Source of the DNA: a virus
IMG/VR virus record: IMGVR_UViG_3300009684_001816
Coordinates: 1 to 41,568 of that record
Reading direction: 5' to 3' (one strand)
DNA: 41,568 nucleotides
Of the stretch, positions 1-41,568 are shown one piece after another. Position 1 is the first letter of the stretch; every line of letters begins with the position of its first letter. A program made the position numbers and the translations under genes. The notes below the pieces were generated by a model. It was not told the DNA's origin, did not search any database, and worked only from the letters and a program-made list of their open reading frames with translations.

Positions 1-123
1 AACTCCTGCCTGTTGTGATGCAGATATTTCAGATGTTCTTGGTGCTATATTTTGTGTTCGAATACGAGCATCAGGAACTCCTGCCTGTTGTGATGCAGAT
101 ATTTCAGATGTTCTTGGTGCTAT
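1..123. repeat. 48-bp direct repeat, 75-bp period, inside coding sequence
   Basis: Positions 1-48 and 76-123 are identical over 48 bases. The 75-base period keeps the frame, so the protein has a 25-residue unit repeated at least twice. The array may continue beyond the window. It is likely to be length-variable through slippage or recombination. Confidence 0.9.
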
Positions 124-741
124 TGGTTTTTGAGAAGCTGCTGGCGCTGATGGTTTTTCTGGTGTTGCAGAGTTTGGATCAGCAATCCTAGCTCCCAAAT
201 TTGCTCTAGGGGGTTCTGGTACGTTCATGCGAGAGCCAAGAGTAGGGTCATCAGAGTTTCGCATCGTTTCAACATCTCTACTCTGTTGACGATCAAGAAG
301 TGTAGCCGCATCAGGACGAGCTCGACGCGCACCATACGCTCTATCGACAAGTGGTCTTAAATCAGTTCTGGCGGCTTTTTCTGGTGGTGCAGCAGCTGTT
401 GCTGCATCCGGCCTGAAGACGCCCATGGCCGAAGCCGCCCGAGCACCAGCCGCTCTATCAAAAAGAGGTTTTAAATCAGTTCGGGCGGCTTTTTCTGTTG
501 CTGGTGCAACCGGTGGTGTACGAAGTTCAGCCGCTTTGGCGGCTGTTGGAACCGCTGCTGCAGCTTGTTCTCTTTTCGCTTTTATAGCAGCATCTCTTCT
601 TGTATTAAATTTTTCTGGGTCGCCCAAAAGTCCTTCTTCATTAACAGCATTAACGTTTCTCATTGAATTTTTCATACGCTGTTCATTAATACGACGCTGT
701 ACTTCGAAAAGAGCGTCTACGATTGTTTTTTTATCTGACAT
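1..741 (-). CDS. Ala/Arg-rich phage protein, C-terminus outside window
   Basis: The frame is open from the ATG at 741 to the window edge, 247 codons, and is preceded by an AAGGAAAC ribosome site. I do not recognise a family. The first 50 residues are charged and probably helical. After that come low-complexity segments rich in Ala, Pro and Arg, including two copies of a block containing EKAARTDLxPLxDRA. Near the window edge a segment ending SQQAGV is repeated, matching the DNA repeat at 1-123. It is last in the late minus-strand operon, 10 bases after the 641-aa gene. Its composition resembles scaffold or virion-internal proteins of T4-like phages, but that is only an impression. Confidence 0.75.
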   Translation of the reverse strand, partial: MSDKKTIVDALFEVQRRINEQRMKNSMRNVNAVNEEGLLGDPEKFNTRRDAAIKAKREQAAAAVPTAAKAAELRTPPVAPATEKAARTDLKPLFDRAAGARAASAMGVFRPDAATAAAPPEKAARTDLRPLVDRAYGARRARPDAATLLDRQQSRDVETMRNSDDPTLGSRMNVPEPPRANLGARIADPNSATPEKPSAPAASQKPIAPRTSEISASQQAGVPDARIRTQNIAPRTSEISASQQAGV

Positions 742-751
742 TTTTGTTTCC

Positions 752-2677
752 TTAAGATGCTGTACTGTTAGGATCTGGTTTTTTCATGGGTGGATTGAAT
801 TCTACTGGTGTTTCTTTACTGGCCCGTTTTTTATCAGCAACAGCACCCATAATAGTGTTTTTTCTAATAGTATGAATTGTGTTTTCCGGTGCACCTTCGC
901 TCATCGGTTTTTTACCAGGAGCAAATGATGTTGGTTTTACAACGCCTTGCATATCTGTTGTATTTACTGGGGGTTTTGACTTTTTTGGATCATTGGGATC
1001 TTTAGGATCTTTAGGATCTTTAGTGTTACTATTTCTAGTCCAAGGCGAATATGCCTGACCAGTTACACCAAGAGCAAATCCTTTTACCAATTGCGCACCA
1101 GGCGATTGAATATCTTTATTAATTTCTTTTGCTGAAAAAGCATCAGGTTCGACAGGAGCAGCTGAAGGAGTTTCTATAGCTACTTTTGGTAATCTTACTT
1201 TGTTGGCTTTGGCAACTACGTTTGATGCAACTGATCTAAGACCAGAACCAAGTTTTGAAACTACATTGCTTGCCACATTTCCAACACCCTTAAGAATATC
1301 ACCGATACCCTCTTCGATATCTTGCTGTTTTTTATATTCGATAGCTTCTCTTACAGTTGACAATCTTCTGACATTCTCGTCAATAACTTTCTGTTTAATT
1401 TCAGAATTTTTAGCGAGTTTTGATTTTCTATCGAATGGTGAATTCGCTGAGTTTGGACGAGCAACATTTTCAATTGTGCGACGATCAGCTGTACCTGATT
1501 CTTCCTTCAATTTCTTTTTCTTTCCGCTCTCTTCTTGTGGTGCACCTGCCGCCGAAAGAGATGCCACTGACGGTGCATTACCTTCATTAGGAACAGTTGA
1601 ATCTTCTTTTACTAAAGGTTTAGGATTAGGTGATAATTTACGTGATCTCGTTGATGAAGTTGATTTTCTAGGCGTAGGTTGTGGTGCAAGTGATGCACTA
1701 CTGACACCAGTTAATGCACCCGGAATAGCAGAAGATCCAGAAGATCCAGTAGATAAATTGGAACCAGAAACAGCAAGATCAGCAGCATCGGCAATTCTAC
1801 TAGGGTTTATTGCTGATTTTGCTGTAGTTTGTTCAGCGCCTTTAACAGCTGCTTTTCCAGCACCAGATACAGCAATATGTTCACCAGCTCTTACACCTCC
1901 TTTGAGGGCAGTTCTACCTAACCATGATGCACCACCAGTAATTGGCGTGAGGGCAGCAGCGCCCAGATCAATACCTGCTGATAGTGCTGCTCTACCAAAA
2001 TTACCAGCTTTCAATTCTTGATAAGCATCATATCCCGGTATTAATAACCTAGCACCAGTATCTAGTGCACCTAGTGCACCACCCTCAGTTTCGAGTTGTT
2101 TCTTTTTTTTACCACCCTCTGAATAAGAAACATTCTGCTGGGCAGAAACATTACCCATATCAGACATTCCTTCGACAACATCATCGTTTTTTGATAAAAC
2201 TTTATTTCTGGCAGCAGCTGAAATTTTGTTGACATCAAGATTACTTACACGATCATCACCAACATCAGAGCCTTTACCGGTAGGACCCGAACGAAATATT
2301 GCAGTGTCACCTTTTGGGGCAAACTTATCGCCCTTATGAAGAAGACCTTCATGAACTGTTCTGATGGCATGTTCTAAAGAAATTCTTTTTTTAACATTAC
2401 CACCGCCTTCAGCTTCAGGTCCATTATTATCTGTACCTGTTAAAGATTTAATAACACCTCTAATATTTTGTTTATCATCTTCATCAGCAGCTCTACGTTC
2501 TGTACCTAAAGGTGCAGGTCTATTAAGTTTATTGTTACTGCTAGTAACACTAAAGTCTTTAGGTGGCTCTTTTCTACCAGCTAAAGTATGAGCAACTTGT
2601 CGAAGCGTGCTATTTTCCTGCGAAGCTTCTTTAACCAATCTGATTTTGTGCTCTAAGCTTAAGTAATTGTCTGACAT
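752..2677 (-). CDS. Large low-complexity phage structural-type protein (641 aa)
   Basis: The function is unknown. The N-terminus contains SLEHKIRLVKEA, and a second copy SLEHAIRTVHEG lies about 100 residues on, so a short helical motif is repeated. Two basic patches, EGGKKKK and ESGKKKK, follow, and a similar ESGKKKR ends the 576-aa protein at 3407-5137. A middle Ala/Gly-rich hydrophobic stretch (about residues 205-255) could be membrane-active. The C-terminus is Pro/Lys-rich. The gene starts 3 bases after the Dps gene stop and is clearly co-transcribed. The shared Lys-rich motifs suggest that this protein and the 576-aa protein belong to one virion-associated family. Confidence 0.75.
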   Translation of the reverse strand: MSDNYLSLEHKIRLVKEASQENSTLRQVAHTLAGRKEPPKDFSVTSSNNKLNRPAPLGTERRAADEDDKQNIRGVIKSLTGTDNNGPEAEGGGNVKKRISLEHAIRTVHEGLLHKGDKFAPKGDTAIFRSGPTGKGSDVGDDRVSNLDVNKISAAARNKVLSKNDDVVEGMSDMGNVSAQQNVSYSEGGKKKKQLETEGGALGALDTGARLLIPGYDAYQELKAGNFGRAALSAGIDLGAAALTPITGGASWLGRTALKGGVRAGEHIAVSGAGKAAVKGAEQTTAKSAINPSRIADAADLAVSGSNLSTGSSGSSAIPGALTGVSSASLAPQPTPRKSTSSTRSRKLSPNPKPLVKEDSTVPNEGNAPSVASLSAAGAPQEESGKKKKLKEESGTADRRTIENVARPNSANSPFDRKSKLAKNSEIKQKVIDENVRRLSTVREAIEYKKQQDIEEGIGDILKGVGNVASNVVSKLGSGLRSVASNVVAKANKVRLPKVAIETPSAAPVEPDAFSAKEINKDIQSPGAQLVKGFALGVTGQAYSPWTRNSNTKDPKDPKDPNDPKKSKPPVNTTDMQGVVKPTSFAPGKKPMSEGAPENTIHTIRKNTIMGAVADKKRASKETPVEFNPPMKKPDPNSTAS

Positions 2678-2680
2678 CTT

Positions 2681-3118
2681 TTACGCCTTTACGATTGAAC
2701 GAAGCATCCAAGAATGTTTCTCGTGAGTATCGATACGATCCTGAAGAAAGTTACTGAGGCCACATTTATTAGCTGATTCGGCTAATTTGTACGCTTTCGT
2801 TAATGAATCAATCACTTTCTGATTATCAGCTTCAAGCTTAGTTAACATTGCAATCGCAGATGGAATAGCAAGTTCATCAGTAATAGTTGTTAACTCTTTA
2901 AATCTAGTAAATGAACCTGGAGCATATGCATCGAGTGTGCGAATATGTTCTGCAACAGCATCAACGGCTCCCCAAACTTCATTATAAAGACCATCAAGAA
3001 ACCCGTGATACTGAACAAAGTTCGAACCCTCAATATTCCAATGGAAATAATGAGCTTTCAGATATAATGCGAAAGTGTCCGCAAGAACAACTTTCAGAGC
3101 ATCAACGAGTTCTTTCAT
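2681..3118 (-). CDS. Dps-like ferritin (DNA-binding protein from starved cells)
   Basis: This 145-residue protein has the Dps/ferritin-like four-helix signature. A helix with AHYFHWN carries His26, and His38 and Asp42 follow in YHGFLD. Asp53 and Glu57 lie in the VDAVAEHI helix. These match the inter-subunit ferroxidase ligands of Dps. Dps proteins form 12-subunit shells that oxidise and store iron, protecting DNA from Fenton damage, and some bind DNA. The basic N-terminal tail of E. coli Dps is absent, so DNA binding is uncertain. It lies in the late block among virion-type genes, so packaging in the virion or protection of replicated DNA is possible. Confidence 0.92.
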   Translation of the reverse strand: MKELVDALKVVLADTFALYLKAHYFHWNIEGSNFVQYHGFLDGLYNEVWGAVDAVAEHIRTLDAYAPGSFTRFKELTTITDELAIPSAIAMLTKLEADNQKVIDSLTKAYKLAESANKCGLSNFLQDRIDTHEKHSWMLRSIVKA

Positions 3119-3119
3119 G

Positions 3120-3374
3120 TTACTTTACTTTCTTAACATATGGTCTTTTACCAGCTGACTTTTTTTTCGCTACCTTTTTAGCGACCAATTTTTCAGTGGC
3201 AATACGACGTTCGGTGTTTTTTTCTTCATTTGACATTATAGCGAAAGAAGTCGCAGCAATCATTGGATTAATATTGGCAATAACTGCTATAGATTCAGAT
3301 TCGTTATTAACTGTTACTTTTTCTTCGGTAACTTGTACTTTTGATTTGAATAAATTTTTAAACCATGTAAACAT
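3120..3374 (-). CDS. Small basic protein (84 aa), unknown
   Basis: I do not recognise a family. The N-terminus MFTWFKNLFKSK could be an amphipathic membrane-associating helix. The middle is Ala/Ile-rich and the last 30 residues are strongly Lys/Arg-rich, which could bind nucleic acid. The Dps gene begins 1 base after its stop. A late-promoter-like box lies 18 bases upstream, so expression is probably late. Function unknown. Confidence 0.7.
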   Translation of the reverse strand: MFTWFKNLFKSKVQVTEEKVTVNNESESIAVIANINPMIAATSFAIMSNEEKNTERRIATEKLVAKKVAKKKSAGKRPYVKKVK

Positions 3375-3391
3375 TTTAATATCCTTTTTAA

Positions 3392-3399
3392 TATTTATT
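3392..3399 (-). promoter_or_regulatory. Late-promoter-like box (AATAAATA)
   Basis: On the minus strand this reads AATAAATA, 7 of 8 matches to the T4 late consensus TATAAATA, 18 bases before the ATG at 3374. T4-like late promoters consist only of this -10 element, which is read by the gp55/gp33-modified polymerase. gp33 is encoded in this window. Confidence 0.55.
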
Positions 3400-3406
3400 C
3401 GTAATT

Positions 3407-5137
3407 TTATCTTTTCTTTTTACCTGATTCATTTTCCTGCGAATCTGCAAATGGATTGTTGGCACGAAGATTAGCACCACCAGTTGGATTTGATACTACA
3501 TCTTTTACTTTTGCTTTATCGTCGAGTCCAGCACCACCATCATGTCTACTGCCAAGCATAATATCATTGCTACTACGACCTTCGTCGTCATCGTGTTTAC
3601 CAGCTGACATGTATTTGCGCATTATGGGATCGTCAGTATTTTTCATAAGACGACCAACGGCATCTTTATGAACGGCCGACTGTTGTCTTTCTATACCACG
3701 CTGTAGATTATCTGCATCCGAACGATTTCTGCTATCTGGCTTAACTAGCATCTCTGGTGTTTTTGGCTTAGATGATGTAGGTGTAGGCTCTGGTGTTGGT
3801 GCCTTTGTTTCAGATGGTTTCGTATCATTTTTTGAAGCTACTGGCTCAGATGCTTTCGGTGTAGAAGGTTCATCAGCTGGCTTGTTCATATTTTGAGAAA
3901 GATCTGGTCTATCGGCCATAGCTTTTCTAGTTATAGGACCAATTATACCATCTCGTTGTTTGGGGCTCATACCAAGAGATGTCTGCAATCTTATAACATC
4001 TTTTCTACCTTCAGCAATAACTCTTTTAATTGTCGTTAATGTTGATTCTTTTGGTGTCATTTTTTTATAAACCTTTGTTAATTCGTCGCTTCCAACAAAA
4101 CGACTGTTTGGCTTCCTAAAATCTTTTGAAGTTTTCTCTGCGCCTTCATAACGCTCTTGCATCTTTTCACGTTCTTTTTTCTCTTTTTCCATTTTTTTAT
4201 GGAAAGTTTTTCTATGTCCTGCATTTGGATCTTCAGGATTCCATGGCTGCTCCATAGATACCATGTGTCCTGGCGTTTTTCCGATTTTTGATTTGCCATC
4301 TTCGGACTCTTTAATGGTGTTTATTTTACCACCTTTTGCAAGAAATTGTTTAACGAGTTCGTCGCTTGTATCTCTGGTAATTTTATCCTGAGGGTTTTTT
4401 GCCGCTTTTGCTTTGGCTCGTTTTAATTTTAAGAAAGTTCTACCTTGTTCCATATATTTGTCAGAATATACTTCATCTAACCCATTAGATTTTTTATTAA
4501 TAGCCGAAGGTCTGGCACATGAACCTGGAGCACATGGTTTAGTACCCGGGACACGCTTGTATCCATCCCAGCAGTTACATGTTTTTTCTTGAAGTTCAGC
4601 TTCTTCTTTGTGACAATTCCACTTACGTAATGATAATGTTTTACGAGTCGGTTTGCCATTCGGTTTATATTTTGGCCCTTCAACTTTACTCATACGTGCA
4701 CAAAATGAATTTCGGCGACCTTCAGCTTCTGATCCAGGTGTTATTTCTGATGGAGGTTTGGTAACTGGTTTTTTTAAATTACTGCCATATTTTTTATTAA
4801 AGTAATTACGACCAGCTTGGTTTAACCCACCAGTTGGATTTTGAAACTTTTTAGCAACTTCGGATATTAGATCTTCATCAAGCATAGTAGCAAAACCTCC
4901 GGCAATAAAAGAATTAACACGTTCAAATGCAAATTGTTCCGGAGTCTCACTGAATGTGGATTTCCAGATTGAATAACCACGACGATATACTTCTTCAAGA
5001 ATATCGGTCGAGATACCTGATTTTTGAGATTTTTTATAAAGCGATAGCTTTTGCTCGTTAGTGAGACTTATGTCAGAGCCTGCAAAGTGTTCAGCAACTA
5101 CTGACTGTGGTTCGAATGTTTTAAATTTTTTTACCAT
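3407..5137 (-). CDS. 576-aa virion-type protein with SFCARM/LRKWNC motif and PG-binding-like segment
   Basis: The N-terminal 110 residues contain LEEVYRRGYSIW and EQFAFERVNSFIAGG, a block I know from many T4-like phage proteins of unknown function. A second familiar phage motif, RRNSFCARM...SLRKWNC, is near residues 140-175 and is followed by a Cys cluster (CNCWDGY...CAPGSC) that could bind metal. Around residues 379-412, LQTSLGM...DGIIGPITRKA resembles the PG_binding_1 peptidoglycan-binding motif. The rest is Pro/Thr/Lys-rich, and the protein ends ESGKKKR. The start has an AAGGGAAA ribosome site. A virion role (core, tail-associated or injected) is inferred. Confidence 0.75.
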   Translation of the reverse strand: MVKKFKTFEPQSVVAEHFAGSDISLTNEQKLSLYKKSQKSGISTDILEEVYRRGYSIWKSTFSETPEQFAFERVNSFIAGGFATMLDEDLISEVAKKFQNPTGGLNQAGRNYFNKKYGSNLKKPVTKPPSEITPGSEAEGRRNSFCARMSKVEGPKYKPNGKPTRKTLSLRKWNCHKEEAELQEKTCNCWDGYKRVPGTKPCAPGSCARPSAINKKSNGLDEVYSDKYMEQGRTFLKLKRAKAKAAKNPQDKITRDTSDELVKQFLAKGGKINTIKESEDGKSKIGKTPGHMVSMEQPWNPEDPNAGHRKTFHKKMEKEKKEREKMQERYEGAEKTSKDFRKPNSRFVGSDELTKVYKKMTPKESTLTTIKRVIAEGRKDVIRLQTSLGMSPKQRDGIIGPITRKAMADRPDLSQNMNKPADEPSTPKASEPVASKNDTKPSETKAPTPEPTPTSSKPKTPEMLVKPDSRNRSDADNLQRGIERQQSAVHKDAVGRLMKNTDDPIMRKYMSAGKHDDDEGRSSNDIMLGSRHDGGAGLDDKAKVKDVVSNPTGGANLRANNPFADSQENESGKKKR

Positions 5138-5159
5138 TGGAGTTTCCCTTTAGGCTTAT

Positions 5160-5230
5160 CCAAAAACAATCTGCAGGTCTGCCATAGCCTTACTGCACTA
5201 ACAAGGTTATTTAGGTTTCTTTGTTTTTGG
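5160..5230 (-). promoter_or_regulatory. Intergenic element: 10-bp inverted repeat enclosing a late-like box
   Basis: CCAAAAACAA at 5160-5169 and its exact reverse complement at 5221-5230 flank 51 bases. Inside, at 5207-5215 on the minus strand, is CCTAAATAA. The same nonamer precedes the endolysin gene at 18596-18604. The element separates the 657-aa gene from the 576-aa gene and probably supplies a late promoter for the latter. The long-range stem may be an operator or an RNA fold. Confidence 0.5.
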
Positions 5231-5235
5231 TTAAA

Positions 5236-7209
5236 TTATCTAAATGAACGAAAAGATGTCCACGCTTCTTTTATTGCACGAGCTTTAGCTTTTTTTGGTT
5301 TAACTTCTTGTGGAGTATTAATGTCATTAAATATCCTTTCGGCACGGTCGTAATTAGCTGGTGGTAAAACTTTTTTAAGTTCTTCTGGTGATTTTGCAGC
5401 ACGTGCTGCTGTTCCAGAAACACCGTCCATTCCCTGTGCGCCAGATTTTCTTTCCCCACCAACTTGATGAAAATGCACATTAAATCCATGTTCACCTTCC
5501 ACATCTTTATAATCTCTAAGTCGATCCGCCATAGTTTTACGATCTGAACCACCATAAATTGTAACAGATCCTCTTTTACCGGAATTCCACATATCACGAA
5601 GCGCATGAAATGGTGTTACTGTTGGACTTACATTCACATTAGGGCCAGCAGCATTTTTTATATCATCAATTTTATTTTCAATTGGTATTGGACGGCCTGT
5701 TGATTTTGTTACGAAAACATTATTAGAATCATGGCCTGCATTTTGCATAGTATTAACTACGCTATGATGCGCTATTGTATATGGAGAAAATCCACCAATT
5801 ATAACACCATGAGAACCAGGTTTTTCAACATCTTCTTTAATTGGCGCTGCTAGTGCAGGTGTGGGTGATGGAGCCTCTGAAGCTGGAGCTGTTAATTTGG
5901 CAGAAGCTTGTCTTTGTGCAACTGCACCGCCACCAGTTAAATTATATTTGGTAAACCAAGGATTTGCTGCTTTATTATAACTTGTTGTGCCATCTGGATG
6001 GTGAAGAGTAACAACTAAACCTTCTCCTTCTGATGCTTCGCCATTAATACTTGTGCTAAATGGTGAATTTTTAGCCGCAACTTTTCTAAGCACTTCTTGT
6101 GCATTTTTAAAATGATTCATTAAATCGAAAGAGTTTTTAATATGGTGTTGATTGGCAATAACATCAGCTACATTATCTGCATGTTTTCTAGACTCGTTGT
6201 TTTTAACTTTGTCGGATAATGGTTTTGCTAATCTTGCAGCTGATTTTGAATTTAAATGATCAATATATCCTTGTACAGAAGGAGTAAGATCGTTTCTAAT
6301 AGTATGAGACATATAAGATTCTATATTTTCACCATGACGACGCATAACATCGTTAAACCCATTTCCTGGCGAATCTTTACTATCTTCTTTTATTTTAGAA
6401 TATGTTTTTGCAGCGTTTTTCATATGCAATGCATATTCAGCTTGTTCTTCAGGTGTATAATTTTGAGGATTAACATTCACAGTTGGATCCATATTATGGA
6501 CATCTGGATGATCTACAAATGAATCTCTAGTTTTTTTATCAATAGGTTCTGCACCAGATTTTGGTGTATACTGGCTATGTAAAGCAATGATAATTTTTGC
6601 ATTTTTTGCTTTAATACCTTCTGGTGTATCTTTACCAAAATGATATGCTATTGCATTCGGAAGTATTGAATGCTGATGGGCGTCGCTATGAAGTTCGCTA
6701 GGATCGCCCATATAATCTCCGGAGAAAATTTTCGGACTATCTGGTAATATTTTACCGCCATGATCAAGTAGTCTATGCATTTTATCAGCAAGACCAGGAG
6801 CGTGACCAAAAAGTCTATCAATATCTTCATGTGTTGACGCCATTTTGTCTTCTGATATTTTTCCGTCTTTTCCCACAGCGCCCTTATAACCAACGCTAGT
6901 TACGCCCCTATGTTTTCTTATAAGGAATGAAGGCGACCCCTCCATTTTTTCAGTAACAGTAACATTATTTGGTACAGCCGCACCACGAAGATGATTATGG
7001 GCATATCTAAGCATTTTATCGGTCATAGCAATACCTGCATCACCGCCCGTTGATTTTTCTTCATCGGTAGGTGGTAAAATTTCACCAGTTGTTTTGTTTT
7101 TTCTTGGTTTAGCAAAAACAAACATCGATCTATGCGCATGTGTAATATGTCCAAGTTTAGTTCCTGGATCAGATGCATCTTCTGTAAGAAAACTTTTAAA
7201 ATTAAACAT
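5236..7209 (-). CDS. Ligase-like nucleotidyltransferase fused to a cytidylyltransferase-like domain
   Basis: Two domains are visible in this 657-residue protein. Residues about 80-425 look like the covalent nucleotidyltransferase (DNA/RNA ligase) fold: K88-M-E90-G resembles motif I (KxDG/KxEG), SGDYMGD near 163 could be motif III, and EGEGLVV (394-400) followed by K413/K421 could be motifs IV and V. After a Pro/Ala linker, residues 468-630 contain GGFSPYTIAHH and later VSGTAAR, the HxGH-like and (I/V)S-S/G-T-x-x-R signatures of cytidylyl/adenylyltransferases such as NMNAT or CoaD. The N-terminus MFNFKSFLTE resembles a T4 capsid-targeting peptide. Substrates are unknown. It overlaps the next gene start by one base (TAATG). 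Confidence 0.7.
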   Translation of the reverse strand: MFNFKSFLTEDASDPGTKLGHITHAHRSMFVFAKPRKNKTTGEILPPTDEEKSTGGDAGIAMTDKMLRYAHNHLRGAAVPNNVTVTEKMEGSPSFLIRKHRGVTSVGYKGAVGKDGKISEDKMASTHEDIDRLFGHAPGLADKMHRLLDHGGKILPDSPKIFSGDYMGDPSELHSDAHQHSILPNAIAYHFGKDTPEGIKAKNAKIIIALHSQYTPKSGAEPIDKKTRDSFVDHPDVHNMDPTVNVNPQNYTPEEQAEYALHMKNAAKTYSKIKEDSKDSPGNGFNDVMRRHGENIESYMSHTIRNDLTPSVQGYIDHLNSKSAARLAKPLSDKVKNNESRKHADNVADVIANQHHIKNSFDLMNHFKNAQEVLRKVAAKNSPFSTSINGEASEGEGLVVTLHHPDGTTSYNKAANPWFTKYNLTGGGAVAQRQASAKLTAPASEAPSPTPALAAPIKEDVEKPGSHGVIIGGFSPYTIAHHSVVNTMQNAGHDSNNVFVTKSTGRPIPIENKIDDIKNAAGPNVNVSPTVTPFHALRDMWNSGKRGSVTIYGGSDRKTMADRLRDYKDVEGEHGFNVHFHQVGGERKSGAQGMDGVSGTAARAAKSPEELKKVLPPANYDRAERIFNDINTPQEVKPKKAKARAIKEAWTSFRSFR

Positions 7210-8732
7210 TATACTTTTTCCTCGACCGATTTATTGCCAATTTGACCAACATGATACCCTGCAGCAGAACTTTGAGTTAATAGTTTTTTTACTCCGGGTC
7301 TAGGTCTATTTAACAATGACTGTGTTGATGGAGCTGCAGCAACTGGTGCACTAGATATAGGAGTTCTTACACGTTGTCTTCTTTGTGGCCGAACAACTGG
7401 TGCTGGTGCTATAACTTCTTTAAAAGGTTTTACTCGTTTTGGTTTTGTTGGTTTAGGTGCAGCCGCTACCTTTGGTTTCGCTGCACGTTTTGGTTTTGTT
7501 GGTTTAGGTTTATCAGGAAAATCTTTTTGCGAAACCCTAACTCTAGCAGTAGGTCTTTGTGCAGAAGAATTTAAAGAATATTGATCCATAGAATTTCCGT
7601 GTTTACCAGAAGTATCTAATTCATTAAGATACTGTACATTTTTATGATTTTCACTAGGAAGTGTCATTGATCCACGTGGAGAAATTTGACTTTTATCAGA
7701 ACTATATACTGCCATTCTAGAGATAGGCATTACTTCGCCAGTTTTTTTATGAATACCATGAATTGTTACACTAGCTGGATCTTTTTCATTTGGTTGAATG
7801 TGTAATCCATGAAATTGATCAAGATATTGGTTAATATGTTCGTGTAAATCATAAACACGTGTTCTGTGGTGAGTGCCATCAGAATTTAATTCTGTATGAG
7901 TAACTGTTGTTGGCGTTTCTCGAGAAGGTGTAACAGCATTAAAAATAGCATCTCTTAATCTTGTACCACCATCTTTTTTATCTTTTTCTGCCATATCGCT
8001 AAATGCATCTCTCATATCTCGCCCGTAACTTTTATTACGTTCGTTATATGCTGCATTTATTTCATCGGCTATTTTTTGTTCTTTAGGTGTATTAACATAA
8101 TCTGTTTGTCTTCTGCCTGGAATAATTTTTTTAAGGAAATCTGTTCCTGCAGCGCCGCGAATTCCATGTTTTGTAAGAACTTTTGCGTATGGTTCATTAT
8201 GTTGAGATAATTTTCTACCAGTCATTCTTTCAAAATTTTGAACGCCTGGATTAGCATAATTAATATGGCTACCAATATCTGTAACTTTTTCAGAAAAAGC
8301 ATGATTACCGCCATGGGATAATTCAGCCATATTATCACCAACAGGTTTTTCTGGTTTACTTCCTAGAAATTTTTCAGGATCAGATGGCTGTGATGTCCAT
8401 ACAAAACGATTAAAGCCTTTTGTTCTATCATGTTGATGTCTACCAGCAACCCATCTTTCTGTCATTTCTGAAGATGTTTTAGCTGCATCAACCATATTTT
8501 TGTATACTGGGTGGTCTTTGTATTGATCGCCAAAAAGAATTTTAGCAGTTTTGTCATGAATATTTTCTGGCGTTTTTCCTTCCACTCTATACGAATCAGG
8601 AAATTTGCCACCATTATGTTCGCGACCTTTTAAAAGTTCAAATAATTTACCAGCTGCATCTCCTGGTTTAAAATCGCCTTGTTTTTTTACTTTTTTAGCA
8701 GCTTCTATCAAATATTCAGCAAATTTAAACAT
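7209..8732 (-). CDS. 507-aa protein with capsid-targeting-like N-terminus, unknown
   Basis: I do not recognise a domain. The first ten residues, MFKFAEYLIE, match the pattern of T4 internal-protein leaders (hydrophobic decapeptide ending (I/L)-x-E) and are followed by AAKKVKK. The next 370 residues are polar and look globular, with many His and Lys. The last 110 are a Pro/Lys/Arg-rich tail with repeated KPTKPKR units, probably disordered and able to bind nucleic acid. Both ends overlap neighbours by one base (TAATG junctions), so it is translationally coupled to the HAD phosphatase before it and the nucleotidyltransferase after it. Confidence 0.75.
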   Translation of the reverse strand: MFKFAEYLIEAAKKVKKQGDFKPGDAAGKLFELLKGREHNGGKFPDSYRVEGKTPENIHDKTAKILFGDQYKDHPVYKNMVDAAKTSSEMTERWVAGRHQHDRTKGFNRFVWTSQPSDPEKFLGSKPEKPVGDNMAELSHGGNHAFSEKVTDIGSHINYANPGVQNFERMTGRKLSQHNEPYAKVLTKHGIRGAAGTDFLKKIIPGRRQTDYVNTPKEQKIADEINAAYNERNKSYGRDMRDAFSDMAEKDKKDGGTRLRDAIFNAVTPSRETPTTVTHTELNSDGTHHRTRVYDLHEHINQYLDQFHGLHIQPNEKDPASVTIHGIHKKTGEVMPISRMAVYSSDKSQISPRGSMTLPSENHKNVQYLNELDTSGKHGNSMDQYSLNSSAQRPTARVRVSQKDFPDKPKPTKPKRAAKPKVAAAPKPTKPKRVKPFKEVIAPAPVVRPQRRQRVRTPISSAPVAAAPSTQSLLNRPRPGVKKLLTQSSAAGYHVGQIGNKSVEEKV

Positions 8733-9388
8733 TATTTTTTATCCTTCGGAATTACTGATGTTGTTGTTATATTGACGTTACCAGTTTCCGGATCATGTTC
8801 AACATGATGTGCATGAAATTCAACGTCAGGGTGTTTACTTTTCAATTTGAGGAACTCGTTTAAATTATCAGGATGATCGTCATAAAGGTGCACTTTCTTT
8901 AAACCATTTTCCTGAATCGCCTGACTGACGATAGCAGCCTTGGCTTGTGGTGATCTCATACCAACCATATTACCAGCACGACGAACATGAATTTGACCTG
9001 GATCAATACCATATTTTTTCATATGATGAGCAAACGCATCTTTATCATCAAAGTCGGAACGAGCCGTTAAAATTTCAGCTTTACCACCGTTCTTATGTAT
9101 GCCTTTTAATTTGGCAATCATTTTGCGAATTGGTTTTGATGACTCACCAAATATCCTTGATGATCTGAACTCACTGAAATCATAAGCATGACCAGGTGGT
9201 AACTGATGTCTATTGAACTCAGAACTGGTTAAAGTTCGAACTCTTCTATTACTCTGATCATGAACGTGAACTCTTAACTTAGAGTTATCATGATGGAACA
9301 ATGTATCATCAAGATCGAAATAATGTCGACTATCATTAGATGCGACACTTTCGACTATATTAAAATCAAAAGATTTAAATGAGATCAT
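8732..9388 (-). CDS. HAD-superfamily phosphatase
   Basis: The 218-residue protein has the HAD motifs in order: FDLDDT with nucleophile Asp25 and acid/base Asp27, ILTARSD with Thr108 (motif II), K150 as a possible motif III lysine, and YDDHPDNL with Asp170/Asp171 (motif IV). HAD enzymes hydrolyse phosphomonoesters, and some phage members act on nucleic-acid 3' ends as in T4 PseT. The N-terminus MISFKSFDFNIVE again fits a leader ending I-x-E. Its place beside a ligase-like enzyme suggests nucleic-acid end repair, but the substrate cannot be read from sequence. Confidence 0.85.
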   Translation of the reverse strand: MISFKSFDFNIVESVASNDSRHYFDLDDTLFHHDNSKLRVHVHDQSNRRVRTLTSSEFNRHQLPPGHAYDFSEFRSSRIFGESSKPIRKMIAKLKGIHKNGGKAEILTARSDFDDKDAFAHHMKKYGIDPGQIHVRRAGNMVGMRSPQAKAAIVSQAIQENGLKKVHLYDDHPDNLNEFLKLKSKHPDVEFHAHHVEHDPETGNVNITTTSVIPKDKK

Positions 9389-9389
9389 G

Positions 9390-11312
9390 TTACTTCCCTA
9401 ATTTTTTCATTGCTAGTCTACGAATTTCCATATCCGGATGAGTTAATGCTATTTGATGATGAGTGGCATTTGCCTCTGGATGATTCAATAATACTCTGGC
9501 CAATTGTGTTGATGGGTTATTACCCATAGCAGCGGTAATATCTTTAGCCTTATAATGTTCTAATGGAACATAAGCGCCTCTGAAACCTATTTTGCTCAAT
9601 CTACCTTCAGAATTGATATCATTTTTATTTTTATTAAGAGCATATTCGATATGCTCTGCTGTTGCATTAGGATGTACCATAGCTTCTCTACGAACTTCTG
9701 CATTTTTATCATTTAATGCTTTATAGATATTGTCAGAAGAAGCGTTTTCATTCATAATAGCAGCTAATCTAACGTCTTTATTTTTATCGTCTAATGCTTT
9801 ATGTATATTATCAGAAGAGGCATTTCTATTCGCAACTGCGTTATATCGAACGTCTGAATTTTTATCATCTAATGCATTATGAATTTGTTCTGTCGTAACT
9901 TTACGATGTTGTATGGCGGTAGCTCTAGTAACATAATCTGTATCTTGCAACGCTTCTTTAATATTATCTTCCGAAACATTACGATGTTGCAGAGCAATAT
10001 GTTTAAGTTTTGAATTTTTTGTTTTTAATATATAACTGATATGATCCGAATTTAAATTCGGATGTTCAGCTGCTGCCTGTGCCACAATTAAATCACCGTA
10101 ATCACCTTTAGTTTTATCTTTTAATAATCTACTAATTTGATCTGAAGTTAAATTAGGATTTTTAGCCACAGCCAATTTAGCTTGTGGATTTGGATGATCC
10201 ACAATAAAATTAACTTGCTCTGCAGATGCATTACGATGTTGTATTGCGGCTGTGACAACGCCACCATCATCATCTTTTAAAGCTGTGGCAATATGTTCTT
10301 GATTCGCATTAGCATGTGTAATAGCAGCCAATCTGACCTTTCTATCTTTATCTTTAAGACCTCTTGATATATGATTTGCGGTAACACCCTCTTGATTTGG
10401 ATCAAAAGCTTTTGCTCTAGTTATTGAATTTTTAGAATTTAACAATGGGTCAGGTGATGATGCGATACTACTTCTTTTATCATCATCATATAATTTTGGA
10501 TTTTTATTGTATACAGTATTTGGGTCTGGAGGAAAATTAGTTGCAGCCCATTTTCTAACTGTATCTCCAAATATATTATCCGAAGTACCATATATTTTTT
10601 CTTCGGGGCTTAAAATAGTTGATTTTGTTTTATCTTCAGGTTCGAATGGTTTAAGAGCAATTCTTGCTATTGGATTTTTAGCCTCTGGATCATCAGCATG
10701 AGCAAGGTATGCAACATGAGTTCCATGCTGAACATCAGCTTTAAGATAATGACTAAATTGACCAGCATTATCCAAAGTATCAAAGCCATCATTACCGTTT
10801 CCTACTCTACCTCTTGGATCCAAAGCCATGCATGATCTCCAACCTTGATTTGTTGACATACCAGCAACATCATGTGGATGACGTGAAATAACTACATGCA
10901 AACCACCGCTACCAACTCTAGATGCGCTTCTGGCAGGATCGTTTTGATATGTTTTCATAAGATTTGGAGATGCACCAGTTTTCTGAAGTACACCACCAAT
11001 TTTTAAAGATCTATTTGGGTATTTCGGATCCTGTACAAGTCCTGCTTTATAATCAGATATCTTATATCCATTATTTTCAAGATGTTGTTGAACATCTGGG
11101 TGTGGAACTGCTGTATCAGCTTCGCCACCGCCCAATGGTATTGAAATTCTATCTTGTCCTGGGGGAATTACATGACTTGATATTTCTTGTGCACGATTTG
11201 TTTTTGTCCATTTATCAACAGCAGCTTTTTGTGCATCATTCAATTCTTCTGTTATGTCGCCATAACTTGATGGGATATAATTTATGATACAGAAAGTATT
11301 GAATGATAGCAT
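9390..11312 (-). CDS. HEAT/LRV-repeat protein with conserved phage SRHP...GWxSCM domain
   Basis: Residues about 140-240 contain ISRHPHDVAGMSTNQGWRSCM and GTHVAYLAHADDPE...PIARIALKPF, a block I have seen in other large phage proteins with unknown function. From about residue 290 to the end there are roughly a dozen degenerate units of about 25 residues, of the type V-R-x-A-A-I-x-H-x-N-A-x-x-E-H-I-x-x-A-L-x-D, typical of HEAT or leucine-rich-variant solenoids that bind proteins. The N-terminus is SFNTF-like with an ITE site at residues 20-22. It is the first gene of the late operon, with a late-like box 25 bases upstream. Confidence 0.75.
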   Translation of the reverse strand: MLSFNTFCIINYIPSSYGDITEELNDAQKAAVDKWTKTNRAQEISSHVIPPGQDRISIPLGGGEADTAVPHPDVQQHLENNGYKISDYKAGLVQDPKYPNRSLKIGGVLQKTGASPNLMKTYQNDPARSASRVGSGGLHVVISRHPHDVAGMSTNQGWRSCMALDPRGRVGNGNDGFDTLDNAGQFSHYLKADVQHGTHVAYLAHADDPEAKNPIARIALKPFEPEDKTKSTILSPEEKIYGTSDNIFGDTVRKWAATNFPPDPNTVYNKNPKLYDDDKRSSIASSPDPLLNSKNSITRAKAFDPNQEGVTANHISRGLKDKDRKVRLAAITHANANQEHIATALKDDDGGVVTAAIQHRNASAEQVNFIVDHPNPQAKLAVAKNPNLTSDQISRLLKDKTKGDYGDLIVAQAAAEHPNLNSDHISYILKTKNSKLKHIALQHRNVSEDNIKEALQDTDYVTRATAIQHRKVTTEQIHNALDDKNSDVRYNAVANRNASSDNIHKALDDKNKDVRLAAIMNENASSDNIYKALNDKNAEVRREAMVHPNATAEHIEYALNKNKNDINSEGRLSKIGFRGAYVPLEHYKAKDITAAMGNNPSTQLARVLLNHPEANATHHQIALTHPDMEIRRLAMKKLGK

Positions 11313-11336
11313 GAAAAATCTCCGAATAATTTTAAG

Positions 11337-11344
11337 TATTTATC
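11337..11344 (-). promoter_or_regulatory. Late-promoter-like box (GATAAATA)
   Basis: The minus strand reads GATAAATA, 7 of 8 matches to the T4 late consensus, placed to start transcripts just before the ATG at 11312. It lies beyond the terminator at 11359-11388, so it is the likely driver of the whole 11312-to-1 block. Confidence 0.65.
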
Positions 11345-11358
11345 TAAACTTAAACCAT

Positions 11359-11388
11359 AAAAAAAGGCGAGCCCTTTCGGACCCGCCT
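11359..11388 (-). terminator. Intrinsic terminator of the replication operon
   Basis: On the minus strand AGGCGGGTCC and GGGCTCGCCT form a 10-bp stem with two G:U pairs and a GAAA loop, followed by seven U. It separates the replication operon from the late operon. Confidence 0.92.
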
Positions 11389-11490
11389 GTAACGATAAAA
11401 TATGGTTGGGTGGAACCCCACCATTTGCTCCCAACTATTCCGTGTCTCCTGGACTCGTGCCTCTTGCGACTGTGCGCAATACATATTTTA
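11389..11490 (-). ncRNA. Candidate small RNA upstream of the terminator
   Basis: About 100 bases between the 60-aa gene and the terminator hold no gene with a ribosome site but are highly structured. GTTGGG and CCCAAC enclose a GGTGG/CCACC hairpin just before the terminator. A possible start lies upstream: TTGAAC about 16 bases before TATACG, and a late-like CTAAATAA at 11501-11508. An open frame begins at an ATG near 11484 and runs through the terminator stem without a ribosome site, so I prefer a non-coding RNA. The 3' UTR of the operon is the alternative. Confidence 0.45.
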
Positions 11491-11525
11491 ATCGTATATA
11501 TTATTTAGTCAGCTGTTCAACTTTT

Positions 11526-11708
11526 TCAGTATAAAAAATTCTTTTTTAGAATAAAAGATGGAGAAAATCCATCAAAAGCGCCACCTAAATTTAGAAACCG
11601 TAGCCGTTCTTTTGCCTCTTGACGAGTGTTATACTGATCAATGATCTGATCAGTTTTAGTTTCAATGACCAAAAACTTCTTATCTTTTTCGACAATTTTA
11701 TAATTCAT
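11526..11708 (-). CDS. Small conserved phage protein (60 aa)
   Basis: The sequence pattern YKIVEKDKKFLVIETKT...TRQEAKERLRFLNLGGAFDGFSPSF matches a small phage family I recognise by its NLGGxFDGxxPxF ending; its function is not known. It overlaps the preceding 80-aa gene by 4 bases (ATGA) and is last in the operon driven from 11968-11996. Confidence 0.75.
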   Translation of the reverse strand: MNYKIVEKDKKFLVIETKTDQIIDQYNTRQEAKERLRFLNLGGAFDGFSPSFILKKNFLY

Positions 11709-11947
11709 AAAGCCTCCAAACGACGTCCAACAAAACGCAATTCATTTTGATAATCTCGATTTTGATCACGAAGAATAGTTAGTTCTTGGGTTTGTAGTTC
11801 AATAACATTCATACAAAGTTTAAACAAATAAGTAGGATTAATCAAGCTTTCTCCCAGTTGATTGTCAACGAGTCGAATGTGATCTTGACACATATAATTT
11901 TGAAGATGAACCATTAGCGTCTCGTTATCAATTTCACGCTTCATCAA
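11705..11947 (-). CDS. Small protein (80 aa), unknown
   Basis: I recognise no family. The second half, with QTQELTILRDQNRDYQNEL, looks like a short coiled coil. It has its own strong early promoter (11968-11996) and a GGAG ribosome site. The 60-aa gene overlaps its stop by 4 bases. Confidence 0.7.
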   Translation of the reverse strand: MMKREIDNETLMVHLQNYMCQDHIRLVDNQLGESLINPTYLFKLCMNVIELQTQELTILRDQNRDYQNELRFVGRRLEAL

Positions 11948-11967
11948 AAGCTCCTATCCAAAAACAT

Positions 11968-11996
11968 ATTATACCCCAGTTGATAACAAAAGTCAA
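11968..11996 (-). promoter_or_regulatory. Early sigma70-type promoter
   Basis: Minus strand TTGACT (11996-11991), 17-base spacer, TATAAT (11973-11968). It lies between gp41 and the two small downstream genes and would give them extra transcription. Confidence 0.85.
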
Positions 11997-12005
11997 CAAC
12001 TATTT

Positions 12006-13412
12006 TCACTTGAAGCCCTCAAACTTTCCTTTATCAAACTTCTTACGGGGCATATTACGTTCCATATCTTCGGACATGAACTTTCCCTTATCCATCACAG
12101 GCTTGTCGTCCATAAGCTCATCCTGTGCTGATTGTTCTACATCGTAAAGCCGCATCTTGCTGCGATCCACACCAACAACAAAGCGACGATGAAGCCCTGG
12201 ATCATTATAGCGATTCTTGAGCTGCTTAACCATAATTTGATTGAGTTCTTCCAGTTCTTCGGACGTGACGAGTGCAAACATAAAATCAGCTGTGGCCGGG
12301 AGTCCAAAGGATTCTGCTGTATCTTCCAGTCCCACGTCGCTGTTCGAATATCCGCTTCGAGTTGTTTGAGTCGCAGAGACGACAGGAACATTGAACTCCA
12401 CTGCAAGTCCTCGTAGTTCTTCTGCGATCGTTTTGACAAGGGTATAAGAATTGACTCCGGTTCCATGTTTTAACCTCGATGACATACAAATGTTCAGGTA
12501 ATCAATATATATGATGTCCGGAACGAAATTTTTCTTGAGCTTCAACTCATTTAGAAGATGGCGAAAGTTTGCCGACCCAGCGCATGTGGTCGGATATTCC
12601 TTGATAATAATTTTACCAGTAGTTTTTTTACGGATACGAGCAACTTTATTATCATACATTTCCTTGGGCATACTGATAAGCTCTTGTACCGGAGTATTCA
12701 GCAAATTAGCATCAATACGTTCTGCGATCTTTTCTTCGGCCATTTCTAGCGTAATATAAAGAACATTCAGACCAGCTGTCATATTAGCAGCAGCACAGTG
12801 ACACATAAAGAGAGACTTACCAACACCAGTACCGGCAAGAGCGATATTCAATGTCTTTTTAGGCAAGCCGCCCTGTGTGATCTTATTCATATATTCAATA
12901 TCAAAAGGAACACGTGATTCCTTCATATGATAAAACTCAAAACGAGCCTCGGCATCTTCAAGAAAGTCATGGCCGATATGTGTATCAAAAGATACACCAA
13001 GAGCGTCGCTCAAAATTTGAGGAATACCACCCTTGGAAGTTTTACCAGTTTTATCATCAAGGATTTGAATTGATGACATGATAGCATTATAAACGGCTTT
13101 TTCCTGACAAAACTTTTCAGTTTGATCAAGCAACCACTCGATTTTAGTATCTTCATCGCGATCAAATTTAGAAATAGTATCTGCAATATTTCGAAAACTT
13201 TCCTCACCCAAACCACTCTTGTTAGTTAGGTCAATGGCCATAGCTTCCTTAGATGGGAATGCATTATATTTCTTTACGTATTCACTGATGAGTTCGAAAA
13301 CGACTTTATCACAATAATCCGTGAAATATTCTTCCTTAAGAAAAGGAATAACTTTACGACCATAATCTTCATTGTATAATAAATTGCTAAAAATGGTCCG
13401 TTCGATTGCCAT
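12006..13412 (-). CDS. 41: Replicative DNA helicase, T4 gp41 (DnaB family)
   Basis: The 468-residue protein matches T4 gp41 (475 aa) along its length. It has an N-terminal helical domain beginning with an ERTIFSNLLYNEDYGRKVIPFL block and a RecA-like C-terminal domain. Walker A AGTGVGKS is near residue 195, Walker B IIYIDYLN about 100 residues later, and VPVVSATQTTRSGY is the sensor/motif 4 region. gp41 is the hexameric 5'-3' helicase of the phage replisome and is loaded by gp59, encoded at 40052-40630. It is in the operon with polymerase and UvsX. Confidence 0.97.
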   Translation of the reverse strand: MAIERTIFSNLLYNEDYGRKVIPFLKEEYFTDYCDKVVFELISEYVKKYNAFPSKEAMAIDLTNKSGLGEESFRNIADTISKFDRDEDTKIEWLLDQTEKFCQEKAVYNAIMSSIQILDDKTGKTSKGGIPQILSDALGVSFDTHIGHDFLEDAEARFEFYHMKESRVPFDIEYMNKITQGGLPKKTLNIALAGTGVGKSLFMCHCAAANMTAGLNVLYITLEMAEEKIAERIDANLLNTPVQELISMPKEMYDNKVARIRKKTTGKIIIKEYPTTCAGSANFRHLLNELKLKKNFVPDIIYIDYLNICMSSRLKHGTGVNSYTLVKTIAEELRGLAVEFNVPVVSATQTTRSGYSNSDVGLEDTAESFGLPATADFMFALVTSEELEELNQIMVKQLKNRYNDPGLHRRFVVGVDRSKMRLYDVEQSAQDELMDDKPVMDKGKFMSEDMERNMPRKKFDKGKFEGFK

Positions 13413-13425
13413 GCTATTTCCCTCA

Positions 13426-13632
13426 TCAAATAGATTTTTCTAATACATATTCTTGTGCTGCCAGTTCTGCTTCCTTTATTGAACACTCGGCCAATATTCT
13501 AGAATTAGTATACTCTTTATCATAGTAGTAGTCAAGGGCGAAAATATCGCCATTGCCAATTTCAACAATATCCACTTGCTTTCGTAGGTCATCAGAGTAG
13601 AAAGTGGAGATTACTTTATTCTTCATCGTCAT
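13426..13632 (-). CDS. Small protein (68 aa), unknown
   Basis: It overlaps the 3' end of uvsX by 17 bases and ends 13 bases before gp41, so it is translated within the replication operon. It is acidic, with a YYYDKEYTNSRILAE segment and an Ala-rich C-terminal helix. I recognise no family. ATGs at 13632 and 13626 are both possible starts. Confidence 0.65.
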   Translation of the reverse strand: MTMKNKVISTFYSDDLRKQVDIVEIGNGDIFALDYYYDKEYTNSRILAECSIKEAELAAQEYVLEKSI

Positions 13633-14659
13633 TATCCATTATAGGACCCATCGCCATCTTGTACTTACTTTCGATGTACTGGGCAAAATCAGTGTTTTTG
13701 AACATATCCATCCAAAACTCTTTATTGTCCACAATATCAGCGGCTCTCTTGCTTGGCTGACGTACTTCACCAGTTTCCTTATCAACCGTAGCATACCAAC
13801 CAACCTTTGGCTTAACAATGTAGTTACCTTCAATCGCCACATCCAGAAGACCAGACCAACGATTAATACCACCATCAAATGAAACCGTAATCGGAATTTT
13901 TGACTTTTCTTTAACAAAACGAGACTTCTCAACATTAATAACGAAATGATATCCGGCAATTTCAGTACCATCCTTATCTTGCTGACGACCGATAATCCAG
14001 ATATTATCAGCACCATAATATGCACCAGTACCACCACTGACGATAGCTTTGGGGAACATACCAATTTCCATATAGGTATGATTGATAGCAACCATTGGAA
14101 TGTTTTTAAGCGAAAGATGAGGTGTAATCATACGGAATAGAGACTTAAGCTGCTTGGCACGAGTCATATCCGCAACTGACTTTTCATTCAGCGCATCTTC
14201 AATTTCTTTTTTCGAAGCCAAGTTACCAATCGAGTCAACCAAAATCATAACATGGTCACCACGATCAATGCTCTTCAACTGTGTCATAATATCAAACTTC
14301 AGTTCTTCAACGTCAGTAATAGGAGTATGAACAACAGATTCAAGATCAATACCGAAAGTAGTAAAGTATGACTGAGGAGTACCAAACTCAGAGTCATAGA
14401 AAAGGATAATACCATCCTTATACTTCTTTAGAAAGGCAGCTGCTAACAGGAGCGAGAAACCTGACTTAAAGTGTTTTGATGGACCGGCCAACATAGTAAG
14501 ACCAGGAGTAATACCACCATCAACAGAGCCGGACAAAGCAACGTTAATCATTGGAACAGATGTGGGAATCATATCTTTCTTGGTGAAAATTTTCGAGTCA
14601 AGCAAGCTTGCTGTCAAATCGATGGTACTGTTCTTGATAAGCTTTTCCTTAAGTGACAT
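13616..14659 (-). CDS. uvsX: Recombinase UvsX (RecA family)
   Basis: This 347-residue protein aligns with T4 UvsX throughout. Walker A GPSKHFKSGF lies near residue 58, LFYDSEFG follows, VMILVDSIGNLASKKE is Walker B plus the UvsX-specific DSxGNLASKKE block, and EDALNEKSVADMTRAKQLKSLFR comes next. NVEKSRFVKEKSKIPI lies in the C-terminal half. UvsX forms filaments on single-stranded DNA and catalyses strand exchange in recombination-dependent replication and repair. It is shorter than T4 UvsX at the C-terminus but keeps an acidic tail (DNDDEE), which in T4-type recombinases modulates filament assembly. Confidence 0.97.
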   Translation of the reverse strand: MSLKEKLIKNSTIDLTASLLDSKIFTKKDMIPTSVPMINVALSGSVDGGITPGLTMLAGPSKHFKSGFSLLLAAAFLKKYKDGIILFYDSEFGTPQSYFTTFGIDLESVVHTPITDVEELKFDIMTQLKSIDRGDHVMILVDSIGNLASKKEIEDALNEKSVADMTRAKQLKSLFRMITPHLSLKNIPMVAINHTYMEIGMFPKAIVSGGTGAYYGADNIWIIGRQQDKDGTEIAGYHFVINVEKSRFVKEKSKIPITVSFDGGINRWSGLLDVAIEGNYIVKPKVGWYATVDKETGEVRQPSKRAADIVDNKEFWMDMFKNTDFAQYIESKYKMAMGPIMDNDDEE

Positions 14660-14667
14660 TTTATTTC

Positions 14668-14886
14668 CTATTCTACAAGAGTGTTAATTTTAGCGATCAT
14701 AGCATCAATAGATGTTATTCTATTGGGCCACTTAATCATTTCTTTATCGGGATTTTTTTTTAAATTATTAAGAAGTGGCATGATCATATCACGAAGCTGA
14801 ATTAACTTTTCACGTGATGTATCTGTTACCAATTCATCTTCATTTGCAAAAGTAAATCCGAAATCATATTCTTTATCTTTAGCCAA
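14668..14886 (-). CDS. Small conserved T4-like protein between 43 and uvsX
   Basis: Motifs FGFTFANEDEL, PLLNNLKKNP and KWPNR match a small protein that I recognise from T4-like phages of marine bacteria, where it sits near polymerase and uvsX. Its function is unknown. The N-terminus is acidic, followed by a long helix. Its start overlaps the end of gene 43 by 8 bases, and uvsX follows 8 bases after its stop, so a replication-linked role is plausible from position only. Confidence 0.85.
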   Translation of the reverse strand: MAKDKEYDFGFTFANEDELVTDTSREKLIQLRDMIMPLLNNLKKNPDKEMIKWPNRITSIDAMIAKINTLVE

Positions 14887-17338
14887 AGAAATCCTCCAAT
14901 GTTGCTAGTTGTTCTATTTTCCAATCAATACAATCCGCAATTGAACGAAGTGGTTCAAGATAAGACTTATTGAACTGGGTATCTCGATCGATATATGAAT
15001 CTAAACCAAATTCTTTTGGTAGAGTATCTATTGCGGCGATAACAGTTTCATTAATAGGATTAGGTGTTTTCAAATAAACAAACTTAATCTTATCGCCATC
15101 TTGAATTGGTGCAAGGTTACCAATACCATGACGCTTGATCAAATGATTATATAGAAGAACTCCACGAACCTGAATAGGAGTTCCTTTACCATAAATACTA
15201 TTTTTATCTGAATATTTACTTATGCCTTTAACACCACGGGGAAAAGCAACATCTTCAAAAGGAAGTGACATAAACTCTTCGCGAAATTTCTCGTTAAACT
15301 TGATAAGATCGCTTTCATTTTGATTCATAATAATAGTCAGAGCCTGTTTAATCTTTTCACGACAAACATGCGGAGTTGATGAACGAACTGCCTCGATACC
15401 CTGAATCTTCAGCTTTGGCTTATCATACTGCACACCTTCAACGTTCCAGGCATTAAGAATATACATTTTCTTCGCTTTCCAAATACCTTTATTGGCAATG
15501 GTTTCACGCTTCATTTGCATTTTCTGTTGATATGCATTCATCATACCTGCTAGCTCGTCATAACAGCTGTTAATATAATGCTGTATTTTACTCTCACAAA
15601 ACTTATCAATTAAATTGACAGCGTCGAGTTCATTAGAACCATCAGGTATAAGCTTTTCAAAAGTCACATAAATCGAATCTGTATCCGCCGCAATAACATA
15701 ATCAATATCAGTTGTTTTACATACCTTATTCATAAAGATATTCATTTTTTTTTCAATCCAACGAATGGAAAGCTGACCAGACATAGTAATCGCCTCGGCA
15801 TTATTGAAATTGAACCAACGGAAATACCTATTGCCGAGTGCACCGTAAGCCGAGTTCAATTGAATTTTACGAGCCATTTGCATATTATGGTATCGTGCAA
15901 TAAGCATTTCGTCGTCTTTGCTTTTGGTAAGTTCATAACGCTGCTTTGCCTCGATCATCTTTTTCTTATAAACAACTCGATCATTATAGAGCTTTTCCAT
16001 AAGAGCTGGGAGAAACCCTTGCTTATCTTTCCGATAAGTGCAACCATTGGCAGCATACGCTACCGAACTGTCACGATATTCCCAGTGACCTTCTAGCAAA
16101 TAATCAATACTTGGAAACTGAGTTCTACCAACAAGTGTTTCCGGGCTGATATTATATTGCATGATAAGATGAGGATACAGCGAGTTCAAGTCAAAAGAAA
16201 CAACCCACTTACTCAATCCTGGCTTAACTTCCTTAACATGACCGCCGACCAATTCAAACTGCTCTTTCGAGCTTTTAAACTGAGGAATTACGATATTTTG
16301 TTCGAGCAGATAATTATGGATAATGACATCCCATGAACGAACCGTAGTCATGGTATCGTTATAATTTACCTTGGCATCATATGCCAGAGCCATCACCTGT
16401 TCAATGAACTTCATTTTCTCATCAAGTCGTTCAACAAGAACACAATCGAGAATGTTATATTCAATAAACTTCTGATGATTATTACGGTAAAGCTCAAGCA
16501 AAGATCCATACTCGGAATAATCTAACTTTTTCTCGCCGAGTTCAATTTGAGCGATATAGTCGAGCTTATAACTCTCCTGATTACCGAAACTGAATTTACG
16601 ATAAAGCTGGTAGTAATCCATAACTGCGATGCCGGCAGGTGCATAACTCTGATTTTCTTTACCACGAAACTCGATAGTTTTTTCATCAAGAATACGCCAT
16701 GGTGAAAGACGTTTGGCCTCTGTAACATTAAACAGTTTAACAATACGATTTACCAAGTATGGGATATCGAAAAACTCAATATTCCAGCCGGTGATAATAT
16801 CAAGATCAAGAGCTTCCCAGGCCTGAAGAAACTTCTGAATCAACTCATACTCATCTTTACACTTGACATAATATGTATTTGGATCGGTAGTGAAAAACTC
16901 ACCACAACCAAATACGTAATTACGTTTCCGACAACGAACAGTAATCGCAGTCAGAGGCTTATCTGCCTTTTGAATGTCGGGAAATCCTTCGTCAGCAGCA
17001 CACTCAATATCAATTGTGCCAATGCTAACCTGCGACGGATCATAATTGATGTCGCCCTTAAATGTATCAAAAATATAAAGGTAGGGGAAAGTTGTGAGTC
17101 CATAAATCTCCATATTGGAGACATCGGAATAACGCTCAATGAAATCCTTGGCGTCCTTAATACCATCAAAGTCGAGCTTTGCAACTGGCTTACCATCAAG
17201 AGTACGATACTTACCCTCTGGCTTATGGATAAACATATACGGCTTATATGCCACTACTTCCTTTGTTCGTGTTCCCTTATCGAATCCACGAACATAAATT
17301 TTGTCACCACGTTGAAATACATTTGTATAAAAAGCCAT
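14879..17338 (-). CDS. 43: Family B DNA polymerase, T4 gp43
   Basis: The 819-residue protein has the 3'-5' exonuclease motifs TIDIECA (Exo I), ITGWNIEFFDIPY (Exo II) and YNILDCVLV (Exo III), followed by polymerase motifs A (DLNSLYPHL), B (QLNSAYGALGNRYF) and C (AADTDSIY). All catalytic acidic residues are present. It ends in a short tail, LEDFFG, resembling the sliding-clamp-binding C-terminus of T4 gp43. It is about 80 residues shorter than T4 gp43. It heads the replication operon, and the leader has an early promoter and a hairpin close to the ribosome site. Confidence 0.98.
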   Translation of the reverse strand: MAFYTNVFQRGDKIYVRGFDKGTRTKEVVAYKPYMFIHKPEGKYRTLDGKPVAKLDFDGIKDAKDFIERYSDVSNMEIYGLTTFPYLYIFDTFKGDINYDPSQVSIGTIDIECAADEGFPDIQKADKPLTAITVRCRKRNYVFGCGEFFTTDPNTYYVKCKDEYELIQKFLQAWEALDLDIITGWNIEFFDIPYLVNRIVKLFNVTEAKRLSPWRILDEKTIEFRGKENQSYAPAGIAVMDYYQLYRKFSFGNQESYKLDYIAQIELGEKKLDYSEYGSLLELYRNNHQKFIEYNILDCVLVERLDEKMKFIEQVMALAYDAKVNYNDTMTTVRSWDVIIHNYLLEQNIVIPQFKSSKEQFELVGGHVKEVKPGLSKWVVSFDLNSLYPHLIMQYNISPETLVGRTQFPSIDYLLEGHWEYRDSSVAYAANGCTYRKDKQGFLPALMEKLYNDRVVYKKKMIEAKQRYELTKSKDDEMLIARYHNMQMARKIQLNSAYGALGNRYFRWFNFNNAEAITMSGQLSIRWIEKKMNIFMNKVCKTTDIDYVIAADTDSIYVTFEKLIPDGSNELDAVNLIDKFCESKIQHYINSCYDELAGMMNAYQQKMQMKRETIANKGIWKAKKMYILNAWNVEGVQYDKPKLKIQGIEAVRSSTPHVCREKIKQALTIIMNQNESDLIKFNEKFREEFMSLPFEDVAFPRGVKGISKYSDKNSIYGKGTPIQVRGVLLYNHLIKRHGIGNLAPIQDGDKIKFVYLKTPNPINETVIAAIDTLPKEFGLDSYIDRDTQFNKSYLEPLRSIADCIDWKIEQLATLEDFFG

Positions 17339-17353
17339 GAAATACTCCTGTAT

Positions 17354-17382
17354 GCGTTCCGGACAAAATGTCGCACAAACGC
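17354..17382 (-). promoter_or_regulatory. Hairpin in gene 43 leader, candidate translational operator
   Basis: In the minus-strand leader GCGTT/AACGC and GACA/TGTC form an interrupted hairpin with a short loop, ending a few bases before the AGGAG ribosome site of gene 43. T4 and RB69 gp43 repress their own translation by binding a leader hairpin at this place. The sequence differs from T4, so the same function here is inferred. Confidence 0.45.
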
Positions 17383-17391
17383 CAATAATGT

Positions 17392-17419
17392 ATTATACTA
17401 TGCTCTACTGAAAAGTCAA
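17392..17419 (-). promoter_or_regulatory. Early promoter of the replication operon
   Basis: Minus strand TTGACT (17419-17414), 16-base spacer, TATAAT (17397-17392), then a leader of about 50 bases to the gene 43 ATG. Confidence 0.88.
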
Positions 17420-17423
17420 GTTA

Positions 17424-17918
17424 TTAGTATTGTCTAGTTGCAACTTTTTCTTGTGTTCTACCATAGGCAGAAATACCAAGAATAGCACCAAATGCCATAT
17501 GAATCAATCCACCATTAGATAGCGACAGTGATTGCCATGGAACATATGGAAGTTTAGTCATAATAGGAAGAAACATTGCAACAACAGGAAAAACAACAAA
17601 ATCGACGAAACATATAATCATATAAAGCCAAGCCATTCCTGGCCGCCAATATGTTTTCATCCAATGTTCTTCTTGTTTTCCGAATTCTTTTTCCCATTGT
17701 TTAGTTTCTAATTCTATTTTAGCTAATTGAGCTTCCGGAGATAACTGCGGGGAAGACGATGTAGAAAATGGAGATGGAATAGAGAATCCAGGAGAATTAC
17801 TATTATACATTGTAGGAATAGCAACAGCTGCACCTTTAGTTGCAGCTGGTATTTGATCCATTGCTGGTTTTAATACTGATGCATCATCGTCTGGGTTAGC
17901 TACATCAAATTTAGCCAT
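17424..17918 (-). CDS. Holin-like membrane protein
   Basis: About 75 residues of Gln/Glu-rich cytoplasmic sequence (EAQLAKIELETKQWEKEFGKQEEHW) are followed by KTYWRPGMAWLYMI, a hydrophobic hairpin of two to three membrane spans and the ending HMAFGAILGISAYGRTQEK. This arrangement fits the three-TM holin family found next to endolysins in T4-like phages and gene-transfer agents. Holins open the inner membrane at the end of infection. I chose the ATG at 17918. A TTG at 17936 would overlap the endolysin stop. No strong ribosome site is seen, so translation may be coupled to the endolysin. Confidence 0.82.
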   Translation of the reverse strand: MAKFDVANPDDDASVLKPAMDQIPAATKGAAVAIPTMYNSNSPGFSIPSPFSTSSSPQLSPEAQLAKIELETKQWEKEFGKQEEHWMKTYWRPGMAWLYMIICFVDFVVFPVVAMFLPIMTKLPYVPWQSLSLSNGGLIHMAFGAILGISAYGRTQEKVATRQY

Positions 17919-17928
17919 ATCGGTACGA

Positions 17929-18546
17929 TTACCCAAATATTTCTAAAGCTTCAGCATAATGAGCCTGACGATCTGCCAAACCATTAGTTCCGCCGTTGAT
18001 TTTCTTTGTGACTGTTAAAACATCGCCCTTGTCTGCCCACTGATTTAATTCACGTGAATCCCAAAACCAACCAGCAGACCAAGCTGCACCTTCTTCGGTG
18101 TTTAACCATACAGTTGCTTCTTCAAGAGAAATTGCCATATCAGCTGCGAAAGCTATATAATTACTTTTGCCTGTAAGCTGAATTAACCCACGACCACAGT
18201 AACGATATCCATCACCGGAAGCTTCATCGCCATTACCCATGCGACTGGAGTATACACGATTAGCAATCTTTTCTGGATTTCTAGCATATTCGCTGGTATC
18301 AACACCACGAAAATATTTTGGAAAAACAACTTTTAATCTATCAGCAGAATAGTTTAAATTTTCTTTAATTGTTCTCAAACCACCGGATTCGTGACCAACT
18401 TGGGCAAGGAACATAGAAATTCTTTGTTTATTGTTGATTTGATAAAACTCTAAAACAGCGTTTAAAGGATCAACATATTTCTGAATAATATCTTCATTTG
18501 TGTTTTCGAAAAAACTATTTAATTGATTAAAAGTTACCAAAGCCAT
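17929..18546 (-). CDS. Endolysin, glycoside hydrolase family 19
   Basis: The 205-residue sequence is a single GH19 (chitinase/lysozyme) domain. GHESGG contains the catalytic Glu53, KENLNY contains the second Glu62, and YCGRGLIQLTGKSNY and KKINGGTNGL are the family's substrate-groove motifs. It cleaves peptidoglycan glycan strands. There is no signal peptide or membrane anchor, so it needs the downstream holin for release. A CCTAAATAA late-like box lies about 50 bases upstream, in keeping with late expression. Confidence 0.93.
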   Translation of the reverse strand: MALVTFNQLNSFFENTNEDIIQKYVDPLNAVLEFYQINNKQRISMFLAQVGHESGGLRTIKENLNYSADRLKVVFPKYFRGVDTSEYARNPEKIANRVYSSRMGNGDEASGDGYRYCGRGLIQLTGKSNYIAFAADMAISLEEATVWLNTEEGAAWSAGWFWDSRELNQWADKGDVLTVTKKINGGTNGLADRQAHYAEALEIFG

Positions 18547-18595
18547 ATTGCCCTCCTATATTAAATTCAATCATAATATAGAAGAAATTCACAAA

Positions 18596-18604
18596 TTATT
18601 TAGG
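18596..18604 (-). promoter_or_regulatory. Late-like box (CCTAAATAA) before the endolysin
   Basis: This is the same nonamer as at 5207-5215. It overlaps the stop codon of the DUF1127 gene and could start the endolysin-holin transcript. It matches 6 of 8 positions of T4 TATAAATA. Confidence 0.45.
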
Positions 18605-18751
18605 CAATAAGTTAGCTTTCAGCGCTATAACAGGTATTTCGAAACGATTAAGACCAATATCAGCTAGCTCTTTATCGTTCAAAAGCGATAGTTCATGTAC
18701 AGTTTTATAAAATCTAATAGAACGCATGATGTTATCGAATATATTAAACAA
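18596..18751 (-). CDS. DUF1127-family mini-protein, TTG start
   Basis: This 51-residue protein carries the DUF1127 core ELSLLNDKELADIGLNRFEI, with the L-x-D-x-E-L-x-D-I-G-L-x-R pattern, after a short hydrophobic N-terminus. DUF1127 mini-proteins are abundant in alphaproteobacteria; some affect RNA turnover or phosphate and central carbon control, probably through RNA or protein binding. GGAG lies 7 bases before the TTG at 18751; an ATG eight codons on is the alternative start. It lies just downstream of the hsp20 terminator. Confidence 0.85.
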   Translation of the reverse strand: MFNIFDNIMRSIRFYKTVHELSLLNDKELADIGLNRFEIPVIALKANLLPK

Positions 18752-18762
18752 AGTATTTCTCC

Positions 18763-18788
18763 AAAGAAAAGAGGGGCTTTCGCCCCTC
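18763..18788 (-). terminator. Intrinsic terminator after hsp20
   Basis: Minus strand GAGGGGC, GAAA loop, GCCCCTC, then TTTTCTTT. It starts 5 bases after the hsp20 stop. Confidence 0.93.
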
Positions 18789-18792
18789 AGTA

Positions 18793-19242
18793 TTACTTGA
18801 TATTAACCTTTTGGGGCTTTTGACTTTCAGGAATAATGTTTTCCAAAAATACTCTAAGCATTCCATTGATAAGCTCTGCATTTTGGACCACAACAGTATC
18901 GGCCAACTGCATCTTACGTGTAAATGCACGATCGGCAATACCCTTATAAATGTACTGTGTATTAGCAACAGATTCCTGTGCCATATCATCAACAGTAAGT
19001 CCACCCTTAATGGTGAGTACACTATTGGCAACTTCGATTTCAAGGTTCTGTTTAGCGAAACCAGCAACAGCCATTTCAATGACGTACTTGTTTTCGTCGA
19101 CCTTCATAATATTATATGGTGGATATCCGGGAATTGCCTTACAGGCAGCAGCATGAACTCTTGCAAGGTTCTTTGCGATCTTATCAACACCAACATAATA
19201 CTTGTCGATGTTAGATGTATTAAATGTAAAAATGTCAGTCAT
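18793..19242 (-). CDS. Small heat-shock protein, Hsp20 family
   Basis: The 149-residue protein has an alpha-crystallin domain. YPPYNIMKVDENKYVIEMAVAGF opens the beta-sandwich, followed by LEIEVANSVLTIKG. GIADRAFTRKMQLADTVVVQNAELINGMLRVFLENIIPE ends it, with the A-x-x-x-x-G-x-L motif in the form AELINGMLRV. Hsp20 chaperones hold unfolding proteins in a refoldable state. Hsp20 genes are common in T4-like phages of marine bacteria. The 5' leader folds into a ROSE-like thermometer and the gene ends at a strong terminator, so it is probably a single-gene unit. Confidence 0.95.
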   Translation of the reverse strand: MTDIFTFNTSNIDKYYVGVDKIAKNLARVHAAACKAIPGYPPYNIMKVDENKYVIEMAVAGFAKQNLEIEVANSVLTIKGGLTVDDMAQESVANTQYIYKGIADRAFTRKMQLADTVVVQNAELINGMLRVFLENIIPESQKPQKVNIK

Positions 19243-19291
19243 AGTTTTCTCCTATTAAGCGAGTTTGAAATAGCATCCCATTAGGCGATGC
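19243..19291 (-). promoter_or_regulatory. ROSE-like RNA thermometer in the hsp20 leader
   Basis: Two hairpins fill the leader. The upstream one pairs GCATC with GATGC (19273-19291). The second pairs CUCGCU with AGGAG across a UAAU loop (19249-19263): C-G, U-A, C-G, a bulged G, then C-G and U-A. A UYGCU sequence pairing with the AGGA ribosome site around a bulged G is the hallmark of ROSE elements, which open on warming in rhizobial small heat-shock genes. TATAAT at 19295-19300 lies just upstream without a well-spaced -35. Confidence 0.65.
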
Positions 19292-19318
19292 ATTATTATA
19301 TAGTCAATTCACAAACAG

Positions 19319-19552
19319 TTAGTGCATTTTATTTTTCAATTGTTCCTCAGTTTGAACAAAAACTTCGGCAGTGGTAGGATTATAAAGATAAATTGGCGTC
19401 ATACCGGCCTGTTTATACTCTTCACCAACAAGAAGCATCTTTTGAAATGTGTTAACTTTTGAGTTTTCTTCCTTTGCGAAAACTTCCTTTGCGAAAACTT
19501 CAGCGGCATTGCGAACGATGTGTTCTGGAATTACTATGTATGGTGTTTTCAT
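19319..19552 (-). CDS. Small protein (77 aa), unknown
   Basis: The start at 19552 overlaps the stop of the 219-aa gene (TAATG). A perfect 15-base tandem duplication at 19471-19500 gives the repeat EVFAKEVFAKE. I recognise no family. The C-terminal half looks like a small alpha/beta domain (TPIYLYNPTTAEVFVQ). A GTG at 19561 is an alternative start. Confidence 0.65.
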   Translation of the reverse strand: MKTPYIVIPEHIVRNAAEVFAKEVFAKEENSKVNTFQKMLLVGEEYKQAGMTPIYLYNPTTAEVFVQTEEQLKNKMH

Positions 19553-20211
19553 TAATCCCACAAACCTCTGTAATATTTGGCAAAAAGCCTACGACCATTT
19601 TCACGACGTTTAGCATCTTTATCCATTGCTTCTCTGTCAACCTTGAATGTATCTTTAGGGCCACGCTTCATAGTAGAGTTGCCATCGTCGTTTTTCTCAA
19701 AGTAAATATCATGTTCGCCAGAATAATACTGATTTTCCCAATCTTCATTTGCTTCGGCTTCGAAAGCATAGATCATCTCATTGAGAACCCAATGCCAACG
19801 ATCATGGACTTTATCATCGGAATTACCGAAATCAGTCTCTTGACCTTTACCGATATGGGGACAATCTTCAGGATAAACGTAGGGAGAGCCGTGTTTGGTA
19901 TCGCGAAGCTGCTTAAGCATAGGAACAATGATCAAGGCAAGAGTATTATCCATACTCCACGTATCATATTCATCAATTTCAACTCGAATCTCACGTTTCT
20001 TCTTAGAGTGAATCCACTCACAGATATCATATACCCAAGTTTCGGCAAGCCAATCACCAAAACGACTGTGCATTTTGTAATCCCAGCGAGTCATTTTTTG
20101 TTCATACTTTTCGTCGCTGCAGTATCCTTTATGATCAACCCAGAAAAAGATTTTATCAGCAATCTGATAAGGTCCGATCCAGTTTTTGTATGGTCCGATA
20201 TATACACGCAT
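19552..20211 (-). CDS. Conserved T4-like phage protein (219 aa)
   Basis: Motifs VYIGPYKNWIGPYQIADK, DTWSMDNTLALIIVPMLKQLRDTKHGSP and DRWHWVLNEMIYAFE identify a family I recognise across T4-like phages. It is probably soluble, and I know no assigned function. A basic SKKKREIRVEID segment precedes the DTWSMD motif. The start has an AAGG ribosome site. The ATG abuts the divergent late box at 20211. Confidence 0.85.
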   Translation of the reverse strand: MRVYIGPYKNWIGPYQIADKIFFWVDHKGYCSDEKYEQKMTRWDYKMHSRFGDWLAETWVYDICEWIHSKKKREIRVEIDEYDTWSMDNTLALIIVPMLKQLRDTKHGSPYVYPEDCPHIGKGQETDFGNSDDKVHDRWHWVLNEMIYAFEAEANEDWENQYYSGEHDIYFEKNDDGNSTMKRGPKDTFKVDREAMDKDAKRRENGRRLFAKYYRGLWD

Positions 20212-20219
20212 ATAAATAA
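20211..20219 (+). promoter_or_regulatory. T4-type late promoter (TATAAATAA)
   Basis: This is an exact match to the T4 late consensus TATAAATA, 22 bases before the spanin ATG at 20241. It implies gp55/gp33-dependent late transcription of the spanin pair. Confidence 0.85.
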
Positions 20220-20240
20220 CCTTATAAGATGGAGGTTTCG

Positions 20241-20597
20241 ATGTTCGGTTTAAACAAATATACTATCTATGGTGTCATTGCTTCTATAATAATAGGAGCA
20301 TTCTCTACATTCGTATTAATGTGGAAACACGAAATTGAAGTTAATGCTAAGTTAACTTTTGATAAACAGCAGTTACAAATCACTTTAATAGAACAAGCAA
20401 AACATCTTGAAGAAATGAAACAATTGGCCATTGATAAAGATAAAATTATTCAGCAGATAAATTATGACAATGCTATTTTAGCAAATAAAATTACCAACAT
20501 TCAAACTTATCTAGTTTCTGAAGAGGCGCAGAAAACAGATAGGAACTCTTCAATTATATTGAAAAACACTGTCAAAAAGTTAATGGAGTCGCAATGA
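20241..20597 (+). CDS. Inner-membrane spanin (Rz-like)
   Basis: The 118-residue protein has one N-terminal membrane span (about residues 8-27), then a long charged coiled coil in the periplasm (KQQLQITLIEQAKHLEEMKQL...). This is the i-spanin layout. The start is the ATG at 20241, 6 bases after GGAGG. The upstream ATG at 20229 would place the ribosome site inside the gene. Its end overlaps the o-spanin start by 4 bases. Spanins fuse inner and outer membranes in the last step of lysis. Confidence 0.8.
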   Translation: MFGLNKYTIYGVIASIIIGAFSTFVLMWKHEIEVNAKLTFDKQQLQITLIEQAKHLEEMKQLAIDKDKIIQQINYDNAILANKITNIQTYLVSEEAQKTDRNSSIILKNTVKKLMESQ

Positions 20598-20866
20598 AAT
20601 ACTTAATAATTCCTACTTTACTAATTCTTGGTGGATGTGCTTCAGTACAGCCAAATCTTATACAAACCAAATATCAGGTAGTGATTCCGGATGCATCGAT
20701 GTATAAATGCCCAACATTAAAATCATTCCCAAAAGTAGAAACACTAACTGATATTCAGGTAGCACAAACAATGGTTAAACTATATCAAAACAATTTAACC
20801 TGTGCATCGTCAATGGCAGCTATCAAACAGTATCTTGATAAAGCCAAAGCTAATATCGAGAAATAA
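20594..20866 (+). CDS. Outer-membrane spanin lipoprotein (Rz1-like)
   Basis: The signal sequence MKYLIIPTLLILGGC carries a lipobox (L-G-G-C, lipidated Cys15), followed by about 75 residues predicted to be periplasmic. Cys39 and Cys69 could form a disulfide. The ATG overlaps the i-spanin stop by 4 bases, as is usual for separated spanin pairs. It ends against the convergent gene at 20867. Confidence 0.82.
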   Translation: MKYLIIPTLLILGGCASVQPNLIQTKYQVVIPDASMYKCPTLKSFPKVETLTDIQVAQTMVKLYQNNLTCASSMAAIKQYLDKAKANIEK

Positions 20867-21058
20867 TTACTCGGCCTCTTCCATAACTACCAAGTCATCA
20901 ATTTCGAGATCAGTAACACCCATACTTGGGTGAATGCATCTAACGTAATTACCTTCAATAATGTCTCTTGAATAAACATCAATCACAGTCATACGACCTG
21001 CCCATCTACCTTCATAAACGCTCTCGTCAATCAATTCAACAATATCACCAACATTCAT
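20867..21058 (-). CDS. Small acidic protein (63 aa), unknown
   Basis: MNVGDIVELIDESVYEGRW...VRCIHPSMGVTDLEIDDLVV looks like a small beta-barrel (SH3/KOW-type) fold from the V-G-D-x-V-x-L-I-D opening. I cannot assign a function. The ribosome site is GGAG. It lies just downstream of tRNA-Gln and may share its transcript. Confidence 0.65.
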   Translation of the reverse strand: MNVGDIVELIDESVYEGRWAGRMTVIDVYSRDIIEGNYVRCIHPSMGVTDLEIDDLVVMEEAE

Positions 21059-21077
21059 ATTAATCTCCTGTGTTATT

Positions 21078-21151
21078 TGGCTGGGGAACCTGGACTCGAA
21101 CCAAGATTCACGGATTCAAAGTCCGCTGTACTACCATTATACTATTCCCCA
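21078..21151 (-). tRNA. tRNA-Gln (anticodon TTG)
   Basis: The acceptor stem TGGGGAA/TTCCCCA, discriminator G and encoded CCA are visible. The anticodon stem CGGA/TCCG has the loop CT-TTG-AA, and the T arm contains GGTTCGAGTCC. It reads CAA and CAG glutamine codons. It lies between two small minus-strand genes. Confidence 0.96.
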
Positions 21152-21155
21152 ATGA

Positions 21156-21494
21156 TCAATTACCGTAGTACGTTTTACCTGCCTCGGTATATCCCTTGGC
21201 AATTGCAAGAGCTTCCTCTTCGGTATAATTCGTAATGTTTTCTTCTGGATAGAAAGAAGTTAACATTTTATCACCATCATCGATATTCTTGACGCCATAT
21301 TTAGTTGAAGAAACCCGACCAACATGCACATCGATACAGACGATTTTCTTCAATTTAGCTAATGGTTCAAGAACCTCGATATCGCGATATCAAGTTTCGC
21401 CTTCATAATTGAGTTCCTCCTGTTCAAAAACTTTACGTGAACGAGGAACCCAGAACGTATGGCCAACATCATATTTGGTTTCAATCAACATCAT
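21156..21494 (-). pseudogene. Conserved small phage gene interrupted by one in-frame TGA
   Basis: One frame runs from ATG 21494 to the stop at 21156, broken only by TGA at 21390-21392. The upstream part (34 aa, ...DVGHTFWVPRSRKVFEQEELNYEGET) and the downstream part (YRDIEVLEPLAKLKKIVCIDVHVGRV...YPEENITNYTEEEALAIAKGY) look like the two halves of one phage protein. TGA could come from TGG (Trp) by one change. A TTG at 21353 could restart translation. It may be a nonsense mutation, a sequencing error or read-through. The start overlaps the 70-aa gene end. Confidence 0.75.
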
Positions 21495-21693
21495 ACTTAT
21501 CCTTTGCCATAAGCTTTAGAACGGTAGTGATATCTGCAATTTGTTTCTGAATAATTTTCATTTGAGCGTCATCTTTAGGGAATTCAATTTCAAGAATGAG
21601 TTCGTTAATCCTCTCTTTCTTCGCCATTTCTTTACCCTCGTAGATACCAAATGCCGGAAGATATCTAGCCACCAATGCCTTATACTTTTCCAT
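21481..21693 (-). CDS. Small helical protein (70 aa), unknown
   Basis: A charged, probably all-helical protein (EMAKKERINELILEIEF...QMKIIQKQIADITTVLKLMAKDK). It starts at the ATG overlapping the stop of the upstream 114-aa gene, 7 bases after GGAG. I recognise no family. Confidence 0.65.
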   Translation of the reverse strand: MEKYKALVARYLPAFGIYEGKEMAKKERINELILEIEFPKDDAQMKIIQKQIADITTVLKLMAKDKYDVD

Positions 21694-22037
21694 CACACTT
21701 TCTCCATAATAAGTTTCGACCAGTCGGTATTCTCCGGCATAAGTTCAACTTGACCAGGATATCTAGTTTGCAACGTATCCCAAACCTCAGCAGTGGCCAT
21801 ACTAATACCATAAGTATCTTTATGGCAGATATAAACTGAACCAGAATGACTCGAGAAAAGGAAATGTTCTTTATCCTCTTCTACATCAACGATACCACTA
21901 TTAAGCTGCCATGAAGTACCATTAAGGTAGCTACCTGACCAACCAGCAAGAACCTTGTATGCATATACAGTTGGATCTTTATTTTCAGTTTCAGGACCGG
22001 TAATCTTTAAAATCACCCAGCTATTAGGATAATTCAT
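21693..22037 (-). CDS. Conserved small phage protein (114 aa)
   Basis: The pattern NSWVILKITGPE...YKVLAGWSGSYLNGTSWQLNSGI recalls a protein found in several tailed phages, with no function known to me. It looks like a beta-rich single domain. Its ATG overlaps the stop of the 50-aa membrane protein gene (TAATG), so the two are coupled. Confidence 0.75.
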   Translation of the reverse strand: MNYPNSWVILKITGPETENKDPTVYAYKVLAGWSGSYLNGTSWQLNSGIVDVEEDKEHFLFSSHSGSVYICHKDTYGISMATAEVWDTLQTRYPGQVELMPENTDWSKLIMEKV

Positions 22038-22189
22038 TAGAGTTTCCTTTCAATCAAAATACCAGTGATCATAAACCAAATACCCGCAGAGAATCCCCAA
22101 AGTGCAGATATAAAAGGAATTTCTGAATAAAACGCAACAGTCACACATAATGCTATCATAAGAAAAGCTAACAGAATCTTTACCATCAT
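22037..22189 (-). CDS. Small membrane protein (50 aa)
   Basis: This short gene has an AGGAG site and two predicted membrane spans: VKILLAFLMIALCVTVAF and ISALWGFSAGIWFMITGIL. The C-terminus ERKL is basic and probably cytoplasmic. It is coupled to the genes on both sides. Function unknown. Confidence 0.7.
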   Translation of the reverse strand: MMVKILLAFLMIALCVTVAFYSEIPFISALWGFSAGIWFMITGILIERKL

Positions 22190-22195
22190 GTTCTC

Positions 22196-22456
22196 CTATT
22201 CGAAACATTCCTGATCATACACCGGACGATTATACCGATCATATCCTATAATACATACATCGGGTATACGCTGGCGCTGGTTATAAATTGTAGCACCGAG
22301 AATACCCAAGCCAAGAATACCTAAACCAACACCGACACCAACATTATTATTACGTTGATGATTATAGTGATGGCGTTGATGATAATGTCGACGATCATGG
22401 GCAAGAGCCGGCACAGAAATACTTGCCAGTATAAGACCAATTAATATATTTCTCAT
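22196..22456 (-). CDS. Exported His-rich protein with glycine-rich membrane segment
   Basis: The N-terminus MRNILIGLILASISVPALA is a clear signal peptide with an ALA cleavage site. It is followed by a His/Arg/Asn-rich stretch (HDRRHYHQRHHYNHQR), a glycine-zipper hydrophobic segment (VGVGVGLGILGLGILGATIY) and a short tail with two Cys. It is likely periplasmic or envelope-bound. His-rich exported phage proteins could bind metal or act in superinfection exclusion, but nothing here proves either. Confidence 0.75.
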   Translation of the reverse strand: MRNILIGLILASISVPALAHDRRHYHQRHHYNHQRNNNVGVGVGLGILGLGILGATIYNQRQRIPDVCIIGYDRYNRPVYDQECFE

Positions 22457-22632
22457 CGTGCATTCTCCAAAATAGGATTACCGACCATCTGATAAGAGAG
22501 AGGACCAGAACGAACCGCACGGATATACTTAACAGCTTCTGAAAAAGTATTGAACTTCTTGCTGTAATCCGTGAGCAAACCACCATTTTCGGCTTGCTTT
22601 ACCGTATACGTAACCTTGTATCGTTCAACCAT
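22453..22632 (-). CDS. Small protein (59 aa), unknown
   Basis: The start is the ATG at 22632, 7 bases after AAGGAG. An upstream in-frame ATG at 22650 would place that site inside the gene. The sequence MVERYKVTYTVKQAENGG...FNTFSEAVKYIRAV looks like a small alpha/beta fold. It is transcribed from 22657-22685 and overlaps the exported-protein gene by 4 bases. Confidence 0.7.
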   Translation of the reverse strand: MVERYKVTYTVKQAENGGLLTDYSKKFNTFSEAVKYIRAVRSGPLSYQMVGNPILENAR

Positions 22633-22656
22633 TTTCGTTCTCCTTATCATATTACG

Positions 22657-22685
22657 ATTATACCTTAGATATCAAAATAAGTCAA
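22657..22685 (-). promoter_or_regulatory. Early promoter overlapping the ArfA-like stop codon
   Basis: Minus strand TTGACT (22685-22680), 17-base spacer, TATAAT (22662-22657). The -35 box shares bases with the stop codon and hairpin of the ArfA-like gene. Confidence 0.9.
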
Positions 22686-22801
22686 GCGTTTTTACGCTTT
22701 CTCTTATAGCTACCACGACCTTTTTTCGGCCGGACGATACGCTGTTTGAATTTCCCAGAGGCGAGATCTCGTGCTATAGGATTAATTTTCCTGTTCATCA
22801 T
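22682..22801 (-). CDS. ArfA-like alternative ribosome-rescue factor
   Basis: The 39-residue basic protein contains ARDLASGKFKQR followed by KKGRGSYKRKRKN. This matches the core of ArfA, in which a helix ending F-R/K-Q-R-V/I precedes K-K-G-K/R-G-S-Y-x-R-K. ArfA enters the empty mRNA channel of ribosomes stalled at a message 3' end and recruits RF2. E. coli ArfA is active as a form of about 55 residues; this one starts just before the core. AAGGA lies 5 bases before the ATG; a second ATG follows at once. It has its own promoter and ends in a hairpin at the stop. A generic basic peptide is the alternative, but the motif order is specific. Confidence 0.75.
   Translation of the reverse strand: MMNRKINPIARDLASGKFKQRIVRPKKGRGSYKRKRKNA
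22684..22699 (-). promoter_or_regulatory. Hairpin at the 3' end of the ArfA-like gene
   Basis: Minus strand AAGCGT, AAAA loop, ACGCTT is a perfect 6-bp stem formed by the last five sense codons and the first base of the TGA. A T-rich stretch (TTATTTT) follows. In E. coli, arfA carries a hairpin in the coding 3' end that yields nonstop mRNA, making its synthesis depend on failure of tmRNA. Confidence 0.6.
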
Positions 22802-22827
22802 CTTGTTCCTTCAAAGCGACAGTACTG

Positions 22828-22855
22828 ATTATACTCGTCTCGTAAAAAAAGTCAA
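22828..22855 (-). promoter_or_regulatory. Early promoter of the ArfA-like gene
   Basis: Minus strand TTGACT (22855-22850), 16-base spacer, TATAAT (22833-22828). It is divergent from the plus-strand promoter at 22924; the 68 bases between hold a GTATC/GATAC inverted repeat. Confidence 0.9.
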
Positions 22856-22923
22856 CACTTGATTTAGGCAAATCTGCGGAACGATTGTATCTTTTTTCGA
22901 TACAAACATTTCGTCGATTAGTG

Positions 22924-22952
22924 TTGACTTCTATCAAAAACTGAGGTATAAT
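22924..22952 (+). promoter_or_regulatory. First plus-strand early promoter
   Basis: TTGACT, 17 bases, TATAAT, then GTGTCT and ATGGTTGAAGAGG. The spacing puts the A of ATG at the expected start site. The same arrangement recurs at 24251, 25367, 26951, 27383, 32809 and 35534. Confidence 0.92.
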
Positions 22953-22979
22953 GTGTCTATGGTTGAAGAGGGAAACGAA

Positions 22980-23156
22980 ATGAAAAACGCTCAAAAGGCA
23001 TATAATGATGGTTGCTATGCTGGCCATAAAGGTCAGCCTGTCACTGATAACCCATTTGATCCAGTAACTGAGTCATTTGGTTATAATGAATGGCTCAAGG
23101 GTTGGAATGCTGGTCAAACTATTGGCCGTGATGTTGCTAGATATGGAGCTGATTGA
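22980..23156 (+). CDS. RMF/CrpP-like mini-protein (58 aa)
   Basis: The pattern AYNDGCYAGHKGQ...NPF...YNEWLKGWNAG matches the A-x-x-x-G-x-x-A-G-x-x-G...W-x-x-G-W-x-x-G layout of ribosome modulation factor and the related CrpP mini-proteins. RMF converts idle ribosomes to hibernating 100S dimers. The start follows GAGGG. An upstream in-frame ATG at 22959 would add seven residues if the message is leaderless. A ribosome role is inferred from the motif only. Confidence 0.6.
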   Translation: MKNAQKAYNDGCYAGHKGQPVTDNPFDPVTESFGYNEWLKGWNAGQTIGRDVARYGAD

Positions 23157-23157
23157 T

Positions 23158-23307
23158 ATGACTGATAATGAACGTGATGCACTGGCATCGATTATGCTGA
23201 ACACTGCCCTGCTTATTGGTGGCGCTGTTCTGCTGAGTCTGGGCACTAACTTCTATATTGGGTTTGGTGTAGCTTCTCTGCTTTTGTTTATGAAAGGGCG
23301 TAAGTGA
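23158..23307 (+). CDS. Small membrane protein (49 aa)
   Basis: The N-terminus MTDNERDALASIMLNTA is followed by a hydrophobic hairpin (LLIGGAVLLSLG, IGFGVASLLLFM) and a basic end, KGRK. It starts 1 base after the RMF-like gene stop and overlaps the next start. Function unknown. Confidence 0.7.
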   Translation: MTDNERDALASIMLNTALLIGGAVLLSLGTNFYIGFGVASLLLFMKGRK

Positions 23308-23534
23308 TGGATATTATCGAACGACTTGAAAAGCTGGTTGGTATTAATATTGGTGATGCAGACATTGATAATGATTTGATGGATGCTATTGCTGATATTA
23401 AACAACTGCGAGAAGAGATTATAGAGTTGAAAACTAGCTGCACAACCTTTATAATAGATCTTGGTAAGGCAATCGACGAAAAGGCTGAGCTTCGAGAAGA
23501 GATTGATCGTCTTGAGTGGATCATGCGGCATTGA
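23307..23534 (+). CDS. Small coiled-coil protein (75 aa)
   Basis: Acidic and helical: MDIIERLEKL, an Asp-rich turn, then IKQLREEIIELK and AELREEIDRLEW heptads. It resembles the many small phage proteins of the ERLR type with unknown function. GTG at 23304 is an alternative start. Confidence 0.7.
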   Translation: MDIIERLEKLVGINIGDADIDNDLMDAIADIKQLREEIIELKTSCTTFIIDLGKAIDEKAELREEIDRLEWIMRH

Positions 23535-23554
23535 CTGATGAAAGGAACTAAGTG

Positions 23555-23737
23555 ATGACTAATATGACCCATCTTATTGAACTGAATGAACTTCTACTTG
23601 AAGTTATCGATCAATATATGGAAGCCACGGATCCGGACGAAATATCATTACTGGATGTTCTTACGGACGCCTGTATGGAAGTCGAGGAGTTTCTTGAGAA
23701 ACGTAACCAAAATGGTAACGATCGTATCCAACATTAG
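23555..23737 (+). CDS. Small acidic protein (60 aa)
   Basis: Helical and acidic (HLIELNELLLEVIDQYMEATDPDEISLLDVLTDACMEVEEFLEK). It follows AAGGA and is last in the operon from 22924. I recognise no family. Confidence 0.65.
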   Translation: MTNMTHLIELNELLLEVIDQYMEATDPDEISLLDVLTDACMEVEEFLEKRNQNGNDRIQH

Positions 23738-23740
23738 GGA

Positions 23741-23769
23741 TTGACTTTTTCTCATAAGAGAGGTATAAT
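23741..23769 (+). promoter_or_regulatory. Early promoter of the hydrolase gene
   Basis: TTGACT, 17 bases, TATAAT, then AAGGAG before the ATG at 23793. Its start-site sequence (GGTAATACGATAAGG) lacks the ATGGTTG motif and resembles that of the minus promoter at 22657. Confidence 0.9.
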
Positions 23770-23792
23770 GGTAATACGATAAGGAGAACACA

Positions 23793-24254
23793 ATGAAACG
23801 TGGTGAAATGCTCGGGAAAATGCTTCTGATCGCAACGAACGCCCATGCTGGACAGTTTGATCGTGGCGGCGCTCCGTATATTCTCCATCCTCTTAAGGTT
23901 ATGCACTACCTCAAGAGCGAAGACGAAGAGCTTCAGTGCATCGCTCTCGGTCACGACGTTGTTGAGGACACTGACGTTACTTACGCTGAACTTCGTGAAG
24001 CTGGTATCAGTGATCGTGTAATCAATGGCATTGCTGCTCTCACAAAGCAGAAAGGCGAGACATACTTTGAGTATCAGTCGAAAGTATTCGCCAATACTGA
24101 TGCCATGAAGGTTAAATTGTGCGATCTGCGTCATAATACTGATATCCGTAGGTTGAAAGGTGTTACCGAGAAAGATATCGAGCGTATTGCCAAGTATCAG
24201 CGTTTCTATATGGAGATTCAGCTGGTCCTCAAAAAAGCTGAAAAAAGATGTTGA
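23793..24254 (+). CDS. SpoT/MESH1-type HD hydrolase
   Basis: The 153-residue protein matches the stand-alone HD domain of (p)ppGpp 3'-pyrophosphohydrolases. His18 lies in NAHAGQFDRGGAPYILHPL, His54-Asp55 in LGHDVVEDT, with Glu58/Asp59 next, and the distal Asp in KLCDLRHNTDI. There is no synthetase domain. Such enzymes remove the 3'-diphosphate of ppGpp and would blunt the host stringent response; some act on other nucleotides. Its TGA stop lies inside the -35 box of the next promoter. Confidence 0.88.
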   Translation: MKRGEMLGKMLLIATNAHAGQFDRGGAPYILHPLKVMHYLKSEDEELQCIALGHDVVEDTDVTYAELREAGISDRVINGIAALTKQKGETYFEYQSKVFANTDAMKVKLCDLRHNTDIRRLKGVTEKDIERIAKYQRFYMEIQLVLKKAEKRC

Positions 24255-24279
24255 CTTCTATCAAAAACTACGGTAGAAT
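24251..24279 (+). promoter_or_regulatory. Early promoter with ATGGTTGAAGAGG start
   Basis: TTGACT, 17 bases, TAGAAT, ATGTCT, then ATG at 24286. It is nearly identical to 22924 from -35 to the ribosome site. Confidence 0.9.
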
Positions 24280-24306
24280 ATGTCTATGGTTGAAGAGGAG
24301 ATGACT

Positions 24307-24669
24307 ATGTCTGGTATGAAGCTTCTGATGTCTGATAATCGCGGTGTTTATATTCCTCAGCATTTCGCCGAGCAATATAGTTCTGAATGGACTAACATTC
24401 GCCCCGAGAATCTCGAGATTATCATGACCGGTCCGCATCGCGAAGAATATTGGGATGCGTGGTCTGATGTATGTGATAATGCGGCATATACCGACTCTCA
24501 TGGTAATACGTGGAATCTTCATCAGGACGGTGATCTTTGGGCTGTATGCGAAAAACTCATGACCGATGAAGAGTATTATGGTTTCTACGGCGAGCACCGT
24601 AGCGATTTCGACTCTGATTCTCGGCTCGAAACTGATAACTGGTATGATACTTCGGAGGAATTGAAATGA
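24307..24669 (+). CDS. Acidic phage protein (120 aa), unknown
   Basis: The opening MSGMKLLMSDNRGVYIPQHFAE and the phrase REEYWDAWSDVCDNA recall small proteins in other phages without known function. The C-terminus is very acidic (HRSDFDSDSRLETDNWYD). I chose ATG 24307, 6 bases after GGAG; ATG 24301 and a leaderless ATG at 24286 are in the same frame. Confidence 0.7.
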   Translation: MSGMKLLMSDNRGVYIPQHFAEQYSSEWTNIRPENLEIIMTGPHREEYWDAWSDVCDNAAYTDSHGNTWNLHQDGDLWAVCEKLMTDEEYYGFYGEHRSDFDSDSRLETDNWYDTSEELK

Positions 24670-24920
24670 CTATGGATAAGGTTTTGCTAGCTCTTTATGA
24701 GCGTGAAGGTGCTTATCGTGCCGAATTGGCATTGGCTGCACCGGATTGGTATAATCCTCATGATTATGCTTCGGGTCACTGGCAGGGTCGTGTTGGTGTT
24801 CTTAAGCGAGAATTGGCTTGGATTGAAGCTCTTATCGATGAGATCCAGAAGCCTCATTCTAAGCCAGTCATCAAGAGCATCAGCAAAGAAAATATGGTTT
24901 TTTGGTCAGAACGTAACTGA
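24666..24920 (+). CDS. Small helical protein (84 aa), unknown
   Basis: Mostly helical: MDKVLLALYEREGAYRAELALAAPDW...WQGRVGVLKRELAWIEALIDEIQ. It overlaps the previous stop by 4 bases and has GGAGGA upstream. No family recognised. Confidence 0.68.
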   Translation: MTMDKVLLALYEREGAYRAELALAAPDWYNPHDYASGHWQGRVGVLKRELAWIEALIDEIQKPHSKPVIKSISKENMVFWSERN

Positions 24921-24924
24921 GGAA

Positions 24925-25152
24925 ATGATGATGCTTAATCTTACGAAACTGGACGAAGTCCAAGTTGCCGAGATTCTAGAAGCAAACGGATATAACTCCG
25001 ACGGAATTCTTGACGCCGAATACCTTAGAACGAATGATCGTGGCGATGCAGTTTATAAAACTCTTTGGCACGACGACAATTCAAATGAATTTGGTTCGTC
25101 GCATGTATACCTTCGTTATATGGTCAATGGTACTATCTGGGCTGAATACTAG
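24925..25152 (+). CDS. Small protein (75 aa), unknown
   Basis: Three ATGs open the frame (24925, 24928, 24931); the last is best spaced from GAGG. An acidic N-terminal helix (LDEVQVAEILEANGYN) is followed by a Tyr-rich beta-type C-terminus (SSHVYLRYMVNGTIWAEY). It follows the 84-aa gene by 4 bases. No family recognised. Confidence 0.65.
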   Translation: MMMLNLTKLDEVQVAEILEANGYNSDGILDAEYLRTNDRGDAVYKTLWHDDNSNEFGSSHVYLRYMVNGTIWAEY

Positions 25153-25162
25153 GAGAAATCAA

Positions 25163-25324
25163 ATGCGTTTCATTATCAAGGTTATCAAAGACCGTAAAAC
25201 TGTTAACATTTACAAGTTTGACGATTATATTGACGCAATGGATATGCTCGATATTCTTGAGCGTAAGTCTCTTAAGAATGGCACATATGTCGAATTCCGA
25301 GACATGAAGCCATTTTGCGAGTAA
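25163..25324 (+). CDS. Small protein (53 aa), unknown
   Basis: MRFIIKVIKDRKTVNIYKFDDYIDAMDMLDILERK reads as a small beta-alpha unit. The AGGAG site overlaps the previous stop codon. It is last in the operon started at 24251. No family recognised. Confidence 0.65.
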   Translation: MRFIIKVIKDRKTVNIYKFDDYIDAMDMLDILERKSLKNGTYVEFRDMKPFCE

Positions 25325-25366
25325 CGAACGTAACTCATTTCGAAACAATCGTATCGCCGATTAGGC

Positions 25367-25395
25367 TTGACTTCTACCCTGTGATGGGGTAGAAT
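25367..25395 (+). promoter_or_regulatory. Early promoter with ATGGTTG start
   Basis: TTGACT, 17 bases, TAGAAT, ATGTCT, ATG at 25402. The start-site ATG opens a three-codon frame (MVG-stop) before the ribosome site. Upstream at 25322-25365 is the recurrent intergenic element. Confidence 0.9.
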
Positions 25396-25424
25396 ATGTC
25401 TATGGTTGGTTGAAAGGAAATGAA

Positions 25425-25589
25425 ATGTCTGACTATGTCTGGGGCTCTTACACTCTTACCGTTTCCAAAAACGGCGTCCTCGTTAAGACCGTTGAGTATA
25501 CGGGAATGAGCGGAACGGCGATGATGGACGAAGCTCACTACCTTCGTTTCCAGTATCCGGCATCCGATGGGTTCACCATCGATTGGTGA
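25425..25589 (+). CDS. Small beta-type protein (54 aa), unknown
   Basis: MSDYVWGSYTLTVSKNGVLVKTVEYTGMSG...FQYPASDGFTIDW reads as a small beta domain. AAAGGA lies 8 bases before the ATG. It is alone between two promoters. No family recognised. Confidence 0.68.
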   Translation: MSDYVWGSYTLTVSKNGVLVKTVEYTGMSGTAMMDEAHYLRFQYPASDGFTIDW

Positions 25590-25598
25590 AATGAGCTG

Positions 25599-25627
25599 TT
25601 GACTTCTATCAAAAACTACGGTATACT
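25599..25627 (+). promoter_or_regulatory. Early promoter of the AAA+ gene
   Basis: TTGACT, 17 bases, TATACT. From -35 to the -10 it is almost identical to 24251, but the start region (CAATTCAATAGGAG) differs. Confidence 0.9.
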
Positions 25628-25655
25628 ATCTGTACAATTCAATAGGAGATAAAAT

Positions 25656-26513
25656 ATGCCTCGTGGTGTCCCTTCCAATGGTTTCCGTGCTCCTCGTCGT
25701 TCGGCGGCTGAGAAGCTTTCCGCTGTTAAGGTGTCTTACGCCGCTCCGGTCTCTAATGAAACTGACGCCGAGATTGAAGCTCGGCTTGGCGAGCGTTTCG
25801 AAATTCTTGATGTGCTTGCCGAAGCTTGTACGGTCGGTAATGCTCGCGCTCTTATCGTTTCTGGTCCGGCTGGTCTCGGCAAGTCTTATACGATCGAAAA
25901 GCGTCTTAATGAGTGGGATCCGAACGAGATTAATCATACTATCGTGAAAGGCTACGTTCGTGCGACTGGCCTCGTCAAGCTTCTGTATCAGTATCGTGAA
26001 GCTGGCCAGGTTATTGTTTTCGACGATGCCGATAGCATTTTCTTTGACGATGTCTCGCTCAATCTCCTTAAGGCAGTTTGCGATACTACCGAGCGTCGTC
26101 GTGTTTCTTGGCTTTCCGAAGGTAAGCTGGTTGACGAGGAAACTGCTATTCTTATTCCCCGTTCGTTTGACTTTGATGGCACCATTATCTTTATCACGAA
26201 TATGGATATGGACGCCATGATTGACCGTGGCCATAAGCTTGCTCCGCATCTTACGGCTCTGGTTTCGCGTAGCCATTATATTGATTTGTCCCTCAAATCC
26301 AAGCGTGACTATCTTATCCGTATTCGCCAAGTCATAAAGCAAGGTCTGCTAGATAATCTTACGGTTTCTGAGCGCAAAGATGTTATTGCTTTCATTGAGA
26401 AAAACCATGAGAAACTCCGCGAGCTTTCGCTTCGTATGGCTTTGAAACTCGGCGCTCTTCGTAAAAACAATGCTAATTGGGAACGTCTTGCTAAGGTTAC
26501 CTGCTGTAGGTAA
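25656..26513 (+). CDS. AAA+ ATPase, possibly C-terminally altered
   Basis: Walker A is GPAGLGKSY (residues 70-78) and Walker B VIVFDDAD (119-126). FIITNMD-type sensor 1 (IIFITNMDMDAM) and RSHYIDLSLKSKRDYLIRIRQV, a sensor 2-like helical region, follow. The N-terminal 35 residues are basic and may be disordered. AAA+ proteins of this size in phages are usually of unknown role, acting on protein or DNA complexes. The codons are more G+C-rich than the late genes. The end, LAKVTCCR, overlaps 17 bases of the convergent homing-type gene, and the last residues may have been changed by its arrival. Confidence 0.85.
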   Translation: MPRGVPSNGFRAPRRSAAEKLSAVKVSYAAPVSNETDAEIEARLGERFEILDVLAEACTVGNARALIVSGPAGLGKSYTIEKRLNEWDPNEINHTIVKGYVRATGLVKLLYQYREAGQVIVFDDADSIFFDDVSLNLLKAVCDTTERRRVSWLSEGKLVDEETAILIPRSFDFDGTIIFITNMDMDAMIDRGHKLAPHLTALVSRSHYIDLSLKSKRDYLIRIRQVIKQGLLDNLTVSERKDVIAFIEKNHEKLRELSLRMALKLGALRKNNANWERLAKVTCCR

Positions 26514-26874
26514 ACACTAATCCACCGACAGTTTTTTGTTTACCTTTAAGGTGATGTGATAAATTTTGTCTCAGTATATTGGGATATTTTCTTATCACAT
26601 CACCACCACTTGCAAAATGTTCTCCAGTATTTACACAGTATAATGGTTTAGAATTGGGATGTTTTTCGCCACGCATATTGATCGGCTTTCCCTTTTTAGC
26701 TTTAGAGATAGCTAATCCTCTTTCCGGAGGAGCTTTTCCGAGAGTATACGTTTTGCCGATATTCCATGGAATACGGTTCCAGTTAGTAGCAATTTTAAAA
26801 ACAAATTCATTATTAACGAGATGAGGCGTCGGATTAATACCGAGAGCTTCGGCGATTGGGTCATAAATATCCAT
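26497..26874 (-). CDS. Homing-endonuclease-like protein lacking a nuclease domain
   Basis: NRIPWNIGKTYTLGKAPP and KAKKGK...RGEKHPNSK look like NUMOD3-type motifs. PLYCVNTGEHFASGGDVIRKYPNILRQNLSHHLKGKQKTVGGLVFTYSR is a NUMOD1/IENR1-like helix-turn-helix. Both are DNA-binding modules of GIY-YIG and HNH homing enzymes. At 125 residues no catalytic GIY-YIG or HNH motif remains, so it is either a remnant or a DNA-binding protein. It is the only minus-strand gene in the early plus-strand block, which suits a mobile intruder. Confidence 0.78.
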   Translation of the reverse strand: MDIYDPIAEALGINPTPHLVNNEFVFKIATNWNRIPWNIGKTYTLGKAPPERGLAISKAKKGKPINMRGEKHPNSKPLYCVNTGEHFASGGDVIRKYPNILRQNLSHHLKGKQKTVGGLVFTYSR

Positions 26875-26950
26875 TAGCTGGATCCTTTCTGTTGTTTCAT
26901 CTAGAGCCTATGGGGATTGCCGTCCCGCGATAGGCATTTGTATTTAGTAC

Positions 26951-26979
26951 TTGACTTCCTGTATGTGGTGTGGTATAAT
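26951..26979 (+). promoter_or_regulatory. Early promoter with ATGGTTG start
   Basis: TTGACT, 17 bases, TATAAT, TCGTTT, ATG at 26986, which opens a four-codon frame (MVGR-stop) covering the GGGAGG ribosome site of the SWIM gene. Confidence 0.9.
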
Positions 26980-27004
26980 TCGTTTATGGTTGGGAGGTAA
27001 TAAT

Positions 27005-27379
27005 ATGCGTCTCCAGGTTCGTGTTAGAAATTCTATGTATGAGCGTCGTTCTTTCTACGCTTATCCTATTCCGGAATTCCTCACGTTCACTGGGGACGTA
27101 TACCCACGCCCAAGCTGGGTTAAGGACGATCAGTTCTGTCTTACCACGGGTAATCCGCAATTTCCTTTCCGTGTTATCGATAAAGATAGGATCGTCGACG
27201 GGTATGAGTTAGGCGTCGACGCTACGCCAAAAGCGTTCAACCCACAATCATATATCGTTCAAGGCGCCAAGTCAAGCTACGTAGTGACACGAGACGCCGG
27301 AGATAAGCTTTCCTGTAACTGCACTGGTTTCTCGTACCGTCGTACGTGTAGCCACGTCAAGGAAATCGCCGCCAGATAA
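27005..27379 (+). CDS. SWIM zinc-finger protein (124 aa)
   Basis: The C-terminal third has the SWIM pattern: YVVTRDAGDKLSCNCTGFSYRRTCSHVKEI, with Cys104-x-Cys106 and Cys115-x-His117 as zinc ligands. SWIM domains bind DNA or protein partners, often with recombination or ubiquitin-like machineries. The N-terminal part (VRNSMYERRSFYAYPIPEF...FPFRVIDKDRIV) resembles phage proteins I have seen with the same ending. Function unknown. Confidence 0.85.
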   Translation: MRLQVRVRNSMYERRSFYAYPIPEFLTFTGDVYPRPSWVKDDQFCLTTGNPQFPFRVIDKDRIVDGYELGVDATPKAFNPQSYIVQGAKSSYVVTRDAGDKLSCNCTGFSYRRTCSHVKEIAAR

Positions 27380-27382
27380 GTG

Positions 27383-27411
27383 TTGACTTGATATCAAAAG
27401 AGGAGTATAAT
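27383..27411 (+). promoter_or_regulatory. Early promoter with ATGGTTG start
   Basis: TTGACT, 17 bases, TATAAT, ATGTTT, ATG at 27418, in frame with the gene start at 27439. Confidence 0.9.
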
Positions 27412-27438
27412 ATGTTTATGGTTGGAGAGGTCGCTGAT

Positions 27439-27756
27439 ATGAATGATACAGTTTTCGCTTCGGCAATGGATATGATCCAGTCGATAAACAACATGGTTCA
27501 AAATTTCACTGATATTATGACAGTAGTGAAGGCCGAGGAGCTCGGTCTTGATCGTCGTTGTGGCGCTCTTTATATCAGCAATGACTGCATTGCTGTTCCT
27601 AAGCATCGCGATAATTCACTTCAGTATTACGGTGGTTTCGAATATGTCGATAAGGATTATCGCACCGAGGTAGGCGATTGGGTTTTCTATTTCGATGAAG
27701 ATAGTCGTGTCAGAGAACACCTTCATACTTTCCAAACTCGTGGCGAAGCTGTATGA
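27439..27756 (+). CDS. Conserved small phage protein (105 aa)
   Basis: The second half, CGALYISNDCIAVPKHRDNSLQYYGGFEYVDKDY...GDWVFYFDEDSRV, recalls a phage family with a YYGGFEYV motif and no known function. The N-terminal half is a hydrophobic helix rich in Met. The start follows GGAGAGG by 8 bases. It begins an eleven-gene-plus polycistron with ATGA-type overlaps running to about 30502. Confidence 0.72.
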   Translation: MNDTVFASAMDMIQSINNMVQNFTDIMTVVKAEELGLDRRCGALYISNDCIAVPKHRDNSLQYYGGFEYVDKDYRTEVGDWVFYFDEDSRVREHLHTFQTRGEAV

Positions 27757-27959
27757 ATAGGGAAGAGCGTGACGCCTACTTCATGGGGCGAACGGCCATG
27801 GAGTTTGGTGATTTTCGCCATGATAAGTATCCCGGTAATCCATACAATAACATTATATCTCCCATTCTGTTCGTTGCATGGGAGATAGGTTTCAATGACG
27901 CTCTTGACGAGCAAATCGAGATTGATAACGGAATCAACGATATTATCAAGGATCTGTGA
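27753..27959 (+). CDS. RMF/CrpP-like mini-protein (68 aa)
   Basis: AYFMGRTAMEFG...PGNPYNN...FVAWEIGFNDALDE has the G-x-x-A...NPY...W-x-x-G-F layout of RMF/CrpP-like proteins, although more weakly than the 58-aa protein at 22980. The start overlaps the previous stop (ATGA). Function inferred only. Confidence 0.55.
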   Translation: MNREERDAYFMGRTAMEFGDFRHDKYPGNPYNNIISPILFVAWEIGFNDALDEQIEIDNGINDIIKDL

Positions 27960-27960
27960 T

Positions 27961-28236
27961 ATGATGAAGATCGATGAATATGACTTTGAGAATACTGCCC
28001 GTGCGGTATATATCATGAATGAATCTGCCCGTGAGCGTCATGCTACCTGGGAAGATCTCCGTGAGTTTATGATTGAGATGGCCAATGCATATTGTTATGC
28101 GTCAAACTCTTTCTCGACTGGTGGCTTCTGCCTTACTGCCTACGATACTAGCGGCGATTATACTCGGGCGTGTCGAGCGTCGGTTAGTGGGTTTCTGGCG
28201 CTTCGATATCTTGAAAAGGAAACTGCAGATGTTTAA
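27961..28236 (+). CDS. Small protein (91 aa), unknown
   Basis: The N-terminal helix (YDFENTARAVYIMNESARERHATWEDLREFMIEMANAYCYA) is followed by a Ser/Gly-rich C-terminal half. It starts 1 base after the previous stop. No family recognised. Confidence 0.62.
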   Translation: MMKIDEYDFENTARAVYIMNESARERHATWEDLREFMIEMANAYCYASNSFSTGGFCLTAYDTSGDYTRACRASVSGFLALRYLEKETADV

Positions 28237-28441
28237 TTCATTTATTACTGGACTATTTGATTTCATTATCGGGGCCACTGCCTTTGGCATTATATTCTTT
28301 TTTGTTCAATATGTCTCATACCTTAACAGTATTAGAATGACCGAGATTGAGCATGCGGTGGGTGTGGTATTGCTTTTCCTATTGATTGCCAATTTTATGT
28401 TTATTGGCTCGAAAATTCGGAGAGGAATTTGCAATGAATAA
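28229..28441 (+). CDS. Two-span membrane protein (70 aa)
   Basis: Membrane spans ITGLFDFIIGATAFGIIFFFVQYV and AVGVVLLFLLIANFMFIGS are followed by a basic end (KIRRGI). AAAGGA precedes the start, which overlaps the previous gene by 8 bases. Function unknown. Confidence 0.7.
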   Translation: MFNSFITGLFDFIIGATAFGIIFFFVQYVSYLNSIRMTEIEHAVGVVLLFLLIANFMFIGSKIRRGICNE

Positions 28442-28682
28442 GTTGTATATCAATCTTGCGGATAAGGCAGGATTTAATATTGAAAGTGGTGAGATATATG
28501 GTGATGTGTCAGAGCCAATCAACGATGAGCTAATGGCATATACCGAGCTAGTTCTTCAAGAGTGTCTAGATATTATGCTGAATGAGTTGATGAATACTAA
28601 TTCGCTCATGTCAATGCCACCACAGAGTTCTGCTATTTGGAATGCTCGTAATGAGATTAAGGCACGTTTTGGAGTTGAATGA
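28434..28682 (+). CDS. Small protein (82 aa), unknown
   Basis: A short beta opening (MNKLYINLADKAGFNIESGEIYG) is followed by an acidic helix with many Met and Leu. GGAGAGGAA precedes the start. No family recognised. Confidence 0.65.
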   Translation: MNKLYINLADKAGFNIESGEIYGDVSEPINDELMAYTELVLQECLDIMLNELMNTNSLMSMPPQSSAIWNARNEIKARFGVE

Positions 28683-28978
28683 TGACTAAGATCGTATATA
28701 ATTCATGCTATGGTGGTTTCGGACTTTCTGAAAAGGCCATCAATCGATATTGGGAATTGAAGGGCGAAAAGGGTCCGGAATACTGGTATACTGGTGATCT
28801 TGACCGCACAGATCCTATTCTTGTTCAGGTAGTTGAAGAGCTCGGTGCCGAGGCTGATACTGGCTTTTCTAATCTTCAAATCGTAGAGTTAGAGGCTGGC
28901 ACCCGATATCGTATTGAGGAGTATGATGGGTATGAATCTATCGAAACTGAGGATGATATGTATTGGAGAGTGGCATGA
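28679..28978 (+). CDS. Conserved small phage protein (99 aa)
   Basis: KIVYNSCYGGFGLSEKAINRY, DRTDPILVQVVEELG and TRYRIEEYDGYESIET match a protein widespread in tailed phages and known to me only as hypothetical. Two ATGs (28679, 28682) open the frame. It overlaps the next gene by 4 bases. Confidence 0.85.
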   Translation: MMTKIVYNSCYGGFGLSEKAINRYWELKGEKGPEYWYTGDLDRTDPILVQVVEELGAEADTGFSNLQIVELEAGTRYRIEEYDGYESIETEDDMYWRVA

Positions 28979-29211
28979 CTGATATTGTGGAAAAGCTGCG
29001 CGAAGGTGCAGATTATGAACATGACACTGTTGTTATGGAGGAAGCCGCCGACGAGATTGAGCGGCTGCGGGCGGAGATCGCGCACGACCGCGATCAAAGG
29101 CTCGCGGCTGTTGTCGCGGTGGTCAGGCAGTGTGAAACTACGCTCGGTCTGCCCGGCTGGTTTAAAGACAAGATCCTCGCAGCTTTCGCTAAGGAGCCTG
29201 TCAATGACTGA
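28975..29211 (+). CDS. Small coiled-coil protein with G+C-rich centre (78 aa)
   Basis: MTDIVEKLREGADY...EEAADEIERLRAEIAHDRDQRLAAVVAVVRQCE is a pattern common in phages and prophages of proteobacteria. Bases 29040-29150 are clearly richer in G+C than the neighbours, with codons such as CGG, GCG and CTG, which suggests recent transfer from a G+C-rich genome. Function unknown. Confidence 0.72.
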   Translation: MTDIVEKLREGADYEHDTVVMEEAADEIERLRAEIAHDRDQRLAAVVAVVRQCETTLGLPGWFKDKILAAFAKEPVND

Positions 29212-29581
29212 CGAAATGTGTCCACAGTCAGATAACTGTGCTATTCATCTTATCGCAGCGGCAAGTAAGATAGAGCTTTTACAGGAACAAACAAACTCGG
29301 CATATACTGAGCGTAATCGTTTGGTAGCTTTCATTGCGAGTTTATATCCTTCGGGTATTAAGAAGACAGATATTCCTGAATGGGATAAAGAGTGGCACGG
29401 CTGCGTATATATTGATCTACCGACTGGTCAGGCGTCATGGCATTATCATGACAGTGAGGCATGGATGTTTACGCATTTGCCACGATATGAAGGCGAGTGG
29501 GACGGTCATACTACCGAAGAGAAATATGATAGGGTTGCCGCTCTAGAGCTTAGACATATTATGGAGAAAATTAATGATTGA
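29204..29581 (+). CDS. Conserved phage protein (125 aa)
   Basis: WHGCVYIDLPTGQASWHYHDSEAWMFTHLPRYEGEWDGHTTEEKYDRV is a conserved block seen in many phage and prophage proteins without known function. The N-terminal 50 residues form a helix with Cys5 and Cys12. It overlaps both neighbours by 8 bases. Confidence 0.82.
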   Translation: MTDEMCPQSDNCAIHLIAAASKIELLQEQTNSAYTERNRLVAFIASLYPSGIKKTDIPEWDKEWHGCVYIDLPTGQASWHYHDSEAWMFTHLPRYEGEWDGHTTEEKYDRVAALELRHIMEKIND

Positions 29582-29681
29582 ATATATCAGTTTGCTTATC
29601 ATGGCCCCATTTGTGGTAATGGCTTGGGTTGCTGCAGTTGTCGTTTGTCGCTTGGCTTGGAAAGACTTTTTCAATGATTGA
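29574..29681 (+). CDS. Single-span membrane peptide (35 aa)
   Basis: MIEYISLLIMAPFVVMAWVAAVVVCRLAWKDFFND is one membrane span with a short basic/acidic end. GGAG lies 9 bases before the ATG. It overlaps both neighbours by 8 bases, which supports real translation. Confidence 0.62.
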   Translation: MIEYISLLIMAPFVVMAWVAAVVVCRLAWKDFFND

Positions 29682-30018
29682 TATTAATAAGACATATCGT
29701 ACCCGTGATGGGCGACAGGTCCGTATCTATTCGACTGATGGTGGTGGTATCTACCCAATTCATGGTGCAATCCTTGATAAGGTTTTACCTGGGTGGTTTT
29801 TGGCAACATGGGATATAAATGGTTATTCGCTCAGAGGGAATAAAGAATTCGCAGACCTTATCGAAGTGAAGCCACGTATTAAGCGGACGGTGTGGCTCAA
29901 CATCTACAAGGGCGAAGGTCACCCTACGACAAAAGAAGAGGCGGACCGGCAAGCTGCAAAAACCCGCATCGCTTGCATCAAGGTTGAGATCGACTGTGAA
30001 GAAGGACATGGGCTGTGA
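29674..30018 (+). CDS. Paralogous small protein A (114 aa)
   Basis: It shares with the next gene the start MIDxNKxY, a D/G-rich strand region, a W near residue 42-50, the block K-x-x-I-K-x-x-x-W-x-x-x-Y-x-x-G, and an ending V-K-V-E. The two are a tandem duplication. This copy has an extra Lys/Arg insertion (HPTTKEEADRQAAKTRIA). Function unknown. Confidence 0.72.
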   Translation: MIDINKTYRTRDGRQVRIYSTDGGGIYPIHGAILDKVLPGWFLATWDINGYSLRGNKEFADLIEVKPRIKRTVWLNIYKGEGHPTTKEEADRQAAKTRIACIKVEIDCEEGHGL

Positions 30019-30359
30019 TTGATCTTAATAAGAAGTATACAATTGTCGGTAACACCGACGCTGAGGTTAAGTTGTCTCATATTGATGGTAATATCGTTTA
30101 TGGGTATTACCATACTGATGACGATTGGCAATCTTGTAAGTGGAATTTGGTTGATGGTGTTTGTATTGCATGGCGTAACAATTGGAGAGGTGATACCTCG
30201 TATGATCTAGTCCCAGCCAAAACTAAGATTAAGAAGGATATCTGGATTAGTCTCTATCCTAATGGCGTTATGGTAGTTCATACTAATGATCCTCTGAGGG
30301 GATATAATTTACATCCTCCTCTGGATACTGTTAATGTTAAAGTGGAGTTTAATGTATGA
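30015..30359 (+). CDS. Paralogous small protein B (114 aa), GTG start
   Basis: Second copy of the tandem pair. The GTG start overlaps the TGA of copy A (GTGA). The beta-rich N-terminal half (YTIVGNTDAEVKLSHIDGNIVYGYYHTDDDW) and IKKDIWISLYPNGVMVV match copy A in layout. Function unknown. Confidence 0.72.
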   Translation: MIDLNKKYTIVGNTDAEVKLSHIDGNIVYGYYHTDDDWQSCKWNLVDGVCIAWRNNWRGDTSYDLVPAKTKIKKDIWISLYPNGVMVVHTNDPLRGYNLHPPLDTVNVKVEFNV

Positions 30360-30502
30360 TCGATATCGTACTCACCATTCACATTATAATGGCTGTTGCT
30401 ATTCTTTGGCTAGTATACTTCATTGGGGAATTCTTCTTTGATGTATACAGAGAGACCAGCTTTCCGACCAACTCCGTTACCAATAAGCCGGACCAACATT
30501 AG
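30356..30502 (+). CDS. Single-span membrane protein (48 aa)
   Basis: One span (MIDIVLTIHIIMAVAILWLVYFIGEFFF) is followed by a polar tail ending TNKPDQH. It overlaps copy B by 4 bases and is the last gene of the polycistron. Function unknown. Confidence 0.62.
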   Translation: MIDIVLTIHIIMAVAILWLVYFIGEFFFDVYRETSFPTNSVTNKPDQH

Positions 30503-30525
30503 TGACCAACGAAAATAACTAACAC

Positions 30526-30756
30526 ATGGCACATATAACCAAAACATCATTATATACTGGTAAGGTAAGAACACTAAGAATACCACAGTATGAGGATATT
30601 GACTTTGAGCGTCGATATCTTATGTGGAGGCGTGGTGAGTTTACCATTGAGGAAGTATTCCCTGATCTGAGTAGAATGGCGCTGGAGTTTATTAGGACTG
30701 GCGCTACCAAGGAGGAGTTAGAGGAGTTGGAGCCATTCGGCGATGGGAAAACGTAG
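30526..30756 (+). CDS. Conserved small phage protein (76 aa)
   Basis: DFERRYLMWRRGEFTIEEVFPDLSRMALEFIRTGATKEE is a short helical phage family I recognise without function. The ribosome site is poor (no clear GGAG), so expression may be low or coupled. It follows the 48-aa gene by 23 bases. Confidence 0.7.
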   Translation: MAHITKTSLYTGKVRTLRIPQYEDIDFERRYLMWRRGEFTIEEVFPDLSRMALEFIRTGATKEELEELEPFGDGKT

Positions 30757-31112
30757 GCGTAGGAAAACCTTCGGCGATTGGTAAATCGTGTTAATATGTG
30801 TGGTAATGATTAATTTTTATAATCGATTTAAATCCTTAATAATTAAATGTGAGCGTGGTTTGATCGTTATGGATTTGTGTCGAGAGGTGTCGCTCGTCGT
30901 GGGTCGTGTCGCTCGATTTGTGCCATCGCACGAGATAGTGCTCGTCGCACATTTCAGTCGGTGCCGCACGTCTCGTGCTGTGTCGCGCTGATCGGGCGGA
31001 GCCTCAGATTTAAGGCTGAATTATAAGTATACCTCAACAGGGCAGAAAGTCAAGCTATATTCGACGAAACGAACGTAACGGTAATCGATACAAACGTATC
31101 GCATTATATGGC
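30757..31112. other. Gene-free block with G+C-rich iterations and leftward promoter
   Basis: I see no convincing gene here. Bases 30880-31010 are much richer in G+C than the surroundings, with repeated TCG-rich words: GTGTCGCTCG at 30887-30896 and again at 30906-30915, and GCAC/GTGC pairs at 30928-30950. A minus-strand promoter at 31026-31053 would transcribe it leftward. Two short frames (plus 30788-30991 and minus 30836-30952) lack ribosome sites. A structured RNA, origin or decoy site is possible. Confidence 0.5.
31026..31053 (-). promoter_or_regulatory. Leftward promoter with no gene behind it
   Basis: Minus strand TTGACT (31053-31048), 16 bases, TATACT (31031-31026), preceded by the GAGG found in the other promoters. 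It points into the G+C-rich gene-free block. Confidence 0.75.
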
Positions 31113-31141
31113 TTGACTTTCGCACGGATTCGCGGTAGAAT
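31113..31141 (+). promoter_or_regulatory. Rightward promoter without an adjacent gene
   Basis: TTGACT, 17 bases, TAGAAT. The 200 bases downstream contain no gene with a ribosome site. Confidence 0.85.
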
Positions 31142-31147
31142 TAGGGA

Positions 31148-31245
31148 ATCGTTTTGATTTCAGCACATATATCTCATGAGCGCAGCAGGGCATGGAATTT
31201 ACTTCAAGGCACGAAACGGGCTATCGCCCCGACCGAATCATCCTT
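31148..31245 (+). ncRNA. Candidate small RNA
   Basis: The transcript predicted from 31113-31141 has no translatable gene until the next promoter. It ends near a GGGC-TATC-GCCC hairpin at 31218-31229 but has no U tract. A leftward TATACT (31246-31251) with a weak -35 opposes it. A short frame of 22 codons from an ATG near 31178 has no ribosome site. Tentative. Confidence 0.35.
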
Positions 31246-31342
31246 AGTATACCTCAGTAGCAGCAAAAAACAAGCCCTAAAATGCCTTACAAAGGTAACC
31301 ATTTTGGTTACGTTCGTATCGCATAACGAAACAATTTTCCCC

Positions 31343-31371
31343 TTGACTTTCCCCGAGAAACGGGCTATACT
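31343..31371 (+). promoter_or_regulatory. Early promoter
   Basis: TTGACT, 17 bases, TATACT. It is preceded by a GTAACC-ATTTT-GGTTAC hairpin (31295-31311) and the recurrent intergenic element. Confidence 0.9.
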
Positions 31372-31396
31372 GGTCTTCTAGGTTGAAACGGAGAAA

Positions 31397-31687
31397 ATGA
31401 AAATGCTTAATACCGTCGCTGAAACCCTCGCGCTCGCCGCCTGCCGGCATGGCGATCGCCATGATCTTTCTGAAGCTGATACTGCTATTGTTACTCGGTT
31501 TAACTCTGATCCTGATGATCTAGACTTCGTTCTTGAATATTTTAACTCGGTGATTACTTATGATGATCGTCGCTTTATTATGGGTGATGATGGTGACTTC
31601 TATATTGTTGAAGGTTCTACTGTATATTATCTCCCCGTTGAAAGTGCTCTCGGCGGTGAATTTGAAATTTGCGGTGAAACCCTGTAA
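31397..31687 (+). CDS. Acidic small protein (96 aa), unknown
   Basis: An N-terminal helix (MLNTVAETLALAACRHGDRHDLSEADTAIVTRF) is followed by an acidic, probably beta C-terminal half (RFIMGDDGDFYIVEGSTVYYLPVE). Promoter and spacing are near-identical to those of the 70-aa gene downstream. Its C-terminal half also resembles that protein (strand, D/G turn, strand), so the two may be related. CGGAGAA precedes the ATG. Confidence 0.7.
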   Translation: MKMLNTVAETLALAACRHGDRHDLSEADTAIVTRFNSDPDDLDFVLEYFNSVITYDDRRFIMGDDGDFYIVEGSTVYYLPVESALGGEFEICGETL

Positions 31688-31731
31688 CTGTTTCGGTTAC
31701 GTTTGTATCTCAAGGGGATACAATTTTCCCC

Positions 31732-31760
31732 TTGACTTTCCTCGAGAAACGGGCTATACT
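31732..31760 (+). promoter_or_regulatory. Early promoter, copy of 31343
   Basis: TTGACT, 17 bases, TATACT. From 31721 to the -10 it is almost the same sequence as 31332-31371, a recent duplication of the promoter unit. Confidence 0.9.
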
Positions 31761-31805
31761 GGGTCTATAGGTTGAAGGGGAATCGCCCCGCTGATACGGA
31801 GAAAA

Positions 31806-32018
31806 ATGATGAATGTTTCCTTCGCTCTCTCGCTCATCGCTCGTGGTGGGTTTACTCGGATTGATAAGGATCTTGATGCCTTTGAAGGCGCGAGCGACGA
31901 TGCTCTGATCTCCTTTCCGGTTGACGGCTATACGGTAGTTCTTGACGGAACGAACGTAACGGTAATCGATGAAGATGGTATGGACTATCGTTACTCGTTT
32001 GATGATGTAGGTTTCTAA
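31806..32018 (+). CDS. Small acidic protein (70 aa), unknown
   Basis: A short helix (MNVSFALSLIARGGFTRIDKDL) is followed by strands FPVDGYTVVLDGTNVTVIDEDGMDYRYSF. The DGTNVTVID part is encoded by a copy of the intergenic ACGAACGTAACGGTAATCGAT element, so a promoter-proximal repeat has been absorbed into the coding sequence. GGAG precedes the start; ATG 31806 or 31809. Confidence 0.7.
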   Translation: MMNVSFALSLIARGGFTRIDKDLDAFEGASDDALISFPVDGYTVVLDGTNVTVIDEDGMDYRYSFDDVGF

Positions 32019-32037
32019 TTTTGATACAAATCTCCTG

Positions 32038-32066
32038 TTGACTTTCGACAGGATCCGGGGTATGAT
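32038..32066 (+). promoter_or_regulatory. Early promoter
   Basis: TTGACT, 17 bases, TATGAT, followed by the start region TGGTTCTAAGTTGATGAGGAG. Confidence 0.85.
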
Positions 32067-32087
32067 TGGTTCTAAGTTGATGAGGAG

Positions 32088-32714
32088 ATGAAAATGGTAA
32101 AGATGACAAAGACTGCGATCACGATCTCTGTGATGAACGCCAATGCCGAGAAGCCTATGGACGAGGTCGTCAAGCTTATCGCTAAGGCCAATTCGGTTAC
32201 TGAGACTGTCGCTCGTGGTGCGTATCGCTGGTGCGTTAATAAGGGCGTCGCTTCCGGTGTAATCCTCGGTAAAGGCCCGAAGGCTGTTACTGTTGCAAAG
32301 CCGAAGGCTCCTAAACGCGACAAGCTCGTCGAAGCTGCGAAACGTGAAGGTCGCGAATATGCGGCTGCCAAGGCCAAAACGGTCAAACTCTCGACTGTTA
32401 TCACTGCGACTAATAAGGCTTTCACGGCCAAGCGTAATAAGTCGATGCTGGATGCTCTCGCTGCCGAAAAGGCAGTCGCCAAGGATCCGGTTGAAGTCGA
32501 GCGTATCAAGGCAGCTAATCTCGCTCGTATGAAGGAAGTTACTTCGAAGCGTAAGACTTATACGAATGTCGCTCGTCCGGAAGGTCCGGGTATTGTTGAT
32601 TTCGATGCTGCTCTCGCCAAGAAAATGGTCGACGAGTATAACGCTGGTAACGACGAAGCATTGAATGAAACTCCTCGGTTCCTGACTAAGTCGGAATTGG
32701 CGGTAATTCTCTAG
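32088..32714 (+). CDS. Basic Lys/Ala-rich protein, probable DNA-binding (208 aa)
   Basis: Residues about 15-60 (KPMDEVVKLIAKANSVTETVARGAYRWCVNKGVASG) read as a small helical domain, a pattern I have seen in basic phage proteins. A KPKAPKRDK linker follows, then long Ala/Lys helices (REGREYAAAKAK...NKSMLDALAAEKAVAKD). The composition suggests a nucleoid-associated or histone-like role. ATG 32094 is better spaced from GGAG than 32088. A strong minus-strand promoter sits at its 3' end. Confidence 0.75.
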   Translation: MKMVKMTKTAITISVMNANAEKPMDEVVKLIAKANSVTETVARGAYRWCVNKGVASGVILGKGPKAVTVAKPKAPKRDKLVEAAKREGREYAAAKAKTVKLSTVITATNKAFTAKRNKSMLDALAAEKAVAKDPVEVERIKAANLARMKEVTSKRKTYTNVARPEGPGIVDFDAALAKKMVDEYNAGNDEALNETPRFLTKSELAVIL

Positions 32715-32741
32715 TATACCTCTGATAGATGAAAAAGTCAA
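32713..32741 (-). promoter_or_regulatory. Antisense promoter at the 3' end of the 208-aa gene
   Basis: Minus strand TTGACT (32741-32736), 17 bases, TATACT (32718-32713). The predicted RNA is antisense to the 208-aa gene and no minus-strand gene follows. Confidence 0.8.
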
Positions 32742-32808
32742 TAGGGCGATCTGCGATGGTTGCCCTATTTTGTTTCTGAGATAGCTACGTTCGTATCGTC
32801 GATTAGTG

Positions 32809-32837
32809 TTGACTTTCGACAGGATCTGGGCTATACT
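32809..32837 (+). promoter_or_regulatory. Early promoter with ATGGTTG start
   Basis: TTGACT, 17 bases, TATACT, GGGTCT, ATG at 32844, which is in frame with the gene at 32865. Confidence 0.9.
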
Positions 32838-32864
32838 GGGTCTATGGTTGGAATGGAGGTTGTT

Positions 32865-33005
32865 ATGACTTACTTCGTGGATCTCTCTGGTGACTACCTC
32901 TCCTCGTTCGCCGACATACGCGAGATGTGGGGCGAGGTCGGCTTCGTCTGCTACTCGGTTAATTCGACTGATGGCCCTTCTCTCTCTTATATGATGGTGC
33001 TCTAA
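32865..33005 (+). CDS. Small protein (46 aa), unknown
   Basis: MTYFVDLSGDYLSSFADIREMWGEVGFVCYSVNSTDGPSLSYMMVL. GGAGG lies 6 bases upstream. It overlaps the next gene by one base (TAATG). No family recognised. Confidence 0.65.
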   Translation: MTYFVDLSGDYLSSFADIREMWGEVGFVCYSVNSTDGPSLSYMMVL

Positions 33006-33175
33006 TGGGTAAGTATCTCGTCGTTGTTGTATATCGTGACGGCTCCACTGGTAAGTACTACTTCGATTCTCTTAAGGAGACGAAGGCTATTTACAAGATG
33101 TACCAATCAGATATGGACCTACTGAATGTCCATTCGGTCAACTGGACCATACACGCATCGTGTCGCCTACTGTGA
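33005..33175 (+). CDS. Small protein (56 aa), unknown
   Basis: MGKYLVVVVYRDGSTGKYYFDSLKETKAIYKMYQSDMDLL gives a beta-beta-alpha layout, ending in a polar tail (HSVNWTIHASCRLL). It is translationally coupled to the 46-aa gene. The 3' end runs into the 22-bp direct repeat at 33172. Confidence 0.62.
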   Translation: MGKYLVVVVYRDGSTGKYYFDSLKETKAIYKMYQSDMDLLNVHSVNWTIHASCRLL

Positions 33176-33220
33176 CCACCAACTGTTGACCAAGAATAGT
33201 GACCACCAACTGTTGACCAA
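33172..33220. repeat. 22-bp direct repeat, 27-bp period
   Basis: Copies at 33172-33193 and 33199-33220 are identical and contain CAACTGTTGACCAA. Related GACCAAC words occur at 30466-30510. The TTGACC parts have no well-placed -10 box. It could be a protein-binding site. Confidence 0.8.
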
Positions 33221-33267
33221 CGGATATAGTATACAGCATCAATAACACACAAACACAGGAGTATCTC

Positions 33268-33402
33268 ATGTACGTTCGTTTTCTCGTCGTTCTGTCGCTC
33301 GTCGTCGCATTCTCTGCGTATATGTTCGACAATCGTGCGGCAATGGCTAAGTGCATGGAGAAGCATTCTCGCGATACCTGCACATACTCGCTCTCGAGGT
33401 AA
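33268..33402 (+). CDS. Small exported or membrane-anchored Cys-pair protein (44 aa)
   Basis: The hydrophobic N-terminus MYVRFLVVLSLVVAFSAYMF is followed by MAKCMEKHSRDTCTYSLSR. Mini-proteins with a C-(M)-x-x-H/R-S-x-D-T-C motif after a leader recur in phages, with no known role. The two Cys suggest a periplasmic disulfide. AGGAG precedes the ATG. Confidence 0.7.
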   Translation: MYVRFLVVLSLVVAFSAYMFDNRAAMAKCMEKHSRDTCTYSLSR

Positions 33403-33434
33403 TTCGAGGTAATTCGAGGTAATTCGAGGTAATA
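33393..33434 (+). repeat. Tandem 10-bp repeats carrying ribosome sites (TTCGAGGTAA)
   Basis: Four near-perfect copies of a ten-base unit containing GAGGTAA start in the last codons of the 44-aa gene and end 3 bases before the ATG at 33437. Each copy holds a Shine-Dalgarno-like GAGG. Slippage could tune translation of the 34-aa gene. Confidence 0.85.
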
Positions 33435-33436
33435 CG

Positions 33437-33541
33437 ATGCAGCTCTTCAAAGTTGTCGGTAGTATAGCTCTGGTTTGGATATTAATCGAGGTTATTCTCG
33501 GTATACTCGTCGGTGTCGGAGCTCTTATACTACTGAGGTAA
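33437..33541 (+). CDS. Single-span membrane peptide (34 aa)
   Basis: MQLFKVVGSIALVWILIEVILGILVGVGALILLR is almost entirely hydrophobic, one or two spans. Its ribosome site is the last GAGGTAA repeat, and it is followed at once by a terminator. Function unknown. Confidence 0.62.
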   Translation: MQLFKVVGSIALVWILIEVILGILVGVGALILLR

Positions 33542-33550
33542 ATGTTTTAT

Positions 33551-33586
33551 ACCCACCCTCATGTTTTTGCTGGGGGTGGGTTTTTG
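33551..33586 (+). terminator. Intrinsic terminator
   Basis: ACCCACCC pairs with GGGTGGGT across a 15-base loop and is followed by TTTTTG. It closes the 32809 operon. Confidence 0.9.
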
Positions 33587-33824
33587 TCTGAAAAGGTGAC
33601 CTGTAGAGAATCCATGAATCTTGGCCGGGGGACCCGTTGGCCTTGACTCAAGCGATCCAGCACACAGCAGTAGAAGGTCAGCACAAAGTCGCACGGAATC
33701 GCACAATCTCAATTCCGAATTCAAATTTCCCAAATTTTTTCATCAACGTGTTTCAAAAATTTTTCCGCCGACCAAAAATCAGTGCGAGAGGTTCAGATAT
33801 ATGTTGACAAACACTACTTTGGTG
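33587..33824. other. Gene-free stretch, A/T-rich at its right half
   Basis: No gene with a ribosome site. A frame from 33621 to 33878 runs through the promoter and is rejected. Bases 33715-33770 are runs of AAATTT and AAAAATTTTT that would bend DNA. A TTGACAAACACTAC sequence at 33804 precedes the promoter at 33825, with ACAC/GTGT arms between. It could be an operator or origin, but nothing specific is visible. Confidence 0.45.
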
Positions 33825-33853
33825 TTGACTTATTGTTCGTTACCCAGTATAAT
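33825..33853 (+). promoter_or_regulatory. Early promoter
   Basis: TTGACT, 17 bases, TATAAT. The ATGGTTG start motif is absent; the downstream region is AGTACTGTTGACTATGAAACG. Confidence 0.88.
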
Positions 33854-33888
33854 AGTACTGTTGACTATGAAACGTTAGGAGATAATTG

Positions 33889-34173
33889 ATGAAGGCTATA
33901 TGGAAACATGGTCCATTCTTTGGTGCACAGAGAATGAAGGTAATGGGAAGACCAGTTCATGTCGGTATGCAGAACGGGGATCTATTCGTTTGGACAGAAG
34001 TAGATCCTGGATGGGCAATTCTTCCTAATACAGAGGAAGCTGATGCTCAGGTCGAGTGGCATACTCTAACGTTTGTTGGTACTGGGATGGAGTATGATGG
34101 TAAGTACATCGGAACTGTTCATAAAACTATTGTTAGCGGCTCATATGTTTGGCACTGTATCGAGGTTGAGTAA
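33889..34173 (+). CDS. Conserved small phage protein (94 aa), DUF7352-like
   Basis: FFGAQRMKVMGRPVHVGMQNGDLFVWTEVDP and WHTLTFVGTGMEYD...YIGTVHKTIVSGSYVWHCIEV match a beta-rich family found in many phages and bacteria that I associate with DUF7352; no function is known. The start is ATG 33889 after AGGAG. It overlaps the next gene by one base. Confidence 0.78.
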   Translation: MKAIWKHGPFFGAQRMKVMGRPVHVGMQNGDLFVWTEVDPGWAILPNTEEADAQVEWHTLTFVGTGMEYDGKYIGTVHKTIVSGSYVWHCIEVE

Positions 34174-34388
34174 TGGACCGAATTCCCAGAACAATTTGTC
34201 CATTGCATGCTGAATATAGACATGTCGGACATATGTTGACATATTGCGATATATATCAAATAAGCGAGCATATGTTTGTTAGTTGCTTGATGGAAAAATC
34301 TGGTGGTGGAATGAATCCAGTTAGAGTAAAAAAAATATACAAACAGTTGATGGAAGAAGCCGGACTACCTCCATTGGAGAATAAGTGA
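34173..34388 (+). CDS. Small protein (71 aa), unknown
   Basis: It contains CPLHAEYRHVGHMLTYCD...VSCLMEK, with Cys and His residues that could bind zinc, followed by a basic helix (VRVKKIYKQLMEEAG). Coupled by overlap to genes on both sides. No family recognised. Confidence 0.65.
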   Translation: MDRIPRTICPLHAEYRHVGHMLTYCDIYQISEHMFVSCLMEKSGGGMNPVRVKKIYKQLMEEAGLPPLENK

Positions 34389-34579
34389 TGGATATAGAAT
34401 ACGAAAACGAGCTAGATATGTACTACGACAAGTGGCTCGCTCTTAAGCAAAGAGTGAAGATGCTTGAATCTGGTCCTGGTGGTATTATGGAAATGAAGCA
34501 GACTATCGCCGATAAAGAAGCTAAAATTGCAAACATGCAAAAAACTTTAGATCATTATAGAGGAGTATTTGGTGAGTAA
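34388..34579 (+). CDS. Small coiled-coil protein (63 aa)
   Basis: Heptads run through LDMYYDKWLALKQRVKMLE and MKQTIADKEAKIANMQKTLDHYRGVFG with a Gly-Pro-Gly-Gly break between, which suggests a helical hairpin. GTG 34385 is an alternative start. Function unknown. Confidence 0.67.
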   Translation: MDIEYENELDMYYDKWLALKQRVKMLESGPGGIMEMKQTIADKEAKIANMQKTLDHYRGVFGE

Positions 34580-34868
34580 CGTAATACCCTTTAAGAGCAA
34601 ATCGGGTGTTGATAAGACACCCGATGAAGTTAAAGAGCTTGTCGAAGATCTTCAGGCAGTGGCCAGAGAACTATTCGACGAACACGAGGCTATTCTCGAG
34701 GAAATCGATGATGCCATGGACTATCAGATGTACCTCAAACGTTTCCTTGAAAAGGAAGACTATGAGGCTGTCGTTCTTGGTATTATGGATCCAGAGTATT
34801 ACGCCGAACTAGAAGACGATCTTCGTAAAATGGTAGATACTTATTATGCATATGATGGTGTGATTTAA
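34572..34868 (+). CDS. Acidic small protein (98 aa), GTG start
   Basis: The opening SNVIPFKSKSGVDKTPDEVKELVEDLQ is followed by an acidic helical body (EHEAILEEIDDAMDYQMYLKRFLEKEDYEAVV). The GTG at 34572 lies 6 bases after AGGAG and overlaps the coiled-coil gene by 8 bases. No family recognised. Confidence 0.67.
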   Translation: MSNVIPFKSKSGVDKTPDEVKELVEDLQAVARELFDEHEAILEEIDDAMDYQMYLKRFLEKEDYEAVVLGIMDPEYYAELEDDLRKMVDTYYAYDGVI

Positions 34869-34869
34869 C

Positions 34870-34897
34870 TTGACTTAATTTCGTAGTATAGTATAAT
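34870..34897 (+). promoter_or_regulatory. Early promoter
   Basis: TTGACT, 16 bases, TATAAT, beginning 2 bases after the previous stop codon. Confidence 0.85.
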
Positions 34898-34921
34898 AGA
34901 TCATGTAATGGAGGACAACTA

Positions 34922-35125
34922 ATGCAGACTGTTGGTTACGACAAGTGGCTTGATCTTAAAATTATCTGGGATAAGTCAAATAAGTTTGATGTTCTCTATC
35001 AACGACACCATGATGAATGGATTGTTATTGATTCTTTTATTACCAAAACTCAGCTAGAACCTTCAATGGCCATTACTGTGGCCAATACCTACCTTGAGAA
35101 AGTTATTCAAGAAATGGTCGCATAA
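34922..35125 (+). CDS. Small protein (67 aa), unknown
   Basis: MQTVGYDKWLDLKIIWDKSNKFDVLYQRHHDEWIVIDSFIT, then a helix to the end. GGAGG precedes the start. The GYDKWL opening resembles the YDKWLALK of the 63-aa protein at 34388, a possible distant relation. No family recognised. Confidence 0.65.
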   Translation: MQTVGYDKWLDLKIIWDKSNKFDVLYQRHHDEWIVIDSFITKTQLEPSMAITVANTYLEKVIQEMVA

Positions 35126-35128
35126 CTA

Positions 35129-35190
35129 GCTAAATAAATTTGCTTGCCCTGCAGTTGGTGGTTATTGCATGGGCTTCTTCATCTAACCAC
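35129..35190 (+). promoter_or_regulatory. Late-like box and leader hairpin before the glycine-rich gene
   Basis: GCTAAATAA (35129-35137) resembles the late boxes at 5207 and 18596. Downstream, GTGGTTA (35158-35164) and TAACCAC (35184-35190) form a perfect 7-bp stem around a 19-base loop, ending 24 bases before the ATG at 35214. It may control translation of that gene. Confidence 0.45.
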
Positions 35191-35213
35191 ATTATGTCAT
35201 GAAAGGAAATATT

Positions 35214-35480
35214 ATGGCACCTCTTCTTATCGTAGCCGTTGTTGCTACTACTCTCTTTGGCGCTGGCACTGTTGTTAAGCCAGAACTTCCCGTTGTCGGT
35301 ACTGCTCTTCAGGGTGCTGGCGTCGGTACTCTCGTTGGTGGTGGTGTTGGTGGTCTTGCCGGTGCTGGTAGTGGTCTCGCTTCCGCTCTTGGTACTGCTA
35401 CCTTTGCTACCACAGTCGGTACCTCTGCTGCTATCGGTGCCGGTGTTGGTGTCGGTACTGGTGCTTACTTCGGTAAGTAA
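35214..35480 (+). CDS. Glycine-zipper membrane protein (88 aa)
   Basis: A hydrophobic N-terminus (MAPLLIVAVVATTLFGAGTVV) is followed by G-x-G-x-G repeats (VGTLVGGGVGGLAGAGSGLA...IGAGVGVGTGAYFGK). The pattern resembles pore-forming peptides, colicin V-type bacteriocins and glycine-zipper proteins. It is a single-gene unit between its own leader and a strong terminator. Function unknown; the codons are optimised (GGT, GCT, CTT), which suggests high expression. Confidence 0.75.
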   Translation: MAPLLIVAVVATTLFGAGTVVKPELPVVGTALQGAGVGTLVGGGVGGLAGAGSGLASALGTATFATTVGTSAAIGAGVGVGTGAYFGK

Positions 35481-35495
35481 GAACGTTTTACGATT

Positions 35496-35523
35496 AGAGG
35501 GATCTTCGGGTCCCTCTTTTTTT
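35496..35523 (+). terminator. Intrinsic terminator
   Basis: AGAGGGA pairs with TCCCTCT around ATC-TTCG-like loop bases and is followed by TTTTTTT. Confidence 0.93.
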
Positions 35524-35533
35524 AAAATAACTG

Positions 35534-35562
35534 TTGACTTGTTATTAAATCTAAGGTATACT
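35534..35562 (+). promoter_or_regulatory. Early promoter with ATGGTTG start
   Basis: TTGACT, 17 bases, TATACT, ATGTAT, ATG at 35569. That ATG opens a nine-codon frame (MVGELVATR-stop) which ends before the ribosome site of the 319-aa gene. Confidence 0.9.
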
Positions 35563-35611
35563 ATGTATATGGTTGGCGAGCTGGTCGCGACCCGATAAAA
35601 GGATCTTTGTT

Positions 35612-36571
35612 ATGGCTCATATGATTGAAGAAATTGATGGTGTTGCTCAGATGGCATATGCCGGAGCTCTTCCTTGGCACGGTCTCGGTACTAAGGTTCC
35701 GAATGATCTTACCCCGGAACAGATGCTCGAAGCTGCCGGTCTTGACTGGACTGTGGAAAAGATTCCTGCCTTTGCTAATATCGCAGGTAAGCAAGTGAAT
35801 ATTGGTCAGTCGGCCCTTGTTCGTTCACGTGATGATAAAATTCTTGACGTTGTTTCTAACGACTGGAATCCAGTTCAAAATCAGGAAGCCTTCGAGTTCT
35901 TCAATGATTTCGTTGCTGCCGGTGATATGGAAATGCATACGGCTGGTTCTCTCAAGGAAGGTCAGATCGTTTGGGGACTTGCCAAGGTCAAGGAGAGTTT
36001 CGAACTCTTCAAGGGTGACCAGATCGACTCTTACCTGCTTTTCTCTAACTTCCATAAGTACGGTTTCTCCACGGACGTTCGGTTTACTCCGATCCGTGTG
36101 GTTTGTAATAACACCCTTACTCTTTCACTGAATAGTAAGGTGGAGCGTATGGCAAAGATCTCTCACCGAAAGATCTTTGAGCCAGGTAATGTCAAGGAAA
36201 TGCTCGGTATCGCAACTGATAAGCTTCAGAAGTACAAGGAGATGGCTAGCTTCCTCGGTTCTAAGAAAGCCAAGGATGAGGATATCGTCGATTACTTCAC
36301 TCGTATTTTCCCCGTGACTGGTTCTTCTACTATTAAGAAGAAGGAAATCTCAAAGAATGCTCTTATGGCTATGGATATCCTCCATACTCAGCCAGGAGCT
36401 GGTTTTGCCGAAGGATCTTGGTGGCAGCCTTTTAATGCCATCACTTATATTACTGACCATCTCGTCGGCCGTACGGCAGATACTCGTCTTGCCTCTGCCT
36501 GGTATGGTTACAATAAGGGTCTTAAAACTAAGGCTCTTGAACTCGCTGTTGAAATGGCGGAGGCTGCGTAA
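35612..36571 (+). CDS. DUF932 / TIGR03299-family phage-plasmid protein
   Basis: The 319-residue protein begins MAHMIEEIDGVAQMAYAGALPWHGLG and continues LTPEQMLEAAGLDWTVEKIP...SRDDKILDVVSNDWNPVQNQEAFEFF, the hallmark of the TIGR03299 phage/plasmid-like family (DUF932). FTPIRVVCNNTLTLSL and NAITYITDHLVGR...RLASAWYG are conserved C-terminal blocks. The molecular role is not established; members are common on phages and plasmids. AAAGGA precedes the start. Confidence 0.92.
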   Translation: MAHMIEEIDGVAQMAYAGALPWHGLGTKVPNDLTPEQMLEAAGLDWTVEKIPAFANIAGKQVNIGQSALVRSRDDKILDVVSNDWNPVQNQEAFEFFNDFVAAGDMEMHTAGSLKEGQIVWGLAKVKESFELFKGDQIDSYLLFSNFHKYGFSTDVRFTPIRVVCNNTLTLSLNSKVERMAKISHRKIFEPGNVKEMLGIATDKLQKYKEMASFLGSKKAKDEDIVDYFTRIFPVTGSSTIKKKEISKNALMAMDILHTQPGAGFAEGSWWQPFNAITYITDHLVGRTADTRLASAWYGYNKGLKTKALELAVEMAEAA

Positions 36572-36577
36572 TATCTA

Positions 36578-36606
36578 TTGACTTCTTTTGAAAATTAAGG
36601 TACAAT
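36578..36606 (+). promoter_or_regulatory. Early promoter
   Basis: TTGACT, 17 bases, TACAAT, followed by AGGTTCTAAATTGGAGAG. Confidence 0.85.
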
Positions 36607-36629
36607 AGGTTCTAAATTGGAGAGTCGAG

Positions 36630-37748
36630 ATGGCAAAGCGTTCACTTATTGTTATGAAGAAGAAAAAGACTCGTGTTACACGTAACGAGACTTTCCTTGT
36701 CAATTTCAAGTACATGGGTGACGAGCCTGTTTTCACCAAGCCTCTCGACAATCTCGATTATGCCAAGGCTCTGAATTGGTATAATACCATGTGTGATCTT
36801 AAGGAGTGTCGGGAGTTTCTTGACACCTACCTTAAGAACTCTAATCGTTTTGTCGAAGCCAAGCGTATCAACTCTGTTCCGGATTCATGGTTTAATGTTT
36901 CTGCCGCTGCAATTTCACGATTGCTGTCCAAAGGGTATGTTATTCCTGAAACTGGTAAAACATTTCTTGAATCAAAAATCAAGATGATGCTCTCTCACTC
37001 TACGGCTCCGGTCGAAAAGAGAGAAAATAAGACGAATGTGATTTCTATTCAAGATCGTATTCGTGAAAAAACTCAGGATATTATCGGCGATATTGAACAA
37101 GCTATTGATTCTGATGAAAAATTTTCCCTCTATGATTGGTTGAAAGGTCGTAGTATTCCTGCCACATATTGCACTTCTATTGTTAATTATTATGCTCCAT
37201 GGCTTGGTGAACTTCTCGAGGCGTATGATGGTAAATGCCCTCAGCTTAAGGAAGCATACTCATATATGACTAAGAAACAGTTGAAGGAGCGTATTGACTT
37301 CATCAACTCTCTTCTTGAAGACGCCGAAAAGTATGCTGGTGTCGCCAAGAAAACTCGTGCTCCCCGTAAGGCTCGTCCTCTTTCAAAGGAAAAAATTCTC
37401 AAGAACTTCCGTTATCAGAAGGAAGATAATACGTTCAAGATCGCCTCGGTTAATCCCGAAAAGATTATCGGAGCACAGGAACTCTGGACGTTCAACACGA
37501 AATATAAAATTGTCACAGTATTTCGTGCGATTGATCGTGGTGGGCTTCAGGTAAAGCGTGCTAGTATTACTGGATTTGATCCTAATACTAGCTTTAGTAA
37601 GAGTGCCGGACGTTCTGCGGAGGCGATTATCCAGAAAATTCAGTCGAGTGGTAAACTCGTTCTGCGTAAACTTATGGATGAGATGAAAACCGATAAGGTT
37701 CTTCAGGAGCGTATTAACGAGAATACTGTTATTATGAGGGTGGTGTGA
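36630..37748 (+). CDS. Conserved T4-like phage protein (372 aa), unknown
   Basis: A basic N-terminus (KRSLIVMKKKKTRVTRNE) is followed by a helical middle. The C-terminal block, AQELWTFNTKYKIVTVFRAIDRGGLQVKRASITGFDPNTSFSKSAGR, is one I recognise as conserved in T4-like phages of marine bacteria. A Lys/Arg-rich hinge (KKTRAPRKARPLSKEK, about residues 240-255) separates the parts. No function is known to me. DNA or RNA binding is plausible from the charge. Confidence 0.82.
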   Translation: MAKRSLIVMKKKKTRVTRNETFLVNFKYMGDEPVFTKPLDNLDYAKALNWYNTMCDLKECREFLDTYLKNSNRFVEAKRINSVPDSWFNVSAAAISRLLSKGYVIPETGKTFLESKIKMMLSHSTAPVEKRENKTNVISIQDRIREKTQDIIGDIEQAIDSDEKFSLYDWLKGRSIPATYCTSIVNYYAPWLGELLEAYDGKCPQLKEAYSYMTKKQLKERIDFINSLLEDAEKYAGVAKKTRAPRKARPLSKEKILKNFRYQKEDNTFKIASVNPEKIIGAQELWTFNTKYKIVTVFRAIDRGGLQVKRASITGFDPNTSFSKSAGRSAEAIIQKIQSSGKLVLRKLMDEMKTDKVLQERINENTVIMRVV

Positions 37749-38170
37749 TGAAGATCCTAAATGAATGCTCTATTTTTACCGATGAAACAGTCAAGTTGAT
37801 TGAAGAGAAGTTCAACGTTAAATATGTGTTTGAGTCCTGTCTTAAGAATACAGAAGGTAGTTGGGTTAATTTCCCCATTGCTATCTTCTATAGTGAGGAA
37901 CCACATCCACAGGGTTCGAACTATATGGGAGCATATAACCGTGATGGATATATGTACGTTACCGATGCTTTGTCAGGAGTTGAAGATGTTACATATACTG
38001 GTATCGAGTGCAATAGCGAGGTAACATATTCTCGATACCGTCATGACTATCGTGGCACTGGATGTGGTACCTTTATCGACGGCGGACGTGACTATCTTCG
38101 ATATGGTGGTAATGATAATATCAAACTGGTGAATTTTAAGGTTGTTAAAGATAAGCTGGAGATTCTGTAA
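37748..38170 (+). CDS. Small protein (140 aa), unknown
   Basis: Beta-rich and Tyr/Gly-rich (GSNYMGAYNRDGYMYVTDALSG...YSRYRHDYRGTGCGTFIDGGRDYLRYGG). It starts at an ATG overlapping the previous stop; GTG 37745 is the alternative. No family recognised. Confidence 0.7.
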   Translation: MKILNECSIFTDETVKLIEEKFNVKYVFESCLKNTEGSWVNFPIAIFYSEEPHPQGSNYMGAYNRDGYMYVTDALSGVEDVTYTGIECNSEVTYSRYRHDYRGTGCGTFIDGGRDYLRYGGNDNIKLVNFKVVKDKLEIL

Positions 38171-38424
38171 TGTATATGATTAAGATTACCCAAGAAGTTA
38201 AAGAAGAGATGGTTCTTTCCACAATTAAAGATGATTATACTTTGATTTGTAAAGATATCGCTTCATTGAAAAATCGAACTGATCTTCCACCGCATCTTCA
38301 TGAAGATCTTATCCAAGATTGTGTTCTTAAAAAAGCTATGGAAATTCTTCTTAAGTATTACATGCCTGTTGCTGAAGCTGAAGATTATATCAAGAAAACA
38401 CTTGACGAATGTAAACTTTTGTAG
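38170..38424 (+). CDS. Small helical protein (84 aa), unknown
   Basis: Helical, with the central segment DLPPHLHEDLIQDCVLKKAMEILLKYYMP. It overlaps the 140-aa gene by one base. The promoter of the tmRNA lies inside its last codons. No family recognised. Confidence 0.68.
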   Translation: MYMIKITQEVKEEMVLSTIKDDYTLICKDIASLKNRTDLPPHLHEDLIQDCVLKKAMEILLKYYMPVAEAEDYIKKTLDECKLL

Positions 38425-38435
38425 TATAATAAATA
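38402..38435 (+). promoter_or_regulatory. tmRNA promoter, early type with overlapping late-like box
   Basis: TTGACG (38402-38407), 17 bases, TATAAT (38425-38430). AATAAATA at 38428-38435 overlaps it and matches 7 of 8 positions of the late consensus, so the RNA may be made both early and late. Confidence 0.78.
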
Positions 38436-38436
38436 C

Positions 38437-38708
38437 TATGCTAAGGTTGTTGAGACGTAAGGAATAGGTCAGTAAGACTCGGGGGCGGTACCCGACGCCT
38501 CCACCATATGTGCTAGAGATAGTTCACTCTACAGTCTGTGAAGTCAGACCACATATGATGGGGGCGAAATAGGCTCGATTATTGATAGTAAAGGTACGAG
38601 TAGACCAAGGCTGATATAAATGCAAACGATAACTTTGCACAGGAATTCGCTCTAGCAGCGTAATCACCTTGGGTATGGGTTCCACCTAGAAACAGAACGG
38701 ACCTATTA
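38437..38708 (+). ncRNA. ssrA: Circularly permuted two-piece tmRNA
   Basis: The acceptor half (to 38506) ends in a T-stem TCGGG/CCCGA, then CGCCTCC and ACCA. A 53-base spacer follows, closed by CATATGTG/CACATATG (38505-38512 with 38550-38557). The coding half starts at 38560 with GGGGGCG, which pairs with CGCCTCC. The third pair is G:U, the alanine identity element. GGCTCGA follows, as in tmRNA 5' domains. The tag frame is 38622-38663: ANDNFAQEFALAA-stop. AATAGGTC (38463-38470) pairs with GACCTATT (38700-38707), joining the two halves. With host SmpB and alanyl-tRNA synthetase it would rescue stalled ribosomes and tag proteins. Confidence 0.93.
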
Positions 38709-38748
38709 ACACACAGTGCATAATGCACAAACACACAGGAGACTAAAA

Positions 38749-38952
38749 ATGAACCCGTATGAAATGCGTTTTAACTATTTCCATGCTGCCCGTGATTTGC
38801 TTATCGGTGAGTATCAGGCTAATTTTGCAGAAATTCAGTATTGTGAAGATAAAGAAGAAAAGAATAAACGATTTTCTTCCTTAAAGTATCCTAGTCGGCA
38901 AGATATCTTTGCTCTTGCCGAACAGATCAAAGACTTTACAGATAAGAAGTAA
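38749..38952 (+). CDS. Small conserved T4-like protein (67 aa)
   Basis: MNPYEMRFNYFHAARDLLIGEYQANF...YPSRQDIFALAEQIKDF matches a small helical protein found in many T4-like phages of marine bacteria, opening MNPY-(x)2-R and ending with A-x-x-(I/L)-x-x-F. The function is unknown. A GTGCA/TGCAC hairpin lies at 38716-38728 in its leader. AGGAG precedes the start. Confidence 0.82.
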   Translation: MNPYEMRFNYFHAARDLLIGEYQANFAEIQYCEDKEEKNKRFSSLKYPSRQDIFALAEQIKDFTDKK

Positions 38953-38960
38953 TAAAGCCA

Positions 38961-38990
38961 GAGGGGAGCTTATCCCCTCATCTAATTTTT
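38961..38990 (+). terminator. Probable intrinsic terminator
   Basis: GAGGGG (38961-38966) pairs with CCCCTC (38974-38979), followed by ATCTAATTTTT. The U tract begins a few bases late, so termination may be partial. Confidence 0.65.
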
Positions 38991-39004
38991 CATAGGAGAT
39001 TAAT

Positions 39005-39115
39005 ATGTTTGAACTTATTATAGGATTTGCAGTTGGTGTTGTTGTTGGTTGGAATGCACTTCCACAGCCAACTTTTATTGCTAAAATTTACACCAAGCTA
39101 TTTGGTGGTATGTAA
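39005..39115 (+). CDS. Single-span membrane peptide (36 aa)
   Basis: MFELIIGFAVGVVVGWNALPQPTFIAKIYTKLFGGM has one membrane span and a basic tail. TAGGAG precedes the start. Short one-span peptides of this type recur in T4-like phages. Function unknown. Confidence 0.68.
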   Translation: MFELIIGFAVGVVVGWNALPQPTFIAKIYTKLFGGM

Positions 39116-39123
39116 TGAATATG

Positions 39124-39159
39124 TTCACACCATATATCTTATACCGTGTATGGTGTGAA
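39124..39159 (+). promoter_or_regulatory. Perfect 11-bp inverted repeat before the tRNA pair
   Basis: TTCACACCATA (39124-39134) and TATGGTGTGAA (39149-39159) form an 11-bp stem with a 14-base loop, 16 bases before tRNA-Arg and without a U tract. It probably serves RNA processing or stability rather than termination. Confidence 0.6.
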
Positions 39160-39175
39160 TCTATTAAGAGTTTCT

Positions 39176-39252
39176 GGTTCCTTAGTTCAGCTGGATAGAA
39201 CAACGGATTTCTACTCCGTATGTCGGGGGTTCGAATCCCTCAGGGACCGCCA
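39176..39252 (+). tRNA. tRNA-Arg (anticodon TCT)
   Basis: Acceptor GGTTCCT/AGGGACC with one U:G pair, discriminator G, encoded CCA. The anticodon arm is ACGGA-TT-TCT-AC-TCCGT and the T arm contains GGTTCGAATCC. It reads AGA and AGG. Confidence 0.96.
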
Positions 39253-39255
39253 ATT

Positions 39256-39347
39256 GGGCGTGGGTGTTGGTACACGGGAGAGATTTATAAACTCTTTAGC
39301 ACCGGACGGGTGTTCTTGACTAGGTTCAAATCCTAGCACGCCTACCA
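39256..39347 (+). tRNA. Class II tRNA with apparent TAT anticodon
   Basis: Acceptor GGGCGTG/CACGCCT (first pair G:U), discriminator A, encoded CCA, T arm CTAGG/CCTAG with TTCAAAT. A long variable arm (CACC/GGGTG region, 39300-39315) marks the class II fold used by Leu, Ser and Tyr. The anticodon arm is AGAGA-TTTATAA-ACTCT. With a seven-base loop the anticodon is TAT (39286-39288) and the last stem pair is A:A. Read otherwise, the loop is nine bases. The body looks Leu-like, but the anticodon would read AUA. Confidence 0.8.
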
Positions 39348-39365
39348 TTTTACAGGAGTTAAATT

Positions 39366-39482
39366 ATGAATGAATGTTATAGCCACTGGCTATGGAATAG
39401 TAAATTAGCTAATTTTATCGCCCAAAAAGCTGTTCGTTTTAGCTCTTGGATGTGGAATAAGCAATATGGAAACCGAAGCTAA
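39366..39482 (+). CDS. Small Trp-rich peptide (38 aa)
   Basis: MNECYSHWLWNSKLANFIAQKAVRFSSWMWNKQYGNRS is amphipathic with four Trp, which suggests membrane-surface binding. CAGGAG lies 8 bases before the ATG. No family recognised. Confidence 0.6.
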   Translation: MNECYSHWLWNSKLANFIAQKAVRFSSWMWNKQYGNRS

Positions 39483-39519
39483 TTATTTTATCGAGTGAGC
39501 TTTTAACAATGAGGTTCTT

Positions 39520-39747
39520 GTGGAAACAGTTTTGAAGAATAATACATTTGTTTCTGACATCGAAAAACTTTGTCGAACCAAAAACATTGAGTATATCGAC
39601 GCTGTTGTTATGTGGTGCGATAAGAATAAGCTAGAAGTTGAAACTGCTGCATACTGGATTCGCAAAGATCCGGCAATGAGAGCTAAAATTCAAGCCGAAG
39701 CAGAAAATCTTAATGTTCTTAAACGTGGTGCACGCTTGCCACTGTAG
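39520..39747 (+). CDS. 33: Late transcription co-activator, T4 gp33
   Basis: The 75-residue protein has a DAVVMWCDKNKLEVETAAYWI helix region and ends with LNVLKRGARLPL, the C-terminal motif by which gp33 contacts the gp45 sliding clamp. gp33 bridges host RNA polymerase to the clamp and activates late promoters. It is shorter than T4 gp33 (112 aa). The GTG start lies 5 bases after GAGG. The order 33 - 59 - 32 is as in T4. Confidence 0.88.
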   Translation: METVLKNNTFVSDIEKLCRTKNIEYIDAVVMWCDKNKLEVETAAYWIRKDPAMRAKIQAEAENLNVLKRGARLPL

Positions 39748-39755
39748 GAGTTGTG

Positions 39756-40052
39756 ATGGCTACATATACAACCGAGATCGATGTAGATCTTAGTGATTTC
39801 GACGAATTGGAATTGAAAGATGAACTTGAGTCTCGTGGCTACTCAGTAAGTTCTGATCCTGAAAGCTTTAAAAAAATTGATGAATTGAGTGATGACGAAC
39901 TAGTTGATGCACTTCAGGCTCGTGGCTATGTTATCTACTATAAGAAAACAGATATTCCATTTCAAATTTATCAGTCATATCTACTTGATACACCAGAGCA
40001 GTTTAAGAAACAGCTTGAACAAATTTTTATCGAGAACGGGTTGAAACCTTGA
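39756..40052 (+). CDS. Small protein with duplicated DELxxELxxRGY motif (98 aa)
   Basis: ELKDELESRGYSVSSD and ELVDALQARGYVIYYKK are two copies of one helix-turn motif. A C-terminal helix (PEQFKKQLEQIFIENGL) follows. Similar short L-x-x-x-L-x-x-R-G-Y units occur in other phage proteins. It lies between 33 and 59 and overlaps 59 by one base. GTG 39753 is an alternative start. Function unknown. Confidence 0.75.
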   Translation: MATYTTEIDVDLSDFDELELKDELESRGYSVSSDPESFKKIDELSDDELVDALQARGYVIYYKKTDIPFQIYQSYLLDTPEQFKKQLEQIFIENGLKP

Positions 40053-40630
40053 TGTCAGCGCTCGAATGTTATCAACAGTACCTTGCTATCAAGCAGCATT
40101 TCTCGAAACCGAACTATGATTATTTCAAATACAATGGCAAAGTTAAAGTTAATGCTGCCACATTTGATGCACGTAAAGATAAGCTTTTCTTTCAGAAACT
40201 CGCTAAACATCCAGATGTTACCAATTTTCTAGTAGCAAACTTATCCGAGAATGATAAAGCTTGGATTAAAGAGTTGGCATATAGTGAATCTGCCGAGAAA
40301 ACATATAAGGCTTGGATCAAGCGTCAACAGTCTCTAACATATATTTTTCAGAACGATCTGGAAAAATTAGATCGAGTTTTAAAAAACAATTTCACATGCA
40401 AATCAGGAGAACATCCTCTTCTTCTTAAAAAGTTTCTTGGTAAAGAAATTAGCCTTGAGACACTTTGCATCCTTCTTGAGTTTTCCGGCGCCAAGGCAAT
40501 GTGGGACACTAAGATGGAATACGATTTGGTTTGGGAATCATTCAAAACCAAAATTGAGAAGTACTTACCATTCATCAAATATGAAAAAGACAAGTTGGTA
40601 AAGATAGCCCTTGACTATTTCGAAGAATAG
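40052..40630 (+). CDS. 59: Helicase loader, T4 gp59
   Basis: The 192-residue, mostly helical protein has the gp59 opening CYQQYLAIKQHFSKPNYDYFKYNGKVKV and the C-terminal EFSGAKAMWDTKMEYDLVWESFKTKIEKYLPFIKY. T4 gp59 (217 aa) binds forks and gp32-coated DNA and loads gp41. Gene position beside 32 is as in T4. The ATG overlaps the previous stop (TGATG), so translation is coupled. Confidence 0.93.
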   Translation: MSALECYQQYLAIKQHFSKPNYDYFKYNGKVKVNAATFDARKDKLFFQKLAKHPDVTNFLVANLSENDKAWIKELAYSESAEKTYKAWIKRQQSLTYIFQNDLEKLDRVLKNNFTCKSGEHPLLLKKFLGKEISLETLCILLEFSGAKAMWDTKMEYDLVWESFKTKIEKYLPFIKYEKDKLVKIALDYFEE

Positions 40631-40645
40631 TAGTATACTAAATAA
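40611..40645 (+). promoter_or_regulatory. Gene 32 promoter, early type with overlapping late-like box
   Basis: TTGACT (40611-40616), 17 bases, TATACT (40634-40639) inside the end of gene 59. ACTAAATAA at 40637-40645 overlaps the -10 and resembles the other late-like boxes. Continuous supply of gp32 would fit both. Confidence 0.78.
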
Positions 40646-40711
40646 TGTTGAGCGACTTATACAGCTCTATACATAACATACATTGTCATACAATCAATAC
40701 GGAGAATACAC

Positions 40712-41568
40712 ATGGTAGATTTTTCTAAGCTCAAGTCTCAGTCTGGTAAGAAGTCTCTCGATGCACTTAGTGCAGAGCTTACCAAGCTTACAGGTAATCA
40801 GGAGTCAAAGGGATCTGATGATCGCTTTTGGACTGCCACAGTCGATAAGGCTGGTAATGGTTACGCTGTTATTCGTTTCCTTCCCGCTCCTTCAGATGAA
40901 GATGTTCCTTTTATTCGTATGTTTGACCATGGTTTCCAGGGTTCGACTGGTCTTTGGTACATCGAAAATTCTTTGACTACAATCGGCAAGCAGGATCCTG
41001 TTTCCGAGTATAATTCAAAGCTCTGGAACTCGTCGACTGACGATAAGGGTCCGGAACGTACTCAGGTACGTAAGCAGAAGCGTCGACTTCACTTTATCTC
41101 TAACATTTATGTCGTTAGTGATCAGGGTAATCCTGCCAATGAAGGTAAAGTTTTCCTCTATAAGTACGGCAAGAAAATCTTTGATAAGCTTAATGAGGCT
41201 ATGAATCCTCAGTTCGCAGACGAACAGGCAATGAATCCTTTTGATCTTTGGGCAGGTGCGAACTTCAAGCTCAAAATTCGTAATGTTGAAGGTTATCGTA
41301 ACTACGATAAGTCTGAATTTGATAAGGCGAAGCCTCTTCTTGATGATGATGAAGCACTAGAAACTATTTGGAAAAAGGAATATTCGCTTCAGGAATTCCT
41401 TGCACCTTCTAACTTCAAGAGCTACGACGAACTTCAATCTCGTTTACTCAAGGTTCTTGATGATGCTTCAACACCTAAGAATAAGGTTGCTCGTGCAATT
41501 GAGGAAGATGCTCCTTGGGCTCGCGAGGAGGAAACTCCTAAGTTTAAGTCAGCTGTTGCAGGAACTAT
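40712..41568 (+). CDS. 32: Single-stranded DNA-binding protein, T4 gp32 (partial)
   Basis: The first 285 residues are present. MVDFSKLKSQSGKKSLDALSAELTKLT is the basic cooperativity domain with the K-S-L-x-x-L pattern. The OB core follows (YAVIRFLPAPSDEDVPFIRMFDHGFQGSTGLWYIENSLTTIG). The segment aligned to the T4 zinc cysteines (CPVC) reads D-P-V-S, so the zinc site is lost although His is kept. GKVFLYKYGKKIFDKL and FDLWAGANFKLKIRNVEGYRNYDKS match T4. The acidic C-terminal tail lies beyond the window. gp32 coats single-stranded DNA and organises the replisome. Confidence 0.96.
   Translation, partial: MVDFSKLKSQSGKKSLDALSAELTKLTGNQESKGSDDRFWTATVDKAGNGYAVIRFLPAPSDEDVPFIRMFDHGFQGSTGLWYIENSLTTIGKQDPVSEYNSKLWNSSTDDKGPERTQVRKQKRRLHFISNIYVVSDQGNPANEGKVFLYKYGKKIFDKLNEAMNPQFADEQAMNPFDLWAGANFKLKIRNVEGYRNYDKSEFDKAKPLLDDDEALETIWKKEYSLQEFLAPSNFKSYDELQSRLLKVLDDASTPKNKVARAIEEDAPWAREEETPKFKSAVAGT

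Follow-up and report, generated by a model that had tools for sequence, protein, structure and literature searches.

Does a phage arfA-like gene that ends in a hairpin at its stop codon use the nonstop-mRNA switch known from E. coli? In E. coli arfA, RNase III cleavage or termination at a stem-loop yields nonstop mRNA, and the full-length ArfA is unstable owing to its hydrophobic tail (PMC3989581). The original prediction had transferred this switch to a phage that also carries a tmRNA gene, and had proposed that the two genes form a primary-plus-backup circuit of ribosome rescue. We examined the gene, its hairpin, its promoters and its relatives.

The arfA-like gene and its product

The gene is located in a virus record whose whole stretch of 41,568 bases was analyzed, hereafter the window. 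The window encodes a T4-like DNA polymerase with about 50% identity to cyanophage gp43, and the source of the gene is a tailed phage. The predicted 39-aa ORF with an ArfA core was found as described at 22682-22801 on the minus strand, with an ATG start, a TGA stop and the product MMNRKINPIARDLASGKFKQRIVRPKKGRGSYKRKRKNA. Direct reading placed a ribosome-binding site, AAGGA (22807-22811, minus strand), 5 nt ahead of the first ATG. The ArfA-like identity was borne out by Pfam, in which the product scored 33.4 bits against the PF03889 (ArfA) profile with a curated cut-off of 25.5. This was the sole ArfA match on the contig, and it was confined to model positions 22-43 of 44, the C-terminal half. 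When the product was searched against solved structures with phmmer, six distinct sequences were returned, all of them ArfA; the solved E. coli chains (5mgp, 5h5u and others) aligned to product residues 6/7-38, ending at E. coli residue 45. NCBIfam profiles gave no match to the product, PHROGs gave weak matches to unnamed families, and a tblastn search of named phages with the 39-aa product gave no match; a longer relative used as the query retrieved five records. The PF03889 cut-off was passed by most phage relatives, including L013, L199, L085 and Caulobacter phage Cr30. Moreover, the gene was under purifying selection, with pN of 0.13 and pS of 0.99 between the window and L199 (dN well below dS), and 0.03 and 0.39, respectively, between L034 and L050. 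Judged by its sequence, the 39-aa product is a member of the ArfA family.

The product retained the core of E. coli ArfA (YhdL), FKQRI...KKGRGSYxRK, which aligned to the ribosome-bound chains, with F18, Q20, R21 and the whole KKGxGSYxRK tail in place. In this alignment the basic mRNA-channel motif of ArfA, KKGKGSYxRK, was present as KKGRGSYKRK, and F18 matched E. coli F25 of the RF2-activating patch (L19, L24, F25). Of the residues through which E. coli ArfA contacts RF2 according to PMC5378476, F25 was the only one retained, and D12 and K17 occupied the positions of L19 and L24. The weaker N-terminal patch suggests caution over RF2-dependent rescue. The E. coli gene differs in that its 72-aa product has a hydrophobic tail and a long RNase III stem-loop lies within its ORF, whereas the window gene is stop-coded and lacks the hydrophobic tail of the nonstop-regulated E. 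coli type. Its ORF ended at the equivalent of E. coli residue 46 (offset 7), with the C-terminus KRKRKNA. E. coli ArfA is active when truncated at Asn47 and inactive when shorter (PMC5378476). Asn47 lies 6 aa beyond R41, and the window product, one residue short of this reported minimum, is at about the length of the shortest functional ArfA. In 87 ArfA-like genes the tail beyond SYx[RK] was mostly 5-6 aa, which coincides in position with the E. coli minimum.

The hairpin and the promoter at the arfA stop codon

The perfect 6-bp hairpin said to abut the stop codon was present as AAGCGT-AAAA-ACGCTT at 22684-22699 (minus strand), and was built from the final five codons plus the first base, T, of the TGA stop. 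Its fold energy was -5.4 kcal/mol versus -39.9 kcal/mol for the 3' region of E. coli arfA, in which a long stem lies inside the ORF; the 41-nt context of the hairpin folded at -9.1 kcal/mol, with a z of about -3. A stem of at least 6 bp reaching the stop arose in 1.5% of synonymous versions of the gene end, which is nominally unusual. Such stems numbered 129 in the window compared to 59-88 across ten first-order Markov resamplings, and one lay near the stop in 5 of 49 window genes, a list of ORFs of our own selection. We found that a stem reached the stop in 3 of the 87 distinct ArfA-like genes of phages and SAR11, versus 6.5 expected from first-order Markov resampling, and so was no commoner than chance. 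The hairpin was absent from the arfA stop in all seven relatives examined closely (L013, L034, L050, L211, L085, L199 and Cr30, listed as L207).

The arfA gene is preceded by the promoter TTGACT-16-TATAAT (22828-22855, minus strand), an arrangement shared by L085. A second promoter, TTGACT-17-TATAAT (22657-22685, minus strand), serves the next gene, with the arfA stop TGA falling inside its -35 box. This overlap was common to the syntenic L013, L034, L050 and L211. The overlap explains why the terminal GCTTGACTT is conserved, and we consider it likely that the -35 box, not the hairpin, is the element selected at the arfA stop. The small downstream gene (MVERYKVTYT..., 22453-22632, minus strand) was syntenic with arfA, with arfA-adjacent homologues in L085 (46% identity) and L013. 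In L013, L034 and L050, a common endolysin gene lay a few kilobases away from arfA, and the same small gene followed arfA; L211 retained the small neighbour plus the following gene, and L085 kept the promoter-arfA-promoter-gene order of the window plus one extra small ORF. Near-identical TTGACT-16/17-TATAAT promoters occurred 11 times in the window versus 0.32 expected, and these eleven are probably the promoter set of the phage. One of them, with TTGACG, precedes the tmRNA (38402-38430). An inverted repeat, CTTGAC...GTCAAG, spanned the -35 box to the spacer of the downstream promoter in L013 (1682-1710), L034 (253-281), L050 (306-334) and L211 (6129-6157); it is possibly an operator in these relatives, and it was not present in the window.

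The simplest reading of the locus, and in our judgment a likely one, is a stop-coded minimal ArfA with its own strong promoter, outside tmRNA/trans-translation control. The gene would be transcribed from a strong sigma70-type promoter of the near-identical phage set and translated to a normal stop codon, with no nonstop processing. When a ribosome stalls on a broken mRNA, the basic tail KKGRGSYKRKRKN would insert into its vacant mRNA channel, and phage ArfA would recruit host RF2, leading to peptide release. The hairpin would probably be incidental; at best it would act as a weak terminator. Since the coding sequence does not extend past the functional core, nonstop processing would not be needed and tmRNA control would be escaped. 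The rescue activity, the RF2 dependence, and the expression and timing of phage arfA are what we infer from this arrangement.

The E. coli-style switch of the original prediction, in which RNase cleavage of the hairpin, or its action as an intragenic terminator, gives a nonstop arfA mRNA that trans-translation silences until tmRNA fails, appeared very improbable. In favour of the switch, the hairpin does exist and is nominally uncommon when synonymous gene ends are sampled, E. coli arfA and Bacillus brfA use the same logic (PMC8012679, PMC3989581), and a tmRNA is encoded on the same contig. However, in place of the long intra-ORF stem-loop that yields nonstop mRNA in E. coli, the window has only a 6-bp stem at the stop, which is far weaker than its E. 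coli counterpart, is missing at the same locus in relatives and is not enriched in the family; what is conserved at the stop is the -35 box. Because the hairpin abuts the stop, a transcript terminated beyond the stem would still include the stop codon. Nor is there a hydrophobic degron tail to remove, and a cut inside the hairpin would give a protein below the functional minimum, and loss of these residues is expected to inactivate the minimal protein because E. coli ArfA is inactive if shorter than Asn47 (PMC5378476). Another possibility, compatible with a stop-coded minimal ArfA, is that the hairpin together with an outer AUAAG/CUUAU pairing forms a weak intrinsic terminator just past the arfA stop and insulates the next promoter. 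The hairpin plus CUUAUUUU was flagged as terminator-like, the 41-nt context folds with the low z noted above, and stems lie over the stop in several other window genes; but the T tract is short and broken (CTTATTTT), and relatives with the same arrangement lack the hairpin, so that we regard this terminator as unlikely. Somewhat less probable again is an ArfA-derived peptide that binds the ribosome without rescue, for example by inhibiting or redirecting host translation or by titrating RF2. The poorly conserved RF2-activating patch and the presence of the basic motif in larger phage proteins would fit such a peptide, whereas the retention of F18, Q20, R21 and the entire KKGxGSYxRK tail does not, and the fact that most of the SAR11 chromosomes sampled have one such gene each (see below) fits housekeeping rescue better than a phage-only inhibitor.

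tmRNA and ArfA on one phage

A permuted tmRNA of alphaproteobacterial type was identified by ARAGORN and Rfam (RF01849/RF04321) at about 38414-38754 on the plus strand, with the tag ANDNFAQEFALAA. The RF01849 match scored 114.8 bits, and the molecule had G3-U70 in its acceptor stem, a CCA end, a permuted tRNA-like domain and a tag ending in ALAA. It has its own promoter and is on the opposite strand to arfA, about 15.6 kb away. The proposed circuit held in that tmRNA and ArfA occur on one phage, and failed as a conserved unit. Six contigs in our set were tmRNA-positive (the window, G001, G005, G006, G014 and G025); ArfA passed the Pfam cut-off in two of them, the window and G025, and G006 had a shortened form that fell below it. 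No conserved tmRNA and ArfA pair was seen among these six, although the absence of ArfA is weak evidence because several of the contigs are fragments. Searches for SmpB, RF and ArfB genes in the phage contigs gave no match in those covered. The circuit is accordingly corrected to a phage gene that looks like ArfA minus the nonstop switch. If so, phages could contribute RF2-dependent rescue in the course of infection, irrespective of tmRNA. The host is presumably an alphaproteobacterium, as suggested by the tmRNA type; no bacterial genome searched carried the exact phage tag ANDNFAQEFALAA, and phages can carry tmRNA unlike that of their host (PMC9004378).

ArfA-like genes in other phages and in SAR11

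Phage-borne ArfA has already been reported, in pelagiphage HTVC027P (gp30, PMC12753301) and in Citromicrobium phage RXM (g10, PMC8953757). HTVC027P gp30 is likewise a short PF03889 protein of an alphaproteobacterial phage, but the phage is of another type (57.6-kb genome), has another gene neighbourhood, and no alpha tmRNA was found in its genome. RXM, likened here by annotation, also infects an alphaproteobacterium and differs as a 104-kb phage with a siphovirus name, vB_CbaS-RXM. Among bacterial rescue factors, Bacillus BrfA is similar in function as an RF2-recruiting rescue peptide, but shows little similarity to the ArfA sequence and is produced from a terminator-truncated nonstop mRNA (PMC8012679, PMC8874680). 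Francisella ArfT resembles the phage gene in lacking nonstop-processing control (PMC8874680), but has almost no sequence homology to ArfA and uses RF1 or RF2.

A scan of IMG/VR with a PKKGxGxYxxK-type pattern gave at least 120 matching stretches; those listed included many short ArfA-like ORFs, and others were larger proteins with an internal motif. PKKGKGSYxRK was embedded in longer phage proteins in L086, L101, L109, L124 and similar contigs, as well as in L098, L163 and L184, and one such protein of 119 aa scored 32.9 bits for PF03889. Since the motif also sits in larger phage proteins, it is by itself no proof of rescue function. Caulobacter phage Cr30 contained an unannotated tail-less ArfA-like ORF at 2501-2597, ending KPRKGKGSFTRKGK, with a core that lies between two annotated genes and a PF03889 score of 27.3 bits for its translation. 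In the T4-like relatives L212 (6043-6200), L213 and L214 (both 6004-6160), a shortened ArfA-like ORF, RVVASRKGYKRK, without a Pfam ArfA match, ran directly into tRNA-Arg(TCT); an RNase P cut at the 5' end of the tRNA would therefore leave a nonstop arfA mRNA.

A pattern search of bacterial genomes gave 35 matches, of which 34 were Pelagibacteraceae. Among 148 sampled Pelagibacteraceae (SAR11) genomes, 127 had a single PF03889 match each, 88 of them over the cut-off, compared with 10 of 385 class-sample genomes. A review confines ArfA to a subset of beta/gammaproteobacteria (PMC8874680), a survey recorded arfA in none of 2,376 alphaproteobacterial genomes (PMC11633108), and no report of a chromosomal SAR11 ArfA was found in the open-access literature. 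Seven SAR11 genomes (G033, G034, G036, G037, G038, G137 and G414), some incomplete, encoded one or two RF-1-domain proteins of about 350 aa each and no ArfB-sized third one, so that ArfA may stand in for ArfB in these genomes; SmpB was present in six of the seven. We tentatively propose, with slightly more room for doubt than for belief, that many phages and SAR11 use a switch-free, stop-coded minimal ArfA independent of tmRNA, which in SAR11 perhaps replaces ArfB, and that alphaproteobacterial phages bring ArfA to hosts mostly without it. The ArfA family also reaches into SAR11, among the most abundant marine bacteria, in the class for which the survey had recorded no arfA.

The tail-less ArfA-like ORF was located on 34 SAR11 contigs (L218-L252 except L246), for example at 6510-6554 on the minus strand of L235 and at 4841-4885 on the plus strand of L240. 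At 31 of these 34 loci it abutted the 3' end of an antisense, convergent gene ending IGAR-like; at L235 and L240, the two loci that were read completely, this gene encodes a PfkB-type kinase.

Follow-up and report, generated by a model that had tools for sequence, protein, structure and literature searches.

A permuted tmRNA gene of reduced architecture upstream of gp33 in a T4-like phage fragment

One-piece tmRNAs are known from mycobacteriophages (Bxz1 group) and from Bacillus phage G. A two-piece tmRNA was described in 2022 in the T4-like methylophage Melnitz, where its gene lies directly upstream of that of the late-transcription coactivator, and 53 two-piece forms were counted among 133 distinct phage tmRNA structures (PMC9004378). 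The 2025 tmRNA database contains 79 unique tmRNA sequences from phages (PMC11915505). The occurrence of two-piece forms in T4-like (marine) phages is thus already in the literature (PMC9004378), and the general finding is not new. Although phage tmRNAs have been catalogued, no established role for them was found in the literature.

Identity of the gene and of its carrier

The DNA considered here, called the window below, is a 41,568-bp IMG/VR virus record, a fragment of a T4-like phage. Its region 38437-38708 (+) encodes a circularly permuted, alphaproteobacterial-type (two-piece) tmRNA, as found with Infernal and Rfam, with ARAGORN and by direct reading of the sequence. The Rfam alpha-tmRNA model RF01849 (alpha_tmRNA), a check proposed in the preliminary description of this DNA, matched positions 38398-38707 (+) in Infernal with 114.8 bits (E 9e-31; curated cut-off 50 bits), RF04321 (tmRNA_permuted) matched 38445-38663 with 98.4 bits (E 4e-18; curated cut-off 47 bits), and ARAGORN independently called a permuted tmRNA with the tag ANDNFAQEFALAA. 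Chance or artefact as the source of the signal was ruled out by ARAGORN and the two Rfam models, and the feature is real, far beyond chance. The parts of the locus are as follows.

38402..38430 (+): sigma70-like promoter TTGACG-N17-TATAAT, 11/12 consensus matches, overlapping the 3' end of the upstream ORF
38437..38506 (+): acceptor (3' tRNA-like) piece with encoded CCA (ARAGORN, Rfam, sequence; 5' limit approximate)
38507..38559 (+): intervening spacer of 53 nt, presumably excised, with the closing stem CATATGTG/CACATATG (sequence)
38560..38708 (+): coding piece with the GGGGGCG acceptor strand, D-loop analogue, P2 strands, resume region, tag and 3' pseudoknot (Rfam, sequence; 3' limit approximate)
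38622..38663 (+): tag frame ANDNFAQEFALAA and stop (tag 38622-38660, stop 38661-38663; ARAGORN)
38669..38706 (+): 3' pseudoknot (prediction), with the stems UUGGGU/ACCUAG and AUGGGUUC/GGACCUAU surrounding the conserved AAACAGAA (by eye; limits approximate)
38749..38952 (+): small ORF (ATG 38749) behind an AGGAG-type ribosome site, with weakly similar sequences at some of the other viral tmRNA loci (sequence, similarity)
39176..39252 (+): tRNA-Arg (TCT) (ARAGORN, Rfam)
39520..39747 (+): gp33 late-transcription coactivator, the conserved downstream neighbour (PF16805, E 3e-15; synteny)
40052..40630 (+): gp59 helicase loader (PF08993, E 3e-15)

The acceptor piece, whose encoded CCA ends at 38506, stands upstream of the coding piece, whose G1 is at 38560, with a spacer of the removable type between them. 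The acceptor helix GGGGGCG/CGCCTCC (CGCCUCC in the RNA) has 7 pairs, including the alanine identity pair G3-U70, and the T-arm of 5 pairs carries a loop of the alphaproteobacterial type, GGCGGTA. The 8-bp stem CATATGTG/CACATATG that encloses the spacer uses the last two bases of CCA. The tag frame has the resume codon GCA (38622) and a hydrophobic Ala-Ala end. The permuted acceptor halves, G3:U70, the 8-bp spacer stem and the tag frame had all been named in the preliminary description; each was re-read in the sequence, and that description is correct.

The T4-like setting proposed there is likewise borne out by a T4-type DNA polymerase, UvsX, a gp41-like helicase, gp33 and gp59, all encoded in the window; bacterial contamination was ruled out, since the T4-like replication and transcription genes share the contig. 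The nearest annotated phages by DNA polymerase are cyanophages, at about 50% identity, and DNA similarity to isolated phages is confined to short matches. Two other genes of the window were noted. A possible phage (p)ppGpp hydrolase is encoded at 23793-24254 (+): this small, stand-alone HD phosphohydrolase is similar to the hydrolase portion of RelA/SpoT, with TIGR00691 matching residues 12-96 (E 1.5e-14) at a score far short of the full-length cut-off. Positions 9393-11312 (-) encode a 640-aa protein with many degenerate repeats (HKALDDKNKDVRLAAI...), for which no PHROGs family was found.

Pairing of the two pieces and the missing pseudoknot 1

For comparison, viral contigs were scanned with one acceptor-plus-coding pattern, which gave at least 119 stretches, most of them with an ARAGORN tmRNA call; after the removal of duplicates, 77 viral copies among the matches listed were analysed. 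In six related phage sequences of the window's short form, 95.7% of the helix cells in the acceptor helix, T-arm and three P2 parts pair, and 12 of the 27 helix pairs have changed on both sides. These six give a covariation score of 0.516; shuffles give 0.244, and slid partners no more than 0.086. Next to GAC, helix P2 has a G-C pair in 74/77 viral copies among the matches listed and an A-U pair in 3/77, the window included; P2 was hardly used in selecting the copies, being weighed only in the choice between alternative readings of a locus. G3-U70 is invariant across the viral copies among the matches listed, a count that is not independent evidence, because the search pattern fixed this pair for most of them. 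The minimum-energy two-piece fold of the window RNA did not contain P2 as drawn. Helix P2 between the two pieces is supported on the basis of covariation.

The distance from G1 to the resume codon is 62 nt in the window and 80-91 nt in 64 alphaproteobacterial copies. Viral copies among the matches listed fall into two length sets, 55 at 75-114 nt and 22, including the window, at 46-67 nt. Because this distance is only 62 nt, with about 15 nt left between the end of helix P2 and the resume codon, the usual pseudoknot 1 has no space in the window tmRNA; a simple search found no interleaved helices in that interval. Among the long viral copies, covariation supports pseudoknot 1 (0.455 vs 0.193, eight sequences). 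Single-sequence pseudoknot prediction had little power against shuffles, so the claim that the pseudoknot is missing is based on length and covariation. A segment after the tag is also missing in comparison with the bacterial model RF01849. The 3' pseudoknot is kept, and its stems, read by eye, differ in sequence yet still pair in the viral copies L088, L101, L095, L205 and L206.

The short set (46-67 nt) does not form one group on the tree, so pseudoknot 1 may have been lost more than once. Engineered E. coli tmRNA from which pseudoknot 1 was removed is reported to retain tagging (Wower 2009, as cited in PMC4236655; PMC3968760), and the loss is therefore compatible with function; natural forms without it are evolution's own test of this laboratory result. 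In this architecture the window tmRNA departs from every bacterial copy compared and also from that of Melnitz. The lack of pseudoknot 1 looks like the new part, with an earlier description possible: a literature search on natural phage tmRNAs without pseudoknot 1, which did not cover Sharkady and Williams 2004 (two-piece tmRNAs), found no paper.

Eight very short permuted tmRNAs (L010, L028, L040, L051, L052, L093, L111 and L118), in which G1 and the resume codon are 46-47 nt apart, carry the tag ADENLALAA or AEETLALAA; on the DNA examined, none of them showed a match to the T4-like proteins of the window.

The gp33 slot and the promoter

In the window the gene order is tmRNA, small ORF, tRNA-Arg, gp33, small ORF, gp59; in Melnitz it is tmRNA, gp33, gp59, and in Mosig the tmRNA adjoins gp33. 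HTVC008M (KC465899.1) has a tmRNA at 145161-145370 (90.6 bits), missing from its GenBank annotation, with gp33 downstream at 146004. Among the matches listed, gp33 lies downstream in 52/77 viral loci, always on the same strand; this is 52/68 of the evaluable loci, which have either a gp33 match or 2.5 kb or more of DNA on the downstream side. The distance is at most 3 kb in 50 of these 52 linked loci among the matches listed. Of 12 named phages whose records were tested, 8 do not carry a permuted tmRNA (cyanophages, a marine virus, Caulobacter phage Cr30 and Sinorhizobium phage phiM12), and the gene is thus common in this lineage and not universal among T4-like phages.

Two further tmRNAs deserve mention. 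That of Mosig (L279/MT647606.1; 111467-111805, minus strand) has a tag readable as GEDNFALAA, with the glycine resume codon GGC replacing the usual alanine. The 469-kb jumbo Sinorhizobium phage Phosso (L290/PV764938.1) has an unannotated permuted tmRNA at 349596-350198 (-), with an unusually long spacer of about 410 nt and the tag ANDNVSTKVALAA.

The promoter ascribed to the gene in the preliminary description is plausible. A promoter with at least 10/12 matches occurs in the corresponding region of 58/75 viral copies among the matches listed, where 3.2 are expected. In the same listed matches TATAAATA, the T4 late box, is present in 46/75 viral copies, against a background of about 0.02 per 90 bp, and the merged form TTGACA-N16-18-TATAAATA in 34/75. 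Since TATAAATA is the late box, many of the phage genes may be transcribed early as well as late in infection. The window is excepted: a late box was ruled out there, the sequence being TATAATAAATA and not TATAAATA.

Explanations and related systems

In our opinion, the locus is very probably an ssrA gene inherited within the T4-like lineage and fixed upstream of gp33, whose two-piece tmRNA would be run by host factors and would sustain ribosome rescue. Its own sigma70-type promoter would drive transcription; host tRNA-processing enzymes would trim the ends and excise the 53-nt spacer, and the acceptor helix together with helix P2 would hold the pieces together. Host AlaRS would charge the molecule through G3-U70, and it would enter a stalled ribosome with host SmpB and EF-Tu. 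Translation would resume at GCA (38622), the product would gain ANDNFAQEFALAA, and ClpXP-type proteases of the host would receive it. The likely benefit is that ribosome recycling could be sustained while mRNA is degraded during infection. A search for SmpB found no such gene in the window, nor in the complete records of the tmRNA-bearing phages Melnitz, Mosig, HTVC008M and Phosso; as the window record is a fragment of 41.6 kb, this phage may still encode SmpB outside it. Given this result, the window tmRNA probably works with host SmpB.

The lack of SmpB in the tmRNA-bearing phages examined would also suit an RNA that acts mainly by sequestering host SmpB and EF-Tu, reducing or redirecting the host's trans-translation rather than adding capacity. 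An RNA merely competing for SmpB would have the same tRNA-like part, and the phage tmRNA of DS6A, which has the TLD only, is described as resembling a strong tmRNA inhibitor, perhaps through SmpB titration. However, the coding part has been maintained, with an in-frame tag that ends in LAA in 73/77 viral copies among the matches listed, a conserved resume region and a 3' pseudoknot; a pure decoy needs none of these, and we consider this explanation unlikely. Another proposal, made for Melnitz (PMC9004378), is that host or unfinished proteins are tagged for amino-acid recycling, a purpose other than ribosome rescue. It could draw on the higher share of LAA ends among distinct tags, 47/51 in phages (among the matches listed) and 28/54 in bacteria (Fisher p 4e-6), a comparison that ignores kinship and uses a viral set obtained with one DNA pattern. 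This share is in line with strong ClpX-type signals. The preliminary description had raised a redirection of proteolysis by the tag as a possibility; the window tag looks conventional, because an LAA end is the usual signal of ClpX type. Tagging, however, follows stalled ribosomes and does not by itself select host proteins, which makes the proposal improbable as well.

It was also considered whether a host gene had been captured recently and is carried by chance, with no phage-specific selection. The alphaproteobacterial type of the tmRNA and the similarity of its tag to ANDNFAEEFALAA of Caulobacter sp. CCUG 60055, the nearest variant (E for Q), could be read in this way. Yet this tag is an unreliable host marker, because the window tmRNA itself groups with viral tmRNAs: its nearest relatives are the viral copies L088, at 82% identity, and L035. 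On a tree of 140 short sequences, most of whose branches are weak, viral and sampled bacterial copies are largely separate, the labels needing two changes against a shuffled mean of 46.6; keeping the bacteria together on the tree was not rejected (p-AU 0.95). The exact tag ANDNFAQEFALAA was not found in a collection of genomes from 84,980 species. The gp33 slot conserved across divergent phages, the compensatory helix changes and the conserved promoter also speak against recent capture, which is highly improbable. The preliminary description had read the locus as a permuted tmRNA with the tag ANDNFAQEFALAA and a good promoter in a T4-like phage, and this holds; its suggestion of capture from a host, understood as a recent event, finds no support in view of the conserved slot, the nearly separated tree and the tag that no scanned species genome contains. 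It did not mention that pseudoknot 1 is missing, that the gene is linked to gp33 or that the promoter is conserved. The best-fitting history would be an old acquisition, passed down since then within phages.

The conserved locus and promoter, together with the kept pairing of the two pieces, show selection, and the role of phage tmRNA becomes a question that can be tested in a phage. A wider reading, which we regard as possible rather than probable, is that T4-like phages have an old, vertically inherited rescue gene before gp33, often under a merged host-type and T4-late-like promoter, and that one branch, including the window, uses a natural tmRNA without pseudoknot 1, host SmpB and strong protease tags, so that the phage would control rescue and tagging in infection.

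Among known systems, the window shares with Melnitz (MZ577097), Mosig (MT647606) and HTVC008M (KC465899) an alpha-type permuted tmRNA in a T4-like phage, placed on the same strand upstream of gp33, with no SmpB found. In Melnitz the distance between G1 and the resume codon is 82 nt, within the length class that has a supported pseudoknot 1, whereas in the window it is 62 nt; Melnitz was published with a glutamine riboswitch (PMC9004378), and none was found in the window by Rfam search. Mycobacteriophages of the Bxz1 group and Bacillus phage G (PMC4131195) also carry tmRNA, with other hosts. Alphaproteobacterial RF01849 tmRNAs, such as that of Caulobacter, resemble the window in gene order, G3-U70, encoded CCA, T-loop, resume region, a tag of the type ANDN... 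and the AACAGAA loop of the 3' pseudoknot. Against this model the window scores 114.8 bits and the bacterial matches listed about 195-313; unlike them, the window tmRNA is without pseudoknot 1 and a segment after the tag, and its promoter stands nearer to the acceptor piece.
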